Of a DNA stretch of 64,000 nt, positions 1 to 64,000 are shown in pieces. Where the stretch lies: contig NZ_JAQKGU010000001.1 in assembly GCF_028532725.1 (NCBI RefSeq), positions 434,001-498,000 on the forward strand, written 5' to 3'. Numbering within the stretch: position 1 is the stretch's first letter; every line of letters begins with the position of its first letter. The notes beneath the pieces are model-generated. The model did not search any database. It saw nothing but the letters and a program-made list of their open reading frames with translations, and was not told the DNA's origin. The position numbers and the translations under genes were made by a program. This DNA comes from Desulfovibrio sp. Fe33. GTDB lineage: Bacteria; Desulfobacterota; Desulfovibrionia; Desulfovibrionales; Desulfovibrionaceae.

Positions 1-413
1 TCCGGCACGCCGTCGAAGAGGGCGTCAAAATCCGCTGTCTGTGCGGCCCGCTCTCGTTCCACGGGGACAACCAGGGCCGCCTCAAGGCCATGACCATACA
101 GAAGATGGCCCTGGGCGATCCCGACGAGTCCGGCCGCTGCGCCCCGGTCTGCCTTGACGGCGAGACCGAGCAGATCACCTGCGACATGGCCGTCATCGCC
201 GTGGGCACCCGGCCCAACCCCATCCTTCTGGAAGCCACCCCGCAACTCGCGCTGAACAAGTGGGGCTATGTCGAGGCCGATCCGGAAACCGGCGAAACCT
301 CCATCCCCAACGTCTTCGCCGGAGGCGATATCGTCACCGGCGCGGCCACCGTCATCTCCGCCATGGGAGCCGGACGCCGAGCCGCCAAAGCCATCGCCGA
401 CCGCCTGCTGTAG
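1..413 (+). CDS. FAD-dependent NAD(P)H oxidoreductase, glutamate synthase small-chain type (3' end only)
   Basis: Only the last ~137 codons are present; the gene enters from the left edge. The visible part ends in the classic C-terminal FAD/NAD(P)-binding signature of the GltD/GltA/NfnB family: an AVGTRPNP stretch, then IPNVFAGGDIVTGAATVISAMGAGRRAA, where the GD dyad contacts FAD. Known members pass electrons between NAD(P)H and ferredoxin or the glutamate synthase large subunit. In sulfate reducers the same fold is also the large subunit of NADH-dependent ferredoxin:NADP oxidoreductase. Without the N-terminus and upstream partner I cannot choose between these. A strong terminator follows 25 nt after the stop, so this is the last gene of its operon. 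Confidence 0.8.
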   Translation, partial: RHAVEEGVKIRCLCGPLSFHGDNQGRLKAMTIQKMALGDPDESGRCAPVCLDGETEQITCDMAVIAVGTRPNPILLEATPQLALNKWGYVEADPETGETSIPNVFAGGDIVTGAATVISAMGAGRRAAKAIADRLL

Positions 414-438
414 CGGGTCGCGGTGTTAACGCAATGAG

Positions 439-472
439 AAAGCCCCGCACTGATGTGCGGGGCTTTTTTTTT
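439..472 (+). terminator. Rho-independent terminator
   Basis: A perfect GCCCCGCAC/GTGCGGGGC stem with a TGAT loop is followed by a run of eight T. It closes the flavoprotein gene that ends at 413. Confidence 0.92.
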
Positions 473-724
473 GCCTCCGGCGGCCGGGGGAAGGGGAGAG
501 GGAAACCCTTTGAGAAAAGGGTTTCCCTCTCCCCTTCCCCCGGACCCCCATCCCCTCTCCTTTCCTAAACTTTTTGGGCCGCTTCGCGGGGGGCGCTATT
601 TATAAATCCGAAAAGAAGTCGGCTTAACGTGTTAGCCGTACTCCGCGAAGCGGCGATAAAAAGTTTTGAAAGGGGGTCCAGGGGGGAAACTTTCTCAAAA
701 GTTTCCCCCCTGGCCGCCGGAGGC
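473..724. repeat. Three-arm structured intergenic repeat, family A, copy 1
   Basis: The 252 bp element is bounded by 13 bp inverted ends (GCCTCCGGCGGCC ... GGCCGCCGGAGGC). Inside are a near-perfect 26 bp hairpin at about 485-540, a central palindrome built on CCGCTTCGCGG / CCGCGAAGCGG flanked by AAACTTTTT / AAAAAGTTT, and a second long hairpin at about 678-713. A second copy in opposite orientation lies at 42415-42655, and a decayed fragment at 38153-38222. There is no convincing ORF. The element sits between two transcripts and could act as a bidirectional terminator or as a non-autonomous (MITE/REP-like) element. Confidence 0.85.
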
Positions 725-735
725 ATTGTAATCAA

Positions 736-2097
736 TTAATCAGTAGGGTGGCCTGTGTTTTGGATTTCGTGCCCAGCTATGCGTTCCAGGCGTTGGCGGA
801 TCATGCGGATATGCAGTCGGAGGGAGTAGATATAGTCCGTGTATGACAGGGGGACCGAGGTTTCTAGGACGAGGCGGTCCATCTCTTCAAGTTTGGCGAG
901 CATCTCGCGGGCCTTGTCCGCGTCGGTGAGGTGAAAGGCTTCCATGTCGAGTTTCTTGAGTTGTTTGTACCACTTGAAGATGCGCCGCCGTATCTGCCAG
1001 CGGTAGGCGGGCGGGGTGATCTTGAACAGGGGGAACAGCAGGGTCAGCAGGGGGATGAGCAGGATCTTGAGCCGCTCCACGGTGATGGCCGCCTGGAAGG
1101 GCAGGTAGCGCATGAGCAGGGGCGGGCCGGATTTGTAGAAGTTTACGGCCTCGTCGCTCAAGGGGAAGAGCACGGCCTCGCCGTTGGGGAACTGCCCGGT
1201 GCGGGCGAACATGTCGCCCTTGTCGTGGGCTTCTTGCGCCGCCAGGAGGAAGAGGTATTTGAGCGCCGGGTGGAGGTCTTCCCGGACCACCAGGTTGGCC
1301 GTGGGCGCGAGCAGGGTCACGTCCTGGGCGGGCAGGTCGCGCATGAGATCGACGCCGCCCCGTGGCAGGGTCAGCTTGGCGAGGAAGTGGCGGGTGCGCG
1401 CGTAGGTTTCGGCCCGGGCAAAGGAGTACGGGGTCACGTTTTTGTATGCTTCGCACAAGGTGCGTACATCCTTGGAATTCACTCCGGCGATGACGAACAG
1501 GGCGTCGATTCCGCCGTCAAACAGTTCGGGGACGGCCTGGGCGGAGCCCTGGGGGAGCAGGTCGGCGGTTTCGTCGTTGACGCCGTTCGCGTCGAGAAGC
1601 TGGCGGACCAGGTGGCTGGTGCCGCTGCCTTCGGCTCCGACCGCTATTTTGCGGCCTTTGAGGTCGGCCAGGGTTTTGGGCTTGAGCCTCCGGGCGGTGA
1701 ACAGCCAGACCGGTTCGTAGTAGAGGCTGCCGAGGCTCTCCAGGTCCGGATGGTCTTCGGGGGCGGCTATGCCGCCCTGCATGAAGGCGGCCTGCACCCC
1801 GGAGTCGGGATCGTCGATGATCGAAAGGTTGTCCATGGACCCGTTGGAGGTGCGCACTTCCAGCTCGAAACCGTGTTGCTTGAAGAATTCGGCATACCGC
1901 AGGGCAAAGGCGTAATAAGCGCCGCTTTCGCCGCCTGTGACCATCGTGACCTTGTTCGGCGGCAGCGGCTTGACGAACTGGAAGGTTACCCACAGGGCCA
2001 GGGCGAGCAGGCCCGCCGCCGCTCCGTAGATGAGGAACGACATGAGCACATGGGACCGCAGAAACGCTACGAGCTGTTTGATATAGGGGTTGCGCAT
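736..2097 (-). CDS. TAXI-family TRAP transporter solute-binding protein, membrane-anchored
   Basis: A 453-residue protein. An N-terminal membrane segment (about residues 15-38) anchors it outside the cell membrane. The receptor domain follows, with VTGGESGAYYAFALRYAEFF near its start and AVGAEGSGTSHLVRQLLDANG further on, both typical of TAXI receptors. A second hydrophobic stretch near residues 340-360 (LLIPLLTLLFPLF) precedes a basic, helical C-terminal tail. Start chosen at 2097 because the open frame upstream runs into the divergent regulator and does not look like protein of this family. TAXI receptors normally feed a fused DctQM permease; none is nearby, so this is an orphan receptor. 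It may act with a distant permease or as a sensory receptor. Confidence 0.85.
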   Translation of the reverse strand: MRNPYIKQLVAFLRSHVLMSFLIYGAAAGLLALALWVTFQFVKPLPPNKVTMVTGGESGAYYAFALRYAEFFKQHGFELEVRTSNGSMDNLSIIDDPDSGVQAAFMQGGIAAPEDHPDLESLGSLYYEPVWLFTARRLKPKTLADLKGRKIAVGAEGSGTSHLVRQLLDANGVNDETADLLPQGSAQAVPELFDGGIDALFVIAGVNSKDVRTLCEAYKNVTPYSFARAETYARTRHFLAKLTLPRGGVDLMRDLPAQDVTLLAPTANLVVREDLHPALKYLFLLAAQEAHDKGDMFARTGQFPNGEAVLFPLSDEAVNFYKSGPPLLMRYLPFQAAITVERLKILLIPLLTLLFPLFKITPPAYRWQIRRRIFKWYKQLKKLDMEAFHLTDADKAREMLAKLEEMDRLVLETSVPLSYTDYIYSLRLHIRMIRQRLERIAGHEIQNTGHPTD

Positions 2098-2263
2098 AAT
2101 GACTGAATGTAGAGAAAAGCGGGATTTCGGGCAAGACGGGAAATGCAATTCCCGGCACATCCGTTTCGGCGGGGATAGGCCGCGTCTTGCGAAGCGCGCC
2201 GAATATGGGTAGAGATGAAAAAGAGTTGGAGTTTTTCGTCTCGCAACACGGACCGGACACGCC

Positions 2264-3136
2264 ATGCCCAAGCTGAAAACCCTGCTGATCCATCCAGACC
2301 CCGAGGTCCGCACGGCCCTGCGCGACGCGCTGGACGAGGTGCCTTTCGTTCAGGTCCTGGGCGAGGCGGTCTCGGCCTTCGAGGCGTTGGAGCTGCTTGA
2401 GGCCATTCCCTACGGGGTGTTCTTCGTGGGCGTGGAATTGCCTGGCGGGGCTTCGGGCATAGAGATGGCCCAGATGCTCGCCGGGCGCAGGAACAAGCCC
2501 GCGCTGGTGTTCATTTCCGATTCCGAGACCCAGGCTTATGCCGCCTTCGAGCTGGGGGCCACGGATTATCTGCTCTGGCCGCCCGCGCCCGGACGTATGG
2601 CCCGGACCATGGACCGCCTCCAGAATTTCAAGACCCGGTTTCGGGAGGTGCCGCCACCGGTCCCGTACCCGGACGATCCGGACGACGATTCCGGGGATGG
2701 CTATGAGCAGACCGTGAAGCTGCCCCTGCCCGAGGAGGAGCAGGACACCTTCCTGGCCGCATTGCAGGCCGCCTGGGACCAGACCACGGGCCGTCGGCCG
2801 GAGATCGACAAGCTGGCCGTCAACCAGGACGGCCGGACCATCCTCATCCCATACGATCAGATCATCTTCGTCGAGGCGTTCGAAGACTATTCCTACGTGC
2901 ACACGGCCACCCAGAAATTTCTTTCGTCCTACAGGCTCAAGAACCTGGAGGACCGGCTAGGCCCGCATCGTTTCTTCCGCGTGCATCGCAAGTACCTGGT
3001 GAACCTGGACATGGTCACCGAGATCGCGAGTATGCCCGGTTCGAACTTCATGTTGCGAACCGCCGGACGCACGCGCATCGAGCTGCCCATCAGCAGGAGG
3101 CGCATCGCCGAGTTGAAGAAGATCATCGGGCTGTGA
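2264..3136 (+). CDS. LytTR-domain transcriptional regulator with degenerate receiver domain
   Basis: A 290-residue protein. Residues 1-120 have the order and length of a response-regulator receiver. However, the phosphoacceptor position is Gly56 (FFVGVELPG instead of LLD..MPG), only one acid of the first acidic pair is clear (HPDPE), and the conserved Lys is Trp105 (DYLLWPP). Residues ~180-290 form a LytTR DNA-binding domain: FVEAFEDYSYVHT, then FFRVHRKYLVNLD and LPISRRR. It therefore probably binds DNA but is not switched by aspartate phosphorylation. It diverges from the TAXI receptor gene with about 166 bp between starts, and acs lies 160 bp downstream; either could be its target. No histidine kinase lies nearby. 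Confidence 0.88.
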   Translation: MPKLKTLLIHPDPEVRTALRDALDEVPFVQVLGEAVSAFEALELLEAIPYGVFFVGVELPGGASGIEMAQMLAGRRNKPALVFISDSETQAYAAFELGATDYLLWPPAPGRMARTMDRLQNFKTRFREVPPPVPYPDDPDDDSGDGYEQTVKLPLPEEEQDTFLAALQAAWDQTTGRRPEIDKLAVNQDGRTILIPYDQIIFVEAFEDYSYVHTATQKFLSSYRLKNLEDRLGPHRFFRVHRKYLVNLDMVTEIASMPGSNFMLRTAGRTRIELPISRRRIAELKKIIGL

Positions 3137-3296
3137 GGGGATAGTTTGGCACCCGGACCAGGCCGTGGGCCGCGGTCCGACCGTTTAACCCGCCGCTGCT
3201 ACCGCTGGCCGAATAAGCCGGGAGTTGCGGGACGAAAATGCTATGAGTGAGACTCGCAAGACCGGTTTCCCCCGGTCGACCCTGCGAGGAGGGCAT

Positions 3297-5213
3297 ATGG
3301 ACCGGTCAGGCGCGATAGATACTTTACTACAGGAAGAACGGGTTTTTCGTCCGCTTCCGCAATTGGTCATTGAGGCCAACGTCAATCCCCAGGAACTGGA
3401 AGGGGCGCGCAGGTTCGCGGCCGCCGATCCCGCCGGATATTGGGAGGAGGCCGCCGACGAGCTGGATTGGTTCAAGAAGTGGGATCAGGTCCTGGACGAC
3501 AAGGACGCGCCTTTCTACCGCTGGTTTCCCGGCGCGCGCTGCAACATCGTCTACAATGCCCTCGACCGCCACATCGAGACCGCCAACAAGAACAAGCTCG
3601 CCCTCATCTGGGAAGGGGAGCCGGGCGATCAGCGCAAGTACACCTATTTCGAGCTGTACCGCGAGGTCAACCGCTTCGCCAACGCCCTGCGTTCCCTCGG
3701 CATACGCAAGGGCGACCGCGTGGTCATCTACATGCCGCCGCTGCCTGAGACGGTCATCGCCATGCTCGCCTCCGCCAAGATCGGGGCGGTTCATTCCGTG
3801 GTCTTCGCCGGGTTCTCGGCCAAGGCGCTCCGCAAGCGCATCAACGACGCCCAGGCCAAGCTGGTCATCACCTCCGACGGGTTCTACCGCAACGGGCGGA
3901 TAATCAGCCTCAAGGATACTGCCGACGAGGCCCTGGTCGGGGCGTGCGCCGATTGCGTTGAGGCCATGGTCGTGGTCCGGCGGTGCAACCTGAGCGTGGA
4001 CATGGTCGACGGCCGCGACTTCCAGTACGAGGACCTGGTCCGCCAGGAGCGCAACGAGGCTCCCACCGAGGTCATGGACGCCGACGACCCGCTCTTCCTG
4101 CTCTACACCTCCGGGACCACCGGCACGCCCAAGGGCGTGATTCACTCCCACGGCGGTTATATGGTCGGCGTCCACCGGACCCTGACCACGGTTTTCGACA
4201 TCAAGCCCACGGACATCTTCTGGTGCACCGCCGATCCGGGCTGGATCACGGGTCACTCGGCGGGCATTTACGGTCCGCTCATGGCCGGGACCACCTCGGT
4301 CATGTACGAGGGGCATCCCAACTATCCCCAGGCCGACCGCCTATGGTCCGTGGTGGCCAAGTACGGGGTGACCATTTTCTATACCGCCCCGACCATGATC
4401 CGGATGCTCATGCGTTTCGGCGCCCAGTATCCCAAGCAGCACGACCTTTCCAGCCTGCGCCTGCTCGGCACCGTGGGCGAATCCATTTCGCCCGAAGCGT
4501 GGATATGGCTCTACAAGAACGTGGGCCGGTCTGAATGCCCGGTGCTCGACACCTGGTGGCAGACCGAGACCGGCATGTTCATGATCTCGCCCATGCCCAT
4601 CTCGGTGCTCAAGCCCGGTTCCGTGACCAAGGCCCTGCCCGGGGTTGAGGTGGACGTGGTGGACCGGGACGGCAATCCCGTGCCGCCGGGGAAGGGCGGG
4701 CTGCTCGTCGTCACCGCGCCCTGGCCGTCCATGATGACCGGCATGTGGAACGACGACGACCGTTATAAGGAATATTGGTCGCGAATCCCCGGCATGTACT
4801 ACGCGGGCGACGTGGCCCGCCGCGACGAGGACGGCTACCTCTGGATACAGGGGAGGGCCGACGACGTCATAAATATCGCCGGACACCGCATCGGCTCGGC
4901 CGAACTGGAGGCCGCCTTCGGCGTGCATCCGGCCGTTTCCGAATGCGCCGTCATCGGCGTTCCCGATCAGATCAAGGGCGAGGCCGCCAAGGCGTTCGTC
5001 ATGCTCAACGAGGGGTTCGCCCCCGGCGACGATCTCATCAAGGATCTCAAAAAGACCATTCGCAACGAGCTGGGCCCGGTGGCCGTCATCAAGTCCGTCG
5101 AGTTTCGCGACAAGCTGCCCAAGACGCGCTCCGGCAAGCTCATGCGCCGCGTGCTCAAGGCCGAGGAATCCGGCTTCGAGATCGGCGACCTGACCGGGCT
5201 CGACGAGGACTGA
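3297..5213 (+). CDS. acs: Acetyl-CoA synthetase (AMP-forming), copy 1
   Basis: Activates acetate to acetyl-CoA through acetyl-AMP in the cytoplasm. The adenylate-forming signatures are all present: [35 protein letters not shown], and the catalytic Lys in [11 protein letters not shown] near the C-terminus. The frame is open from a TTG at 3225 and an ATG at 3243. I chose 3297 because AGGAGG precedes it, and because the paralogue at 38453 aligns from this point ([11 protein letters not shown] with [11 protein letters not shown]). That gives 638 residues, normal for the family. It appears to be a single-gene unit. The second acs in the window suggests roles in different conditions or for different short acids (acetate versus propionate). 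Confidence 0.93.
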
Positions 5214-5462
5214 CGTCCGGCAGGGCGTCGCCGCAGGAAGGTCGATTCCCATCGTGAAGGGGATTTCCCCGAACCTCCATATTTCCCCGTCCCCTCCGCG
5301 AGAGGTTGAGGGCGGCCGCGCCGTTGCGGACTAGAGGCCGGACGGCTGGTCTTTGAGAACGCTCTTTGCCAGGTCCGGGCGTTTGCCGTCCGCGCGGTGC
5401 GGCGGGGCGGGGATCGCACGCGCCGGCTTGCGCGCAGGCGGCGGAAAGGGTAGGTTTTGCGC

Positions 5463-6188
5463 ATGACCCGTATCGCCATAATGTCCGACGTGCACGGCAA
5501 TTTCGAAGCCCTGAATGAGGTCCTGGCCGACCTCGACAGGCAGGGCGTGATCGCGGCCTATTGTCTGGGGGACATGGTCGGGTACGGGCCGCAGCCCGCC
5601 GAATGCGTCGACCTGCTGCGGGAGCGCGGTGTCCATTGCACCATGGGCAACCATGAGCAGGGGCTCATCAATATCCATTACCTGCGCGGCTTCAACCAGC
5701 CTGCCGCCGACGTCCTGCGGCGCACGCGGGAGATGATCTCCGAGGAGGCGTTCCACTGGCTCGTCTCCCGGCCCAAGTCTCTGGTCGCCCATGGCTGCCG
5801 TTTCGTGCACGGGCTGCCGCCGGATTCGGTCACCGAATACCTCTGGAAGCACGAAGACGACATGGCTCCGGTTTTTTCCGGCTATGCCGAGGACGTCTGC
5901 TTTGTGGGGCATACCCACGACCTCATGCGGTTCGTCAGCCTCAGGGGGGTACCCGAACGGTTCCCCCTGCCCGAAGGTGAAACCCTGCTCGAACCGGCGG
6001 TCCGGCATCTGGTCAACATCGGATCGGTGGGCCAGCCCCGCGACGGGGACAACCGGGCCAAATACGGCGTGCTCGATCTCGAAACCCAAGTCCTGACAAT
6101 GCGTTTCATCCCCTACGACATCAAGAAGACCGCCGATCTCATCATGGCTCACGGCTTCCATCGCGCCTTCGCGGACCGCCTCTGGTAG
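5463..6188 (+). CDS. Calcineurin-like metallophosphoesterase (YfcE/ApaH-type)
   Basis: A 241-residue cytosolic phosphoesterase. The dimetal-site motifs appear in the usual order: IMSDVHGNFEAL, GDMVGYGPQPAEC, GNHEQG, a His in LVAHG, and FVGHTHDLM. Close relatives hydrolyse phosphodiesters or nucleotide-derived substrates; the true substrate cannot be read from the sequence. ATG 5463 is preferred over the in-frame TTG at 5457, having a weak purine-rich stretch (GGAAAGGG) upstream. It appears to be transcribed alone and ends at a strong terminator. A second protein of the same broad family is encoded at 29773-30510. Confidence 0.85.
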   Translation: MTRIAIMSDVHGNFEALNEVLADLDRQGVIAAYCLGDMVGYGPQPAECVDLLRERGVHCTMGNHEQGLINIHYLRGFNQPAADVLRRTREMISEEAFHWLVSRPKSLVAHGCRFVHGLPPDSVTEYLWKHEDDMAPVFSGYAEDVCFVGHTHDLMRFVSLRGVPERFPLPEGETLLEPAVRHLVNIGSVGQPRDGDNRAKYGVLDLETQVLTMRFIPYDIKKTADLIMAHGFHRAFADRLW

Positions 6189-6206
6189 GGCGTTCGTTCC
6201 GCCGAC

Positions 6207-6250
6207 GGCAAAAGCCCCCGCGCACCCGTGCGCGGGGGCTTTTGCCGTTT
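6207..6250 (+). terminator. Rho-independent terminator
   Basis: A long perfect stem, GGCAAAAGCCCCCGCGCA paired with its complement around a CCCG loop, followed by GTTTT. The symmetrical A and T runs would let it work in both directions. It isolates the phosphoesterase gene from the sulfur operon. Confidence 0.9.
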
Positions 6251-6407
6251 TCGGCCGGTGTCTTTCGGCTGCCGCCGGGGTGGGTCCGGCCACCCTTTTC
6301 CCGCCGCGAAAACAAAATCGGTTCAGCTATCCATCTTGAATTACGTCATATATCGAATAAATTGTTTATTCCGGACTGTTTTTATCGAAAATTTCCATAT
6401 GGCCCTA

Positions 6408-6436
6408 TTGACACCTATACCCCGTATGGGTATATG
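6408..6436 (+). promoter_or_regulatory. Sigma70 promoter of the sulfur oxidoreductase operon
   Basis: TTGACA at 6408-6413, a 17 bp spacer, then TATATG at 6431-6436: a near-consensus housekeeping promoter in locally A/T-rich DNA, 121 bp before the first ATG of the operon at 6557. The CstR-type palindrome covers the spacer and most of the -10 element, so a bound repressor would block RNA polymerase. Confidence 0.75.
6416..6434. promoter_or_regulatory. CsoR/CstR-type operator palindrome
   Basis: TATACCC - CGTAT - GGGTATA: seven-base perfect arms around a five-base centre. Operators of the CsoR/CstR/FrmR (DUF156) family are known for the pattern ATACCC..GGGTAT. A member of that family is encoded at 13613-13906 at the far end of the same island, with a related palindrome at 13542-13563. 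Binding has not been shown; the assignment rests on pattern and context. Confidence 0.75.
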
Positions 6437-6556
6437 GGAATCGCAGGCTGGTATTGAATGAAGGTTATAATGTCCAAGAATTTTAGCAGGCCATAAGGTC
6501 TGCAAGAGTGTGAAAACCGTTTGCCTGACGTGCAACAAGTCAACGTTGGAGGGAGT

Positions 6557-6877
6557 ATGAAAAGCAAGCTCGTCCTGGCCGTGGCGACGGCCCTGATTAC
6601 CGTATTCGCCGTTTCCATGGCCTTTGCAATGGGCGAAGGCAACGCCCGCAAGGGAAAGTTCCTGTACCGGAAGAACTGTCGTTCCTGTCACGGCTCGACC
6701 GCCAGCGACATCAGCCCGGCGGACAAGACCCAGGCCGAATGGAAGGCCCTGTTCTCCGATACGGGCAAGATCAAGTGCAGCCCCGAGTGGACCGTCAACG
6801 AGAGCGACCTGAACGACATCTTCACCTACCTGCATGACTACGCCAAGGACTCCCCGTCCCCGGCCAAGTGCAGCTAA
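6557..6877 (+). CDS. Small periplasmic monohaem cytochrome c
   Basis: A 106-residue precursor with a Sec signal peptide (cleavage near AFA-MG, about residue 24). Haem attaches at Cys41-Arg-Ser-Cys44-His45. No Met follows the haem motif in the mature protein, so the usual His/Met ligation is unlikely; His93 or Cys74/Cys105 are the candidates. It is the first gene of the sulfur operon, 127 nt before the molybdoenzyme subunit, so it probably exchanges electrons with that complex in the periplasm. Start chosen at 6557, where GGAGGGAGT precedes the ATG and the signal peptide begins directly; the in-frame ATG at 6521 adds a non-signal stretch. Confidence 0.88.
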   Translation: MKSKLVLAVATALITVFAVSMAFAMGEGNARKGKFLYRKNCRSCHGSTASDISPADKTQAEWKALFSDTGKIKCSPEWTVNESDLNDIFTYLHDYAKDSPSPAKCS

Positions 6878-7003
6878 CGCAGAGCGGCAAGGGCCGCGCC
6901 CGGAGTTCCCGGCGCGGCCCTACACAACCGTCTTTCTTCCGCCCCGCTTCCAGGCTTGCGCGGAATCCTGTCCGACAGCAGAGCGGACGTTTGGAGGTAC
7001 TCA

Positions 7004-9199
7004 GTGACCAATGCAAAGCAGACGATGTCCCGTCGCGATTTCTTCCGGGCCTCCGGCCTGGTGGCGGCAGGGGCTGTGGGCGGCCCGGCACTGCTCGGCG
7101 GCCTGAAAAAGGCCCGTGCGGCATCGCCGGCCAAGCCCGCCTGGGATTCCAGGTTTTCGGTTTGCGACATATGCTTCAACAAGTGCGGCCTCATTGCCCG
7201 CGTTGAAGACGGGGTGGTCAGGAAACTCGACCCCAATCCCAAATTTCTCAAATCCAGAGGTATGCTCTGTGCGCGCGGCAACGCGGGCATAGCCCAGGTC
7301 TACGACCCGGACCGCCTCAAGCATCCCCTGCTCAGGAAGGGCGCGCGCGGTGAAGGCAAGTGGCAGCGCATCCCTTGGGACGAGGCTTTGGACATGGCCG
7401 CGCAGAAGATGGCCGAGGTCCGCGAAAAGTACACCTCTTGCGGACATCTGTTCACGGCCGGGACCGACCTGCACACGCAGTTCGTGGGCCGGTTCGCCGA
7501 GGTGTACGGCTCGTTCAACGTGACCTCGCACGAGTCCCTGTGCCTGGTCTCTGGCAGCCGCGCGTTCCTCGACACCTTCGGCGAGGTCCCCTTCGCCGAC
7601 GTGCTCAATTCCAAGTATGTAATGATGGTCGGGGCCAACCGCTTCGAGGCGCTTGTCACTCCGGACTCCATCGACCTGATGACCGCCATCCGCGAGAACG
7701 GCTGCAAGCTGGTCACGCTCGACCCGCGCTACACCAAGACCGCGGCCCTGTCCCACGAGTGGTATCCGGTCAGGCCCGGCACGGACATGGCCTTCATGCT
7801 CGCCCTTGCCCACGTCATCATCAACGAGAATCTTTACGACGCGCAGTGGGTGGCGGAGAAGACCTTCGGCATCGAGCAGCTCACGGCTCACGTGCAGCCG
7901 TACACCCCCGGCTTCGCCGCCGAGCAGTGCGGCATCCCGGCCGAGGACATCACCCGCATGGCCCGCGAGCTGGCCGCGGCCGCTCCGGCCTCCATGGTCT
8001 ATCCCGGCCGCCGCACCTCGGATTACGAGGACTCCACCCAGATCCGCCGCAGTTTCGCCATCGTCAACGGCCTGCTCGGCAACTGGGACAAGCCCGGCGG
8101 GCTTCTGGCCGCGCGCCAGGTGGGACTGAAGGGCGTGCCCTATGACGCCCCGTGGTACGACGAGAACATGGAGGACCGCATCGACGCGGGCAAGGTGCCC
8201 ATGATGTTCGAGCACGAAGGTTCCTTCCTCGTCACTCGCGATTCGATCCTGGCCGACGATCCGTATCCGATTCGGGGCTGGTTCGTTTACAAGACCAACC
8301 CCATGGGCACGGCTCCCAACCGCAAGAAGACCATCGAGATGATGAACAAGATGGACTTCATCACCGTGGTGGACATAGCCATGTCCGACACGGCCTGGAT
8401 GGCCGACCTGGTCCTGCCTTCCCAGTCCTATCTGGAGCGCACGGACCCGTGTTCCGGCCTTCAGGGTTCCGTGGCCTGCGCCTGCGTGGTCAAGCGCGAC
8501 CCGGTCATCGAACCGCTGTACGAGTCCCGGCCCCTGTTCGACATCATGAAGGGCATCGCCAACCGCCTGGACCTGGGCGAGTTCTTCGACTTCACCATCG
8601 AGGAATACCGCGAGATGCAGACCCGCGACATCCCCGAGGCGTTGAAGGTCATGGACCGCGACGGCGTGTACTACAATCCGTCCAAGGTCTACGGCATCTA
8701 CGACGGGCGCATTTACAAGACGCTGTCCAAGAAGGTCGAACTGTACAACCAGCGTTACGAGCAGATGGGACTCGACCCGCTGCCCAACTACACGCCTCCG
8801 TCGGGGCCGCCCAAGAACCAGTTCCGCATGGTCATCGGCCGCAACGCCATGATTACCCAGACCTCGACGGCCAACAACGCGCTCCTGCATGAGTTCGTGC
8901 CCGGCAACACCCTCTGGCTCAACACCGAATCCGCGGCGAATCTGGGCATCGCGGACGGCGATCTCGTCGAAGTGACGAGCCCGGTGGGCAGGCAGGAGCT
9001 CAAGGCCGAGGTAACGGACAAGATTCGTCCCGACACCGTGTACATGCTCTCCGGCTACAACACCCTGTCCACCATGCAGAGCCTTTCCCACGGCAACGGC
9101 GCATCCATCAACGAGCTGCTGGACGACGATTACGACGCCATCACCGGCAACGCGTCCATGCACACCACGTTTGTCACCGTAACAAGGAAGGTGGCGTAA
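7004..9199 (+). CDS. Molybdopterin oxidoreductase catalytic subunit (thiosulfate/polysulfide reductase PhsA/PsrA-like)
   Basis: A 731-residue Mo-bisPGD enzyme of the DMSO-reductase superfamily, exported folded by Tat (SRRDFFRAS, residues 9-17). The [4Fe-4S] ligands are Cys54, Cys57, Cys61 and Cys89. The likely Mo ligand is Cys180 in SHESLCLVSG, as in thiosulfate, polysulfide and related reductases. The C-terminal region (about 620-731) is the molydopterin dinucleotide-binding domain. GTG at 7004 is the start, with GGAGGT five bases upstream. The next gene begins at its stop codon. Neighbouring FeS and cytochrome b subunits, rhodaneses and a TorD-like chaperone point to a sulfur-compound substrate. 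Thiosulfate, polysulfide and tetrathionate cannot be separated by eye, nor can the direction of catalysis. Confidence 0.88.
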   Translation: MTNAKQTMSRRDFFRASGLVAAGAVGGPALLGGLKKARAASPAKPAWDSRFSVCDICFNKCGLIARVEDGVVRKLDPNPKFLKSRGMLCARGNAGIAQVYDPDRLKHPLLRKGARGEGKWQRIPWDEALDMAAQKMAEVREKYTSCGHLFTAGTDLHTQFVGRFAEVYGSFNVTSHESLCLVSGSRAFLDTFGEVPFADVLNSKYVMMVGANRFEALVTPDSIDLMTAIRENGCKLVTLDPRYTKTAALSHEWYPVRPGTDMAFMLALAHVIINENLYDAQWVAEKTFGIEQLTAHVQPYTPGFAAEQCGIPAEDITRMARELAAAAPASMVYPGRRTSDYEDSTQIRRSFAIVNGLLGNWDKPGGLLAARQVGLKGVPYDAPWYDENMEDRIDAGKVPMMFEHEGSFLVTRDSILADDPYPIRGWFVYKTNPMGTAPNRKKTIEMMNKMDFITVVDIAMSDTAWMADLVLPSQSYLERTDPCSGLQGSVACACVVKRDPVIEPLYESRPLFDIMKGIANRLDLGEFFDFTIEEYREMQTRDIPEALKVMDRDGVYYNPSKVYGIYDGRIYKTLSKKVELYNQRYEQMGLDPLPNYTPPSGPPKNQFRMVIGRNAMITQTSTANNALLHEFVPGNTLWLNTESAANLGIADGDLVEVTSPVGRQELKAEVTDKIRPDTVYMLSGYNTLSTMQSLSHGNGASINELLDDDYDAITGNASMHTTFVTVTRKVA

Positions 9200-9939
9200 T
9201 GGCACAGCAATTCGCCATGGTCATAGATTCGGCCAAGTGCATCGACTGCAAGGGATGCGTGGCCGCCTGCAAGGTCGCCAACGCCGTGCCCGAGGGCCAG
9301 TTCCGCAACTGGATCAAGCCCGCCGATGCGCCGGTCCGCCCCGGGCCGTCGAACGGCAAGGCAAAGTTCCAGCCCGGCGCGTGTATGCACTGCGAGAACC
9401 CCACCTGCGTGGCCGCCTGTCCCACGGGCGCGACATACAGGGACGCGGAAACCGGCATCGTCGTCATTGACGAGTCCCTGTGCATCGGCTGCGGCAACTG
9501 CATTCCGGCCTGTCCCTACGACGCCCGGTTCCGCAACGCTGTCACCCGCAAGGCGGACAAGTGCAACTATTGTCCCGAGCGGCGCGCCGCCGGGCTGCCT
9601 CCCGCGTGCGTGGACACCTGCCCGACCAAGGCGCGGGTGTTCGGCGATATCAATGATCCGCAGAGCGCGGCGGGCATCCTGTTCAGCAAGAACAAGGACC
9701 GGCTGGCCCGCGTCGCGGCCAAGACCGACACCAAGCCCAACATGTATTACATCGGCGATCCCGGACCGGGCGCATGGGGCCGCGAGGCCGTTGTGCCCGC
9801 CTCCATGGTGGCCATGAAAGAGTCGGCCCCGTTCATCAAGGGCATCGTGGCCCTTTCCGGCCTCGGCGTCCTGGCCATGCTCGGCCGTCAGCTCTTTGTT
9901 GGTTCCGGTTCCGATCACAAGGAGGACACCGATGCCTGA
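9199..9939 (+). CDS. Four-cluster [4Fe-4S] electron-transfer subunit (PhsB/PsrB-like)
   Basis: A 246-residue protein with four cysteine-rich cluster motifs: CIDCKGCVAAC near the start, CMHCENPTCVAAC, CIGCGNCIPAC, and CNYC..ACVDTC. This is the arrangement of the beta subunits of DmsB/PhsB/PsrB complexes. It relays electrons between the catalytic subunit and the membrane cytochrome b. A hydrophobic helix near residues 212-232 (FIKGIVALSGLGVLAMLG) could anchor it in the membrane, a feature of some formate-dehydrogenase-type beta subunits. Its ATG shares one base with the stop of the upstream gene, so the two are translationally coupled. No Tat motif is present, so it probably travels with the catalytic subunit. 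Confidence 0.92.
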   Translation: MAQQFAMVIDSAKCIDCKGCVAACKVANAVPEGQFRNWIKPADAPVRPGPSNGKAKFQPGACMHCENPTCVAACPTGATYRDAETGIVVIDESLCIGCGNCIPACPYDARFRNAVTRKADKCNYCPERRAAGLPPACVDTCPTKARVFGDINDPQSAAGILFSKNKDRLARVAAKTDTKPNMYYIGDPGPGAWGREAVVPASMVAMKESAPFIKGIVALSGLGVLAMLGRQLFVGSGSDHKEDTDA

Positions 9940-10663
9940 TAAGACGTACAAGCGGCACGACCGCTCCGATATCTTCATCCACTGGTTCAATGCGGCCTGC
10001 TGGCTGCTGCTCCTGCTCACCGGAGTGGGGCTCATCCAGAATCCGGCCATCGATCCCTTCGGGTCCGGCTATCCCGCCTGGCTGCGGTCCGTGGTGGGCG
10101 GCGGGGCCAACCTGTTGGCCCTTCACGAGGGCATCGGGCTCGTCTGGGTCGCGGGCTTCGTTCTCTACCTGCTCATCAACTTCCGGGGAGCGAAGTTCTT
10201 CCTGGCCGAGGTCTTCGCGGTCAGTCCGGCCCGCGACATGGCCTGGATGTTCAAGAAGATGATTCTCATGACCCTGGGGCCAAAGGCGTTGAAGATGGTC
10301 GGCGCGGACCCCGATCTGCCGGACCAGGGGTACTACAACATGGGCCAGAAGGCCTTTGCCCAGGCGTCCGTGGTGGGCGGCGTGGTCATCGCCGCGACCG
10401 GGATCGTCATGTACCTGTCCGACCGTACCTTCGGGGCCGAGTCCACGGGCATGATCGGCTGGGCCGTGACCCTGCATTTCATCGCGGTGGGGCTGGTCTT
10501 CGCCGGATTGCTGGTTCACATCTACATGGCCGCGATCTCGCCCGACGAGCGGCCTGGGTTCAAGTCCATGTTCACCGGCGTGGTCCCCGGCGACTATGCC
10601 AAGCATCACCACCGGCTGTGGTGGGAAAAGGTCAGGACCGAGTCCGGGAAGGGCTCGGAGTAA
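9932..10663 (+). CDS. Membrane cytochrome b subunit (PhsC/formate dehydrogenase gamma-like)
   Basis: A 243-residue integral membrane protein with four predicted helices. Candidate haem-ligating His residues are in FIHWFN, ALHEGIG, LHFIAVG and LVHIYMAA, the spacing seen in di-haem b subunits of formate dehydrogenase and Salmonella PhsC. It links the quinone pool to the FeS subunit. ATG 9932 lies just after AAGGAGG and overlaps the end of the FeS gene by eight bases. Together with the two upstream genes it forms a complete three-subunit, membrane-bound oxidoreductase. Confidence 0.9.
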   Translation: MPDKTYKRHDRSDIFIHWFNAACWLLLLLTGVGLIQNPAIDPFGSGYPAWLRSVVGGGANLLALHEGIGLVWVAGFVLYLLINFRGAKFFLAEVFAVSPARDMAWMFKKMILMTLGPKALKMVGADPDLPDQGYYNMGQKAFAQASVVGGVVIAATGIVMYLSDRTFGAESTGMIGWAVTLHFIAVGLVFAGLLVHIYMAAISPDERPGFKSMFTGVVPGDYAKHHHRLWWEKVRTESGKGSE

Positions 10664-10733
10664 CGGAATAGAGGGCCCGCCCGGGTCATGGGCGGGAAGG
10701 AAAATGAAGAATCCTTTAGGAAGGGAGTGTCTC

Positions 10734-11825
10734 ATGCACAGGAAATTGATTGCAGCCGCCGTCCTGCTGGCGTTCGTCGCAGTGGCCGCCGCCATGCCCG
10801 CCATGGCTCAGGAAAAGGCCAAGTTCAAGGAATTCCACTCCATAGTGGATTACAAGTTCGTGGCCGAGTACGCCAAAATGCCCCAGCCCAAGGGGGTCAT
10901 GATCGTCGATTCCAGGCCGTACAAGCCCAAGTACATCGAGGGGTACATCCCCACGGCCGTGTCCATCCCGACGAGCCAGTTCGAAAAGATGACCGACAAG
11001 CTGCCCGAGGACAAGAGCACGCTCCTGATCTTCTATTGCGGCGGCTTCGACTGCCCGTTGTCCCATAAGTCCGCGTTTGCGGCGGAGGCCATGGGCTACA
11101 CCAACGTCAAGGTTTACGCTGCCGGCTTCCCGGACTGGAAGAAGCGCGCGCCGTACTATTCCATCGGTATCGAGGACCTCAGCGCCCGCATCAGCGAGGG
11201 CGGCAACTACATGCTCGTGGACTCCCGGCCCCACAACAAGTTCCTGGAGGGCGCCATCCCGTCCGCCGTCGGCATCTCCGACAGGGATTTCGCGGCCAAG
11301 CGCGGCCTGCTGCCCACGGACAAGGAAAACACCACGCTGATTTACTACTGCGGCGGCTACGCCTGCGCCCTGTCCCACAAGTCCGCCGTCAAGGCGCGCT
11401 ACCTGGGCTACAAGAACGTGATCGTGGCCGAAGCAGGCTACCCCGGCTGGAAGGAGCTCTATGGCGGCTCTGCTACCGCCGTCGTGGCGGGCGAGGCCGA
11501 GGGCGCCGTGGACGCCGAGTGGTTCCTCAAGACTCTCAAGGAGAATCCCGAGGCCATTCTGCTCATCGACGTGCGCGACCCCGAGGAATACGCCGCCGGT
11601 CATTTCCCGTCCGCCATCAACATGCCGGTGGACATGGTCGAGAAGAAGGCCATGGAGATTCCCACCGACAAGCCCATCGTCTTCTCCTGCGCCACCGGCG
11701 CTCGTGCGGGCGAGGCATTCTATCTGTTCAAGGACATCCGCCCCGACGTGGAGAAGGTCTTCTATCTTGAAGCCACCAACCAGTTCGGCGACGGCAACAC
11801 CTACGAGGTCCATCCCAACAAGTAG
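10734..11825 (+). CDS. Periplasmic triple-rhodanese sulfurtransferase
   Basis: A 363-residue precursor with a Sec signal peptide (cleavage near AMA-QE, residue 25) and three rhodanese modules. Module 1 (about 50-140) has the loop Cys102-GGFD-Cys107. Module 2 (155-245) has Cys206-GGYA-Cys211. Module 3 (265-350) has a simpler CATGARAG loop with Cys319. The CxxxxC loops of modules 1 and 2 are unusual and match the position of the UGA in the next gene. Rhodaneses carry persulfide sulfur on the active-site Cys, so this protein probably delivers sulfane sulfur to, or takes it from, the oxidoreductase in the periplasm. It lies 70 nt downstream of the cytochrome b gene, with GGAAGGGAG upstream of the ATG. 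Confidence 0.9.
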   Translation: MHRKLIAAAVLLAFVAVAAAMPAMAQEKAKFKEFHSIVDYKFVAEYAKMPQPKGVMIVDSRPYKPKYIEGYIPTAVSIPTSQFEKMTDKLPEDKSTLLIFYCGGFDCPLSHKSAFAAEAMGYTNVKVYAAGFPDWKKRAPYYSIGIEDLSARISEGGNYMLVDSRPHNKFLEGAIPSAVGISDRDFAAKRGLLPTDKENTTLIYYCGGYACALSHKSAVKARYLGYKNVIVAEAGYPGWKELYGGSATAVVAGEAEGAVDAEWFLKTLKENPEAILLIDVRDPEEYAAGHFPSAINMPVDMVEKKAMEIPTDKPIVFSCATGARAGEAFYLFKDIRPDVEKVFYLEATNQFGDGNTYEVHPNK

Positions 11826-11890
11826 GGGATGGGCCGCTGACGGCCGGGGGAATCCCCGGCACGCCTTAAACCGAAAGGCGGGGAGCGCAT

Positions 11891-12898
11891 ATGCACGGAA
11901 CAACGACCTGTTACGCATGGCTGCTCCTCGCCTTGTGCATTTCGGCCGCTACGCCCGCCCTGGCCGACGAAAACGAGGTCTGGTGGGCGTCGGCCGTGAC
12001 CGAAGCGGACCGGGACGGCTACACCCTCATCGACGACGACGGGCTCAGGAAGCTGGTCGACGCGGGCGGCGACATGGTGCTGCTCGACGCCAGGGCGGAC
12101 TACGAGTTCGAGGCCGGACACATCCCCGGCGCGGTAAACCTGGAATTCGACCTGGGCGACGATCTGGAGCTTTCCCCGGAGAAGCGGCAGGCCCTGACCG
12201 ACCTCATGGGGCCGGACAAGGACCGGATGCTGGTCGTCTACTGCCGGTCATTCAGGTGACTGCGCAGCTCCATTGCGGCGCGCTGGGCAGCGCGTCTCGG
12301 TTATTCCCGGACATACAGATATCCGGCTGGCTTTCACGGCTGGAGGGACAAACATCCCGACATGGTGGTGGGCAAGCCGGAACAGGTGCACGTCCTGGCC
12401 GTGGGCGAGGACTTTCCCACCTGCCGGGTGGCGGTGCTCAACGGCGACGAGGACCGGGAATACCTTGGCCTGCCCGAAGGGGCCAAGTTCCTGCAACTTT
12501 CGGAACTCAAGGCGAGCTTCGTCCTCATCCAGCTCTACAACACCATGTGCAACGACTGCGTGGCGGAAACCAAGATGCTGACGCGGTTCTTCAAGAGGGT
12601 GGAGGCGGACCCGGAGCTTGCCGGGCAGCTCAAGATCATCGGGCTCGGGGTCTACGACTCCAACCTGTCCGTGGTCCGGTTCCGGAGGCACTACGATGTG
12701 GCCTATCCCTTGTTTTCGGACAAGAGCGGGCAGATATTCGAGTGTCTGGGCCAGGCCGAGCTGCCGCTGGCCTATCTGGTCCGGTCCAGGGGCGACGGCA
12801 CCTGGCGCATCGAGTTGATAAAGCGGGGCTATTTCGAGCCGGACGAGCAGTTCATGGACGTGCTCCGCTCGGCAGTGAAGCGGCCGCCGAGAGATTAG
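11891..12898 (+). CDS. Probable selenoprotein: periplasmic rhodanese-thioredoxin fusion with in-frame UGA (Sec123)
   Basis: Read through the UGA at 12257-12259, the frame stays open from 11891 to 12898 and gives 335 residues. It has a Sec signal peptide (to about ADE, residue 26), a rhodanese domain (about 45-155) and a thioredoxin-like domain (about 165-325) with Cys220-Asn-Asp-Cys223. The rhodanese loop reads Cys118-RSFR-UGA-LRSS, then AARWAARLGY and the normal end AGFHGW. Domain sequence on both sides is intact and in frame. The UGA falls five residues after the catalytic Cys, exactly where both CxxxxC loops of the upstream rhodanese have their second Cys. A SECIS-like hairpin follows. I infer selenocysteine. 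The alternative is a nonsense mutation leaving a truncated rhodanese and a separate thioredoxin from ATG 12362. Confidence 0.8.
12272..12301 (+). promoter_or_regulatory. Candidate bacterial SECIS hairpin
   Basis: Starting 12 nt after the UGA, the RNA can form a stem with CGCGCU/AGCGCG (12279-12284 with 12289-12294) capped by a GGGC loop. It extends downward by G-U, G-C, one C/U mismatch, G-C, two U-G pairs and A-U. The apical loop begins 25 nt after the UGA and starts with G. Bacterial SECIS elements are known as hairpins just downstream of UGA with a G at the start of a small apical loop. The element is inside the coding region, as expected in bacteria. Confidence 0.65.
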
Positions 12899-13512
12899 GT
12901 CCGGGCCACGGCCTCAAGCAGGTCGACGACGATGTCGGCCGTGAAGCGGAAGACCGGATCGGGGTCGGCGTCGGCAAGGGTTTCGCGGAAGCGGCGCACC
13001 CACGGGAGCATGACTTCGGCGGCGAACCGGGCTCCCCGTCCCTCAGGTTCGGCCTCCCCGGACCATTCCCCGGCGCAGAGATGGAAGAGGTATTCCAGCT
13101 CCAGGGTGAGATGGTCGGGCGGCTCGTTGGATTCGAGGGAAATGACAAGACCGGCCTCGTCCAGGCGGGCGGCCATTTCCTGGGCGCTTTTGCCCATGGT
13201 GCGGGATTCGGTCTCCTGGTGGCAGGATTCATAAAGCGGGGCCGGAATGCCGCCCGGTCCGGCGATGAACAGGCGGACGTATTCCGTCTCAAGCGGTGAG
13301 AAGTCGTCGGCATGGGCGCGGGACGCCAGCGTATCGGCCAGTTCCCTGACCGGCTCGGCCGGGAAGGTGGAAATTTTCTGGACACGATCAAGGAGTTCGG
13401 GCAATGCATGGGTGGCCAGTTCGGCCCACACCCCTTCATCCGGTCCCCGAAACACGGTGACGCCAAGCTCCATCAGATTGAGCAGAAACAGCTTAGACAT
13501 GGAAAGACACAT
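12895..13512 (-). CDS. TorD/DmsD-family molybdoenzyme chaperone
   Basis: A 205-residue, all-helical cytoplasmic protein. The family signature is seen in LETEYVRLFI followed by GPGGIPAPLYESCH near the middle. TorD-like chaperones bind the Tat leader and apoprotein of a specific molybdoenzyme until cofactor is loaded. The obvious client is the Tat-dependent catalytic subunit at 7004. Start 13512 is set by GGAGG eight bases upstream on this strand; an in-frame ATG four codons later is possible. It converges on the selenoprotein gene with a 4 bp overlap of the stop regions, and diverges from the CstR-like regulator across a palindrome. Confidence 0.85.
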   Translation of the reverse strand: MCLSMSKLFLLNLMELGVTVFRGPDEGVWAELATHALPELLDRVQKISTFPAEPVRELADTLASRAHADDFSPLETEYVRLFIAGPGGIPAPLYESCHQETESRTMGKSAQEMAARLDEAGLVISLESNEPPDHLTLELEYLFHLCAGEWSGEAEPEGRGARFAAEVMLPWVRRFRETLADADPDPVFRFTADIVVDLLEAVART

Positions 13513-13541
13513 GGCGCAATCCTCCGGATATGCTGTGAATA

Positions 13542-13563
13542 ATACCCTACGATAGTACGGTAA
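13542..13563. promoter_or_regulatory. Second CstR-type operator candidate between divergent genes
   Basis: ATACCCTAC - GATA - GTACGGTAA: nine-base arms matching at seven positions, in the 100 bp between the divergent TorD-like gene and the CstR-like gene. The left arm shares ATACCC with the operator at 6416-6434. Position and sequence suggest autoregulation together with control of the chaperone. It is weaker than the first site. Confidence 0.5.
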
Positions 13564-13612
13564 AGTTCGTGCCGGGGCAATGGGAACATGGGTTGAGAAA
13601 AAGGAGAAAATG

Positions 13613-13906
13613 ATGGGCGAACACATGTCGGCCGAAGAGTTGGCAATCAAGAAAAACGTGCTGTCGCGCATGAAGCGCATCGAAGGACAGGTGCGCGGCA
13701 TCCAGGGCATGATCGAGTCGGGCAAGGAATGCCAGGATATCCTGGTCCAGGTCCGCGCCGTGCGTTCCGCCCTGCAATCGGCCAACAAGCTGATCCTCAA
13801 GCGCTATCTGCTCAAGTGCTATGCCGAGTCCGTGGAGAGCGGCCAGGACGCCAAAGAGGCCCTGGACAAGTTCATCTCCGTGGTCACCGGCTTCATTGAA
13901 GGCTGA
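13613..13906 (+). CDS. CsoR/CstR-family (DUF156) repressor, CstR-like
   Basis: A 97-residue helical regulator with the family core RMKRIEGQVRGIQGMIE. The sensing residues are Cys40 (GKECQDIL) and Cys69 (LLKCYAES), 29 residues apart, the same spacing as the paired sensing Cys of CsoR and CstR. The His that ligates Cu(I) in CsoR, four residues before the second Cys, is Tyr65 here. That pattern fits the persulfide-sensing CstR subgroup better than a copper sensor. ATG 13613 is preferred over the adjacent 13610 because AAGGAG (13601-13606) is then six bases away. Genomic context with rhodaneses and a sulfur oxidoreductase supports sulfane-sulfur sensing. The EF-hand gene follows 26 nt later. Confidence 0.88.
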   Translation: MGEHMSAEELAIKKNVLSRMKRIEGQVRGIQGMIESGKECQDILVQVRAVRSALQSANKLILKRYLLKCYAESVESGQDAKEALDKFISVVTGFIEG

Positions 13907-13932
13907 AAAGCCGAAATACATGGAGTGACCTG

Positions 13933-14190
13933 ATGAAGAAACTGTTTTTGGCTTTGGCCTTCGCCCTGCTGTTCTGTCAGCCCGTGGCGGCGAAGACCAA
14001 CTACAACGTCTGCTTCCAGTCCCTGGACGTGGACGTGGACGGGCGCATGTCCAAGGGCGAATTCCTGGTGGCCTTCTCTGATGGCGACACCTCGGTTTTC
14101 GACCAGGCCGACAGCGACAAGAACGGCTCGGTGTCCCACGAAGAGTGGGAGGCCTTCAAGCAAGGCCAGGGATTCGCGAGCCACGAGTAG
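13933..14190 (+). CDS. Small periplasmic EF-hand calcium-binding protein
   Basis: An 85-residue precursor with a Sec signal peptide (cleavage near VAA-KT, about residue 20) and two EF-hand loops: DVDVDGRMSKGEF and DSDKNGSVSHEEW. Both keep acidic ligands at positions 1, 3 and 5 (Asn in one case) and a Glu at position 12 or nearby. It probably binds Ca2+ in the periplasm. A GGAG lies upstream of the ATG. It is co-directional with the CstR-like gene (26 nt gap) and probably co-transcribed. Its link to sulfur metabolism is unknown. Confidence 0.85.
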   Translation: MKKLFLALAFALLFCQPVAAKTNYNVCFQSLDVDVDGRMSKGEFLVAFSDGDTSVFDQADSDKNGSVSHEEWEAFKQGQGFASHE

Positions 14191-14203
14191 CCCGTCCCTC
14201 CCA

Positions 14204-14253
14204 AAACGGCGAAGGGGCGCTGTCCATGACGGACAGTGCCCCTTCGTCGTTTT
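14204..14253. terminator. Bidirectional terminator between EF-hand gene and era
   Basis: A stem of about 20 bp (CGGCGAAGGGGCGCTGTCC against its near-complement, loop ATGAC) has AAAA on the left and TTTT on the right. It serves convergent transcripts that end at 14190 and 14271. Confidence 0.85.
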
Positions 14254-14270
14254 GAATGGTTCGTTTCGGG

Positions 14271-15179
<909 letters not shown>

Positions 15180-15187
15180 ATATTACC

Positions 15188-15598
15188 TTATGTTAATCCT
15201 TTTTCTGACTTGCCGAACCGTTCCTCGGCGATGCGCACCTTTTCAACGATGCGGCGGTAGTAGTCGCTGGACGCGTCCAGAGTCACCGGACGGCGGCGAC
15301 GTTCGTTCATCTGCATTATCATGACGTTCAGCTTTTGCACCTGCCGGTAGCGCTCCTGCTCGTCCTCCATGTGTTCAAGCAGGTCGATGGCGCAGGTGAT
15401 TTCCTTCTCTTCAAGGATTTCTGCGGGCAGATGCCCGGAACTCTTGAGGATTCGGTAGGCCATGCGCAACTCGGGCGGCAGGTTCGCGGCCTCGTCCGGC
15501 TTGAGGGGGAGCCCCATGCCGTCCAGGTCGTCGAATTTACCCTCTTTCTGGGCCTTGCGGATGTGCTCTTCGGCGATGATTGCCGTCACATTGAACAT
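15188..15598 (-). CDS. DUF1992 (DnaJ-homologue subfamily C type) protein
   Basis: A 136-residue soluble protein. The N-terminal segment AEEHIRKAQKEGKFDDLDGMGLPL is the hallmark of the DUF1992 family, found in bacteria as short proteins and in eukaryotes within DNAJC28. There is no J-domain. The rest is charged and helical with a possible coiled coil (EDEQERYRQVQKL). Function is unknown. It is the first gene of the pair with era and follows the gene-free repeat block at 15.7-17.2 kb. Confidence 0.8.
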   Translation of the reverse strand: MFNVTAIIAEEHIRKAQKEGKFDDLDGMGLPLKPDEAANLPPELRMAYRILKSSGHLPAEILEEKEITCAIDLLEHMEDEQERYRQVQKLNVMIMQMNERRRRPVTLDASSDYYRRIVEKVRIAEERFGKSEKGLT

Positions 15599-15677
15599 GG
15601 GGGGATATTTTCACACTCCGTGTGGCTAGTCAAAGGGGTGATTGTTGACGGGGGGGCGATATCCCCTTTTGGGGGAA

Positions 15678-16405
15678 GGGGCTTTTCTTCGCGGGGAGGT
15701 GCGCGATTACGATAAGGCGTGCGCGCCTTTGGCGCGAGAGCCAGTGAAGGGGCGCTGCCTCCTCAGCTTCCATGCCCTCCCGGCGGGGTCCATTTCTTTT
15801 GCTGGCCCAAAAGAAATAGACGAAAGAAAAGGGCCTTTCCCAGCGCGGCCGCCCCCGGGATCTTCGGCAAGAATCCGATCCGCTCGGGTCGGCTCCATCC
15901 GAGCAAAAGTATAAGCCCTTTCCCGCTGGCCAGCTTCCCACTCTCGCAGGTCCTTCCTTCCGCGTCACCGGAGCCGCCGCCCCTTCGCGGTCGGCTTCTA
16001 GGCCGCTGATCCAGGGCTAGAGCTCGTAGGGGGCCACTTGCCTTGCGTTCGCCTTGGGGAGGGCCTTTGAGAACGAAGAGCCAGAACTAGGTCTTATTGA
16101 TTTAGAAGAGCGGCTCTCGCTTGCGCGGGAGACGTTCGAAAGCCGGGGCCTAGAGCCTGTCTGAAGCGGCGAAGCGTAGGCCGACTGCGTCCGCCGCAGG
16201 CGGACATCCTGTCGGGCAGCGAAAGCCGCTACAGGCTCTTGGCCACTGCTTTCGGGAGCCGAAAGGGCCGAAAAGCGCAGTTTTTGCTTCCTTTTTTCTG
16301 CGCCAGCAAAAAAGGAAGTCGCCGTAAAGGCGAAACAACACGTGGTGAGAACGCGCACGGTCTGCCGCGAAGCGCAACACGCCTCATCGCGCTTCAATTC
16401 CCCCC
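15678..16405. repeat. Tandem structured repeat, unit 1
   Basis: About 730 bp without a credible gene, closely matching unit 2 at 16450-17190. Conserved hairpins include ATTTCTTTT...AAAAGAAAT (about 15790-15816), TCCGCCGCAGGCGGA (about 16190-16204) and CTTCCTTTTTT...AAAAAAGGAAG (about 16288-16319). Short frames occur in all directions but none has a ribosome site or coherent composition. Parts such as the TTGCTGGCCCAAAAG hairpin resemble intergenic sequences that are often mis-annotated as small proteins. Confidence 0.85.
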
Positions 16406-16449
16406 CCAAAAAAAATAAAAAGGCCTTCTTGCGGGAACTTGTTTTCGAG

Positions 16450-17190
16450 GGGGCTTCTTTGCGGGAAGGTGCGCTAGCTTGTTGAGGCGGGCGCGCCTTT
16501 GGCGCGAGAGCCAGTGAGGAGGCGCTGCCTCCTCAGCTTCCATGCCCTCCCGGCGGGGTCCATTTCTTTTGCTGGCCCAAAAGAAATAGACGAAAGAAAA
16601 GGGCCTTTCCCAGCGCGGCCGCCCCCGGGATCTTCGGCAAGAATCCGATCCGCTCGGGTCGGCTCCATCCGAGCAAAAGTATAAGCCCATCCCCAGTGTC
16701 CGGCTTCCCACTCTCGCCAGCCCTTCCTTCCACGTCACCGGAGCCGCCGCCCCTTCGCGGTCGGCTTCTAGGCCGCTGATCCAGGGCTGGTGCTCGTAAG
16801 GGGGCTAGCCGAGTGCAACCGCTTTCGGGGTGGATTTGGGTAGCGGCTATGAGGACGAAGAGCGGGGAATAAGGTCTATCGATTTTGAAGACAGTACCTC
16901 GCTTGCGCGGGAGACGTTCGAAAGCCGGGGCCTAGAGCCTGTCTGAAGCGGCGAAGCGTAGGCCGACTGCGTCCGTCGCAGACGGACATCCTGCCGGGCA
17001 GCGAAAGCCGCTACAGGCTCTTGGCCACTGCTTTCGGGAGCTACACGGGCCAAAAAGCGCAGTTTTTGCTTCCTTTTTTCTGCGCCAGCAAAAAAAGGAA
17101 GTCGCCGTAAAGGCGAAACAACACGTGGTTAGAACGCGCACTGTCTGCCGCGAAGCGCGGCACACTTCCACGCGCTCCCATTTCTGCCCC
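16450..17190. repeat. Tandem structured repeat, unit 2
   Basis: Direct repeat of unit 1. The offset is 770 bp at the left end and about 783 bp at the right, so one or more small insertions occurred after duplication. Long stretches are identical (for example 15776-15902 against 16546-16672). The weaker matches lie near 16800-16880, where the copies have diverged. The same hairpins are kept. Together the units make this 1.6 kb the longest gene-free stretch of the window. Confidence 0.85.
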
Positions 17191-17243
17191 CATAAAAAAT
17201 TAACAATCCGCTTACCGCGCCATTTGGCGCAAATGAAAGATCT

Positions 17244-18626
17244 CTACTCTCCGTGCAAAATCGACTTCCACCGCCTGGCGTCTTCCCAGTTGAAGCCGCC
17301 CGGCACGCAGGGCCAAATGGAGTTGTTCTGAAAGAGCGGTTCGTCGGCCAGCGGATACGGGCTGGCGGCGCAGGCCGCATCGAACATGGGCGACCCGGGG
17401 ATGGGCGTGTAGTGGGCCAGGTGCGGGCGGAACCCGAAGGAACGCACGTGGCGTACGGCCTGTTCCACATTGCCGAGATCCTGGCCGGGGAGGCCGAAGA
17501 GAATATACACCCCGATATCGTCGAGATCGAACCCCGCCTCCAGGAGATTCCGGGCTCCCGCTTCCCATTGCTCGCGCGTTAGTTTGACGTCGTGACGGTG
17601 GTCGAAGTCCGTGGTCTCCAACCCCAGCCGCACCGTGGTCAATCCGGCCGCCTTGAGCCGACCGCACACCTCGGGGGTGAGATGGCGCACATGCATGGCG
17701 TTGGGGGTGTGCAGCCTGATGTCCGGACCCGCCCCGGCGATTTCGTCGAGAACCGGCCAGAGCCAGCGCCCGGGATTGACGAGCAGCGCGTCGTCGTAAA
17801 AGGCGAAGTCGCGCACCCCCCGGGCGTGCTCGGAGCGCACGGTTTCCATGACCGCATCGGCAGTGCCCTGGCGGAAATGGGGATACAGGGCGCGGCTGGC
17901 GCAATATTCACAGGCAAAGGGACAGCCCCGCGAACCGAGAATGATCGAAAATGCCGGGTCTGAATAAAGGTCTAATGCTAATGAAAGACCTGAATTCTCA
18001 GTTGGTTGAGCTTGATTGAAATTAATCAGATCGCAGAAATTAGCCCAGTTCGCGGAGTTTTCCAGCGGGCCTTGCTGGAGGTGGGCGTCGGCGTGTTTGG
18101 CGGCATGTTCTCCGCACAAGGTGGCGTAAGTGCCGCCGAGGAAGCGGGGAGTGTCGGGCCACAGTTCGGCGCAGATGTCGAGGATGTCGAGCGCGCCGGG
18201 ATACCAATAGGTCATGATGGTCGTGACCATGACGGCGTCAGGGGCCGGATCAAGCGCGGCCAGCGCTTCGACGACCCGGTCGCGGGGGAGGCCGTAGCGG
18301 GAATAGCGGCGGTCCATGAAGGCCAGTGGCGCGGGCGGTTCGATTTCTTCCTTGTGGTAGTGGCCGGTGCCGTACTTGCCGGGTTTGGGCCATTTGAGGC
18401 CGAGCTCCGGGGCCGGGGCCCAGGTGGGATCGAGACAGTCGAGCAGGGCGACCGAGGCTCCGGCGTTGCGGAGCATGTCCAGGCAAGCGAGCAGACCGGC
18501 GGGACGCGACCAAACGTTGAAGGCGGCGAAGTCGGTTATCCACGGGTTGATGCCGAGGACGCGCGGGCCGTCGTCCCGGTCCGGAAGCGAGGACCAAGGA
18601 ATGTTGGGAAAAGTGGGGCGTGCCAT
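17244..18626 (-). CDS. B12-binding-domain radical SAM protein
   Basis: A 460-residue protein. The N-terminal part (about 1-200) has the layout of a cobalamin-binding domain (DAVMVTTIMTYWYPGALDIL, then FLGGTYATL). The radical SAM cluster motif Cys-x3-Cys-x2-Cys is in SRGCPFACEYCASRAL, followed by the TIM-barrel segments FAFYDDALL and VRLGLETTDF. Such enzymes methylate or rearrange unactivated carbons; the substrate is not evident. Start 18626 is chosen because the upstream extension is low-complexity and overlaps the next gene. An A/T-rich patch at about 17945-18055 encodes NSANWANFCDLINFNQ and looks unlike the rest of the gene. A small membrane-protein gene lies 5 nt upstream. Confidence 0.85.
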   Translation of the reverse strand: MARPTFPNIPWSSLPDRDDGPRVLGINPWITDFAAFNVWSRPAGLLACLDMLRNAGASVALLDCLDPTWAPAPELGLKWPKPGKYGTGHYHKEEIEPPAPLAFMDRRYSRYGLPRDRVVEALAALDPAPDAVMVTTIMTYWYPGALDILDICAELWPDTPRFLGGTYATLCGEHAAKHADAHLQQGPLENSANWANFCDLINFNQAQPTENSGLSLALDLYSDPAFSIILGSRGCPFACEYCASRALYPHFRQGTADAVMETVRSEHARGVRDFAFYDDALLVNPGRWLWPVLDEIAGAGPDIRLHTPNAMHVRHLTPEVCGRLKAAGLTTVRLGLETTDFDHRHDVKLTREQWEAGARNLLEAGFDLDDIGVYILFGLPGQDLGNVEQAVRHVRSFGFRPHLAHYTPIPGSPMFDAACAASPYPLADEPLFQNNSIWPCVPGGFNWEDARRWKSILHGE

Positions 18627-18631
18627 GGCGG

Positions 18632-18808
18632 CTAGCGGTTCATGAAGTTGGACAGGATGGACAGTCCGAGCATGACGATGACGATGATGAGCAGGATATT
18701 GGTCAGCCGGTCGCGCCGCGCCGCCCGTTGCTGCTTGGACCTGGTGAACTGGCTGAAGATCAGGAAGATCAGGCCGAGGATGATGATCAGTTTGACGAGC
18801 AGGCTCAT
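18632..18808 (-). CDS. Small membrane protein (58 residues)
   Basis: A short hydrophobic protein with two predicted membrane segments, LLVKLIIILGLIFLIFSQF near the start and ILLIIVIVMLGLSILSNFM at the end, separated by a very basic loop (TRSKQQRAARRDR). Its stop is 5 nt before the radical SAM start, which suggests co-transcription. The ribosome-binding site is weak, so the start is uncertain. I do not recognise a family. Confidence 0.6.
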   Translation of the reverse strand: MSLLVKLIIILGLIFLIFSQFTRSKQQRAARRDRLTNILLIIVIVMLGLSILSNFMNR

Positions 18809-18974
18809 GGGGAGGGTGTAGCGGATTTCCCGGAAAAAGTCTTGCCCGCATCGGGCCTGTGGAATCGTTGCCGGTTCGTCCGGCACGGCAGGGCTGCCCG
18901 GGGCGGTGAAACCGGGCAGGGGGCTTTCGCTTCTTCCCTGCGGGGAAGGATGTTGGAGGCCTGTCCTGCGGCGG

Positions 18975-19739
18975 CTATTTTTTAATCCAGATGATACCGC
19001 ACTGCCTGCCGGTATCCCGGACAGGGGCCGCGCACGCCTTGCGGTATGAGAAGAAGGTGTCGTTCATGGTCATGGTGCAGAGGTCGAGTCCGAAAATTTG
19101 TTTTCCAGGTACGCCCGCGTCCATCAGTTGATCGCGGGTCAGCCGCCAGAGGTCCATGGTCCGGCTCGCGGAATTGAACCAGGGGCGGAATTGGTCGCCG
19201 AAGTCCTTGTCGAAGTTGACGAATTCGGCGGATTCCGGACCCAGCGAGGGGCCACGAACGGCAAAGATGTCCTCGGGCTTGAGTCCGTAGCGGTCGCAGA
19301 AGCGGCGCACGCCCGAACCGGGAAAGTCCAGCTTGTTGCCGCGCCAGCCAGCGTGCAGCCCGGCCACGAATTTGCCCGAGCGGTGGGCCAGGAGAATGGG
19401 CTGGCAGTCGGCGGTCTTGATGACCAGGCCATAGCCGGGTTCGGCCGTGGTCATGCCGTCGCCGTCCAGGGTCGGGCGTTCTTCCGGGGCGTGGGGCGCG
19501 GGATCGAAATGGATGACGTCGCCGTGCACCTGGTTGAGTTCGCACCAGCCGGTCAGTCCCATGCGTTCGAAAACCGCCCTTCGGTTGACGGCCACGGCCT
19601 CCGGATCGTCGTTCACGTCGAAGGATATGTTGGCCGAGTCGTGGGGCGGCTCGGAAACGCCTCCCCGCCGGGAGGTGAAGGCGCAGGCCACCTGCGGGAT
19701 GTCCACGAACTGAAAGGGGAAGAAGGCTACGGCCGCCAT
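18975..19739 (-). CDS. pgeF: Laccase-domain protein PgeF/YfiH family (purine nucleoside phosphorylase or peptidoglycan editing factor)
   Basis: A 254-residue protein. The metal and catalytic signature of the family is complete: NQVHGD (His), KTADCQP (Cys) and GLHAGWRG (His). Members were once called polyphenol oxidases. Described activities include purine nucleoside phosphorylase/adenosine deaminase and removal of wrong L-Ser from peptidoglycan precursors. It overlaps the end of the 5-formyl-THF cyclo-ligase gene by 13 nt, so the two are translationally coupled. Confidence 0.9.
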   Translation of the reverse strand: MAAVAFFPFQFVDIPQVACAFTSRRGGVSEPPHDSANISFDVNDDPEAVAVNRRAVFERMGLTGWCELNQVHGDVIHFDPAPHAPEERPTLDGDGMTTAEPGYGLVIKTADCQPILLAHRSGKFVAGLHAGWRGNKLDFPGSGVRRFCDRYGLKPEDIFAVRGPSLGPESAEFVNFDKDFGDQFRPWFNSASRTMDLWRLTRDQLMDAGVPGKQIFGLDLCTMTMNDTFFSYRKACAAPVRDTGRQCGIIWIKK

Positions 19740-20308
19740 AGTTCGTCCTCGGTGCAGACCACGTCCACCGGCTTGTCCCAGGGCTCGGTCGGGATGCTTT
19801 CGACGAGCTGGAACTCGTGGGCCACGCCGACGATAAGGGTGTCCCGCATGGCCTCAGTGGCCAGCAGCCTGTCGTAATACCCGCCGCCGAAGCCCAGCCG
19901 GTTGCCCCGCCGGTCGAAGCTCACGCCCGGAATGAGCGCGATGTTCGGGCGGCAGGAGTCCACCGCCGGGCAGCGCATGGCGTCCGGCTCCAGGATGGAG
20001 AACGCGCCCGGCACCAGTTCGTCTTCGCAGGCGGCGCAGGCCAGGTCCATTTCGCCGGGGGAGTCCGGGCGGCAGCGGGGGAACAATACGCGGCAGCCGC
20101 GTTGCCACAGTTCGGCGGCCAGCGGCCGCAGGTCGATTTCGCCTCGGACCGGCCAGTAGAGCAGGGCCTCGGTGGCGTTTTTCCATTCGAAGAGGGTGCG
20201 GATGAGCGCAACGGCTCCTTCGCTCGCACGGGCTACCTCGTCGGCGGTCAGGGCGGCACGGCGTCTGATGAGCCGTTCGCGCAGTTCGGTTTTTCCCTTT
20301 TCAGACAT
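19727..20308 (-). CDS. 5-formyltetrahydrofolate cyclo-ligase
   Basis: A 193-residue enzyme that converts 5-formyl-THF to 5,10-methenyl-THF with ATP. The signature GVSFDRRGNRLGFGGGYYDR is fully present, with the N-terminal ELRERLIRRRAAL basic helix and the YWPVRGEIDLRPL segment typical of the family. The length is normal. It is first in the two-gene unit with pgeF. The divergent NtrC-type regulator starts 145 bp away. Confidence 0.93.
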   Translation of the reverse strand: MSEKGKTELRERLIRRRAALTADEVARASEGAVALIRTLFEWKNATEALLYWPVRGEIDLRPLAAELWQRGCRVLFPRCRPDSPGEMDLACAACEDELVPGAFSILEPDAMRCPAVDSCRPNIALIPGVSFDRRGNRLGFGGGYYDRLLATEAMRDTLIVGVAHEFQLVESIPTEPWDKPVDVVCTEDELWRP

Positions 20309-20452
20309 GGCGGAAAGCTACCATGGCCGCAAACGACAATCCAGCGGCAAAGGGTGAAATTCCGGCGACACGGGGATGGCCCTTGGTTTTCGGTCCGTCT
20401 TGGTCTATCTTCCCAATGCCTGATATGTAATGGACATCACCCCGGAGACCGA

Positions 20453-21832
20453 ATGGCAGCAAACATACTCATACTCGACGACGAAAAGAACTATCTGCTC
20501 ATCCTGGAGTCCATCCTGGAGGACGAGGGATACGGCGTGACCACCTTGTCCGATCCGGAGATGGGACTGGCATATCTCGAGGATTCCGAGGTCGACGTGA
20601 TCCTGACCGACATGAAGATGCCCGGCATGTCGGGCCGGGATGTGCTCGAACACTGCAAGAAGAACTATCCGCATATCCCGGTGTTGATAATGACCGCCTT
20701 CGGTTCCATCGAGGCCGCGGTGGAGGCCATGCGCATCGGGGCCTTCGACTACATCACCAAGCCCTTCGCCAACGAGGAGCTGCTCCTGTCCATCTCCAAG
20801 GCCGTGCAGTACGCCTCCACCCAGCAGGAGAACATCCGGCTGAAAAAGGAAATTCGCGACAGGTATTCCAAGGACAACATCATCGCTCGCGGCAAGGGGA
20901 TGCAGCAGGTTCTGGACATGGTCGACAGGGCCGCCCCCTCCAAATCCACGGTGCTCATTCTCGGCGAGTCCGGCACGGGCAAGGAGCTCGTGGCCCGGGC
21001 CATCCACACTTCCTCGCCCCGGCGCGAGGCTCCCTTCGTCACGGTCAACTGCATGGCCCTGAACCCCGGCGTCCTCGAATCCGAGCTTTTCGGCCATGAG
21101 AAGGGGTCCTTCACCGGCGCCACGGCCATGCGCAAGGGCCGGTTCGAGCAGGCCAACAAGGGCACGCTCTTTCTCGACGAGATCGGCGAGCTGACCCCGG
21201 AACTTCAGGTCAAGCTCCTGCGCGTGTTGCAGGAACATCAGATAGAGCGCGTGGGCGGGACCGAGACCCTGGATGTGGATATCCGCATAGTGGCCGCCAC
21301 CAACAAGAATCTCCAGGATTCGGTGGCCAAGGGCGAGTTCCGCGAGGACCTGTTCTACCGCCTGAACGTCGTTTCCCTCTTCATGCCGCCCCTGCGCGAG
21401 CGACGCGAGGATATTCCGCTCCTGGCCGCGCATTTCCTTGAGAAATACAACAAGGAAAACCAGATGGAGATTTCCGGTTTCACCTCGGCGGCCATGGATT
21501 ACCTGACCGCCTACGAATGGCCCGGCAACGTGCGGCAGCTTGAGAACGTGGTCGAGAGGTGCACCGTCCTGGCCCGCAACGTGGTCATCGACGCCGACGA
21601 CCTGCCGCCCGAGATCAAGGATGAGGAAGCGCAGTTCAAGTCCGCCGTGGATCTTCTGCCCACCAAGCTCAATCTGGCCGATACCATGGACAAGATCGAG
21701 GGAGCCCTGGTCAAGCGCGCTTTGGTCAGGACCGACTTCGTTCAGGTCAAGGCCGCCGAGATGCTTGGCCTTTCCAAGTCCAACCTACAGTACAAATTGA
21801 AAAAATACGGCCTGACAGGCAAAGCGAAATAG
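20453..21832 (+). CDS. NtrC-family sigma54-dependent response regulator
   Basis: A 459-residue three-domain activator. The receiver (1-120) has the acidic pair in ILDDE, phospho-Asp in VILTDMKMPG, and Lys in YITKPF. The AAA+ domain (about 145-380) has GESGTGKE (Walker A), GSFTGA (sigma54 contact loop) and GTLFLDEIGE (Walker B). The C-terminal Fis-type helix-turn-helix is AAEMLGLSKSNLQYKLKKYG. The start at 20453 is set by the GGAG upstream and the receiver's first strand. There is no histidine kinase beside it. The ATP-grasp gene begins at the base after its stop, so the two form an operon. Confidence 0.93.
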   Translation: MAANILILDDEKNYLLILESILEDEGYGVTTLSDPEMGLAYLEDSEVDVILTDMKMPGMSGRDVLEHCKKNYPHIPVLIMTAFGSIEAAVEAMRIGAFDYITKPFANEELLLSISKAVQYASTQQENIRLKKEIRDRYSKDNIIARGKGMQQVLDMVDRAAPSKSTVLILGESGTGKELVARAIHTSSPRREAPFVTVNCMALNPGVLESELFGHEKGSFTGATAMRKGRFEQANKGTLFLDEIGELTPELQVKLLRVLQEHQIERVGGTETLDVDIRIVAATNKNLQDSVAKGEFREDLFYRLNVVSLFMPPLRERREDIPLLAAHFLEKYNKENQMEISGFTSAAMDYLTAYEWPGNVRQLENVVERCTVLARNVVIDADDLPPEIKDEEAQFKSAVDLLPTKLNLADTMDKIEGALVKRALVRTDFVQVKAAEMLGLSKSNLQYKLKKYGLTGKAK

Positions 21833-22996
21833 ATGTTCGTCATCGATTATCCCTACGTTTCCGACTTCCTGCTCGACTCCATTCGCGAACTCGACCAGCC
21901 CGTGCTCGATACGCCCCAGGCCCGGAGCCTGGCCAAGGGTGCGCCCCTCGCCTACATCGACGAGATCGAATTTTCCGCCCGCATGGCCCTGGGCGGCAAG
22001 GTCCTGACCAATTCTGAGAACGGGTTGGGGCACGTCCTGCGTTGCCGGTGCAACGAGGACCTGGCCCGGCAGATAGACGTCTGCAAGGACAAGGCGCTCT
22101 TCCGCGAGGCCGTGGCCGCCCTGCATCCGGACTACGTCTTTCGGCGCATTCCCTTTGATGATTTGGCCGCTTTCGACGCCTCGTCCATGCCTTGTCCCTT
22201 TGTCGTCAAGCCCACTCGGGGCTTCTTCAGCCTGGGCGTGCATGTGGTCGGTTCGCCCGCCGACTGGCACGCGACGGTCCGCGCCATCGAGGCCGAGCGC
22301 GAGGCCCTGAACGCCGAGTACCCCGAAGCGGTGGTCAGCGGGGGCGAGTTTATCGCGGAAGCGTCCATCGACGGCGAGGAGTACGCCGTCGACGTCTACT
22401 ACGATGCCGACGGCAACCCGGTGATTACCAACATCATGCATCACGCATTTCTGTCCGCCGACGACATCTCGGACCGCCTTTACTACACCTCGGCACGGAT
22501 CATCGAAACCTGGCTGCTGCCTTTTACCGACTACCTTCGCGACGTGGGCAGGGAGTGCGGCTTCCGCGATTTCGCCACCCATGTGGAGGTGCGCGTTACC
22601 GCAACCGGCGACATCCTGCCCATCGAAGCCAACCCCCTGCGTTTCGCGGGCTGGTGCGTGGCCGACATGACCTCCATGGCCTGGGGATTCGATCCCTATG
22701 AAGCCTATTTCAAGGAACTGCGTCCCGATTGGGACGCCATCCTCTCCTCGGACCAGGGGAACGCCACCGTCATGGTCATCGGCGACCTGCCGTCCGGCCT
22801 GGACCGCGCCTCCATCCGGGACATCGACTACGACGGATTCCGGTCTCTTTTTTCCAACATCTTGGAATTGCGTAAAATTGATTACATGCAATACCCCGTC
22901 TTCGCCTTTGCCTTCGCGACCATGTCCGAAGGCGATCTGGAGGCCCTCAAGCCGGTCCTCGCTCAGGACTTCACCCGCTTCGTCGGGATGAAGTAA
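21833..22996 (+). CDS. ATP-grasp domain ligase
   Basis: A 387-residue protein. The central part (about 85-290) has the ATP-grasp layout: PFVVKPTRGFFSLGV (ATP-binding strand and Lys), GGEFIAEASIDGEEYAVDVYYD (acidic strand), and DFATHVEVRVTATGDILPIEANPLRFAG (Mg2+ ligands Glu and Asn near the end). These enzymes join a carboxylate to an amine or thiol through an acyl-phosphate. The substrate is unknown. Its ATG directly abuts the stop of the NtrC-type regulator, suggesting linked function. A strong terminator follows. Confidence 0.82.
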   Translation: MFVIDYPYVSDFLLDSIRELDQPVLDTPQARSLAKGAPLAYIDEIEFSARMALGGKVLTNSENGLGHVLRCRCNEDLARQIDVCKDKALFREAVAALHPDYVFRRIPFDDLAAFDASSMPCPFVVKPTRGFFSLGVHVVGSPADWHATVRAIEAEREALNAEYPEAVVSGGEFIAEASIDGEEYAVDVYYDADGNPVITNIMHHAFLSADDISDRLYYTSARIIETWLLPFTDYLRDVGRECGFRDFATHVEVRVTATGDILPIEANPLRFAGWCVADMTSMAWGFDPYEAYFKELRPDWDAILSSDQGNATVMVIGDLPSGLDRASIRDIDYDGFRSLFSNILELRKIDYMQYPVFAFAFATMSEGDLEALKPVLAQDFTRFVGMK

Positions 22997-23023
22997 GCGT
23001 TTCTCTTCTCTTCTGATCGGAAC

Positions 23024-23060
23024 AAAAAGGCCGCTGCGGACATCCGCGGCGGCCTTTTTA
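23024..23060 (+). terminator. Rho-independent terminator
   Basis: An AAAAAGGCCGC..GCGGA / CATCCGCGGCGGCC stem followed by TTTTT, 28 nt after the ATP-grasp stop. The symmetry would also stop the convergent HD-GYP transcript. Confidence 0.88.
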
Positions 23061-23095
23061 TGCATAGTGGAGGCGGGGTGATGCCGTTGGCCGGG

Positions 23096-23695
23096 CTAGA
23101 AGAGGTCGATGCGGCCGTCCGTCCTGTCATACCAGGCGAGGAACCCGTCCACGCATTCCGGGCAAAGGAGACGGTTTCGCTCCTCCTTGATTATTTCGGC
23201 GGCTACGGCACGCGGCAGTGAGTCGCGGTGGGGCCGTTCGGAGATCATGGCGCAGTAAACGTCGGCCACGGCGATGAGCCGCGCCGGGTTGGGGATGGCC
23301 TCGCCTGCCAGGCCGTCGGGATAGCCCGAGCCGTCCCAACGCTCGTGGTGGCGGCGGCAGACTTCAGCCACGTCCGCCAATTGCGGGATGGCGGCGAGCA
23401 GGTCCGCGCCGAGCCGTGCGTGTTCCCGGATGTGCGCGAATTCCCCGGACGTGAGTTTCGTGGTTTTGAGCAGGACCGAATCCCTGATGCCCACCAGGCC
23501 GATATTATGCAGCCTGCCCATGAGCAGCAGGCGTTCCAGGACGGCTTTGGGCTTGCCCAGGGCCTTGGCGACGCCGTGCGCCACGCGGGCGACCTTTTCG
23601 GAGTGGAACGCTGTGGATTCTGTCCGCGACTCGGCGGCGCGGGCTATTTCGATGAGGCAGGCCAGGCTGCCGGGGAGGCTTTGTTCGGGCGGCAT
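23096..23695 (-). CDS. Degenerate HD-GYP domain protein
   Basis: A 199-residue stand-alone HD-GYP domain. HD-GYP proteins are normally c-di-GMP phosphodiesterases. The GYP signature is intact (HHERWDGSGYPDGLAG, about 116-131) and so is LLKTTKLTSGEFAHIREH. The HD motif, however, reads His63-Asn64-Ile-Gly-Leu67 instead of HDxGK, losing the metal-ligand Asp and the conserved Lys. The domain is probably catalytically impaired and may bind nucleotide or act as a scaffold. Start 23695 has GGAG upstream. It diverges from the helicase gene; the next start is 114 bp away. Confidence 0.85.
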   Translation of the reverse strand: MPPEQSLPGSLACLIEIARAAESRTESTAFHSEKVARVAHGVAKALGKPKAVLERLLLMGRLHNIGLVGIRDSVLLKTTKLTSGEFAHIREHARLGADLLAAIPQLADVAEVCRRHHERWDGSGYPDGLAGEAIPNPARLIAVADVYCAMISERPHRDSLPRAVAAEIIKEERNRLLCPECVDGFLAWYDRTDGRIDLF

Positions 23696-23808
23696 GGTTG
23701 CTCCGGGAGGCTGAACGGGTTTACGCCCCAAGTATGCGGATGCGCCGTACCTGGGGCAATTATATTTAGCGGCTTGCCTCGCCCTTGCGCCCGAAGTAGG
23801 ATTCGGGT

Positions 23809-26694
23809 GTGGAAAGCCCAGTCTTCGAATACGTATCGGCCATGCTCGATTCCGAGCGCATGGCCCATCAGATAGCCCACCACCGGATCGTCGAGGGAGC
23901 GGACGCCCGGTTTGGCGAGCCTCGCCGCCCGTGGCCCGCCGCCCTGCAAAACGCGCTTTCACTGCTCGGCATCGACAAGCTTTACGACCATCAGGCCGAG
24001 GCTGTGGACTATGTCCGTGCGGGGCGTCACGTCGTGGTTGCCACGCCCACGGCCAGCGGCAAGACCCTGACCTACAATCTCCCGGTCATCGAGCAGTGCC
24101 TGGCCGACCCCGAGTCCAAGGCGTTGTATCTTTTCCCGCTCAAGGCGCTTGCCCAGGACCAGCTCAAGGGATTCAACGAGCTGACCGCGCTGCTGCCGAA
24201 GGAGCGTAGGCCCACTGCGGCCATCTACGACGGCGACACCACGCCCCATTTCCGCAAGAAGATCAGGAATTCGCCGCCCAACGTGATTCTTTCGAACCCG
24301 GAGATGGTCCATCTGTCCATGCTCCCGCACCACGCGGGCTGGGCCGAATTCCTGTCCGGGTTGACGCACATCGTGGTGGACGAGGTGCACACCTATCGAG
24401 GGGTCATGGGCGGTCACATGGCCATGGTCTTCCGCCGACTCATGCGGCTGTGCCGTTACTACGGGGCCAGCCCGACCTTCGTGTTCTGCTCGGCGACCAT
24501 CGGCAACCCGGCCGAGTTGTGCCGGATGCTCACCGGCCTCGACGCCCACCCCATCCTGGAGTCCGGGGCCGCGCACGGCGGGCGGCACATGATCTTCATC
24601 AACCCTGACGCCAGCCCGTCCAAGGCCGCCATCCAGCTCCTGCGGGCGGCCCTGGCGCGCGGCCTCAGGACCATAGTCTACTGCCAGTCGCGCAAGATGA
24701 CCGAGCTGATTTCCATTTGGGCCTCGGAACACAGCGGGGAGTTCAGGGACCGCATCTCCGCCTACCGGGCCGGGTTCCTGCCCGAGGAGCGGCGCGAGAT
24801 CGAGGCTCGCATGGCCGACGGCGATCTGCTGGCCGTCATTTCGACCTCGGCGCTGGAGCTGGGCATCGACATCGGCGGGCTGGACGTCTGCATCATGGTC
24901 GGCTACCCCGGCTCCATCATGGCCACCCTGCAACGGGGCGGCCGGGTGGGTCGCAGCCAAAGGGATTCCGCCGTGGCGCTCATCGCCCAGGAGGACGCCC
25001 TGGACCAGTATTTCATGCGCAACCCGGAGGATTTCTTCGCCCGTCCGCCCGAGTCGGCCATGCTCAACCCGTTCAACCCGGTCATCATGGACCGTCATCT
25101 GATCTGCGCCGCGGCCGAGCTGACCTTGCGCCGTGGCGAGGAGTTCCTGGCCGAGGAGCCTGTGGCCCGCAGGGTCGGGCAGTTGGTGGACGCGGGTGAG
25201 CTTTTCGAGGTCGAGCCGGACCTGCCCGGCCATCCCGTGGAGATAGTCACCCACCGCAAACGGCCGCATCGGGACGTCGACCTGCGCGGGGCGGGCAGCC
25301 AACTGCATATCGAGGACAACTCCCTCGACCGCGAAAAGGCGCCCGTCATCGGGACCATAGACCAGTACCGGGCGTTCAGGGAGACCCATCCGGGCGCGGT
25401 GTATCTGCACCGGGGGCGGACCTTCGTCGTCGAGGGGCTGGACCTGGCCGCCGGAGCGGTGCACGCCGTGGCGCGGCGGGTGGGCTATTACACCAAGCCG
25501 AGAGGGTCCAAGGAGACCGAGATTCTTGAGGTCCTGGGTCAGAAGGCGAGCTTCGGCACGCGCGTCTATTTCGGCCGGGTCAAGGTCACGGAGATGATTA
25601 CCGGGTACGAGAAGCGGTCCGTGCGCGGCGGCAAGCTGCTCGGCATCGTGCCCCTGGACCTGCCGCCGCAGGTCTTCGAGACCGAGGCCATCTGGTTCGA
25701 GATCGGCCACGACATCCGGCGGCGGTGCGAAGAGGAGTTCCTGCATTTCATGGGCGGCATCCACGCCTTCGAGCACGCGGCCATCGGGATGCTGCCGCTG
25801 CTGGTCATGACCGACCGCAACGATCTGGGCGGCATATCCACGCCCATGCATACCCAGGTGGACGGCCCGGCGGTGTTCATTTACGACGGAATGCCCGGCG
25901 GCGCGGGGTTGACCCGCCAAGCCTTCGAGCGCGCCGACGAGCTTATCGAAACTACCCTCAAGACCATCCGGGACTGCCCGTGCGAGCTGGGTTGTCCCTC
26001 CTGCGTTCATTCGCCCAAATGCGGGTCGGGCAACCGGCCCATCGACAAACGGGCCGCCCTGTTCGTGCTGGAAGCCATCCGCTCGGGCGACCCCAAATCC
26101 ATCACCCCGAAGGACATCGACGTGAACACGCTCCCCGGCATCGACATGAAGCGGCCCGCGCCGAAACGATTCGGCGTCATCGACATCGAAACCCGCTACT
26201 CCGCCGACGAGGTGGGCGGCTGGAACCGCGCCGACCGCATGGGCGTGTCCATCGCCTGCGTCTGGGATTCGGGCGATGAGGCCATGTTCGACTACGAGCA
26301 GGACGACATGAACGGCCTTGTGGCTCACCTGCAACGGTTCGACCTGGTCATCGGCTTCAACCATATCAAGTTCGACTATGCCGTGCTCGGCGGCCTGCAT
26401 CCTTTCAGCTTCCGTTCGTTGCCCAGCCTCGATCTGCTGACGGAAGTCCAGAACCGTCTCGGCTACCGGGTCAAGCTGGACAACATCGCGTCGGCCACCC
26501 TGGGCGCGGGCAAGTCCGCAGACGGGCTCCAGGCGCTCAAGTGGTGGAAGGAAGGGCGGCTTGATTTGATTACCGAATATTGCCGCCAGGATGTGGCCGT
26601 TACGAGGGACGTGTATCTTTTCGGACGGGAGTACGGCCACGTGTTTTTCACCAACAAGGCCGGGCAAAAGGTCAAGCTGCCCGTGCAGTGGTAG
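23809..26694 (+). CDS. MrfA-MrfB-like fusion: DEAH-type helicase with Zn/DUF1998 region and DEDD exonuclease
   Basis: A 961-residue protein. Residues ~55-400 are a superfamily 2 helicase with ATPTASGKT (Walker A) and VVDEVHTYRG (DEVH box), and ATLQRGGRVGRSQR as motif VI. About 600-745 is a DUF1998-type region with the four-Cys cluster CPCELGCPSCVHSPKC. Residues ~787-961 form an RNase H-like DEDD exonuclease: VIDIETRY, GFNHIKFDYAVL and YCRQDVAVTRDVY. In Bacillus, MrfA (helicase) and MrfB (exonuclease) are separate and repair mitomycin-C damage; here they are fused. It starts at GTG 23809, with no obvious partner genes. A DNA repair role is inferred from this parallel. Confidence 0.88.
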   Translation: MESPVFEYVSAMLDSERMAHQIAHHRIVEGADARFGEPRRPWPAALQNALSLLGIDKLYDHQAEAVDYVRAGRHVVVATPTASGKTLTYNLPVIEQCLADPESKALYLFPLKALAQDQLKGFNELTALLPKERRPTAAIYDGDTTPHFRKKIRNSPPNVILSNPEMVHLSMLPHHAGWAEFLSGLTHIVVDEVHTYRGVMGGHMAMVFRRLMRLCRYYGASPTFVFCSATIGNPAELCRMLTGLDAHPILESGAAHGGRHMIFINPDASPSKAAIQLLRAALARGLRTIVYCQSRKMTELISIWASEHSGEFRDRISAYRAGFLPEERREIEARMADGDLLAVISTSALELGIDIGGLDVCIMVGYPGSIMATLQRGGRVGRSQRDSAVALIAQEDALDQYFMRNPEDFFARPPESAMLNPFNPVIMDRHLICAAAELTLRRGEEFLAEEPVARRVGQLVDAGELFEVEPDLPGHPVEIVTHRKRPHRDVDLRGAGSQLHIEDNSLDREKAPVIGTIDQYRAFRETHPGAVYLHRGRTFVVEGLDLAAGAVHAVARRVGYYTKPRGSKETEILEVLGQKASFGTRVYFGRVKVTEMITGYEKRSVRGGKLLGIVPLDLPPQVFETEAIWFEIGHDIRRRCEEEFLHFMGGIHAFEHAAIGMLPLLVMTDRNDLGGISTPMHTQVDGPAVFIYDGMPGGAGLTRQAFERADELIETTLKTIRDCPCELGCPSCVHSPKCGSGNRPIDKRAALFVLEAIRSGDPKSITPKDIDVNTLPGIDMKRPAPKRFGVIDIETRYSADEVGGWNRADRMGVSIACVWDSGDEAMFDYEQDDMNGLVAHLQRFDLVIGFNHIKFDYAVLGGLHPFSFRSLPSLDLLTEVQNRLGYRVKLDNIASATLGAGKSADGLQALKWWKEGRLDLITEYCRQDVAVTRDVYLFGREYGHVFFTNKAGQKVKLPVQW

Positions 26695-26798
26695 GGCCTT
26701 CACCCGGCGATTTCGGCGCAGCGTTGCTTTGACATTGCGCGCCGAGGCGTATTAGATCGTTATTGGCGGTATCGTATCCTGTAAACGAGGTTTCGGGC

Positions 26799-27569
26799 AT
26801 GATATTACGGTCGTTTTCCTTCCTGCTGATTCTTTCCCTGCTCCTGGGAGGCATTTATTGCTCGGCCCTGCCTGCGGTGGGCCGCGATATCAAGGCCGCA
26901 GCGCGGTCGGGCGACGCCGCGGCCCAGGTGATCCTGGCGCGGATGTATTTCGAAGGGACTTTCGGGAGCCACGACCCGGTCATGTCCGCTCGCTGGCTGT
27001 TGGCCGCGGTGGATCAGGGCGATCCCGACGCCATGAACATCCTGGGCCGGTTCTACCTGTCCGGGGTGGGGGTTGAGCGCGACGAGGCCAGGGGGCTGTC
27101 CCTGCTCAGGGAAGCCGCCGACAGGGGCCAGCCCCAGGCTCAGGCGTATATGGCCTATGCCTACGGGGAAGGCGCGGGCGTGGAGCGCGACACCGTCGAG
27201 TTCCTGCGCTGGACCAGGCGGGCCGCTGAAAACGGCGACGCCCGGAGCCGGTACAATCTGGCCGTCCTCTACCTGACCGGCAGCCTGGTTTCCCAGGATG
27301 TCCCGGCCGGGCGCGCCCTGCTTGAACTCTCGGCGGACCAGGGGTTCACCGAAGCCCAAGTGGCCCTTGGGGAGCTGTTGATCCGAAATCTGGACCAGCC
27401 GTCCGATCTGGTGGAGGCGGGCAAGTGGTTCGCCATCGCCGGAACAAAGGGCCATCCCCGGGCCGAAAAACGGCTTCACCAGATCGTCGAGTTCATGTCC
27501 CGCGAGGAGATGGACGAGGCGGGCCGCCGCGCCAATGCCTGGCTTCGGGCCAAGGCCGCCGCGCGATAA
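26799..27569 (+). CDS. Sel1-like repeat (SLR/TPR) exported protein
   Basis: A 256-residue precursor. A signal peptide or anchor (FSFLLILSLLLGGIYCSAL, residues 5-23) is followed by five to six Sel1 repeats of about 36 residues, such as AAAQVILARMYFEGTFGSHD and AMNILGRFYLSGVGVERD. Sel1 proteins scaffold protein-protein contacts, often in envelope or signalling processes; no partner is indicated. ATG 26799 is used because the signal sequence starts there. It stands alone, with a hairpin terminator 176 nt downstream. Confidence 0.85.
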   Translation: MILRSFSFLLILSLLLGGIYCSALPAVGRDIKAAARSGDAAAQVILARMYFEGTFGSHDPVMSARWLLAAVDQGDPDAMNILGRFYLSGVGVERDEARGLSLLREAADRGQPQAQAYMAYAYGEGAGVERDTVEFLRWTRRAAENGDARSRYNLAVLYLTGSLVSQDVPAGRALLELSADQGFTEAQVALGELLIRNLDQPSDLVEAGKWFAIAGTKGHPRAEKRLHQIVEFMSREEMDEAGRRANAWLRAKAAAR

Positions 27570-27744
27570 CCCGCCCGCATACTCTTGGCGTCCGTTGCGC
27601 CTTACGCCATGGCCCGATGCGGCATATCATTTCCCGCGCAGGCCGCGTCCGGGCGGCGTTTTGCCGCGCTATCGGTTCGTTATCGAACGGCGACGATGTC
27701 TTTCCCCGTCCGTGTGCCCTTGGCGGCACGGCCTGACGCAATAC

Positions 27745-27773
27745 CCGCGCCTCGGTGGAGGCGCGGTTTTTTT
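27745..27773 (+). terminator. Rho-independent terminator
   Basis: CCGCGCCTC - GGTG - GAGGCGCGG followed by seven T. It lies in the otherwise featureless 27570-27853 gap, and I see nothing else there. Confidence 0.85.
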
Positions 27774-27853
27774 GTTGCCGTGACGGGGACGCGCCGAAGC
27801 GCGGGAACCAGGGTGCGCCGTTCGGTCAGAAACCGGAGGCGCGCCATGAACGC

Positions 27854-29620
27854 CTAGTTCATGGCGTAGCGTTCGATCTGGCTCTTGTAGGCGAGAATGC
27901 CGTCGACGATGCCGTTGGCTAGGTGCCCGAGGTACTTGTCCGAACGCAGCCGGCCGGCCTCGGTCTTGTTGGTGATATAGCCGATCTCCACGAGGATCGA
28001 GGGCATTTTCGCGCCCATGAGCACATAGAACGGAGCCTCGCGGGTCCCCTTGTTGTTGAGGGGGTAGGCCTTGCGCACCCGGTTGATGGTCTGGGTCTGC
28101 ACGTCTTGGGCAAGGTCGCGCGACTCCTTGATCTTGGAGTTGACCATCAGGTCGGTGAGGATGAACTGCAAATCCGATATGGCGCGGGGGTCCACGGCGT
28201 TTTCACGGGCCGCGATGCGCACGGCCGCGTCGGTTTTGGCCAGGTTGAGGCTGTAGGTTTCGAGCCCGCTGATCTTGCGGCTGTGGTTGGCGTTGCAGTG
28301 GATGGACAGGAACAGGTCGGCCTTCTGGGCGTTGGCCATGGCCGTGCGTTTTTCCAGCGGGATGAAGACGTCCGTGGTCCGGGTATAGACGACGTTGAAG
28401 CCCTTGGCCTGGAGCTTGCCGCCGAGCAGCTTGGCGAACTTCAGGTTGATGTCCTTTTCGCGCAGCCCGTTGGCCGTGGCGCCGGGGTCCTTGCCGCCGT
28501 GCCCGGCGTCGATCATGATGGTCCGGACCGTCAGCCCGAGCTGTTCGAGAAGGCTGCCCGCCATCTGCTTGCTGCCCTTGGGCGGGCGGTATTGCGAGTT
28601 CGCCGTGGTCTTGTGCCCGGGGTCGGCCTTGGCCGCGACAACGGGCGTCTGCCCGTCGGGCGCGTACACGTCGATGACGATGCGGTAGGGGTTTTGCAGG
28701 GGAAAGACCTTGTATTCCTGCATATTCAGGAAATCGAGAACCACGCGGGTGGTGTCCTGGGAATACTGGCCCGTGCGGATGGAGCGCAGGATGCCGTCGG
28801 ACACGGTGGTGGCCGGGGTCACATCGCGTCCCAGGCGGGAGCCCTCCAGGTCAATGTACAGCCGGTGGGGCCGGTTGACCGCAGGGTTGGGGCCGAGCAC
28901 CTGATAGCGGTACTTGACCTGGTCGTCCAGTTCGAGAACCACGCGGGTGTACTCGTCGCTGGAGGTGTAGCGCACCACATCGAGGTGGGCCGGGCTGGCG
29001 GGAGTATGCTGTCCGGCGGGAGCGGCCTTGGCCGTGGGCGTCTGTTTCTTCGGGGCGGATTTGCCCGAAACCTGGGCTATGGCCCAGTCGTATTTGCCCA
29101 ATTGCTTGAGGGATGCCTCGGCCTTGGGCTTCATGTCGCCCTTGGGGTAGTCGACGATGATGGTCGCCAGGTCCAGCCGGGCCTGGGTAACCATGTTGAG
29201 CCGCCTGGCGTTGATCTCGGCGCGCCGGAAAAGGCAGTCGTCTGCCCAGCCGTGGTCGGGATACCGGGCCAGGACCCTGTCGTAATAGTCCACGGCTTTG
29301 CGGAAATCGGATTTCAGCCCGCTTCGTTCGCCCAGTTCCTCCCTGGTCCGGCCGAGATAATACAGGGCCTTGGGCGCATAGGAGCCGTTCGGCGAGGCCT
29401 TGAGGCAATCCGTGAAGATGTTCTCCACTTTTTGCCAGTTGGAACGGTATTTGGCCTTCCGGGCGTTGTTCACCAGGGCGTGGAATTCGGAGTGTCCGGC
29501 CGTGAAGTAGGATTTGGCGGAAGCGGCCGGGGCGGGACGCGCGCACAGAAGAAGCGCCGCAAAGGCGCATAGCGTCAATGTGGTCAGCAGGCGTATGTTC
29601 ACTGCGTGAAACTGCTTCAT
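27854..29620 (-). CDS. N-acetylmuramoyl-L-alanine amidase (AmiC-type) with TPR and AMIN domains
   Basis: A 588-residue periplasmic enzyme that cleaves the amide between MurNAc and the peptide during cell separation. A signal peptide (to about residue 34, PAPAA-SA) leads to a TPR-like helical region (40-170), an AMIN domain (about 195-310), a linker, and an Amidase_3 catalytic domain (about 355-588). Zn2+ ligands appear as IMIDAGHGG (His), LREKD (Glu) and FLSIHCNAN (His), with the catalytic Glu in VEIGYITN. Start 29620 was chosen over an upstream extension that adds 13 residues before the signal peptide. It stands alone. Confidence 0.93.
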   Translation of the reverse strand: MKQFHAVNIRLLTTLTLCAFAALLLCARPAPAASAKSYFTAGHSEFHALVNNARKAKYRSNWQKVENIFTDCLKASPNGSYAPKALYYLGRTREELGERSGLKSDFRKAVDYYDRVLARYPDHGWADDCLFRRAEINARRLNMVTQARLDLATIIVDYPKGDMKPKAEASLKQLGKYDWAIAQVSGKSAPKKQTPTAKAAPAGQHTPASPAHLDVVRYTSSDEYTRVVLELDDQVKYRYQVLGPNPAVNRPHRLYIDLEGSRLGRDVTPATTVSDGILRSIRTGQYSQDTTRVVLDFLNMQEYKVFPLQNPYRIVIDVYAPDGQTPVVAAKADPGHKTTANSQYRPPKGSKQMAGSLLEQLGLTVRTIMIDAGHGGKDPGATANGLREKDINLKFAKLLGGKLQAKGFNVVYTRTTDVFIPLEKRTAMANAQKADLFLSIHCNANHSRKISGLETYSLNLAKTDAAVRIAARENAVDPRAISDLQFILTDLMVNSKIKESRDLAQDVQTQTINRVRKAYPLNNKGTREAPFYVLMGAKMPSILVEIGYITNKTEAGRLRSDKYLGHLANGIVDGILAYKSQIERYAMN

Positions 29621-29772
29621 GCGTATCGGACCGTGGCTAGGGTATGGCCCACCCGGCATCGCCTTCCCGCAGGCGCATGTCCGGCAGGTTCATTAAATAA
29701 GCATTTTCCAAAAAAATCTAAAAAAAGTCCAGAAGAAAAGGGTGATACGTCGGAAGGCCGTGAAGCGCGGTG

Positions 29773-30510
29773 TCAGGCCCGTCCGGTTGAGAGCCATTCG
29801 GCCCAGTCGCCGCGGCCGTTTTTGCGGGCCAATTCTGCGGCGGATCGCCAGTTATAATCAACGGTTGCGAATTCCGTTTCCCACCCGTGCCCCGTCCGCC
29901 AAACCACGGCGTAGCGTGCTTGCGGCGATCCGGCCTCCATGGCGTGGGGCGGGTCGTCGTCGCTATAGGCCGGAAGCCCGACGCTGCCCGGATTGACCAC
30001 GGTGATGCCGTGGGCCACGGTCAGACCGGCGTGGTGGCTGTGCCCGGCCAGGACCAGACCGCACCCTTCGGCCTCGGGCAGCAGGTCGGCCAGGATAAGG
30101 GCCGGGTCGCGCGGAACAGGCAGGCCGGTGGAAACCTCTTCGAGCAGATAGGCCCCGTCGTTTTGGGGAGTGCCGTGGCAAAGCAGGATGTCCGGCTCCG
30201 TGCGGAGGGTCTTGGGCAGGGCGGCGAGCCAGGCCAGGGCGGCCGGGCCGAGCAGGTCGCGCACGGCCGCGACGGCGGGCGAAGGATCGCTGCCGAGCAG
30301 GATGCGGTCCTGGTTGCCAAGCACGGCGGGCATGTCGAGCCGACGTAGAATATCCCATGTCCCGGCCGGGTCCAGCGGACCGTAGAAGGTGTCGCCGAGG
30401 TTGACGAACCGGGTCAGCCCGCGCTTCGCGGCGTGGTCCAGTACGGCCGCGAGCGCGGCGGCGTTGCCGTGGATGTCGGCCAGTACGGCCAGCGGAGCGG
30501 AGTCGAGCAT
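29773..30510 (-). CDS. Calcineurin-like metallophosphoesterase (YfcE/MJ0936-type)
   Basis: A 245-residue phosphoesterase. Metal-site motifs are LADIHGNAAAL, NLGDTFYGPLDP, LGNQDR (where the family has GNHD), LLCHGTPQND and LAGHSHHAGL, then NPGSVGLP. Asn is kept while His is Gln in GNQD, a common variant in this subfamily. It is probably a general phosphodiesterase. It is divergent from cheD with 77 bp between starts. Confidence 0.85.
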   Translation of the reverse strand: MLDSAPLAVLADIHGNAAALAAVLDHAAKRGLTRFVNLGDTFYGPLDPAGTWDILRRLDMPAVLGNQDRILLGSDPSPAVAAVRDLLGPAALAWLAALPKTLRTEPDILLCHGTPQNDGAYLLEEVSTGLPVPRDPALILADLLPEAEGCGLVLAGHSHHAGLTVAHGITVVNPGSVGLPAYSDDDPPHAMEAGSPQARYAVVWRTGHGWETEFATVDYNWRSAAELARKNGRGDWAEWLSTGRA

Positions 30511-30587
30511 GAGCCGACTATCGGGGAAAAAACACGCGAAGGCAAGACCGGCGGCCTTTACTCCCGATACCCCCGGATATAAGAGAC

Positions 30588-31073
30588 ATGATAATGAGCA
30601 AGACCCTGGTCGTCGGCATTTCCGACATGAAGCTTTCCACCCGCCCGGAAGACGTTATCGTCACCTACTCGCTGGGCTCATGCCTCGGGGTGACCGTCTA
30701 TGATCCCCGAGCCGGGATCGGCGGCATGGTCCACTGCCTGCTGCCCAGCGCGGCGTCCGCCGGGGAGCGGGCCAGGCGCAACCCCTTCATGTTCGTGAAC
30801 ACGGGCGTGGCCATGACCGTCCGCAGGCTCGTCGATCTCGGGGCCGACAAGCGGCGGCTGGTCTTCAAGGCTGCGGGCGGGGCGAACATGCGCGGTGACC
30901 GTCTGTTTGAGACGGGCGCACGGAATTTTCAGGCGCTCATGCGGCTGTTGGACCGCAACGGCAGGAAATTGGCGGCCCGGGACGTGGGCGGCACCATTCC
31001 CCGGACGCTCTTCCTGTACCTGGACACGGGGCGTGTGGTAGTGCGTTCCTTTGGAAAGGAGAGCGAGCTGTGA
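30588..31073 (+). CDS. cheD: Chemoreceptor glutamine deamidase CheD
   Basis: A 161-residue protein that deamidates Gln residues of chemoreceptors. Catalytic residues are visible: Cys in YSLGSCLGV and His in GGMVHCLLP, with the downstream RDVGGTIPRT segment typical of CheD. An ATG two codons later is an equally good start. Its last codons overlap the GTG of the HDOD gene, so the two are co-translated. The rest of the chemotaxis genes are elsewhere, except for cheR at 53762. Confidence 0.93.
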   Translation: MIMSKTLVVGISDMKLSTRPEDVIVTYSLGSCLGVTVYDPRAGIGGMVHCLLPSAASAGERARRNPFMFVNTGVAMTVRRLVDLGADKRRLVFKAAGGANMRGDRLFETGARNFQALMRLLDRNGRKLAARDVGGTIPRTLFLYLDTGRVVVRSFGKESEL

Positions 31074-31939
31074 GCAGACGGGACGAGATTCTGGGGGCCT
31101 GCGGGAACGTCGTGGCCATGCCGACCTGCGTGCGCGGGGCAGAGGTCCTGATGAACGCGCCGGACGCGGATTTCGACATGCTGGCCCGGATCATCGGGCA
31201 CGACCCCGGTCTTACCGCCAACCTGCTCAAGGTGGTCAACGCCTCGGTTTCGCCTTCGGGCGGGCCTGTGCTGACCGCGCGGGCCGCCTTCGAGGTCCTC
31301 GATTCGGTCGAGGTCCTGCGCTTTTTCGTCTCCACGGGCGTTGCGCCGCATTATATGCGCGCCATCAAGGGATACGACCAGGCCCCTGACATGTTCCTCC
31401 GGCATTCCGTTACCGTGGCCGTCGCCTCACGGCAATTGGCTCGGGCATCGGGGATTGCCGCCCCGGACCATGTGTTCACCGCCGGTCTGCTGTCCGGCGT
31501 GGGCAAGCTGCTGCTCGGGGCGTACGTGCAGGTGGACCTGAGCGAAATACTGCGGCTGGTCTTTGACGGCGACATGGCCTTCGACGCGGCTGAACGGGCC
31601 GTGCTCGGCATTTCCCATGCGGAGTTGGGGAGCATCGTCCTGGATCGTTGGGGGCTGCCGGACTCCATTACCCGGGTGGTGCGCCATCATCTCAGGCCGG
31701 ACGAATACGAGGGCCGGGACGTGGTCCTGGACCTGGTTCACGTGGGCAACGTGCTGGCCAAGATGATCGGCGTGGGGCTCGGCGCGGACGGGCTCAACTA
31801 CGAGGTGTCGCCCGCCGCCGTCGGGCGGCTGGGCGTCACATCGTCGGTCATGGACCGGGTCGCGGCGGACGTGGTGGCCGAGCTGGACGGCCTGCGGGAC
31901 CTGTTCCTCGCCTGCGCTGACGCCGGTTGCCGGGAGTAG
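31070..31939 (+). CDS. HDOD-domain signalling protein
   Basis: A 289-residue protein whose main part (about 10-210) is an HDOD domain: AMPTCVRGAEVLMNAPDADFD, then LARIIGHDPGLTANLLKVVNAS and FTAGLLSGVGKLLL, where catalytic HD residues are absent as is usual for HDOD. These domains are found in signal transduction and stress or motility regulators. GTG start at 31070 overlaps the stop of cheD, so the pair is coupled. This suggests a role around chemotaxis, by inference only. Confidence 0.88.
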   Translation: MSRRDEILGACGNVVAMPTCVRGAEVLMNAPDADFDMLARIIGHDPGLTANLLKVVNASVSPSGGPVLTARAAFEVLDSVEVLRFFVSTGVAPHYMRAIKGYDQAPDMFLRHSVTVAVASRQLARASGIAAPDHVFTAGLLSGVGKLLLGAYVQVDLSEILRLVFDGDMAFDAAERAVLGISHAELGSIVLDRWGLPDSITRVVRHHLRPDEYEGRDVVLDLVHVGNVLAKMIGVGLGADGLNYEVSPAAVGRLGVTSSVMDRVAADVVAELDGLRDLFLACADAGCRE

Positions 31940-31956
31940 CGCCCGGCCGACGCTTC

Positions 31957-32613
31957 CTATCTGGCCACGTAGGCTTTCTTGATGAACACCGGAGTGACCG
32001 GGACGTCTTCCATGCGGCCCGAGCGGGCGGTTTTGACCTCGTTGATCTTCTCGACCACATCCATGCCCCGGATGACCTTGCCGAACGCGCAGTAGCCCGC
32101 GCTGACCGATTGCGAGTAGGTATTCGCGCCGGTCTGCGAGGCGGACTGATGGAAGTTGAAGGCCGGGTTGTCCTGCACGTTGAAGAAAAACTCGCTGGTG
32201 GCGGAGTCCGGAGCGGCGGCCCGGGCCATGGCGATGGTTCCCTTCACGTTGGAGAGGCCGCTCCCCGCCTCGTTGGGGATGGGGGGCAGCAGCGGGGTCT
32301 TGTGCCGGATGGGGAAGGTGAAGCCGCCGCCCTGGACGATGTTCATGGACTTGTCGTCGTCGCCGCCGGTCTTGCGCTGGCGGATGACGCGGTGGAAGAT
32401 GGTGTTGTCGTAGAAACCGGCGTCAACGTACTTGAGGAAGTTGGCCACGGTCTTGGGGGCCTCCTTGGGGTAGAGCATGATCATGATCCGGCCCATGGAT
32501 GTCTCCATGATGACCACCGGATTGGGTCCGGCAAGAGCGGAACCGGACAGGGCGGACAGGATCAGGGTAAAGGCCAGGAGCAGCGGAGCGAACAGTCGGG
32601 CTGTGCATTTCAT
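31957..32613 (-). CDS. Periplasmic cyclophilin-type peptidyl-prolyl isomerase
   Basis: A 218-residue precursor with a signal peptide (cleavage near ALA-GP, about residue 28). Cyclophilin core motifs are TIFHRVIR, VQGGG, GTIAMARA and SEFFFNVQDNPAFNF, with the catalytic Arg in FHRV. It catalyses cis-trans isomerisation of X-Pro bonds of exported proteins. It is the last gene of the fabD-aroE-ppi unit, 24 nt after aroE. Confidence 0.93.
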   Translation of the reverse strand: MKCTARLFAPLLLAFTLILSALSGSALAGPNPVVIMETSMGRIMIMLYPKEAPKTVANFLKYVDAGFYDNTIFHRVIRQRKTGGDDDKSMNIVQGGGFTFPIRHKTPLLPPIPNEAGSGLSNVKGTIAMARAAAPDSATSEFFFNVQDNPAFNFHQSASQTGANTYSQSVSAGYCAFGKVIRGMDVVEKINEVKTARSGRMEDVPVTPVFIKKAYVAR

Positions 32614-32637
32614 GCGGTTTATCCTCTTTCGGTTGTC

Positions 32638-33447
32638 TTACTGGCGAAGGATCGAGAGCAGCAGACGGCGTGCTTCGGCTTCGTTCATGTCCTGCCCGGT
32701 CCACAGCCGGAACTGGGCCAGCCCCTGGTGCAGGAACATCTCCAGCCCGGAAACGATCCTGCGCCCGGCGGCCCGGGCTTCGGCCAGGAAGCGGGTCTCA
32801 AGCGGGTTGTACACTATATCATAGGCCACGGCGTTTTCGGCCAGCCGGGCGGCATCGAAGGGCGTTTCCCCTTCCATGGCCCCGGCCATGCCCAGCGGGG
32901 TGGCGTTGCAGACCAGCTCCCACGGGAAATCCATGCGTTCGGTCCACTTCACGCATTCCACGCCGAACTCGGCGGCCAGGGCGTCGGCCTTGGCGCGGGT
33001 CCGGTTGGACACGGCCACGCGCGGAATGCCGAGTTCCCTGAATGCGGCCAGTGCGGCCCGGGCCGCGCCGCCCGCGCCGAGCACGACGGCCGAGCGCGGC
33101 AGCGGGGCGAGCGTGCGCAGGGAGGCGGCGACGCCGATGACGTCGGTATTTTCGCCGCATAACCTGTCACCGTCCCAATACACGGTGTTGACCGCGCCCA
33201 CGGCCTTGGCCCGGTCCGATATCCGGTCGAGGCAGGCCATGACCGCGCGCTTGTGCGGGATGGTCACGGACAGCCCGTGGATGGGAACGGAGCGCACGCG
33301 CTCCATGAATGCGGGCAGGTCCTTGGGCTCCAGCGGCCACGCCTCGTAACGGGCGTCCAGGCCAAGCCGCGCGAAGCCGTGGTTGTGCAGGGCGGGCGAC
33401 ATGGTGTGGCCCAGGGGCCAGCCTATGATGCCGTAGGAGCGGGTCAC
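32638..33447 (-). CDS. aroE: Shikimate dehydrogenase
   Basis: A 269-residue enzyme reducing 3-dehydroshikimate with NADPH. Recognised by GWPLGHTMSPALHN at the start, SVTIPHKRAVM with the catalytic Lys, GENTDVIG, and the NADP-binding loop VLGAGGAARAAL followed by SNRTRAKA, whose Arg favours NADPH. The start is 3 nt after the end of fabD, so the two are tightly coupled. Confidence 0.95.
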   Translation of the reverse strand: MTRSYGIIGWPLGHTMSPALHNHGFARLGLDARYEAWPLEPKDLPAFMERVRSVPIHGLSVTIPHKRAVMACLDRISDRAKAVGAVNTVYWDGDRLCGENTDVIGVAASLRTLAPLPRSAVVLGAGGAARAALAAFRELGIPRVAVSNRTRAKADALAAEFGVECVKWTERMDFPWELVCNATPLGMAGAMEGETPFDAARLAENAVAYDIVYNPLETRFLAEARAAGRRIVSGLEMFLHQGLAQFRLWTGQDMNEAEARRLLLSILRQ

Positions 33448-33450
33448 GGC

Positions 33451-34377
33451 CTACAGTTCCCCCGCCTGGGCGAGGTCGCCGATGTTCAGGCCGGACCACT
33501 TCTCCTCTTCGGAGCCGAGGTTGGCCTTGAGCATCTTGAAGAGCACGCCCTTGGGGCCTATTTCGATGAATTCGCGCACGCCGTGGGCCCACATGGCCTG
33601 CATGGTCTGAATCCACAGGACCGAGGAGGTCATCTGGCTCTGCATGGTCGTCCGGATTCCGGCAGGCTCGGGCTGGGGCAGGGCGGTGGCGTTGTGGAAG
33701 ACCGGGAAGGCGGGGGCCTTCCAGGACAACGTCTCCAGGAATGCGGCGAACTCGTCGGCGGCCTCCTGGATGAGCGGGGAGTGGAACGCGCCGGAAACGG
33801 CCAGGCGGATGGCCCGGCCCTTGGCTTCCTTGACCAGCGCTTCGGCCGCGTCGAGGGCTTCGGCTTCGCCGGACACGACGAACTGCGCCGGGGTGTTGTA
33901 GTTGGCGATGCGCAGTTCCTTGCCGGACTGCTTCGCGGCCGCGGCGACGATCTCCTCGACCTTGTCCTGCGGGAGCTTGACCACGGCGGCCATGCCGTGG
34001 CCCGCGCCGCCGGATTCGGCCATGAGGCGTCCGCGCAGGATCACGGCCCGGATGCAGTCCTCCACATCGAGCGCGCCGGACGCGCCGAGGGAGGCGAATT
34101 CGCCGAGGGAATGCCCGGCGGTGGCCGCCGGGGAAAGCTTGTCCTTCACGGCCAGCCACAGGGTCAGGTTGACCACCGTCAGGGCGGGCTGGAGGGCGCG
34201 GGTGTCGGCCATGTCGGCCGCTTCGCCATCCCAGTATATTTCCCGCAGGGCCAGGCCGGACTCGCGCTCGGCCAGCTTCCAGAGGTCCAGGGCGGTGGAA
34301 TCCGCCTCGGCCACGTCGCGGCCCATGCCTTTTTCCTGGGACCCCTGTCCGGGGAAGAGAATGCCGGTCTTGGTCAT
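33451..34377 (-). CDS. fabD: Malonyl-CoA:ACP transacylase FabD
   Basis: A 308-residue enzyme loading malonyl onto acyl carrier protein for fatty-acid synthesis. Motifs are FPGQGSQ at the start, the nucleophile Ser in AGHSLGE, Arg in VILRGRLM, and the catalytic His in VSGAFHSPL. Start 34377 is set by AAGGAG seven bases upstream; the 23-residue open extension lacks family similarity. It is first gene of the unit with aroE and the isomerase. No other fab genes adjoin it. Confidence 0.95.
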   Translation of the reverse strand: MTKTGILFPGQGSQEKGMGRDVAEADSTALDLWKLAERESGLALREIYWDGEAADMADTRALQPALTVVNLTLWLAVKDKLSPAATAGHSLGEFASLGASGALDVEDCIRAVILRGRLMAESGGAGHGMAAVVKLPQDKVEEIVAAAAKQSGKELRIANYNTPAQFVVSGEAEALDAAEALVKEAKGRAIRLAVSGAFHSPLIQEAADEFAAFLETLSWKAPAFPVFHNATALPQPEPAGIRTTMQSQMTSSVLWIQTMQAMWAHGVREFIEIGPKGVLFKMLKANLGSEEEKWSGLNIGDLAQAGEL

Positions 34378-34890
34378 GTATGTCTCCTTGAAAATGCGCG
34401 TGCCGCAGGCTGCGGTCCGCGCTGTGGTGTCGATTTTCCGTAGCAACCGGATACCGTGCCGCGGAAGTCCGCGTCAAGCGTGTGCAACGGACGGCCGGGC
34501 CGATCATTCCGTTCGGAGCGGGCCGGGTCGGCGGGACCGTGACCGGTGCGGCCGTCCTCCGGGGCCTGCTCCTCGGCACAGGGTATTTTCCGGCGGTCCT
34601 TTGGCCCGTTCTCAACGGTGTGCGCAATAAGCCGGAATTGTTTCACAATTGATTTGTTCAGTAATTTCATTCTTCCTTGTCCGGGCAACCGTCCGATTTT
34701 TCAGACAATATCTAGACTCCCCGTCAGCCCTTGCCGGGCGGGCTTTTTTGGGAATTCAAACGAACTGACTTGATTTAACTGAACATCTCTTGTATGAATG
34801 CCAGTAACGGTCAAAAACTATCATCAAATGACTGCGAATCCCATGCGGCTGAAACCCTTGGGATTCAACTCCGATGGAGGAAGAAAACGA
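34378..34890. other. Gene-free divergent region between fabD and the HIT gene
   Basis: No credible ORF or structured RNA was found in this 513 bp. The half nearest the HIT gene is A/T-richer and holds a candidate promoter (separate entry). A weak hairpin with a T-run on the + strand (about 34727-34750, AGCCC..GGGCT then TTTTTT) is odd in a divergent region and could end a short unannotated transcript. I have no further evidence for one. Confidence 0.5.
34770..34798 (+). promoter_or_regulatory. Candidate sigma70 promoter for the HIT-HU genes
   Basis: TTGATT, a 17 bp spacer, then TATGAA, about 93 bp before the HIT ATG. The fit is moderate and it is the best promoter-like site in the region. 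Confidence 0.45.
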
Positions 34891-35316
34891 ATGGCGATTG
34901 CGGATTCCGAGTGTATTTTTTGTAAGATAGTGGCCGGGGAGATCCCCTGCGCCAAGGTCTTTGAATCGGACACGGTCCTGGCATTCCTGGATATCGCGCC
35001 CGTGCATCCCGGCCATGCGCTGGTGCTGCCCAAGGACCATTACCCGACGCTCATGGACATCCCGCCCGAGCTGGGCAACGACCTGTTCAAGGCCTTGTCG
35101 GCCGTGGGCGGCGCCGTGATGAAGGCGACCGGCGCGGACGGACTCAACCTCATGCAGAACAATTTCGAGGCGGCTGGACAACTGGTCAACCACGCTCATT
35201 TCCATCTCATTCCCAGGTTCGGCGACGACGGCCTCAGATTGTGGGCCCAGTCGTCTTACGACACCCCGGACGACATGCAGAAACTCGCGGGCACCATCGC
35301 GGGATTGCTGAAGTAA
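34891..35316 (+). CDS. HIT-family nucleotide hydrolase (HINT-like)
   Basis: A 141-residue histidine-triad protein. The N-terminal Zn/structural pair CIFCKIVAGEIP and the catalytic triad NHAHFHLIPR are present. Relatives hydrolyse nucleoside phosphoramidates or AMP esters. ATG 34891 has GGAGGAAG upstream. The HU/IHF-type gene follows after 31 nt, probably in the same transcript. Confidence 0.93.
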   Translation: MAIADSECIFCKIVAGEIPCAKVFESDTVLAFLDIAPVHPGHALVLPKDHYPTLMDIPPELGNDLFKALSAVGGAVMKATGADGLNLMQNNFEAAGQLVNHAHFHLIPRFGDDGLRLWAQSSYDTPDDMQKLAGTIAGLLK

Positions 35317-35347
35317 GTTATTGATAACCCCTTTTTGGAGGCAATCG

Positions 35348-35632
35348 ATGAGCACTCTCACCAAAGCCGGAATCGTGGATTACATCTACGAACGCACCGA
35401 CAAGAACCGCGCCGAGATCAAGGACCTGGTGGAAACCATTCTTGAAATCATGAAGACGGCCATCAAGAAGGATCATGCCCTTCTCGTCTCCGGTTTCGGC
35501 AAGTTCGAAGCGTACGACAAACGCGCGCGCAAGGGCCGCAATCCGCAGACGACCCAGACCATCACCCTGCCGCCGCGCAAGGTGGTCGTCTTCCGGCTCT
35601 CCCGCAAGTTCCGCGCCGAACTGAATCCCTAG
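35348..35632 (+). CDS. HU/IHF-family DNA-binding protein
   Basis: A 94-residue histone-like protein. The N-terminal helices (STLTKAGIVDYIYERT) and the beta-arm region GFGKFEAYDKRARKGRNP followed by RKVVVFRLSRKFR follow the IHF/HU pattern; the GRNP turn is conserved. IHF-alpha versus HU cannot be settled by eye. GGAGG precedes ATG 35348. In-frame sequence before it (35321) is not part of the family. Confidence 0.92.
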   Translation: MSTLTKAGIVDYIYERTDKNRAEIKDLVETILEIMKTAIKKDHALLVSGFGKFEAYDKRARKGRNPQTTQTITLPPRKVVVFRLSRKFRAELNP

Positions 35633-35642
35633 GCCGTAGCGA

Positions 35643-35674
35643 CAAAAAAGGGCCGAGCGGCGACGCCCGGCCCT
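35643..35674 (-). terminator. Terminator between convergent HU and SPOR genes
   Basis: On the minus strand the stem GGGCCGGGCG..CGCTCGGCCC is followed by TTTTTT, directly downstream of the SPOR lipoprotein gene. It also lies just after the HU stop on the other strand. Confidence 0.85.
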
Positions 35675-35694
35675 GAAGTCAGGCTTCAACCTGA

Positions 35695-36387
35695 CTACGG
35701 CTTCTTCAGCACGAACCCCTTGGGATAGTCCGCCTTCAGGATTTCCAGGGCGCTTACGGCCGTTGTCTCGTCCGGGAACGAACCTGCCTGCACGCGGTAC
35801 AGTCCTTCGTCGGTCCTGATTATCACAGAGCCCTTGTAGCCGTCTTCAACGAGACGCGCCAGGGCTCTGTTCGCGTTTTCAACATCCGAGAACGCGCCCA
35901 CCTGCACAAAATACGGTCCGCTCGCGGTCTGGGCCGCACTGGTCGCGTCCGGTTGTCCTCCGATGCCGACGACCTCGTCTTCAGGGTCGGCCCAGGGGTT
36001 GGCCCGATCCTGCTTCGGAGCGGCCGGGGCGGCGGGTTGGCTTGCGGGCGCGGGCTGCTTGCTCGCAGCGGCTTCGGCCTCGCGCTTGAGCTGGTCCGCG
36101 TCGGGAAGGGCCTCTTCGGCCAAGTTGGCTTCGCCCACGGCGGGGGCCGAGGCTCCGGCCTGCTTGGCGGCGTCCACCTCGTAGACTTCCTCCACGGGGC
36201 CGTCCAACGGCTTCTCGTCGCCCACCACGTGGGTTTCTTCAATGATGGGCTGTGCAGCCGTCGGCGCCATCTCCGTTTGTTGGGCGGGTTGCCGCGCCGG
36301 TGCGGATTCGATGTGCTTGCGGAAGCAACCGCCCAGCACGAGTGCGGCGGCTGTCAGCGCCGCAAGGGCCAGTATGGTTTTTTTCAT
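35695..36387 (-). CDS. SPOR-domain lipoprotein
   Basis: A 230-residue lipoprotein precursor. The signal peptide ends in the lipobox LVLGGC (lipid-modified Cys21). A long Ala/Pro/Glu-rich linker (about 25-150) leads to a C-terminal SPOR domain: PYFVQVGAFSDVENANRAL, then YRVQAGSFPDETTAV. SPOR domains bind denuded glycan strands at the division septum. It stands alone, divergent from the kinase gene at 36773. Confidence 0.9.
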   Translation of the reverse strand: MKKTILALAALTAAALVLGGCFRKHIESAPARQPAQQTEMAPTAAQPIIEETHVVGDEKPLDGPVEEVYEVDAAKQAGASAPAVGEANLAEEALPDADQLKREAEAAASKQPAPASQPAAPAAPKQDRANPWADPEDEVVGIGGQPDATSAAQTASGPYFVQVGAFSDVENANRALARLVEDGYKGSVIIRTDEGLYRVQAGSFPDETTAVSALEILKADYPKGFVLKKP

Positions 36388-36772
36388 GGGTCGCTCTCCC
36401 TGTTCGATCTTATTAGGATGTATTTCTAGAGTATGTCTAAAGTAAAGGTCAAGGGATGCGTTGGCAAGCCTGTGCTGCTTAGTGCGGGCGAATGCGTTTT
36501 TCCAACCCCGTCAAGATGTTTTTTTATGCTTATCGTTTGATTTTTCCCGACATTCCTTCCCCGAAACGGCTTTTCCCGAAAACAGGGTGTAGGGTTTCCG
36601 GGAAGCTCGGGGATCGGCCCCGGGCGCCATCCCGGTTCAGGGGCGGGGGCTGCTGCTCCCGCCCCGTCAGGATGCGGTCCGGGCCCGCCCGGCCCGGTTT
36701 ATCGGAGGCTGGCCGGATCGAAGCCGAACGGCGGGATGGACGCGGGCCGCGCCCTTGGGCTAACGTGCGCTC
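36388..36772. other. Divergent intergenic region between SPOR lipoprotein and kinase genes
   Basis: The 385 bp hold no credible gene. A minus-strand TTGACC at 36447-36452 could be the -35 of the lipoprotein promoter, but no clear -10 follows at standard spacing. I see nothing else of note. Confidence 0.45.
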
Positions 36773-38146
36773 ATGCGGATAGGACGATACGAAATACGCG
36801 GCCTGCTCGGCCGGGGCGGCATGGGCGCGGTGTACAAGGCGGCCATGCCTGTGACCGGCAGGATAGTGGCCCTCAAGGTTCTCAAGCCGGCCGAGATCAT
36901 GGCGGACCTCGTGGGAGAGGACGCCCTGAGGGAGATGTTTTACAAGGAGGCGTCGGCCATGGCCTCCATCAGCCATCCCAATGTGGCCGCCATCCTCGAC
37001 GTTAGCGGCGGGAGCGGGGAAGGGGAGGGTGATCCGGCTCCTCCGCATTTCACCATGGAATATTACTGCGGCAACCTCGGGGCGCTCATGGGCGAGACCT
37101 ACGAGGTGGAGCGCGAGTCCCGGCGGCTCGGCGTGGAAACCTCGCTGGCCATCGCGCGGGGCATGATCTGCGGCCTGGACCGGCTGCACTATGAGGGAAT
37201 CATCCACCGCGACGTCAAACCCTTCAACGTCATGCTCGCCGAGGACCAGGGCGGTCCCGGCACGGTCAAGCTCATCGACTTCGGCCTGTCCAAGCTGCGC
37301 GGGGAACGGACGGTTCGCCATAAGGGCATGGTCGTCGGCTCGCCGTACTATGCCGCCCCCGAACAGGAAGCGGACCCTGAATCGGCCGACGAGCGGTCGG
37401 ACCTTTATTCCGTTGGCGTGACCCTGTACCGTATGCTTACCGGACGGTTGCCGGAATCCGGGAAAAGGCTGCCAATCTGCGACGTGCACGCGGACCTGGA
37501 TTGCCGGTGGGACGACTTTTTCTCCACGGCCCTGGCGCGCGACCCGGCGGCGCGGTTTCCCGACGGCCCCGCCATGCTCAACGCCCTGGACGATCTCGAA
37601 GCCCGTTGGCGCGAGCAGCGGGATGCCGTCTGCGCGGCCCCGGACCTCCTTGGCGATGCCGGGAACGGCAGGCCGTTTCCGCGTCCCCGGCGCGAGCCGG
37701 TCAAGGCCGGTCTCAAGGAAGGACGCACCGTCTTCGGCCTGGACGGGTTGTGGCGGCCCGAACGGTACGCCCACGGGGAGTTCGCCGATCAGGGCGACGG
37801 CACCGTCGCCGAGCTGTCCTCGGGGCTGATTTGGGAACTTGACGGCTCCCGCTATCCGCTTACCTGGGAGCGTGCGGCGGCCCATGTGGCCCGCCTGAAC
37901 CGCAATGCGTTCGCCGGCCGCGTCGACTGGCGGCTGCCGACCGTGGCCGAACTGGCCACGCTCTTCACCGGCCGCACCGAACCCGGCGAGTTCTGTCTCC
38001 AGCCCGCCTTCGACCCGCGCAAGGCCCGCCTCTGGTCCGCCGACCGCAAGGCCTTTACCGCCGCCTGGTATGTGGACGCCGAACTCGGCTTCGTCTGGTG
38101 GCAGGACCTGACCTGCCGCTTCTTCGCCCGCGCCGTGGCCGGGTAG
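36773..38146 (+). CDS. Hanks-type Ser/Thr protein kinase fused to a DUF1566 (Lcl-like) domain
   Basis: A 457-residue cytoplasmic protein. The kinase domain (about 5-275) has the glycine loop LLGRGGMGAVYKA, Lys35 in VALKVL, the catalytic HRDVKPFN, the DFG loop LIDFGLSK, and APEQ. It is therefore predicted to be active. The C-terminal third (about 330-455) matches DUF1566/Lcl: GDGTVAELSSGLIWE, LTWERAAAHVARLN and VDWRLPTVAEL. That domain is mostly found outside the cell in surface proteins, so its fusion to a cytosolic kinase is unusual. No transmembrane helix is seen. No phosphatase gene adjoins. Confidence 0.9.
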   Translation: MRIGRYEIRGLLGRGGMGAVYKAAMPVTGRIVALKVLKPAEIMADLVGEDALREMFYKEASAMASISHPNVAAILDVSGGSGEGEGDPAPPHFTMEYYCGNLGALMGETYEVERESRRLGVETSLAIARGMICGLDRLHYEGIIHRDVKPFNVMLAEDQGGPGTVKLIDFGLSKLRGERTVRHKGMVVGSPYYAAPEQEADPESADERSDLYSVGVTLYRMLTGRLPESGKRLPICDVHADLDCRWDDFFSTALARDPAARFPDGPAMLNALDDLEARWREQRDAVCAAPDLLGDAGNGRPFPRPRREPVKAGLKEGRTVFGLDGLWRPERYAHGEFADQGDGTVAELSSGLIWELDGSRYPLTWERAAAHVARLNRNAFAGRVDWRLPTVAELATLFTGRTEPGEFCLQPAFDPRKARLWSADRKAFTAAWYVDAELGFVWWQDLTCRFFARAVAG

Positions 38147-38152
38147 ATATCG

Positions 38153-38222
38153 TCTCCGGCGGCCGGAGGGGAAACGCTTGAGAAAGTTCCTCCTCCGGAC
38201 TCCTCTTCAAAGCTATTTGTGC
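38153..38222. repeat. Decayed family A repeat fragment
   Basis: CTCCGGCGGCCGGAGGGGAAACG..GAGAAAGTTCCTCCTCCGGACTCCTCTTCAAAGC is recognisably one end of the family A element (compare 42416-42482), with the rest missing. The remaining sequence to 38452 before acs shows no gene; an AGGAG lies just before the acs ATG. Confidence 0.6.
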
Positions 38223-38452
38223 GTCTTCGGAGCGTGCGCGCCGACGTCGGCTGCCGTTTCCCGCGCCTCCCCGCGCCGTTTGCCGTTCACCGGGCGGTTT
38301 CTGACCGTTCACCTAAAAATGGGAGCGGTTGTTATTTGCTTCATATAGATGATAACGTGTCTACGGCGGACTAGCGCCATGATACGACATTTCAGTGGGT
38401 TGCGGCCCGTTCCCGGCGGGCGAGGCGAAGAAACGTACAGATCAGGAGCATC

Positions 38453-40441
38453 TTGATGACCGAAGAAGAAAGGAAGATCGAAAGTCTGCAAAAGGAAGGA
38501 CAGATATTTCAGCCCGACACCTCCATGCAGGATCAGGCCTGGGTTTCGAGCATGGACGCCTACGCAGCGGCCAACCAGCGGGCGCTCGACGATCCCGAAG
38601 GATACTGGGGCGAGCGGGCCAAAGACCTGATCGACTGGTTTTCCGATTTCGACTCCGTTCTGGAGGCGGATTACGACAAGCCGGAGTTCAAGTGGTTCTC
38701 GGGCGGCAAGACCAACGTCTCCTACAACTGCCTGGACCGTCATCTGACCGGTGGCCGCCGCAACAAGGCCGCGCTCATCTGGCAGGGCGAGCCCGAGGAG
38801 GACGTGCGGGTCTACACCTATCAGATGCTCCACACCGAGGTCTGCCGCTTCGCCAACGTGCTCAAGAAAAAAGGCGTCAAGCGGGGCGACCGCGTTTCCC
38901 TCTACATGCCCATGATCCCGGAACTGGCCATCGCCATGCTGGCCTGCACCCGGCTGGGCGCGCCGCACTCCATCGTCTTTGCGGGCTTCTCGTCCATCGC
39001 GCTCCAGTCTCGTATCGAGGACGCCCAGGCCAAGGTGCTGGTCACGGCGGACGCGGTCCTGCGCGCCGGCAAGACCATTCCGCTCAAGCCCAACGCCGAC
39101 GAGGCGCTCAAGGACTGCCCCTCGGTGGAGCAGTGCATCGTGGTCAAGCGGGGCGGCAACGAGGTCGGCATGGTCGAGGGCCGCGACTCCTGGTGGCACG
39201 ACGAGATCATGGCCGAGGACATTACCTCGGATTGTGCCTATGAGGAAATGGACGCCGAGGACCCGTTGTTCATTCTGTACACCTCCGGCTCCACCGGCAA
39301 GCCCAAGGGCGTGCTGCATTCCACCGGCGGCTACCTGACCTACGCGGCCCATTCCACCCAGTACGTGTTCGACGTCAAGGACGACGACGTGTACTGGTGC
39401 ACCGCGGACGTGGGCTGGATCACCGGCCATTCCTACATCGTCTACGGTCCGCTGGCCCTGGGAGCCACTTCGGTCATGTTCGAAGGCGTGCCGAGCTATC
39501 CCCGCCCGGACCGCTACTGGAAGATCGTGGACAAGTTCAAGGTCAGCATTTTCTACACCGCTCCCACGGTCATCCGCGCCCTCATGCGCGAGGGCGAGCA
39601 GTGGACCAAAACCTATGATCTCTCCTCCCTGCGGCTGCTGGGTTCCGTGGGCGAACCCATCAACCCCGAGGCGTGGCTCTGGTATCATAACAACGTCGGC
39701 GGCGGGAAACTGCCCATCGTGGATACCTGGTGGCAGACCGAGACGGGCGGCATCATGATTTCGGCCATGCCCTACGCCACGCCGCTGAAGCCCGGTTCCG
39801 CGACCCTGCCCCTGCCCGGCATCTCGGCCAAGATCGTGCGCCGCGACGGCAGCCTGGCCGAACCCAACGAGGGCGGCCATCTGGTCGTGGACAAGCCGTG
39901 GCCCGGCATGTTGCGCAATGTCTGGGGCGACCCCGACCGCTACAAGTCCACCTACTTCGCCGGGTTCCCCGGAGCCTATGAGGCCGGAGACGGCGCGCGC
40001 GTGGACGAGGACGGCTATTTCTGGATCATGGGACGGCTCGACGACGTCATCAACGTGTCCGGCCACCGCATGGGAACAGCCGAGATCGAATCCGCGCTGG
40101 TCGCCCACCCCGACGTGTCCGAGGCCGCCGTCGTCGGTATGCCCCACGACATCAAGGGCGAGACCATCTACGCCTACGTGACCCTGCGTTCCGGCGTGGA
40201 GCCCAGCGACGACATGATCAAGGAACTCAAGGTCTGGGTGCGCAAGGAGATCGGCCCCATCGCCACCCCCGAGTTCATCCAGTTCGCCGACGGTCTGCCC
40301 AAGACCCGTTCAGGCAAGATCATGCGCCGCGTCCTGCGCAAGATCGTCGAAGGCTCCAGCGATTTCGGCGATACCTCCACCCTCGCCGATCCGGGTGTGG
40401 TCACCGATCTGGTGGAAGGCAACAAGGACCTGGTCAGCTAG
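38453..40441 (+). CDS. acs: Acetyl-CoA synthetase (AMP-forming), copy 2
   Basis: A 662-residue paralogue of the enzyme at 3297. Motifs are [36 protein letters not shown], and catalytic Lys in [11 protein letters not shown]. The C-terminal tail is somewhat longer ([19 protein letters not shown]). The sequences differ substantially, so this is an old duplication rather than a recent one. Start 38453 has AGGAG upstream. Single-gene unit closed by a terminator. Confidence 0.94.
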
Positions 40442-40467
40442 CCGCCGGTCCGCTCAACAAGGCATTC

Positions 40468-40499
40468 AAGGCCCCTGATTCGTCGGGGGCCTTTTTTTT
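40468..40499 (+). terminator. Rho-independent terminator
   Basis: An AAGGCCCC/GGGGCCTT stem with eight T follows the acs stop by 27 nt. Confidence 0.9.
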
Positions 40500-40534
40500 G
40501 GGATTATCTTTTTTTGACCGCTGAAGAGGAAAAT

Positions 40535-40641
40535 CAGGAGGAGAAAGCCGCTTTGCGGCTATAGCCGGGTGATTTCGCCTCCGGCGGGCAAGGGCTCGCA
40601 CCCTTGCATCCCGTGTATGCGCCTTCGGCGCGGTTTTTCGC
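40535..40641. repeat. Structured intergenic repeat, family B, copy 1
   Basis: Three consecutive small hairpins: GCCGCTTTGCGGC, GCAAGGGCTCGCACCCTTGC and GCGCCTTCGGCGC, joined by TTTCGCCTCCGGCGG. The reverse complement with the same hairpins lies at 51400-51512. The CCTCCGGCGG core is shared with the ends of family A. No ORF is present. Confidence 0.8.
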
Positions 40642-40736
40642 TTCGGGGTGTTCTGTAATGAAAAGGGTACAGGTTAGTATGTAGGTCCCTTTTTTATGGG
40701 CATCATAACCGATGATGTGGTAACAAATACATTGTG

Positions 40737-40826
40737 TATAATAGGTTGAGATGTGAACTGTAATTTTTTTGGTAAGATGTGAACAAAATGCTATCGATAA
40801 TCATTCCTATTTGGTATGGTTTGAAC
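40737..40826 (+). promoter_or_regulatory. Catalase upstream control region
   Basis: TATAAT at 40737-40742 is a consensus -10 without a good -35, which suggests activator dependence. Two copies of GATGTGAAC lie at 40750-40758 and 40776-40784, and a partial third (GGTTTGAAC) at 40818-40826. GATAATCATT at 40796-40805 matches half of a Fur/PerR-type box. All lie in A/T-rich DNA before katA. Which, if any, controls peroxide response is unknown. Confidence 0.45.
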
Positions 40827-40885
40827 AACTAACCGGAAGCAAGGGGGATAAGTTCCCGTTAACATTGTCTTATAAGGAGAGATCC

Positions 40886-42397
40886 ATGTCGAAAGACTCG
40901 AAAAGATTGACGACCGCCTTTGGCAGCCCGGTGGGCAACGACTTGAATACGGTAACCGCGGGGCCCCGGGGCCCGGCCCTGATGCAGGATGTGCATCTTC
41001 TTGAGAAGCTGGCCCATTTCGACCGGGAGCGGATTCCCGAGCGGGTGGTGCACGCCAAGGGAGCCGGAGCCTACGGCTATTTCGAGGTCACGGCCGATGT
41101 GACCATGTACACCAAAGCCGCTTTCCTGTCCGAGGTGGGCAAGAAAACCGATGTCTTCGCCCGATTTTCCACGGTGGGCGGCGAAAAGGGCAGCGCGGAT
41201 TCCGAGCGCGACCCGCGCGGCTTTGCACTCAAGTTTTACACCGAGGAAGGCAACTACGACATGACCGGCAACAACACTCCGGTCTTCTTTATTCGCGATC
41301 CTCTCAAGTTCCCCGATTTCATTCACACCCAGAAAAGGGACCCTGCCACCAACCTCAAGGACCCGACCATGGCATGGGACTTCTGGTCGCTGACCCCCGA
41401 GTCCATGCATCAGGTGACCATTCTCTTTTCCGATCGCGGCACCCCGGCCACTTACCGGAACATGAACGGCTACTCCAGCCACACCTACAAGTGGTACAAC
41501 GACAAGGGCGAATATTTCTGGGTTCAATATCACTTCAAGACCGACCAGGGCATCAAGAACCTTACCGGTCCCGAGGCCGACGAGATGCGGGGCAAGGACC
41601 CGGATCACGCCACCCGCGATCTGTTCGACGCCATCGCGGCGGGCGACTACCCGTCCTGGACGCTGGAAATGCAGATTCTGACCCCGGAGCAGGCCGAGGA
41701 CTTCGGTTGGGACATTTTCGACATCACCAAGGTCTGGCCGCACAAGGAAGTCCCGCCCATCACCGTGGGCAGGCTTGTCCTCAACCGCAATCCGGACAAC
41801 TACTTCGCCGAAGTCGAGCAGGCCGCCTTCAATCCGAGCAACCTCGTGCCCGGTATCGGCGTCTCGCCGGACAAGATGCTCCAGGGGCGTCTCTTCTCCT
41901 ACCACGACACCCACCTGCACCGGCTTGGTCCCAACTATCACCTTATCCCGGTCAACCAGGCCAAACATGCGCCCGAGAACAACTACCAGCGCGACGGCGC
42001 AATGCGCGTCGACAACAATGGCGGCGGCGGTCCCAACTACTGGCCCAACAGCTTCCACGGACCGTCTCCGGACAATGTTTCGGTCGAGCCGGGCATTCCC
42101 CTGGAAGGCGAAGGCGGACGGCATGAGTACACCCATCCGAACAACGACTTCGTCCAGCCCGGAACCCTGTATTCCGTGGTCATGAGCGATCAGGACCGGA
42201 CCAACCTCGTCAACAACATCCTCGGGTCCATGCAGAACGTGCCCGAGCCCATCCAGCTCCGGCAGTGCGCGCTCTTCTACCTCACCCATGAAGAGTACGG
42301 CACCCGCGTGGCCGAAGGTCTCGGCCTCGATATGGCCGAAGTCAAGCGGCTCGCCGCCATGACCCAGGAAGAACGCGTGGCCGCCACGCAGATTTAG
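40886..42397 (+). CDS. katA: Clade-3 type small-subunit haem catalase
   Basis: A 503-residue catalase dismutating hydrogen peroxide. Distal residues are in [16 protein letters not shown] (active-site His), [31 protein letters not shown], the [17 protein letters not shown] helix region with the distal Asn, and the proximal Tyr in [15 protein letters not shown]. Length fits small-subunit monofunctional catalases. ATG 40886 has AAGGAGAG upstream. In an anaerobe it serves oxygen tolerance. The single-gene unit is followed directly by a family A repeat. Confidence 0.96.
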
Positions 42398-42414
42398 TGA
42401 AGCAGTGAGGGGAT

Positions 42415-42655
42415 GCCTCCGGCGGCCAGAGGGGAAACTTTTGAAAAAGTTTTCCCCTCTGGACTCCCCTTCAAAACTTTTTAGCGCCGCTTCGCGGAGA
42501 CCGGCCATCTCGCCGGTCAGGCCTTCTACAAAAGAGCGCCCCCGCGGAGCGGCTATAAAAAGTTTGGGAAAAGAAGGGGATGGGGGTCCGGGGGAAGGGG
42601 AGGAAAGAACCCTTTTCAAAGGGTTTTTCCTCCCCTTCCCCCGGCCGCCGGAGGC
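42415..42655. repeat. Three-arm structured intergenic repeat, family A, copy 2 (inverted)
   Basis: A 241 bp element with the same 13 bp inverted ends as copy 1 (473-724), a hairpin near 42425-42465, the CCGCTTCGCGG / CCGCGGAGCGG centre with AAAACTTTTT / AAAAAGTTT arms, and a long GGGGGAAGGGGAGG hairpin near 42593-42645. The order of arms is reversed relative to copy 1, so the element is inserted in the opposite orientation. The central spacer differs. Confidence 0.85.
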
Positions 42656-42657
42656 AA

Positions 42658-42697
42658 AAAAAAAGGGACGTTCCATCAGGAACGTCCCTTTTTTGAC
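42658..42697. terminator. Terminator between katA region and dapF
   Basis: An AAAAAGGGACGTTC - CATCAG - GAACGTCCCTTTTTT hairpin with A-run and T-run on either side, so it can end both the katA transcript and the convergent dapF transcript. Confidence 0.9.
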
Positions 42698-42713
42698 GTC
42701 TGTGGACCCAGGC

Positions 42714-43565
42714 CTACAGGGAGAGGCCGAGGGGCTTGAGGTAGAGTTGTCCCTGGAAGGTGAGTTCGGCGGCTCCCTGGAGGAAGACGGTGCCGTTTTC
42801 GAGGAACACGGTAAGGACTTCGTTGCCGGTGGTGGTCAGGTCGGCCTTTTCGCCGGTGAGTCCGAGGGTGTGCGCCAGGAGCTGGGTGGCGGCGGCGCCG
42901 GTGCCGCAGGCGTATGTTTCGGCTTCCACGCCGCGCTCGTAGGTGCGCAGGAGGATGGTGGCGTCGTCGACGACCTGGGCGAAGTTGACGTTGGTTCCGG
43001 CGGGCGCGAAGCGTTCGTGGTAGCGGATCTTGGGGCCGAGGTCCATGATGTCGACGGAAGCGACGTCATCCACGAAGACCACGGTGTGCGGCACGCCGGT
43101 GTCGGAGAAGTGGACGGTGAGCGGCGCGCCGTCGACTTCGATGCCGATGTTGGTTTCGGTCTTGAGCGGCGGGGTGAGCTGGACCTTGACGCGTCCTTCG
43201 TCCGGGCCGTCGAGAAGGACCTTGGCCTTGATGGGACCGGCGTCGGTGCCGAAGGCGTGCTCGGCGGGCGCGAGGCCGATGGCATGGGCGAGTTTGCCCG
43301 CGCAGCGCGAGGCGTTCCCGCACATTTCGGCGCGGGAGCCGTCGGAGTTGTAGAAGTGCCAGCGATAGGCGAGGGACGGGTCGTCCGCGTTTTCGAGGAA
43401 GAAGAGCCCGTCGGCGCAGACGCCGAAGGCGCGGGCGCACACGGCCTTGGCCCAGTCGGCCATGGCTTCCACGGGGACGCCGAGTTCGCGGTTGTCGATG
43501 ACGACGAAGTCGTTGCCGCAACCCTGCATCTTGTAGAAGGGCACGGAGTCGGTGAATATGTTCAT
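42714..43565 (-). CDS. dapF: Diaminopimelate epimerase
   Basis: A 283-residue racemase converting LL- to meso-diaminopimelate for lysine and peptidoglycan synthesis. The two catalytic Cys are in EMCGNASRC and YACGTGAAA; FYKMQGCGNDFVVID opens the protein. The usual GNG turn is GNAS here. Start 43565 (ATG with GAGG eight bases upstream) is preferred over 43580. Single-gene unit ending at the terminator. Confidence 0.94.
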   Translation of the reverse strand: MNIFTDSVPFYKMQGCGNDFVVIDNRELGVPVEAMADWAKAVCARAFGVCADGLFFLENADDPSLAYRWHFYNSDGSRAEMCGNASRCAGKLAHAIGLAPAEHAFGTDAGPIKAKVLLDGPDEGRVKVQLTPPLKTETNIGIEVDGAPLTVHFSDTGVPHTVVFVDDVASVDIMDLGPKIRYHERFAPAGTNVNFAQVVDDATILLRTYERGVEAETYACGTGAAATQLLAHTLGLTGEKADLTTTGNEVLTVFLENGTVFLQGAAELTFQGQLYLKPLGLSL

Positions 43566-43722
43566 GGAAAATCCTCGCATTTTTCGGAAAAGCTATACGG
43601 GACGGGGGGTATGGTCCAATTCTTTTTGCGTATGGATGGTCGTCGGCCGGGGCTGGGCGCTTCCTTGCATTTAGGGGGCGGGAACGATATCGATTGTGCA
43701 GATTGACCAGGAGATTTCGATC

Positions 43723-43974
43723 ATGTCCAAACCGTGCGTAGGTTGCGGGTGGTGCTGCCTTCAGGACCCCTGCATGGAATCCCACAGAAGATATGGCTAC
43801 ATGCGCCGCTGCCCCGACCTGTTTTGGGATGAGGCCGCAGGCCGGTATATGTGCGGGCTGATGCTCGATCCGGAGACCTCGGAGCAGGTCAGGCGGTCGC
43901 AGCACGCAGGGCAGGGCTGCTACGCCCCGTTGAATTCCTGGCGGGAGGATGTGCGCAATCGCGACGACGATTGA
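43723..43974 (+). CDS. Small cysteine-rich protein, YkgJ-like (Zn/Fe-chelating type)
   Basis: An 83-residue protein with the clustered Cys of the YkgJ/CxxCxxCC family: PCVGCGWCCLQDPC at the start, then RRCPDL, YMCGL and GCYAPLN. It is short for that family but ends naturally. Members are thought to bind metal; no function is proven. ATG 43723 has AGGAGA upstream. It is divergent from dapF; the MBL gene begins 78 bp downstream. Confidence 0.78.
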   Translation: MSKPCVGCGWCCLQDPCMESHRRYGYMRRCPDLFWDEAAGRYMCGLMLDPETSEQVRRSQHAGQGCYAPLNSWREDVRNRDDD

Positions 43975-44052
43975 TTGCTTTTCCTTTTGCCTCCACCGTG
44001 TATTTGTGAAACGGTGTTTTTTTAAAGGGAATTTAATAAAACGGAGCAATGA

Positions 44053-44805
44053 ATGCGCGTGACTTTTGTCGGGGTGGGCGAGGCCTTTGACGAACTTCTG
44101 CCGAACACTTCCCTGCTGGTGGAGTCGGGCGGTTCGTCCATACTGCTTGACTGCGGTTTCAACGCCTCCTGCAAATTGTGGAAATACGCGGCCAATCCCC
44201 TCGACCTGGACGCGGTGTTCGTCTCCCATTTTCACGCGGACCACTATTTCGGGCTTCCGGCCCTGATTTCCCGTTCCATCGAGGAGGGACGCTCCAAGCG
44301 GTTGACCATTCTCGGTCCGAGCGGCATTGAATCCCGTGTCCGTCGGCTTATGGACCTGGCCTATTCCAATGCCCTCTCGCGGGCGGGGTTCGAGATTTTC
44401 TTCATCGAGTGCGTGCCCGGCGAGGATTTCAAGCACAGCGGATTCCGCTTTCGTTTCGCCCTCAACGACCATTCCATGCCGTGCCTGGCCATCCGGCTGG
44501 ATGCCGGGGGCAAGTCCCTGTACTATTCCGGCGACGGCAAGCCCACGGACGACACCGTTGACCTGGCCGGGGATTGCGACCTTGTGGTGCACGAGGCCTT
44601 TACCCTGGACGAGATCACCACGGGCCACGGCGACGTGGGCACCGCGCTGGAGATGGCGAGCAAGTCGGGAGCCAAGGCTTGCGCATTGGTGCATATGAAG
44701 CGGACCATCCGGCATTCGATGATGGACATGATCCGCATGGCCATCGGGACCATGCCGGGCGTCAACGCCTTCGTGCCCGAGCCGGGTGATGTGTACGAGT
44801 ACTGA
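44053..44805 (+). CDS. Metallo-beta-lactamase-fold hydrolase (RNase Z-like)
   Basis: A 250-residue MBL-fold enzyme. Metal ligands are in SHFHADHYFG (HxHxDH), the Asp in YYSGDGKPTDD, and His in VVHEAF or LVHMKR. The exosite and arm of true RNase Z are not obvious, so it may be a phosphodiesterase or a general MBL hydrolase. N-terminal FVGVGEAFDELLPNTSLLV is typical of the RNase Z/ElaC-like branch. It stands alone. Confidence 0.82.
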   Translation: MRVTFVGVGEAFDELLPNTSLLVESGGSSILLDCGFNASCKLWKYAANPLDLDAVFVSHFHADHYFGLPALISRSIEEGRSKRLTILGPSGIESRVRRLMDLAYSNALSRAGFEIFFIECVPGEDFKHSGFRFRFALNDHSMPCLAIRLDAGGKSLYYSGDGKPTDDTVDLAGDCDLVVHEAFTLDEITTGHGDVGTALEMASKSGAKACALVHMKRTIRHSMMDMIRMAIGTMPGVNAFVPEPGDVYEY

Positions 44806-44930
44806 TCCCTCCCTCGGGGCTCTAGAAATATCATTTCCTTTTGTTCCTGCTCGTGCCATCCTCAGCGTCTGCGTGCCGGCGGTAAAAGGTGCGCCGACAG
44901 CGTTTGAACAAGCCGCGACCAGGGGAGAAC

Positions 44931-46265
44931 ATGGCCGGTAAATACGACTCCATCGTCTACGATTATTTCGAGAAGACCAACGGTTCCATCATTCTCATAA
45001 GTGAGGACCTCCTGTTCAAGCGGATGTTGTCCTCGACCATTTTCAAGATCATAGGCACGAAGCGGGACTGCCTGTTCGCCATGGAGACCGTCCATGCGGG
45101 GCTGAAGAAGGTTCAGTCCATGCATAAGGCCGGGCACGAGTTCATCGTCTTCATCGAACGGATGCTCGGCGGCGGCACCAGCACGGACACCATCCTGACG
45201 CTCAAACGGCTGCTGCCCGACCTCAAGATCATCGTTCTGGTGGGGGAGACCAAGCGCGAGAACATCGCCTTCTTTTACGAGATCGGCGTGAGCAACGTCA
45301 TCTCCAAGCCCGCCTCCATGAACAACATCATCGAAAAACTGGCGTTCACCGTGAAGCCCCAGGGCAAGCTCAGCGAGTATATGCACCTCGGCAAGCAGCG
45401 TCTGGCCGCCGGAAAGTTCACGGAGGCCATGCAGATCGCCCGCAAGGTCCTGGAGCTCAAGCCGGGGAGTCCGGCCGGGCTCATGCTCAAGGGTGACGTG
45501 CACATGGCCTTGAACGAGCTGGACAAGGCGTTGGACAGCTATCACCAGGCCCACGACAGCTCCAAGATTTACCTTGAGCCGATCAAGAAGCTGGTGGACG
45601 CGTACCGGGGCGTGGACGAGAGCGAGATGCTCAAGTACATGAAGAAGCTCGATCGGCTGAGCCCGCTGAACGCCCAGCGCAAGACCGAAATCGGCAAGGT
45701 TCACGCGAAGCGGCAGGAGATGGACGAGGCCATGGCCTATTTCGACCAGGCCATCGAAACCGTCACCAGGGAGGCCATGGGCATGATCGGTTCCGTGGCC
45801 GAAAGCATTGCCGAGGCCGTGGCCGACGACCCGGGCATGTCCGAGAAATACCTGAGCAAGGTCCTGGAAGCCAAGGGCGGCCGGTTGAGCAAGGAGGACA
45901 TCTCCCTGTTCAATAAGCTCGGCATCGCCCTGCGGGGCCAGGGCAAGTGGCGGGAGGCCATCGAGAACTATGTCGAGGCCCTGCGAATTTCCCCGGAGGA
46001 CGAGGGGCTGCATTACAACATGGGCATGGCCTTTTACGACGGGGGCGACAAGCGCCGGGCCGGAAATTGTTTTCGCAAGGCCATGGAGTACAACCCCGAT
46101 TTCTACAAGGACAGCGAAAGGGTTTCCATGAACCTCGGCACCCTGTTCGCCGATCTGCGGGAATACGAGCTGGCCATTCCCTGCCTGGAAAACGTCCTCA
46201 GGCTGAATCCGGACAATGTCCTGGCCGCGCGCAGGCTCGGCGTCTTGCGGGACGCCGTGGGCTGA
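44931..46265 (+). CDS. Receiver-like (Glu-for-Asp) TPR protein, paralogue 1
   Basis: A 444-residue cytosolic protein. Residues ~18-140 resemble a response-regulator receiver with ISEDLLF at the acidic pocket and Lys126 in NVISKPAS, but the phosphoacceptor position is Glu76 (FIVFIERMLG). Residues ~145-444 are TPR repeats such as GIALRGQGKWREAIENYVEA. A Glu at that site mimics the phosphorylated form in many regulators, so this could be locked on. The next gene (46411) is a paralogue with the same Glu. They were probably made by tandem duplication. ATG 44931 has GGGGAGA upstream. Confidence 0.85.
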   Translation: MAGKYDSIVYDYFEKTNGSIILISEDLLFKRMLSSTIFKIIGTKRDCLFAMETVHAGLKKVQSMHKAGHEFIVFIERMLGGGTSTDTILTLKRLLPDLKIIVLVGETKRENIAFFYEIGVSNVISKPASMNNIIEKLAFTVKPQGKLSEYMHLGKQRLAAGKFTEAMQIARKVLELKPGSPAGLMLKGDVHMALNELDKALDSYHQAHDSSKIYLEPIKKLVDAYRGVDESEMLKYMKKLDRLSPLNAQRKTEIGKVHAKRQEMDEAMAYFDQAIETVTREAMGMIGSVAESIAEAVADDPGMSEKYLSKVLEAKGGRLSKEDISLFNKLGIALRGQGKWREAIENYVEALRISPEDEGLHYNMGMAFYDGGDKRRAGNCFRKAMEYNPDFYKDSERVSMNLGTLFADLREYELAIPCLENVLRLNPDNVLAARRLGVLRDAVG

Positions 46266-46410
46266 TCCGCGCCCGGAACCGTTTGGGGCCGGGAGCGCGG
46301 CCCTTCATCCCCTCTCTTTCCCGCCGGGTTGACCGTTTTCCCCCACTTCACGTAGTGTCCGGATGAGGAGCGGATGGCCGCTTCGCCACAGGCAGCCGGA
46401 AGGGGCACCC

Positions 46411-47862
46411 ATGCAGCAGGAAACCGCCGACAGCACGGTCCGCAGGTTCATCGAGAAGGATGGCGGCGTCATCGTCTATGTCTCGGACGACTTCGGTTTC
46501 ACTCGCGCCCTGCGCAACATGGTCTCCAGGGTCATAGGCCTGCGCGGCGAGGTGCTGCTTCCCTATGCCTCCCTGGAGGCGGCGCTGAACAAGTGCGTGG
46601 AGCTGGATGACCAGGACATTCCGTTCGTGGTTTTCATCGAGCGGATGATCGACAACCGTCCGTCCACCGACTTCATCATCCGTCTTTCGCGCGAATGCCC
46701 CGGGGCGCGCATGATCGTCCTCACCTGGGAGGCGACCAAGGAAACCGTGGCGTATTTCTTCGAGCTGGGCGTCAGCCGGGTGCTGGTCAAGCCCGCCTCG
46801 GCCAACAAGGTCGTGGAGGAACTGGCTTCGGCCATTTCTCCGCCCATGGCCCTGAGCCAACAGGTGGAGCACTGCCGCAAGCTCCTGGACGCCCGCAACT
46901 ACGAGGCCGCCCTGGCCGCCTCGGACCGCATCCTCATGCTCAAGCCCGATTCCGCGTGCGGGCTGGCCATGCGGGGCGACGCCCTCATGGGCGTCGGCCT
47001 GCTTGACGAGGCCGTGCAGACCTACATGTCCGCCCATGAGGCCAATCCCATATTCATGGCTCCGCTCATCAAGCTCGCCGAAGCGTTCCGCAGCATGGAC
47101 GACGAGCGCGCCCTGGCCTATCTCAAGGAGCTGGACAACATCTCCCCCCTCAATCCCGAGCGCAAAATCGACATCGCCGAGCAGCATCTGCGCCAGGGAG
47201 AGCACGAACAGGCCGAGCGATATCTGGACCAGAGCGTGCAGGCCGCGGAGCGAGAGACGCGGTCCATGGTCGGCGACCTGACCGAGCGTATCGTGGACGC
47301 CGTGTCGGCCACGGCCCCGGATTTGGCCGTCAAATACCTGAAGCGCGTCATCGACACCAAGCGCGTGCTCGGCCGCGACGACCTCGTGCATTTCAACCGC
47401 CTGGGCATCATCCTGCGCGGGGAAGGCCGTTGGGCCGAGGGTGTGGAGGTTTACAGGAAGGCCCTCTCCATCGCGCCGGATGACCCGGTCATCCTCTACA
47501 ACATGGGGCTGGCCCATTGGGAGGGGAACGAACGCATGACCGCCCTGGACTGCTTCGAGAAAGCCCTGGCCCTCGATCCGAACTTTTATGCCGGGAGCGT
47601 GGGGGCGGCCCTGAACATAGGCTCCCTGTATCTCGATCTGCGCTATCCGGCTGACGCCGCTCCTTTCTTCGAGCATGTTCTCGGCCTGGACCCGGAGAAC
47701 GAATTGGCCCGCGCCAAGCTCGACCTGGTCCGGAACCTGGCCCGTCTCCAGCCCGAGGCTTCGCGCCGTCACCATCGGGAAGAGACGAGGCCGCCCGAGC
47801 CGCCTCCCGAACCGTCCGGGAAAAAGAGAAAGCGCAGGCCGTTTACCAATCTGGAGCTGTGA
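46411..47862 (+). CDS. Receiver-like (Glu-for-Asp) TPR protein, paralogue 2
   Basis: A 483-residue protein aligning over its length with the upstream gene: receiver-like domain with Glu77 (FVVFIERMID) and Lys127 (VLVKPAS), then TPRs such as GIILRGEGRWAEGVEVYRKA. The C-terminal tail is longer, Pro- and charge-rich (RPPEPPPEPSGKKRKRR). It probably works with paralogue 1. The 145 bp gap holds no clear promoter, so a shared transcript is possible. ATG 46411 has a purine-rich GGAAGGGG upstream. Confidence 0.85.
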   Translation: MQQETADSTVRRFIEKDGGVIVYVSDDFGFTRALRNMVSRVIGLRGEVLLPYASLEAALNKCVELDDQDIPFVVFIERMIDNRPSTDFIIRLSRECPGARMIVLTWEATKETVAYFFELGVSRVLVKPASANKVVEELASAISPPMALSQQVEHCRKLLDARNYEAALAASDRILMLKPDSACGLAMRGDALMGVGLLDEAVQTYMSAHEANPIFMAPLIKLAEAFRSMDDERALAYLKELDNISPLNPERKIDIAEQHLRQGEHEQAERYLDQSVQAAERETRSMVGDLTERIVDAVSATAPDLAVKYLKRVIDTKRVLGRDDLVHFNRLGIILRGEGRWAEGVEVYRKALSIAPDDPVILYNMGLAHWEGNERMTALDCFEKALALDPNFYAGSVGAALNIGSLYLDLRYPADAAPFFEHVLGLDPENELARAKLDLVRNLARLQPEASRRHHREETRPPEPPPEPSGKKRKRRPFTNLEL

Positions 47863-48033
47863 CGCGCCAGTCCCCATCCGAGGTTTGAGAGGAATTGCCG
47901 CAGGTTCGGAGTGCCGGTCCGCATGGCCGGAAAGCCCCGGCGGCCGGGCGGGACGCTTGATCCGGGCTTGGATTGGGCGGGGTTTCGTGCTAGAGGCTTC
48001 GCCACAAGGTTTGTTTAAGGAGAATACTCGAAG

Positions 48034-49677
48034 ATGAGAGCAAAGATACATTTGGAAGGGGCGCTGAAGAAGGCGCTGGACGGATTCGGCTGGGCGTGGC
48101 CGGAGAAGGCGGTCATCGAGCCGCCCAAGGACAGCGGGTTCGGCGACATGTCGGCCAACGTGGCCATGATGCTGGCCCGGGAGGCCAAAAAGGCCCCGCG
48201 CGCCATTGCCGAAGACCTCAAGGGCGTGCTTGAGAACGATCCGCTCATCGAGAAGATCGAGATCGCGGGCCCCGGATTCCTGAATTTCACTTTGGCCCCG
48301 GCCTTCTGGCAGGAAACCGTGGGCGAAATCCTCAAGCAGGGCGCGGAGTACGGCTCCTCGACCCTGGGCAAAGGCACGAAGGTGCAGGTGGAGTACGTGT
48401 CCGCCAACCCCACCGGGCCGCTGCACATCGGCCATGGCCGAGGCGCGGCCTTGGGCGATTCCCTGACCCGCATCCTGGAGAAGGCCGGATATGACGTCCA
48501 GGCCGAGTACTACATCAACGACGCCGGACGCCAAATGCTCATTCTGGGCGGTTCCATTCTGTACCGCGCCCGCCAGTTGGGCGGCCTCAATCCGGCCGAG
48601 CCCGAAGATTACTACAAGGGCGAGTACATCACCGACATCGCCCGCGACCTGATGGCCGAACGCTCCGATCTCCTGGAGCTGCCCGAGCAGGAAGCCATGG
48701 AGATCTGCAAGGTGTACGGCAAGGACGTGATCCTGGAAGGCATCAAGCAGGACTTGGCCGCCTTCGGCGTGCGCCACGACGTGTGGTTCTCCGAGAAATC
48801 CCTGGTCGAGGACGGCAAGGTGGACGAGACGTTCGCCGACTTGACCGCTTCCGGCATGGGCTACGAGGCGGACGGCGCGTACTGGTTCAAGTCCACCCAG
48901 CTGGGTGACGACAAGGACCGCGTGCTGCGCAAGACCAATGGCGACACCACTTATTTTGCCTCCGACATCGCCTACCACGACAACAAGTTCAAGCGCGGCT
49001 TCGATCTGGTCGTTGATATCTGGGGCGCAGACCATCACGGCTACGTCCCGCGCATGATGGCCGCCTGCGAGGCGCTCGGCAAGCCGGGCGGCCTGTGCGT
49101 CATCCTGGTCAATCTGGTCAACCTCCTGCGGGACGGCCAGCCCATCGCCATGTCCACCCGCGCGGGCCAGTTCGAGACCCTCAAGGACGTCGTGGACGAG
49201 GTCGGTTCCGACGCGGCCCGGTTCATGTTCCTGTCCCGCAAGTCCGATTCCAAGCTCGATTTCGACCTGGAGCTGGTCAAGCAGAAGTCCATGGACAACC
49301 CGGTTTACTACGTGCAGTACGCCCATGCGCGCATCTGCTCGCTGTACCGCAAGGCCGCCGAGGCCGGTGTCGAAGCCGCCGCCGTCTCCCCGGCCTCCCT
49401 GGCCCTGCTCGATACCGAGTATGACCTTGAGATGCTCCGGCTGCTGGATCAGTACCCGGACTACGTGGAGGCTGCCGCGCGGACCCAGAGCCCGCACCTG
49501 ATCTCCACGTATTTGCAGGACCTTGCTTCAAAGCTTCACAGGTACTATACCAATTGTCATGTTCTCAGCGCCGAGCCCGAAGTGGCTTCGGCTCGGCTCA
49601 TGCTGCTCGGTTGCGTGGCCGGCGTGGTCGCCGGCGGCCTGGCCCTGCTGGGTGTCAACGCTCCGGAATCCATGTAG
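48034..49677 (+). CDS. argS: Arginyl-tRNA synthetase
   Basis: A 547-residue class I synthetase. The HIGH motif is in [11 protein letters not shown], the N-terminal Add-1 domain precedes it, and the C-terminal anticodon domain ends the protein. [10 protein letters not shown] is diagnostic for ArgRS. AAGGAG lies before the ATG. The SPOR gene follows 36 nt later, so the two are probably co-transcribed. Confidence 0.96.
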
Positions 49678-49713
49678 GGGCCTTCCGGCCGAAATTGAAT
49701 ACGGACGACTGCC

Positions 49714-50433
49714 ATGGCTGAAAAAATGGAACCGAAATTCAAGGTCAAAGTGCCCAGGATCAACGCGGCCAAGAAGAAATTCGACTTCTCGCTGACCCTG
49801 CCCGGCATGATAAGCGCCGTGGGCGCGGGTGTGCTGGCCCTGACCTTTTTCTTCATCATGGGTATCCTCATAGGGCGCGGCTACCGGCCCGAAGCCGACG
49901 TGCCGCCCCTGCGGGACATCATGCCCAGCGCCGAGCACGGCCGGTTGGCCGAGGACGCCTCTCCGCCTACGGTTTTGACTCTTGAGGAACTGGATTATCA
50001 GGATAGGCTCAAGGCCTCGCCCCAGCAGATGCTCGACACTCCGGCCGAGGAGCCGAAGGCCGCGCCCAAGCCGGAGCCCAAGCCCGAAACCAAACCCGAG
50101 CCCAAGCCCGAGGTCAAACCGGCACCGGAACCGGCGCCGGAACCCGCCCAGGCGGCCGCGCCCGCTGCGGTCCAGCCGGGCGAGCCTGTGTTCGACTACG
50201 TGTATCAGGTGGCTTCTTTCCGCAAGATGGACATGGCCCGCAGCCTGAGCGACAAGCTCTCCGCGGCGGGGCTGAACGCCCGGGTCGAGTCAGGCGAGGC
50301 CAAAGGGGCCACCTGGCACCGTGTCCAGGTGGTTCATCGAGGAACTCCGGCCTCCACTTCGCAGATGAAGACGGTGCTCGCGAAATACGGCATCGACAAG
50401 CCGCTGCTCAAGAAGAAGTCCGCTGTCCAGTAG
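49714..50433 (+). CDS. SPOR-domain membrane protein
   Basis: A 239-residue bitopic protein with a single TM helix (about 33-53, AVGAGVLALTFFFIMGILIG), a Pro/Glu/Lys-rich linker of PEPKPE-type repeats (about 110-150), and a C-terminal SPOR domain: VYQVASFRKMDMARSLSDKL and WHRVQVVHRGTPA. Septal peptidoglycan binding is expected, similar to DedD/FtsN-type proteins. It is downstream of argS, an arrangement often seen in Desulfovibrio-type genomes. Confidence 0.88.
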   Translation: MAEKMEPKFKVKVPRINAAKKKFDFSLTLPGMISAVGAGVLALTFFFIMGILIGRGYRPEADVPPLRDIMPSAEHGRLAEDASPPTVLTLEELDYQDRLKASPQQMLDTPAEEPKAAPKPEPKPETKPEPKPEVKPAPEPAPEPAQAAAPAAVQPGEPVFDYVYQVASFRKMDMARSLSDKLSAAGLNARVESGEAKGATWHRVQVVHRGTPASTSQMKTVLAKYGIDKPLLKKKSAVQ

Positions 50434-50480
50434 GCGCGGAGGATCGGACCGGGTTTTCGAATTCTGCGACGACGTCTCAT

Positions 50481-50522
50481 AAAAAAAGCCGGGCTCTGGA
50501 AATCCAGGGCCCGGCCTTTTTG
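50481..50522. terminator. Bidirectional terminator
   Basis: AAAAAAAGCCGGGC..TCTGGAAATCCAGGG..CCCGGCCTTTTT: a long stem between the SPOR gene and the convergent yhhQ-type gene. Confidence 0.9.
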
Positions 50523-50533
50523 TGTGAAGTCGG

Positions 50534-51223
50534 CTACGCGTTCTGCGGGGTGTGTTCCTTCTGGAACAGGTGTTTCGCCAGGTAGATGAACGGGGTGTCC
50601 ATGGCGGCCACCACGACCTTGATGATGTAGGTGGAGAGCAGGATTTCCATGAACACGTTCATGGGGAAGACGCCCCAGAAGGCGATGAAACAGAATATGG
50701 CCGAGTCGAGGAGCTGGCTCAGCATGGTCGAGGCGTTGTTGCGCAGCCACAGGTATTTTTCGCCGGTGCGTTCCCGAATGGCGTGAAACGCCCATACGTC
50801 GTGCAGTTGGGAGACCAGATAGGCCGCCATGGAGGCCAGCGCCACGCGAGGCAGGAAGCCGAACAGGGCTTCGAGGTGCGGCTGGGCGAAGTCGTCCGCG
50901 GCGGGCTGGAAGTAGAGCGCGATCTGCATGTAGCCGACCATCATCACCAGGGTGACGAAGCCGAGCAACACGCCTTTGCGCGCTTCCTTCTTGCCGTAAA
51001 ATTCGCTGAGCAGGTCCGTTGCCAGGAACACGCTGGCGTAGAGCACGTTGCCGAGCGTGGTGGTCAGCCCGAAGAGCTGGACGGTTTTCAGCACCTGGAT
51101 GTTGCACAGGAGCAGGTTGAAGACCATGAGTCCGAACAATCCCACCCGGCCGAAGAGGCGGTACACCACCAGGACCATGCACAGGTCCACCAATGCAAAC
51201 AGTATCCACAATGTTTCGTTCAT
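50534..51223 (-). CDS. yhhQ: Queuosine precursor transporter (YhhQ/VUT family)
   Basis: A 229-residue polytopic membrane protein with six predicted helices. Family motifs are ATDLLSEFYGKKEARKGVLLGF and RNNASTMLSQLLDS. It imports preQ0/preQ1 for tRNA queuosine. Single-gene unit. I looked for a preQ1 riboswitch upstream and saw none. Confidence 0.9.
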   Translation of the reverse strand: MNETLWILFALVDLCMVLVVYRLFGRVGLFGLMVFNLLLCNIQVLKTVQLFGLTTTLGNVLYASVFLATDLLSEFYGKKEARKGVLLGFVTLVMMVGYMQIALYFQPAADDFAQPHLEALFGFLPRVALASMAAYLVSQLHDVWAFHAIRERTGEKYLWLRNNASTMLSQLLDSAIFCFIAFWGVFPMNVFMEILLSTYIIKVVVAAMDTPFIYLAKHLFQKEHTPQNA

Positions 51224-51399
51224 GGCCGTGGATGTGCCTCTATTTCCGCGTCAGGTCAAGTTCCGCGTATTTCGGAGCCCCGTCCGGCCGCCTTCCCTCC
51301 GAGCCTTCATACGGGTCATAACGGCCATTTTCCGCGTTCTCCGCACCGGGCCCTGGGCGAAAATCCCTGAAAGGAAGGGCGGATGGACGCCGAGGACCG

Positions 51400-51512
51400 T
51401 CACCGAAAAAGCCTGCGCCGAAGGCGCATACAGGGGATGCAAGGGGGCGAGCCCTTGCCCGCCGGAGGCGAAATCCTCCGATTATTGCCGCGAAGCGGCT
51501 TTCACCTCCTGG
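51400..51512. repeat. Structured intergenic repeat, family B, copy 2 (inverted)
   Basis: Reverse complement of the element at 40535-40641: GCGCCGAAGGCGC, GCAAGGGGGCGAGCCCTTGC, CGCCGGAGGCGAAAT and GCCGCGAAGCGGC in that order. It occupies most of the gap between yhhQ and tyrS; no gene is present in 51224-51600. Confidence 0.8.
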
Positions 51513-51542
51513 TTCTTCTCAGGCGGCGGGCCGGCCCCTCCC

Positions 51543-51576
51543 ACAAAAAAAAGAGGGCCGGTATTACCCGGCCCCC
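51543..51576 (-). terminator. Terminator of the rny-cheR-ymdB-tyrS unit
   Basis: On the minus strand, GGGCCGG - GTAATA - CCGGCCC then TCTTTTTTTT, 25 nt after the tyrS stop. Confidence 0.88.
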
Positions 51577-51600
51577 ATTTATATTCGATATGCGGCGCGC

Positions 51601-52893
51601 CTAGTACTTCGTGACCAGGCCGTAGTTCTTCTTGCCCTTGCGGATGATGAGAAGCTCGCCGCCGATGAACTGCGAGTCGGCGATCTCGTCGCCGTCTTCG
51701 ACGCGTTCGCCGTTGATGTAGATGCCCCCGCCGAGGATATCCTTGCGGGCCTGGCCCTTGGACGCGGCGAGACCGAGGTCCACGAGCATCTGGGGCAGGT
51801 CGGGAACGTCGCCGGATGCGTAGCGCACGGCGGGCGCGGATTCGAAGGCGGCGCGCAGGGTGCCCGGATCAATGGTCTTGATGTCGCCCTTGCCGAACAA
51901 CGCCTCGGTGGCGGCCAGGACGCGCTCCAGCTCGTGCTTGCCGTGGATCATGGTGGTGACTTCCTCGGCCAGCCGTTTCTGGGCGGCGCGCAGGTGCGGA
52001 GCCTCCGCAGTCTGCTTTTCAAGCTCGGCGATTTCCTCGGGAGTGAGGAAGGTGAAGAGCTTGAGGAACTTGATGACGTCCGCGTCATCGGTGTTGATGA
52101 AGAACTGGTAGAAGGCGTAGGGCGTCGTCAGGTCGGCGTTCAGGTAGACGGCGTTGCCTTCGGACTTGCCGAACTTCTTGCCGGAGGCCGTGGTGATGAG
52201 CGGGAAGGTCAGGGCGAAAGCCTCGGCCTGCTCCCCGTCGGCGGCGTACCTGCGGCGGATGAATTCGCAGCCGGAAGTGATGTTGCCCCACTGGTCGCCG
52301 CCGCCGATCTGGAGGCGACAGCCGTAGTTCTTGTACAGGTGGTAGTAGTCGTAGGACTGGAGAATCATGTAGGAGAACTCGGTGTAGGAAATGCCGGTCT
52401 CCTCGCGGTCGATGCGGCCCTTGACCGATTCCTTCTGGAGCATCCAGTTGACCGTGAAATGCTTGCCCACGTCGCGCAGCAGCTCGATGCAGGTCATGTC
52501 CTTGGTCCAGTCGTAGTTGTTGACGATGCTCGGACGCTCACCGGTGTTGCGTTCGACGAAACGGCGGACCTGGTGCTTGATGAGCTCCAGGCGTTCGTCC
52601 AGCTTGTCGGCGTCGGACAGCTCCCGCTCCTTGTCCTTGCCGGAGGGGTCGCCGATGCGGCCGGTGGCCCCGCCCATGAGGTAGAGGGGGTTGTGGCCTG
52701 CCTTCTTCATGCGAACCAGGCAGAGCAGAGGGACGAGGTTGCCCACGTGCAGGCTTTCGGCGGTGGGATCGAAGCCGCAATACATGGTGGCTCCCGGCTT
52801 GGACAGATACTCGCGCACCTTGTCTTCGTCAGAAACCTGATTGATCAGCCCCCGCCATTTCAACTCGTCGTAGATGTTCACTTTCTTCCTCAT
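51601..52893 (-). CDS. tyrS: Tyrosyl-tRNA synthetase
   Basis: A 430-residue class I synthetase. HIGH motif as LHVGNLVPL, GFDPTAESLHVGN context, and KMSKS motif as KKFGKSEGN. The C-terminal S4-like RNA-binding domain ends in GGELLIIRKGKKNYGLV. It follows ymdB by 27 nt. Confidence 0.96.
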   Translation of the reverse strand: MRKKVNIYDELKWRGLINQVSDEDKVREYLSKPGATMYCGFDPTAESLHVGNLVPLLCLVRMKKAGHNPLYLMGGATGRIGDPSGKDKERELSDADKLDERLELIKHQVRRFVERNTGERPSIVNNYDWTKDMTCIELLRDVGKHFTVNWMLQKESVKGRIDREETGISYTEFSYMILQSYDYYHLYKNYGCRLQIGGGDQWGNITSGCEFIRRRYAADGEQAEAFALTFPLITTASGKKFGKSEGNAVYLNADLTTPYAFYQFFINTDDADVIKFLKLFTFLTPEEIAELEKQTAEAPHLRAAQKRLAEEVTTMIHGKHELERVLAATEALFGKGDIKTIDPGTLRAAFESAPAVRYASGDVPDLPQMLVDLGLAASKGQARKDILGGGIYINGERVEDGDEIADSQFIGGELLIIRKGKKNYGLVTKY

Positions 52894-52920
52894 TTATGTA
52901 GGTTTGACAATGTGATGCGG

Positions 52921-53700
52921 TCATCCGTTCCGTTGGAACGCAATCATGGACACCGCCTTGCCGGTGGTATCATCTATGTCAAAAATCGCGCCTTGTAAAA
53001 CCCCTGGGCCAGTTGCCGCCTCAAGTTGCCTGGGCAGGCCGGTAAGGTATCGGTCAAGGATGATTTCCGGCTTCATTCCGAGGCAGGAATTCGCGGCTCC
53101 GCACATGCCCAGGTCGGTCAGGTATCCGGTGCCTCCGGCCAGTACCTTGGCGTCGTTGGTCTGGACATGGGTATGGGTGCCGACCACGGCCGAGACCTTG
53201 CCTTCGAGGAAATAGCCCATGGCGATCTTCTCTCCCGTCGCCTCGGCGTGGAAGTCCACGATCTGCACCGGGATGTCGGCCGGGAGGGCGTCGAGAACGG
53301 TCTCGGCGGCCGCGAACGGGCAGTCGATGGGCGGCATGAAGGTCCGGCCGATGAGGTTGATGACGGCCACCGGCGGGAAGCCTTCCTTGCGGAAGACGCG
53401 CACGCCGCTGCCGGGCAGGTGGTCCGGGTAGTTGTGGGGCCGGAGGATGCGCCCGTCCCCGTCGAGCATGGCGTAAAGGTCCTTGTATTTCCAGATATGG
53501 TTGCCGCCGGTGATGCCGTCCAGGCCCGCCTTGAGCAGTTCGGCGGCGTGCCTGGCCTTGAGGCCGTAGCCGCCGCTGGCGTTTTCGCCGTTGGCGAAGG
53601 CAATGTCGATGGATTCCTCGTCCTTTATGCGGGCCAGGTTTTGCATGACGGCCTTGCGGCCCGGAAGACCTACTATGTCGCCGAGAAAGAGAATGCGCAT
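52921..53700 (-). CDS. ymdB: YmdB-family metallophosphoesterase
   Basis: A 259-residue enzyme. N-terminal LFLGDIVGLPGRKAV, then ANGENASGGYGL, GGNHIWKYKDL, DFHAEATGEK and VGTHTHVQTND carry the di-metal site of the family. Bacillus YmdB is a 2',3'-cNMP phosphodiesterase with broad regulatory effects and usually sits beside rny, as it nearly does here with cheR between them. It follows cheR by 61 nt. Confidence 0.93.
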   Translation of the reverse strand: MRILFLGDIVGLPGRKAVMQNLARIKDEESIDIAFANGENASGGYGLKARHAAELLKAGLDGITGGNHIWKYKDLYAMLDGDGRILRPHNYPDHLPGSGVRVFRKEGFPPVAVINLIGRTFMPPIDCPFAAAETVLDALPADIPVQIVDFHAEATGEKIAMGYFLEGKVSAVVGTHTHVQTNDAKVLAGGTGYLTDLGMCGAANSCLGMKPEIILDRYLTGLPRQLEAATGPGVLQGAIFDIDDTTGKAVSMIAFQRNG

Positions 53701-53761
53701 GACGCTCCTTGGGGTGATGCGATGGGGTTGCCGCCTGCGTGCAGCGAGGCGTATGCGGCGG

Positions 53762-54649
53762 TCACAGCCGCCGGAAGACAGTGGGGGCGACCTGCCGGAG
53801 AGGCAGGTTCATGCCGGACAGGCTTTCCGAGTGGCCGATGAAGAGATAGCCGCCTGTCTGGAGGTTGTTGCAGAATTTGTTGAAGAGGACTTCCTGGGTG
53901 GCCCGGTCGAAATAGATGACCACGTTGCGGCAGAAGATGATGTCCTGCCGGTCGCGCAGCCGGAAATCCTCCATGAAGTTGAGCCGCTGGAAGGAAACCT
54001 TGTTGCGCAGGATCGCGTCCATCTTGACCCGCAGCTTGTCCTTGGACTTGAGCATGTACTTCTTCTTGTACTGCATGGGCACGTCGGCGACCTTGTCCAT
54101 GGGGTAGACGGCCTGCTTCGCCTCGGCGAGGATTTTCCCCGAGATGTCCGTGGCCAGGATGGTGAAGTCGAATCCGGGGTACTGGTCCGCCCATTCGTGG
54201 AGCACCATGCCCAGGGTGTACGGCTCCTCGCCGCTGGAGCAGCCCGCGGACCAGATGCGCAACGCCCCATGCTTCCCGACGTTTCGTTTCCACAACTCGG
54301 GCAGGACGATGCCGGTCATGATTTCCCAGTGCTTGGGCTCCCGGAAGAAATGCGTGGTGTTGGTGGTGACCGCGTCGATGAGGTGCGTGCGCTCCTGTTC
54401 GCGTCCCTCCGGCGAAAAGACGTAGTCGCAGTATTCCTTGTAGCCGGACAAGCCCAGTGCTCGCAGCCGTTTTTGGAACCTGGACTGGAGCAGGACCTTC
54501 TTGGAGGGCGGCATCTTGATGCCGAGTTCGGTCTGGATAAGCTCGCTGAACCGCGAGAATTCCGCGTCGCCCATCTCGGAACGCACGAGGTTCATGGACT
54601 TGTCCATGGCCTTTCTGAGCTTTTCGGGGACGGGTTCTGAATCGTTCAT
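53762..54649 (-). CDS. cheR: Chemotaxis protein methyltransferase CheR
   Basis: A 295-residue SAM-dependent enzyme methylating chemoreceptor Glu. FFREPKHWEIM, WSAGCSSGEEPYTLGMVL (SAM loop), ILATDISGKIL and DIIFCRNVVIYFD are diagnostic; the N-terminal helical CheR_N domain is present. It lies between rny and ymdB rather than with other che genes. Confidence 0.95.
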   Translation of the reverse strand: MNDSEPVPEKLRKAMDKSMNLVRSEMGDAEFSRFSELIQTELGIKMPPSKKVLLQSRFQKRLRALGLSGYKEYCDYVFSPEGREQERTHLIDAVTTNTTHFFREPKHWEIMTGIVLPELWKRNVGKHGALRIWSAGCSSGEEPYTLGMVLHEWADQYPGFDFTILATDISGKILAEAKQAVYPMDKVADVPMQYKKKYMLKSKDKLRVKMDAILRNKVSFQRLNFMEDFRLRDRQDIIFCRNVVIYFDRATQEVLFNKFCNNLQTGGYLFIGHSESLSGMNLPLRQVAPTVFRRL

Positions 54650-54753
54650 GGTTGTCTGGGCTCCCTTCGATGCCGGGTGGGGTCACGTAATCATAGGGGA
54701 TCATCATGCTGGTGATCTATGATTATTTTTTCGAAGGCGCCGTCGGGGAAAAG

Positions 54754-54789
54754 AAAAACGCACCCGAAGGACATTCCTCCGGGTGCGTT
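54754..54789 (-). terminator. Hairpin terminator downstream of rny
   Basis: On the minus strand the stem AACGCACCCG..CGGGTGCGTT is followed by TTTTC. It separates rny from cheR, at least in part. Confidence 0.8.
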
Positions 54790-54800
54790 GCCGAAAGCAT

Positions 54801-56357
54801 TTACTTGGCGTAGCCCACGGCCCGCTTTTCGCGGATGACCGTGACCCGGATCTGGCCGGGGTAGGTCATGTTGTTCTCGATCTTTTCGGCGATGTCCTTA
54901 CAGAGCACATAGGTGTTCTCGTCGCCGACCTTCTCGGAATCGACCATGACGCGGATTTCGCGGCCCGCCTGGATGGCGTAGGCCTTCTGCACGCCGTCGA
55001 ACCCGGTGGCCAGGCCTTCGAGTTCTTCAAGGCGCTTGACGTAGTTCTCAAGCAGCTCCTTGCGCGCGCCGGGACGGGCGCCGGACAGGGAGTCGGCCGC
55101 CTGGACCAGGTTGGCCAGAATGGTCATGGGCGGGGTGTCCTCGTGGTGGGCGGCGATGGAGTGGATGATCTCCTTGGATTCGCCGTGCTTCTTGGCCAGG
55201 TCCGCGCCGATGATGGCGTGGGGGCCTTCCACCTCGTGGTCCACGGCCTTGCCTATGTCGTGCAGCAGTCCGGCGCGTTTGGCCTCCTTCTCGTTGAGGC
55301 CGAGCTCGGCGGCCATGACGCCGCACAGGAAGGCGACCTCCATGGAGTGCTGGAGCACGTTCTGGGAGAAGCTGGTGCGGTAGTGCAGCCTGCCCAGCAG
55401 GTTGATGAGCTCGGGATGGATGCCGTGCACGCCCACGTCGAAGGTGGCCTGCTCGCCGATCTCCTTGAGCTTGGTGTCCATTTCGCTTTCCACCTTGCGC
55501 ACGATCTCTTCGATGCGGGCGGGGTGGATGCGGCCGTCGTGGATAAGCCGTTCAAGGGCCTGCTTGGCGACCTCGCGCTTCAGGGGGCTGAAGGCGGACA
55601 GGACAACGGTTTCAGGCGTGTCGTCGATAATCAGGTCCACGCCGGTGGCCGCTTCCAGAGCGCGGATGTTGCGCCCTTCGCGGCCGATAATGCGGCCCTT
55701 CATGTCCTCGGAGGGCAGGGTGACGGCGGTCACGGTCTGCTCGCCCGCGTAGTCGCCCGCATAGCGCTGCAAGGCCAGGGAGAGGATCTCCTTGGCCTTC
55801 TTGGAGGCGTTTTCCTTGGCCTCCATTTCGATATTGCGGATCATTTTGGCGGATTCGTGACGAGTGCGGGATTCGATTTCCTTGAGCAGGCTTTCCCGGG
55901 CTTCCTCCACGGTCAGGCCGGAAATCTCCTGGAGCTTTCGCTCGTGCTCGTCCGACTTCTGGGCCAGGTCCTCCTCGACTTCGCTCAGGTGCTTTTCCTG
56001 CTTGATGAGCTGCTTTTCCAGCTCGACCACCTGGGCTTCCTTGTCGGCGACCTTTTCCCGCTTGGCGTCAAGGCGCTCCTCCTTGGAATGGAGGCGCTTT
56101 TCCTCGTTCTTGAGCTGGTTCTCGCGGTCCTTGAACTCCCGCTCCAGCTCCTTTTTCTGGTTGAATATCTCATCCTGGGCCTGGAGACGCGACTCCTTCT
56201 TGAGGGCTTCGCTTTCCTTGCGGGCCTCCTCGACGATGCGTTCCGCAAGTCCCTTTGAATCGGAAATCTTTTTGTCGGAAATGTATTTGAAGAGTATGAA
56301 CCCGGTCCCGAGACCGACGATCAATCCACCGCCGACCATGGCGATTTCGGCTATCAT
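54801..56357 (-). CDS. rny: Ribonuclease Y
   Basis: A 518-residue membrane-anchored endoribonuclease that starts mRNA decay. N-terminal TM helix (about 5-25), long coiled coil (about 35-195), KH domain ([15 protein letters not shown]), and HD domain ([10 protein letters not shown]). Length and layout match the family exactly. It lies downstream of zapA and the 6S RNA. Confidence 0.96.
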
Positions 56358-56508
56358 GTGGTTGCTCCTTGATTATGTTGACAGGCTATTCGTCTGGCGG
56401 CCTGTTTCCGCCGAATCCGGCTTGAAGAGCGCGCACGCGAAAACGCACTCTGCTTCGGAAGAGAAGAGAGGAGCGGGGTTTCGGATATGGCTGTAGGGTT
56501 TTATATCA

Positions 56509-56543
56509 CCGCCCGAGAACGCCGGTCAGTGCCGGTCGGGCGG
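56509..56543 (-). promoter_or_regulatory. Stable hairpin in the rny leader
   Basis: CCGCCCGA..TCGGGCGG enclosing CCGG-TCAGTG-CCGG lies just after the 6S RNA on the minus strand, with no T-run behind it. It may shield the 6S 3' end or sit in the rny leader. Confidence 0.45.
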
Positions 56544-56548
56544 AGTTT

Positions 56549-56731
56549 AAAAATCCCCGGGAAGCCGTGTTGCCTGTATGTTTTGAACCTGGCATGTCCA
56601 GGTGGGCATGACTCGCGCGCCTTCAGGCTTCCCGGCCGGACCGGGCCTGCTCACCAGCACACTGGAGTCGTCGCCCTTTTTCAGAGCATTGGCTCAATAA
56701 CACTCCGGGCAATCACGTACGCCCCAGGGTA
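56549..56731 (-). ncRNA. ssrS: 6S RNA
   Basis: About 183 nt on the minus strand between zapA and rny. The segment TGGTGAGC, then CGGTCCG..CCG and GAAGCCTGAA closely follows the conserved 3' half of Escherichia coli 6S RNA. The ends pair: CCCTGGG (5') with CCCGGGG (3'), then GTG/CAC and TTGCC/GGCAA, leaving the central bubble. A CCTGG-ACATG-CCAGG hairpin lies inside. 6S RNA binds the sigma70 RNA polymerase and lowers transcription in stationary phase. The zapA-ssrS neighbourhood is the same as in many proteobacteria. The exact ends are estimated from pairing. Confidence 0.85.
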
Positions 56732-56762
56732 ATTCCTTGTTGCCGACCACGGGTCCGCCCAG

Positions 56763-57032
56763 TTATCGGTCCGGATCCGTCGAGGTCTTTTCCAAAATCT
56801 CTCCGATCTTCCCTTCCAGTCGCTTCAGTTTTTCTTCGGCGACCAGATAATCGTCCGCCAGGCTCAGGAGCAGATAGGTGAGCAGCTTTTCCTTGCTGAT
56901 GTCACCGGCTCCGGCGACAAGCTCCTTGTGCTTGTTCTCGATGAACGCCTGCGCGGCCTCGATACGGACATTGTCCGCATCCGTCTTGAAGGATATCTCG
57001 AGTCCCATCAGGGTCAGCGTGTAGCGAGGCAT
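56763..57032 (-). CDS. zapA: Cell division protein ZapA
   Basis: An 89-residue FtsZ-ring-associated protein. PRYTLTLMGLEISFKTDADN is the ZapA beta-hairpin start, followed by a C-terminal helix suited to coiled-coil dimerisation (EEKLKRLEGKIGEILEK). It follows the small zapB-like gene by 12 nt. Confidence 0.92.
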   Translation of the reverse strand: MPRYTLTLMGLEISFKTDADNVRIEAAQAFIENKHKELVAGAGDISKEKLLTYLLLSLADDYLVAEEKLKRLEGKIGEILEKTSTDPDR

Positions 57033-57044
57033 CGTAACCCACTA

Positions 57045-57221
57045 TCATTCGAGCTCGTTCTGAACTTTTTCGAGCAGCGCGTCGATACGGGATTCGATGT
57101 CGTTACGCAGACGCCTTTCGGCCTCGGCCTCCTCCTTCAAGCGCTGATTTTCTTCTTTCAGTTCCGCAATTTTATTCAATAAGACATTGAAACGCTCTTC
57201 AAGCTTGGCAACTAATTCCAT
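57045..57221 (-). CDS. Small coiled-coil protein, ZapB-like
   Basis: A 58-residue protein, almost entirely one heptad-type helix: MELVAKLEERFNVLLNKI, then ELKEENQRLKEEAEAERR and a short acidic end. Size, composition and position directly before zapA fit a ZapB-like division factor. It is too short to score well by sequence alone. No other function is suggested. Confidence 0.72.
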   Translation of the reverse strand: MELVAKLEERFNVLLNKIAELKEENQRLKEEAEAERRLRNDIESRIDALLEKVQNELE

Positions 57222-57298
57222 ATCTTCTATCTATGCTTTTTTCCGGTCCAAGGCAAGATTTCTTTCCACAGTTATTTTGAGGGTTTTCCACTGCATCA

Positions 57299-58675
57299 CT
57301 AGTTTTTCTTCAGGCGCCTTTTCAGGTTGACCTGCTTGCCTCTGGCGATGCCTGCCTGATTGTCCGGCACGTCCTTGGTGATGGTGGACCCGGCCCCGAT
57401 CAGGGCGTTTTCGCCCACGGTCACCGGGGCGACCAGGGCGGTGTTGGAGCCGATGAACGCCCCCGCGCCGATTTTGGTCGTGAATTTGTTTTTGCCGTCA
57501 TAGTTGCAGGTGATGGTCCCCGCTCCGATGTTGGCTCCGGGACCGACCTCGGCGTCGCCCAGGTAGGTCAGGTGGCTGGCCTTGGACCCCTCGCCCAGAA
57601 CGGCCTTTTTCATTTCCACGAAGTTGCCGACGCGCGCGTTCTTTTTGAGCACCGCGCCGGGCCGCAGCCGGGAGTAGGGGCCGACGGTCGCGCCTTCGCC
57701 CACCTCGGCTTTTTCGATGTGGTTGAATTCGCGGACCACGCAGCCCGGGGCGAAGACGGCGTCGGTGATGTGGTTGTATGAGCCGAGGCGCGCGCCCGCC
57801 GCCACCTTGGAGGCCCCGTAGATTTCGCAGTGGCCGAATATTTCGGCTCCGGGCTCTACTTCGGCCCTGGGGCCGATGATGACGGTGTCGGGGTTGTGGA
57901 TAAGCACGCCCGCGTCGATGAGTTCGTTCACGATGCGGCTGCGCAGGGCGTTCTCGGCGACGATCAGTTCGCGCGGAGAGTTGATGCCCATGAGGGAAAT
58001 GTCGTTGCCCGCCTGGACGCCGTCCACGGACAGCCCCTTTTCCACGGCCAGCCCGATCAGGTCGGTGATGTAGTATTCGCCGGATTTGTTCTTGTTTTCA
58101 AGCTGGTCGAGCAGCGGGCCGACGGTTTCGACCTTGAGCAGGTAGATGCCCGCGTTGACCTCGCCGGTGACCGGGCCGTGCACGGAAAAATCGTAGTCCT
58201 TGGCCTCGACGATGGCCGTGATCCGCCGTTCGGCGTCGCGGACCACCCTGCCGAAGGAGGCGGTGTCGCGGGGGGTGATGGTCATGAAGGCCAGGTCGCA
58301 GCAGCCCTGGGCGGCCATGAGCCGGTCCAGCGCCTCAACCGTCACCAGCGGGGTGTCGCCATTGATGACCAGGCAGTGGGTGGCCCCGGAGCGCTTCACG
58401 GCTTCCCAGGCCACCTGGAGGGCGTGGCCGGTGCCGAGCTGTTCCGTCTGCGTGACGAACCTGTCCGCCATGTCCGGGAAGGCCGCGGCCACGTTGTCGG
58501 CGTCGTGCCCGACCACGGTCAGGACGTTTCCCTTCACGATCGGCGCAAGGGCCTCATACACGTAGAAGAGCATGGGCTCGTTCAGCAGGGTTTGCAGGAC
58601 CTTGGCCTTGGGAGAGCGCATTCGCGTTCCCTTGCCTGCGGCCAGCACCAGGGCGGTCGTCTTGTATTCGGGCAT
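57299..58675 (-). CDS. glmU: Bifunctional GlmU (GlcN-1-P acetyltransferase / UDP-GlcNAc pyrophosphorylase)
   Basis: A 458-residue enzyme making UDP-GlcNAc for cell-wall and lipopolysaccharide. N-terminal uridyltransferase motif LAAGKGTRMRSPKAKVL; linker; C-terminal left-handed beta-helix with hexapeptide repeats and ILGxGxxxxKDVPDNQ-type end (GSTITKDVPDNQAGIARG). Length is normal. Single-gene unit. Confidence 0.96.
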   Translation of the reverse strand: MPEYKTTALVLAAGKGTRMRSPKAKVLQTLLNEPMLFYVYEALAPIVKGNVLTVVGHDADNVAAAFPDMADRFVTQTEQLGTGHALQVAWEAVKRSGATHCLVINGDTPLVTVEALDRLMAAQGCCDLAFMTITPRDTASFGRVVRDAERRITAIVEAKDYDFSVHGPVTGEVNAGIYLLKVETVGPLLDQLENKNKSGEYYITDLIGLAVEKGLSVDGVQAGNDISLMGINSPRELIVAENALRSRIVNELIDAGVLIHNPDTVIIGPRAEVEPGAEIFGHCEIYGASKVAAGARLGSYNHITDAVFAPGCVVREFNHIEKAEVGEGATVGPYSRLRPGAVLKKNARVGNFVEMKKAVLGEGSKASHLTYLGDAEVGPGANIGAGTITCNYDGKNKFTTKIGAGAFIGSNTALVAPVTVGENALIGAGSTITKDVPDNQAGIARGKQVNLKRRLKKN

Positions 58676-58817
58676 TCCGTTCTCCGTATGTGGTTCCTTG
58701 TACCGTTACGCCGGGCACAAATTACCCGCTCGCAGGGGAAAGAACAAGGCCCGTTTGCAAAATGCGGGCAGGTTTCCGGACGTGGCGGGCCATGACGCGC
58801 GCGTTCGGAGCGGGTTC

Positions 58818-60773
58818 CTAGTACGCCAGCCTTCCGAGCGACTTCATGATGAGGGTGCAGCCCATGGCGAACATGCCGGTCAGGCCCATGCCGCAGGAGA
58901 AGCCCGCCAGCAGGACCGGGGCGTAATGCCGCCAGCGCGCGCCGTATTTTTTCAGGAAGTAGAAGCGGCCCAGGAGCGCGCCGACCACTTCCAGGATCAT
59001 GCCGTGCGGCGTGGACTGGCCCAGTCCGCGGACCACGCCGTAGACCAGAAGCACGGGCAGGCCGAGGACGTTGAGCACCGAATAGAGGATCAGGCCGAGC
59101 CCCAGGCCGGACAGGACCACCGGGCCGGACAGCGCCTCGAAGAAGAGGGAGTTGCCGTCGAGGGTGGAGGTCTGCATGAGCAGGGTGTTCAGGGCCTGGA
59201 GGTGCCACAGCTCCTGCGCGAAGGGGTATTCCGGCGAGGGAATGGGCGCGAGCTGCCAGAGGAATTGCGAGAAGAGCAGCGAGGAGACCATGACGATGGG
59301 GAAGACCAGAATTTCGGCCTTGATGATCCCGCGCAGGCTGGTTCCCGTCAACTCGATCTGCCGGAACTGGACCGTGGCCTCCCCGTAGTTGTGGAACGGG
59401 ATGGGCGCGTACCATATCTCCAGCCCGTGATAGCCGAAGAATTTGGCCCCGGCGATGAACGAGAACTCGCGGACCATGGGCAGGGCGATGAACTGTCCGG
59501 CGACGCCCTCCATGCGCGCGGAGATGTAGGAAATGACCGGGGTGTACACGAAGCCGTAGAGGACGAAGAAAATCCAGGGAAAGCTCGGCACCAGCCACAG
59601 GCAGAAGGCGATGTAGCACAGGGTGGAAAAGACGTAGATGCCGATGGACACCCAGAAGTTGATGTCGCCGCGTCCTTCGGGCGGGTTGAACAGGGCCGAG
59701 AAGTCCAGGCCGCCGCTCGCGCTGCGGAACGATTTGACGACGTAGTATACGCCCACCGCGCCGATGGCCAGGCCCAGGCCTATGCCGAAGCTCATGTAGA
59801 AGTCGAAGTTGTTGGCGAAGACCGTTTCCACGGTGGCCATGCCCGGATGCCAGCGGTGCAGGATGCCGTGGGCGTAGAGGATCGGGTTGGCCGCGATGGT
59901 CACGACGAGCCCGAGCAGGCCTCCGATGACCGCCCAGAAAGGCAGGACCATGCCGATGAAGACCAGCCCCAGGTCGAATTGCAGTCCCGTGGCCACGGCG
60001 GGCAAAACGTCCTCGGTGTGCCGGGTCAGCTCGATCCACGGTATGGGGATGAGCCGGATGGGTTCGGTGAAGAGCAGCCCGGACAGGGCGGGCAGGAGCA
60101 CGTAGAAGAAACCGAAGGCGAGTCCTATGACCCCGCCGATGGAGAAGACCCGCCACTTCCAGCCGGTCTTCTTGTCTTCGGTGGATTCGGCCAGGGCCAT
60201 AGTGCCCAGCGCGCCCACCGGGGCCATGGGGAACGGCAGCTTCTCAACGTCCGAGGTGATGCGGTACAGGGAATAGCCCAGCCCGAAATGGTCGATGCGC
60301 TGGACCAGTTGCGCGCCGACGAGCAGCAGGATGGGCACGAGCCAGTCGCGGTGCAGGAAGGTTCGCTCCAGGTATGAGCCGGAACCCATGGCCGGCGCGA
60401 CCCAGTGGGGGATGAACTCGGTCAGGCCGAGCATCCGCGCCGCGTCGGACTGGACCAGGTACTGGTTCCACAATAGCCCCTGGAACGGCGAAGCCAGCGC
60501 CGCGCCCGCCATGTAGTAAAGCAGGAATATCTCCTGCTCCTTCAAATGGGTGTAGGAACGTTTGGCGATTTCGGCGAAGAGGATGATGGTCACCCAGCGG
60601 GCGGCCGGGCCGATGCCCTGGCCGATGACCAGTTGCAGGTACATGGAGCCGGGCATCATCAGGAAGCCGATGAAAACGGCTCCCACCACGGTCTTCCAGT
60701 CGAACCCCTCCTCGAATTTCTCGGGCGGCTTGAGCAGGTCCCGGTATTCCTTCAATTCCTTGTCGTCGTACAT
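58818..60773 (-). CDS. Large polytopic OPT-like membrane transporter
   Basis: A 651-residue membrane protein with about 14 hydrophobic helices. The N-terminus FDWKTVVGAVFIGFLMMPGSMYL and later PFPMAPVGALGTMALAE and FFIP-type loops fit the OPT-like (oligopeptide transporter superfamily) proteins of the DUF6784/DUF6785 type. The substrate is unknown. AGGAG precedes the ATG. It is the last of four genes, after a periplasmic binding protein and a second OPT-like carrier. Confidence 0.7.
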   Translation of the reverse strand: MYDDKELKEYRDLLKPPEKFEEGFDWKTVVGAVFIGFLMMPGSMYLQLVIGQGIGPAARWVTIILFAEIAKRSYTHLKEQEIFLLYYMAGAALASPFQGLLWNQYLVQSDAARMLGLTEFIPHWVAPAMGSGSYLERTFLHRDWLVPILLLVGAQLVQRIDHFGLGYSLYRITSDVEKLPFPMAPVGALGTMALAESTEDKKTGWKWRVFSIGGVIGLAFGFFYVLLPALSGLLFTEPIRLIPIPWIELTRHTEDVLPAVATGLQFDLGLVFIGMVLPFWAVIGGLLGLVVTIAANPILYAHGILHRWHPGMATVETVFANNFDFYMSFGIGLGLAIGAVGVYYVVKSFRSASGGLDFSALFNPPEGRGDINFWVSIGIYVFSTLCYIAFCLWLVPSFPWIFFVLYGFVYTPVISYISARMEGVAGQFIALPMVREFSFIAGAKFFGYHGLEIWYAPIPFHNYGEATVQFRQIELTGTSLRGIIKAEILVFPIVMVSSLLFSQFLWQLAPIPSPEYPFAQELWHLQALNTLLMQTSTLDGNSLFFEALSGPVVLSGLGLGLILYSVLNVLGLPVLLVYGVVRGLGQSTPHGMILEVVGALLGRFYFLKKYGARWRHYAPVLLAGFSCGMGLTGMFAMGCTLIMKSLGRLAY

Positions 60774-60798
60774 ATGCTTCGCTCCTGCGGACCGGGGG

Positions 60799-61581
60799 CT
60801 ACCTGTACCGGTCGAGGACGGCTTCGAGGCTGCCGTCCGCCTTCATTTCCCTGAGACGGAGGTTGAATTGTTCGATAACCGGTTCCCATCCCCGGTTCTT
60901 GGGAAATACGAAACGGATGGAGGCGGTTCCGGCCGGGGTGGGGTCCACGCGGAACTGTCGGGAGTCGATATCTTCCCGGTGGTGAAACATCCAGTGTATT
61001 TCCGTGCGGTTGACGATGGCGGCATCCGCCCTGCCCAACCTGAGAAGCTCCAGCATGACGTCGGGTGAGGTGGCGTCGAGCCGCGTTATGCCGCCCGGCC
61101 CGAAGTGCGCTTGCAGGGCCGGGTAGAAAAATCCCTTGATGCACGCCACGGTCGTGCCGTGAAGCGTCTCGGGGCTGAGGTACTGAATCGAGCACCCCGC
61201 GCGGTAGACGAGTACGTCCTCGTTGGGCATGAACGGGTCGGTCCAGAGGAATCTGTCCGGCTCGTCCTTCCATTCCCTGGCCGAGGCGTAGACGTCCACA
61301 CCGCCGTGTTCGAGCATGTCCCAGCCCCGCTTGTCGGGCAACTGCTTGAAGGAAAGGGCGTATCCCAGCGGTTCGGCCACGGCCTTCAGCACGTCAGGCA
61401 GGATGCCCCTGTCCGGCGCGCCCGGGCCGCCGATGTAGTAGGGCGGCACGTCGGCGTGGGCGATGAACATGACGAGGGCGTTCTTCGGGGGGGAAGCCGC
61501 AAAGGCGCGTTGCGCATGGCCCGGGGCGGCCGCGAACAGCAGGAGGAGGGGGAGCGGCAATATCTTCATGAACGCCTTCAT
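60799..61581 (-). CDS. Periplasmic substrate-binding protein (family 3 type)
   Basis: A 260-residue precursor with a signal peptide (to about residue 29, AFA-AS). The mature part has the amino-acid-type SBP layout: ADVPPYYIGGPG, DRGILPDVLKAVAEPLGYAL, DVYASAREWKDEPDRFLWTDPF and GRADAAIVNRTEI. It is normally paired with ABC transporters, but lies here between two OPT-like genes, so it may feed one or sense substrate. ATG 61581 is preferred: GAGG is six bases upstream, while the ATG at 61587 directly abuts it. Confidence 0.82.
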   Translation of the reverse strand: MKAFMKILPLPLLLLFAAAPGHAQRAFAASPPKNALVMFIAHADVPPYYIGGPGAPDRGILPDVLKAVAEPLGYALSFKQLPDKRGWDMLEHGGVDVYASAREWKDEPDRFLWTDPFMPNEDVLVYRAGCSIQYLSPETLHGTTVACIKGFFYPALQAHFGPGGITRLDATSPDVMLELLRLGRADAAIVNRTEIHWMFHHREDIDSRQFRVDPTPAGTASIRFVFPKNRGWEPVIEQFNLRLREMKADGSLEAVLDRYR

Positions 61582-61593
61582 GGACATCCTCGG

Positions 61594-63606
61594 TTACAGG
61601 GGAAAGACGCTGTACGCCTGGTTGGAGAACATGCCGATGACGGCGTAGACGCCGCCCATGAGAAAATCGCCGAGAATCAGGCCGATGAACAGGAATCGGA
61701 CCTTGTTGTAGAGCCGGGTGCCGCCGTAGTGCAGGACCAGGTGGTTGCACAGCCAGCCCAGGAAGAACGGATACCACAGGATTTTCATGCCTGCCGAATA
61801 GGCTGCCAGGTAGCCCAGCGGGTGCAGGGGCCACCAGGGCAGCTTGTAGTAGCAGTAGATGAGCACGAACATGACCAGCGCGCCGAAGCCCGCGTAGGTT
61901 ATCAGCCATTGGTTGGGGCCTGCGGGCTGGTCCACCAGCCGTTGGGCGTTTTCGTAGTTGGCCAGCACGGTCTGGGTGGCCCAGTCCAGGCGCAGTTCGC
62001 GCAGGCCGTAGCGGTGGCCGAGATAGAGCATGGTGGCGAAGGCCGCGGCCAGGGCCAGAACCAGGGAGACGCCGATGGCCGCGAGGAGCAGCCTGCGGCG
62101 GGCCGGGGCGGCCGATTCGCGTATCTTGGACCCGTGGAACAGCGTCGGAGCCACGGATTCCCGTACGTCCAGGAAGAGGACCTTCTGCATGACAGCGGTT
62201 GCGGCCACGCCCGCCGAGCCGAAGACGCCTGTGCCGAACAGGCCGATGATCCCGTCGGACGGAGCGGCCGTCAGGGTGAAGTAGGGCAGGCCGCCCTGGC
62301 AGACGAGTCGGCTGACCACGAGCGTGACCAGCAGGAAGGCCAGGGGCAGGAGCACCGCGCCGGTCCAGGGCAGGCCGAAAAAGCGGCACCAGGCGACGAG
62401 GAACGCCATGCCGAGAAAGAGTCCCGCGAGCGGCCATGCGGGCGGGCCCCATTCGCGGGGCGGCGATTCGAAGCCCGGGGCGTGCAGGGCCTTGCCGCCT
62501 TTGCAGGCGGGCCGCATGAAACAGGCGGCCGTTTCCTTCAGGTGGTGGCGGGAGAGCCAGAGAAGGAAGAGGAAAAACACGGCGTAGGAGCCGATGGTCT
62601 GCGCTCCCTCGGGGCGGGCCAGGTCCGGGCCGAGGGTGGTCCCGAGCGCGGCTTCGGGCAACTGCCAGCCGAGCACGTAGAGCAGGCCGAAGAGGAGACC
62701 GGCCGCGAGGTGGAAGAACCACATGGAGAAGGAAATCTGCCGGGTGGTCAGGAAGGCGAAGCCCACGAAGGCCGGGATGAAATAGAGCTTCAGTTTGTAG
62801 AACCCGGAGAAGAGGCCGAATTTCGGGAAGTAGGTTCCGGCCAGGACCAGGGTCGGCAGCTCGGGCACGGACGGATAGTAGAAGTGCAGCCCGTTGAGCA
62901 GGTGCAGCGACCCGGCAAAGGTCAGCCCGATGAGCAGGAACCGGTTCGTCCACCATGAGGACAACTGCCGCTGGTCCAGGGCCTCGCCCATGAGCTGGGG
63001 GACGCGCAGCAGGGGAAAGTTGACCCGTTCGTTGACCACCCACTGGCGTCCGAACAGGGCCGTCAGGCAGATCATGACGAAGTACGCGCCCAGGATGAAC
63101 AGGGACCAGACGAGGAGCGGGGGCAGCCAGACGCCCCACGGGATGGCGGACATGACCTCGATGACGGACATGTCCCGGCCGCCCTTGAGCCCCTGGAAGA
63201 GCTGGCGCACGGCCTCGGCTGAGTGGGGGAACCAGGATTCGGGCAGGAGCGGCCCCAGCACTTCGGTCCAGCGGTAGGCGTCCCTGGCGTAGCGTCCGGG
63301 CGCGGTGATATCGACGAGAAAGGTCTCGGACAGCCCCGCGTAGCCGATGGCCGTGAACAGGGTCATCATCAGCCAGACCGTCAGGAGCTCCACCCCGGAG
63401 AAATAGGGCGGCCTGCCGGTCAGCCGGGCGACGGCCGCGTCGATGACGAACATCCAGGCCAGGATGAAGAAGGGGGCCAGGGGGAAGTGTCCGCCGCCCA
63501 GCGGGACGCCGCCGAGCACCGCGTTGTTGTAGGGGGTGTAGACGCACAGGATCAGTCCGAGGACGAGCCCGGTCGCCAGTGCGCGCAGCCTCAGTCGTCC
63601 GTTCAT
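61594..63606 (-). CDS. Large OPT-like (DUF6785-type) membrane protein
   Basis: A 670-residue polytopic protein with about 14-16 helices. GVPLGGGHFPLAPFFILAW near the start and FGRQWVVNERVNFPLLRVP later match the DUF6785 architecture. Weakly related to the gene at 58818 by layout. Start 63606 overlaps the stop of the upstream partial gene by 4 nt (ATGA). Together they form one operon: partial gene, this carrier, binding protein, second carrier. Confidence 0.72.
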   Translation of the reverse strand: MNGRLRLRALATGLVLGLILCVYTPYNNAVLGGVPLGGGHFPLAPFFILAWMFVIDAAVARLTGRPPYFSGVELLTVWLMMTLFTAIGYAGLSETFLVDITAPGRYARDAYRWTEVLGPLLPESWFPHSAEAVRQLFQGLKGGRDMSVIEVMSAIPWGVWLPPLLVWSLFILGAYFVMICLTALFGRQWVVNERVNFPLLRVPQLMGEALDQRQLSSWWTNRFLLIGLTFAGSLHLLNGLHFYYPSVPELPTLVLAGTYFPKFGLFSGFYKLKLYFIPAFVGFAFLTTRQISFSMWFFHLAAGLLFGLLYVLGWQLPEAALGTTLGPDLARPEGAQTIGSYAVFFLFLLWLSRHHLKETAACFMRPACKGGKALHAPGFESPPREWGPPAWPLAGLFLGMAFLVAWCRFFGLPWTGAVLLPLAFLLVTLVVSRLVCQGGLPYFTLTAAPSDGIIGLFGTGVFGSAGVAATAVMQKVLFLDVRESVAPTLFHGSKIRESAAPARRRLLLAAIGVSLVLALAAAFATMLYLGHRYGLRELRLDWATQTVLANYENAQRLVDQPAGPNQWLITYAGFGALVMFVLIYCYYKLPWWPLHPLGYLAAYSAGMKILWYPFFLGWLCNHLVLHYGGTRLYNKVRFLFIGLILGDFLMGGVYAVIGMFSNQAYSVFPL

Positions 63607-64000
63607 GCCTCGGCCTCCTTCGGCTGTTCCCGCTCGAACCGCCGCCGCTCGGCGTTCAGGTCGTCGGCGTAGTGGACCACGGCGTCGTTGTCCAGGGACC
63701 GCCAGGCCAGCAGTTGCTTGCGCAGGTCGTTGATGAAATTGCGGTTGAGGTTTTCCCAGGCCGTGAGCTCGCCCGCCTCGCGGTCGATGAGGACCTTTAT
63801 CTGCCGGAAGCCGCCGTATATTTCGGAGGGGCAGAAGATCAGCTTCACTTTCTGGCGCACGCCGAAGTCGAAGGGCGCCAGCCAGACGCGCAGGTCCATG
63901 GAGAAGCACAGGTCGTCGGACAGGGGGATGTCGGGCTCCGGAGCACCCTGTTCGTCCAGGTCGAGGAAATTGCAGCGCATGTCGTCCGTGCAGAACATGC
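63603..64000 (-). CDS. Unknown conserved-type protein (possibly incomplete at window edge)
   Basis: At least 131 residues; an ATG lies at 63998, but the gene may start outside the window. It is soluble, with no recognised domain: VWLAPFDFGVRQKVKLIFCPSE, then FRQIKVLIDREAGELTAWENLN and a basic helical end with RRRFEREQPKEAEA. It overlaps the OPT-like gene downstream and so shares its operon. I do not recognise a family. Confidence 0.55.
   Translation of the reverse strand, partial: MFCTDDMRCNFLDLDEQGAPEPDIPLSDDLCFSMDLRVWLAPFDFGVRQKVKLIFCPSEIYGGFRQIKVLIDREAGELTAWENLNRNFINDLRKQLLAWRSLDNDAVVHYADDLNAERRRFEREQPKEAEA

What the first reader, a model, noticed from the sequence alone, without database searches (positions are those of the whole stretch)
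12242..12301. In-frame UGA in a rhodanese loop, with a SECIS-like hairpin: a probable selenocysteine sulfurtransferase
The frame from 11891 is broken only by UGA at 12257-12259, and intact domain sequence continues in the same frame to 12898. The UGA is at Cys+5 of the catalytic loop (CRSFR-UGA), exactly where the adjacent triple rhodanese has its second Cys in both CGGFDC and CGGYAC loops. A hairpin with GGGC apical loop starts within the distance used by bacterial SECIS elements. Cys-to-Sec exchange in a persulfide relay would change its nucleophilicity. Selenoproteins are established in related sulfate reducers; rhodanese-type ones have, as far as I recall, been predicted elsewhere, but this fusion to a CNDC thioredoxin domain next to a Mo-sulfur enzyme looks new.
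Basis: partly seen in the sequence, partly recalled or inferred. Interest (0 to 1): 0.93.

Follow-up and report, generated by a model that had tools for sequence, protein, structure and literature searches.

The report
Selenocysteine sulfurtransferase beside a molybdenum reductase
A sulfur-handling protein of a sulfate-reducing bacterium almost certainly carries selenocysteine, written as a 'stop' codon that related species keep or replace by cysteine, and it belongs to a conserved set of genes that probably reduces sulfur compounds outside the cell membrane.

Summary
ORF 11891-12898 is interrupted only by UGA 12257-12259, inside the rhodanese active-site loop (C118-RSFR-U123), and continues as a ResA-like thioredoxin domain. 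The genome has SelA, SelB, SelC and SelD; two FdhA genes and selD also carry an in-frame UGA. Of 49 sequences compared (the window's own included), 38 have UGA and 11 Cys at this site; in the genus, 24 of 29 copies have UGA, 5 Cys. The frame after the UGA is under purifying selection. A bSECIS-type hairpin follows; its stem occurs in two alternative registers among Sec orthologues, even where the protein is unchanged. In one genome the partner triple rhodanese also has UGA at this loop position. The gene lies in a conserved operon: cytochrome c, PhsA-like Mo subunit, Fe-S subunit, cytochrome b, triple rhodanese, this protein, TorD-like chaperone. I read it as a periplasmic persulfide-handling partner of that reductase; substrate and chemistry are inferred. 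Sec at this loop position has precedent (TsoB, UxxxxU), so it is a new variant, not a new kind.

The parts
11891..12898 (+). Sec-rhodanese-ResA-like fusion gene, 335 codons, signal-peptide-like N terminus (by inspection); catalytic Cys118, Sec123, C220-NDC223 in the thioredoxin-like domain
12257..12259 (+). in-frame UGA, predicted Sec codon, last residue of the six-residue rhodanese loop
12272..12301 (+). bSECIS-like hairpin, register A; upper stem 12278-12284/12289-12295, apical loop GGGC 12285-12288
10716..11825 (+). triple rhodanese partner, loops CGGFDC and CGGYAC (start chosen as; the longest ORF starts at 10596)
9896..10663 (+). cytochrome b561 / formate dehydrogenase gamma-like membrane subunit
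9199..9939 (+). 4Fe-4S electron-transfer subunit (NrfC/TtrB-like)
6956..9199 (+). molybdopterin oxidoreductase catalytic subunit, best model PhsA (520.8 bits, below its cut-off of 694); sub-threshold TAT signal match
6521..6877 (+). c-type cytochrome (Cytochrome_CBB3), one CxxCH by inspection
12895..13497 (-). TorD/DmsD-like chaperone, convergent
13580..13906 (+). CsoR-family repressor; aligned with solved CsoR 4m1p it keeps both Cys and has Tyr for the His of the RH..HC stretch

Best explanation
UGA 12257-12259 is decoded as selenocysteine by the cell's SelA/B/C/D machinery, directed by the hairpin just downstream (well supported). The product is a periplasmic two-domain protein that works with the PhsA-like molybdenum reductase of its operon (operon membership shown, joint work and location inferred). 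Most likely chemistry (inferred): Cys118 takes a sulfane sulfur from polysulfide or from the neighbouring triple rhodanese and becomes a persulfide. Sec123, at the end of the same loop, attacks it, releasing sulfide and leaving a Cys-Sec bond. The fused ResA-like CNDC motif, or a separate thioredoxin in forms lacking it, reduces that bond. Sec stands where classical rhodaneses have the Arg/Thr needed to break thiosulfate, so persulfide or polysulfide is the likelier substrate. Likelihoods: Sec insertion about 0.97; periplasmic sulfane-sulfur partner of the reductase about 0.75; Sec as resolving residue about 0.5.
For: Machinery: tRNA-Sec 79.6 bits, SelB 389, SelA 610, SelD 333, all over cut-off; two FdhA and SelD themselves carry one in-frame TGA each. 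Site: Sec 38, Cys 11, other 0 of 49 sequences, one of them the window's own; genus 24 Sec, 5 Cys of 29 copies in 36 genomes; SelB over cut-off in 24 of 24 carrier genomes checked. Selection after the UGA: dN/dS 0.05-0.26 in 11 of 12 pairs, the twelfth saturated. RNA: under bSECIS rules 30 of 38 Sec and 4 of 11 Cys forms reach -7.5 kcal/mol; median synonymous-shuffle fraction 0.077 versus 0.544. Hairpin register A in 19 and register B with GGU/GUU loop in 12 of 38 Sec forms; register B with that loop in 0 of 11 Cys forms. Covariation score reached by 3 of 500 shuffles (register A rows) and 0 of 500 (register B rows). Independent support: the triple rhodanese of one genome has UGA at the same loop position, 22 nt before a GGA-loop stem of 6 bp. 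Operon, 33 named loci: cytochrome b gene upstream in 31, Mo subunit in 28 (4 of the other 5 cut by a contig end), TorD-like in 27, triple rhodanese in 24. Loop-end role: passages of PMC8533005. Thioredoxin reducing a sulfurtransferase persulfide to H2S: passages of PMC7995614.
Against: No protein-level proof. Seven of 38 Sec forms have neither hairpin register by my simple count, and 4 of 11 Cys forms keep register A. The Sec/Cys hairpin comparison is not corrected for relatedness. The rows for the pair counts were picked because they form the stem (19 of 21 and 12 of 12), and two of five measures in each count did not stand out: pairs with a change on both sides and further pair types were reached by 95 and 95 of 500 shuffles (register A) and 429 and 266 of 500 (register B). 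The partner's UGA is one case, in a draft assembly, and its hairpin scores -7.1, just short of the -7.5 rule. In L081 (same genome as L028), L030 and L031 the thioredoxin CxxC is gone, and some carriers have no second domain (such as L032-L037, L084), so the fused domain is not essential. The model has pTM 0.60, so domain arrangement is unknown, and the C118-U123 distance could not be measured. The substrate of the reductase is unknown; its PhsA match is below the cut-off.
Confidence: 0.8

Rival explanations
1. Same selenoprotein, but Sec123 is the sulfur acceptor: it takes the sulfane sulfur from Cys118 as a selenopersulfide and passes it on to the Mo reductase, like the periplasmic Sud protein serving polysulfide respiration; the thioredoxin-like domain only keeps the site reduced.
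For: Operon with a PhsA-like reductase; weak profile match to 1qxn 'sulfide dehydrogenase' (E 6.4e-4), which is Sud (recalled); carriers without CxxC or without the second domain.
Against: No direct data. A Cys/Sec pair in a loop next to a CxxC domain fits a reductive release at least as well.
Confidence: 0.3
2. Same selenoprotein, but used for detoxification or redox repair (excess polysulfide, selenite or tellurite, peroxide) rather than respiration.
For: A CsoR-family repressor with two Cys and no His at the metal site lies beside the operon; that such repressors sense persulfide is recalled. Trx-like/AhpC-TSA domain.
Against: Linkage to a Mo reductase with cytochromes points to an electron-transport function.
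Confidence: 0.15
3. UGA is a true stop; the rhodanese is a dead fragment and the downstream thioredoxin-like ORF (ATG 12362) is a separate gene, or the gene is decaying.
For: A standard-code ORF of 178 aa starts at 12362.
Against: UGA sits in the middle of a conserved domain, is shared by 38 of 49 sequences with Cys in the rest, and the 34 codons between the UGA and that ATG are conserved.
Confidence: 0.02

Closest known systems
TsoB, rhodanese/DsbD fusion-like selenoprotein (NF045694; Haft and Tolstoy 2025 as cited in PMC13188914)
   Same: Best NCBIfam match over the rhodanese part (100.6 bits, residues 11-155); Sec at the same loop-end position (YUAGLTUVRS in L109 and L118, YUAGLAUVRS in L111; I call these TsoB from motif and length, not from a model score).
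   Different: TsoB has Sec also in place of the catalytic Cys and a DsbD-like part; our score is far below its cut-off of 805; the three TsoB-type rhodanese domains form a separate clade.
Rhodanese-like selenoprotein form 1 (UxxS, WP_010941598.1) and 'sulfurtransferase homologous to a rhodanese-like protein' of earlier surveys (PMC13188914, PMC2398784, PMC5029168, passages seen)
   Same: ULRS here fits a UxxS motif; may be the same loop position or even include this family.
   Different: Sequences of these entries could not be fetched, so sameness is open.
Periplasmic Sud with polysulfide reductase of Wolinella succinogenes
   Same: Rhodanese-type sulfurtransferase in polysulfide respiration; polysulfide chain on periplasmic Sud in PMC3397948 (passage seen).
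   Different: Sud lacks Sec at the loop end and the thioredoxin-like domain, and Psr has an NrfD-like anchor (all recalled); the membrane subunit here is cytochrome b-like.
CGF..C-type Cys rhodaneses of Desulfobacterota (examples L038-L047, L097-L101, L106, L116)
   Same: CxxxxC loop, i.e. Cys where the window has Sec.
   Different: Separate clade in the tree (8 of them used), Cys in those read.
MOLY cluster (MolyA, MolyB, MolyC/TorD) proposed for sulfur disproportionation (PMC12998232, passages seen)
   Same: PhsA-related Mo enzyme, second subunit and TorD chaperone in Desulfobacterota.
   Different: The paper sets MOLY apart from family members with transmembrane anchors; the passages seen name no rhodanese gene in it. 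Orthology not tested.

Membership tests
bacterial selenoprotein | in-frame UGA at a site that is Cys in homologues | tested here: met
   38 Sec and 11 Cys of 49; 24 and 5 of 29 in the genus
bacterial selenoprotein | Sec machinery SelA, SelB, SelC, SelD in the genome | tested here: met
bacterial selenoprotein | bSECIS hairpin: loop 3-9 nt, G in first two loop positions, stem 4-16 bp, 16-37 nt from UGA, -7.5 kcal/mol or lower | tested here: met
   window: 25 nt, loop GGGC, -15.2; rules from PMC13188914 section 5
bacterial selenoprotein | match to Rfam SECIS_1 (RF00031) | tested here: inconclusive
   no match, but none in 14 control genomes either; none
bacterial selenoprotein | selenium in the purified protein | not testable with these tools
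   needs 75Se labelling or mass spectrometry
rhodanese domain (PF00581) | score over gathering cut-off, catalytic Cys present | tested here: met
   61.6 bits against 22.2 (read with Cys for the UGA), Cys118
classical thiosulfate sulfurtransferase | Arg or Thr/Ser at the end of the six-residue loop | tested here: not met
   Sec123 there; rule from passages of PMC8533005
TsoB (NF045694) | whole-protein score over 805 and UxxxxU | tested here: not met
   100.6 bits, CxxxxU
NF041203 rhodanese_LYCAU (form 3, CxU) | score over 115, CxU motif | tested here: not met
   23.4 bits, CxxxxU
rhodanese-like selenoprotein form 1 (UxxS) | homology to WP_010941598.1 | not tested
   sequence not held
PhsA thiosulfate reductase (partner gene 6956-9199) | score over 694 (NF012032) | tested here: not met
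   520.8 bits

The most novel reading that the evidence does not exclude
A sulfur-reducing electron-transport operon in which Sec is repeatedly recruited to one loop position of its rhodaneses: the fused protein in most species and, in one genome, also the partner triple rhodanese. It would be a self-contained persulfide reductase (Cys/Sec rhodanese plus thioredoxin-like domain), with a SECIS that has moved between two overlapping hairpin registers by synonymous changes.
Probability: 0.45. Interest if true: 0.72.

Novelty: new variant of a known kind. Interest (0 to 1): 0.58.

Why it matters
It gives a testable case of why selenium is used for sulfur: natural Sec and Cys versions of one protein in one genus, in a conserved operon whose substrate is unknown. 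It may point to the function of a widespread molybdenum reductase of sulfate reducers. It also shows an RNA signal and a protein sequence evolving under joint constraint, with the hairpin shifting register while the amino acids stay fixed.

Tried and rejected
Pseudogene, sequencing error or true stop: rejected, because the UGA recurs across genomes with Cys as the only alternative seen and selection acts on the frame after it. Rfam SECIS_1 scan: uninformative. Rfam scan of 11800-12700: only chance-level matches. First hairpin test with a looser loop rule and whole-region folding: weak (Sec median 0.13, Cys 0.36, p 0.045; folding p 0.44). The loop rule was then narrowed to the published G[G/U] pattern and one mismatch allowed, so one search is a second look at the same data and should be read so. 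The 1-TGA flag on the triple rhodanese of G550 was a stop before its ATG, not a Sec site. One search read minus-strand hits in the wrong orientation and is superseded. One search also read L049 on its wrong strand; that line is ignored. Rows dropped before counts: L068, L078, L081, L088 (same genomes as L024, L025, L028, L036) and L089 (a distant rhodanese, E 6e-5, without the motif). The 49 rows have distinct DNA around the site. The genus rows overlap the named ones (L153 holds the DNA of L057). First listing of the CsoR neighbour hid some matches behind overlapping TorD matches; the recount is 12 of 33.

Full report
What is there. The window's frame 11891-12898 encodes 335 residues with one in-frame TGA at codon 123. 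The N terminus looks like a signal peptide (by inspection). Residues 52-153 match the rhodanese domain and 201-289 the AhpC/TSA family. An AlphaFold2 model of residues 27-335, made from a 27-sequence alignment, has mean pLDDT 89.8 and pTM 0.60. By Foldseek it matches the soluble domain of ResA best (E 6.6e-10, TM-score on the target 0.83), and the sequence profile matches ResA over the second half. Cys118 starts the six-residue active loop and UGA123 ends it. The thioredoxin-like motif is C220-N-D-C223 (numbered).

Is the UGA a selenocysteine codon? The genome (3.46 Mb, 99.99% complete) has tRNA-Sec, SelB, SelA and SelD over their cut-offs. Two formate dehydrogenase alpha genes and selD each contain one in-frame TGA, so the system has other expected clients. 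In the genus, 29 of 36 genomes have the gene; 24 copies have TGA and 5 have Cys. Record titles of the near relatives name Pseudodesulfovibrio. SelB is over cut-off in all 24 carrier genomes checked, 18 with Sec and 6 with Cys copies. On a tree of 62 rhodanese domains (the 49, two more relatives, three TsoB-type and eight CGF-type) the Sec/Cys label needs at least 8 changes, of which well-supported branches force 5, so exchanges have been repeated. dN/dS after the UGA is 0.05 to 0.26 in 11 of 12 ortholog pairs; the twelfth was saturated.

The RNA element. In the window the hairpin is 12272-12301 with loop GGGC, 25 nt after the UGA, -15.2 kcal/mol. On its own this is weak: 6% of synonymous shuffles do as well. 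The two FdhA SECIS of the same genome score 19% and 2.5%, SelD 0.9%, so a single gene has little power here. Of 33 Cys codons in three neighbouring genes used as mock sites, 2 (at one place) reach -7.5 and none reaches -15.2. Over orthologues the picture is clearer: 30 of 38 Sec and 4 of 11 Cys forms reach -7.5, with median shuffle fractions 0.077 and 0.544 (Mann-Whitney p 1.1e-4, not corrected for relatedness, and a changed rule after the weaker). The stem comes in two registers. Register A pairs columns 22-28 with 33-39 (loops such as GGGC, GGAU, AGUU); register B pairs 19-25 with 29-35 (loop GGU or GUU). By at least 6 of 7 pairs, A occurs in 19 and B in 12 of 38 Sec forms, neither in 7; among Cys forms A occurs in 4 and B with a GGU/GUU loop in 0 of 11. 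L018 and L019 have the same residues over the stem (AARWAARL) but use registers A and B. In the genus all 24 Sec copies keep one register: 21 A, 3 B (L019, L169, L172). In pair counts the covariation score was reached by 3 of 500 shuffles for A and 0 of 500 for B, but pairs changed on both sides were not unusual (95 and 429 of 500), and the rows were picked by stem (19 of 21 and 12 of 12). Pair counts in a coding region are also shaped by the protein.

The neighbourhood. In 33 named loci a cytochrome b gene lies upstream in 31, the Fe-S gene in 30 and a PhsA-like Mo subunit in 28; in 4 of the 5 loci without a Mo subunit the contig ends first, and the fifth, L060, has none in 7.9 kb upstream, which includes 200 unread bases. 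The triple rhodanese is found in 24, the TorD-like chaperone in 27 and the cytochrome c in 23 of 33. In one Pseudodesulfovibrio genome (L057, the same DNA as L153) the first loop of that triple rhodanese reads CGGFT-UGA, followed 22 nt later by a GGA loop on a 6-bp stem. That hairpin scores -7.1 on its own, just short of the -7.5 rule, with a shuffle fraction of 0.034. It is 1 of 29 genus copies, from an assembly 87% complete, so it needs resequencing.

How it probably works. The last residue of the rhodanese loop is mostly Arg or Thr/Ser and takes part in breaking thiosulfate (passages of PMC8533005). Here it is Sec or Cys, so the protein is probably not a classical thiosulfate sulfurtransferase. 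A Cys persulfide at 118 faced by a selenolate at 123 could release sulfide and form a Cys-Sec bond, which the ResA-like domain could reduce; thioredoxins reduce plant sulfurtransferase persulfides to sulfide (passages of PMC7995614). This is inference. Forms without the CxxC or without the second domain suggest a separate reductant in some species.

What is known. A 2026 review (PMC13188914; passages, outline and sections 5 and 9 seen) lists five rhodanese-like selenoprotein forms, among them TsoB with UxxxxU. TsoB-type genes in this phylum read YUAGLTUVRS or YUAGLAUVRS (3 read), so Sec at the loop end is precedented. A marine deltaproteobacterial genome was reported to have a Sec protein with a rhodanese-like domain (PMC8318568, passage), and older surveys list further rhodanese-type ones (PMC1088965, PMC2398784, PMC5029168, PMC9312934, passages). 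The selenoprotein lists for Desulfovibrio vulgaris and D. desulfuricans seen in PMC1794560 name none (passage). Other CxxxxU rhodaneses turned up in the phylum: CNGFKU (L125, L126), CRGYSU (L123), CRGYGU (L124), CRGGGU (L122), CEGFRU (L127); two more fetched stretches (L120, L121) gave no clear reading. The TsoB paper itself is not held. In the searches made I saw no description of a Sec rhodanese in a Mo-reductase operon; this covers open-licence papers only, seen as capped listings except the papers named.

Noticed in passing
L057:4384-4386 (= L153), triple rhodanese: In-frame TGA at the loop-end position of the partner triple rhodanese (CGGFT-UGA) with a SECIS-like hairpin (-7.1 kcal/mol): possibly a second Sec protein in the same operon.
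   Followed up: partly
L122-L127: Other rhodanese proteins of the phylum with TGA at Cys+5 (CNGFKU, CRGYSU, CRGYGU, CRGGGU, CEGFRU), some with tandem rhodanese domains; L127 has a CxxCH motif upstream.
   Followed up: partly
window 13580-13906: CsoR-family repressor beside the operon, two Cys and no His at the metal site; a match lies in 12 of 33 named loci.
   Followed up: partly
L024 / L068 (Pseudodesulfovibrio pelocollis): Cys form that still has the register A hairpin: looks like a recent Sec-to-Cys change.
   Followed up: partly
L030, L031, L081: Sec rhodanese kept although the thioredoxin-like domain has lost its CxxC.
   Followed up: no
L050 (own genome, C12:92313-93047): A third, partial formate dehydrogenase alpha match with one TGA, below the family cut-off.
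   Followed up: no
window 17244-18851, minus strand: Radical SAM protein with a sub-threshold B12-binding match.
   Followed up: no
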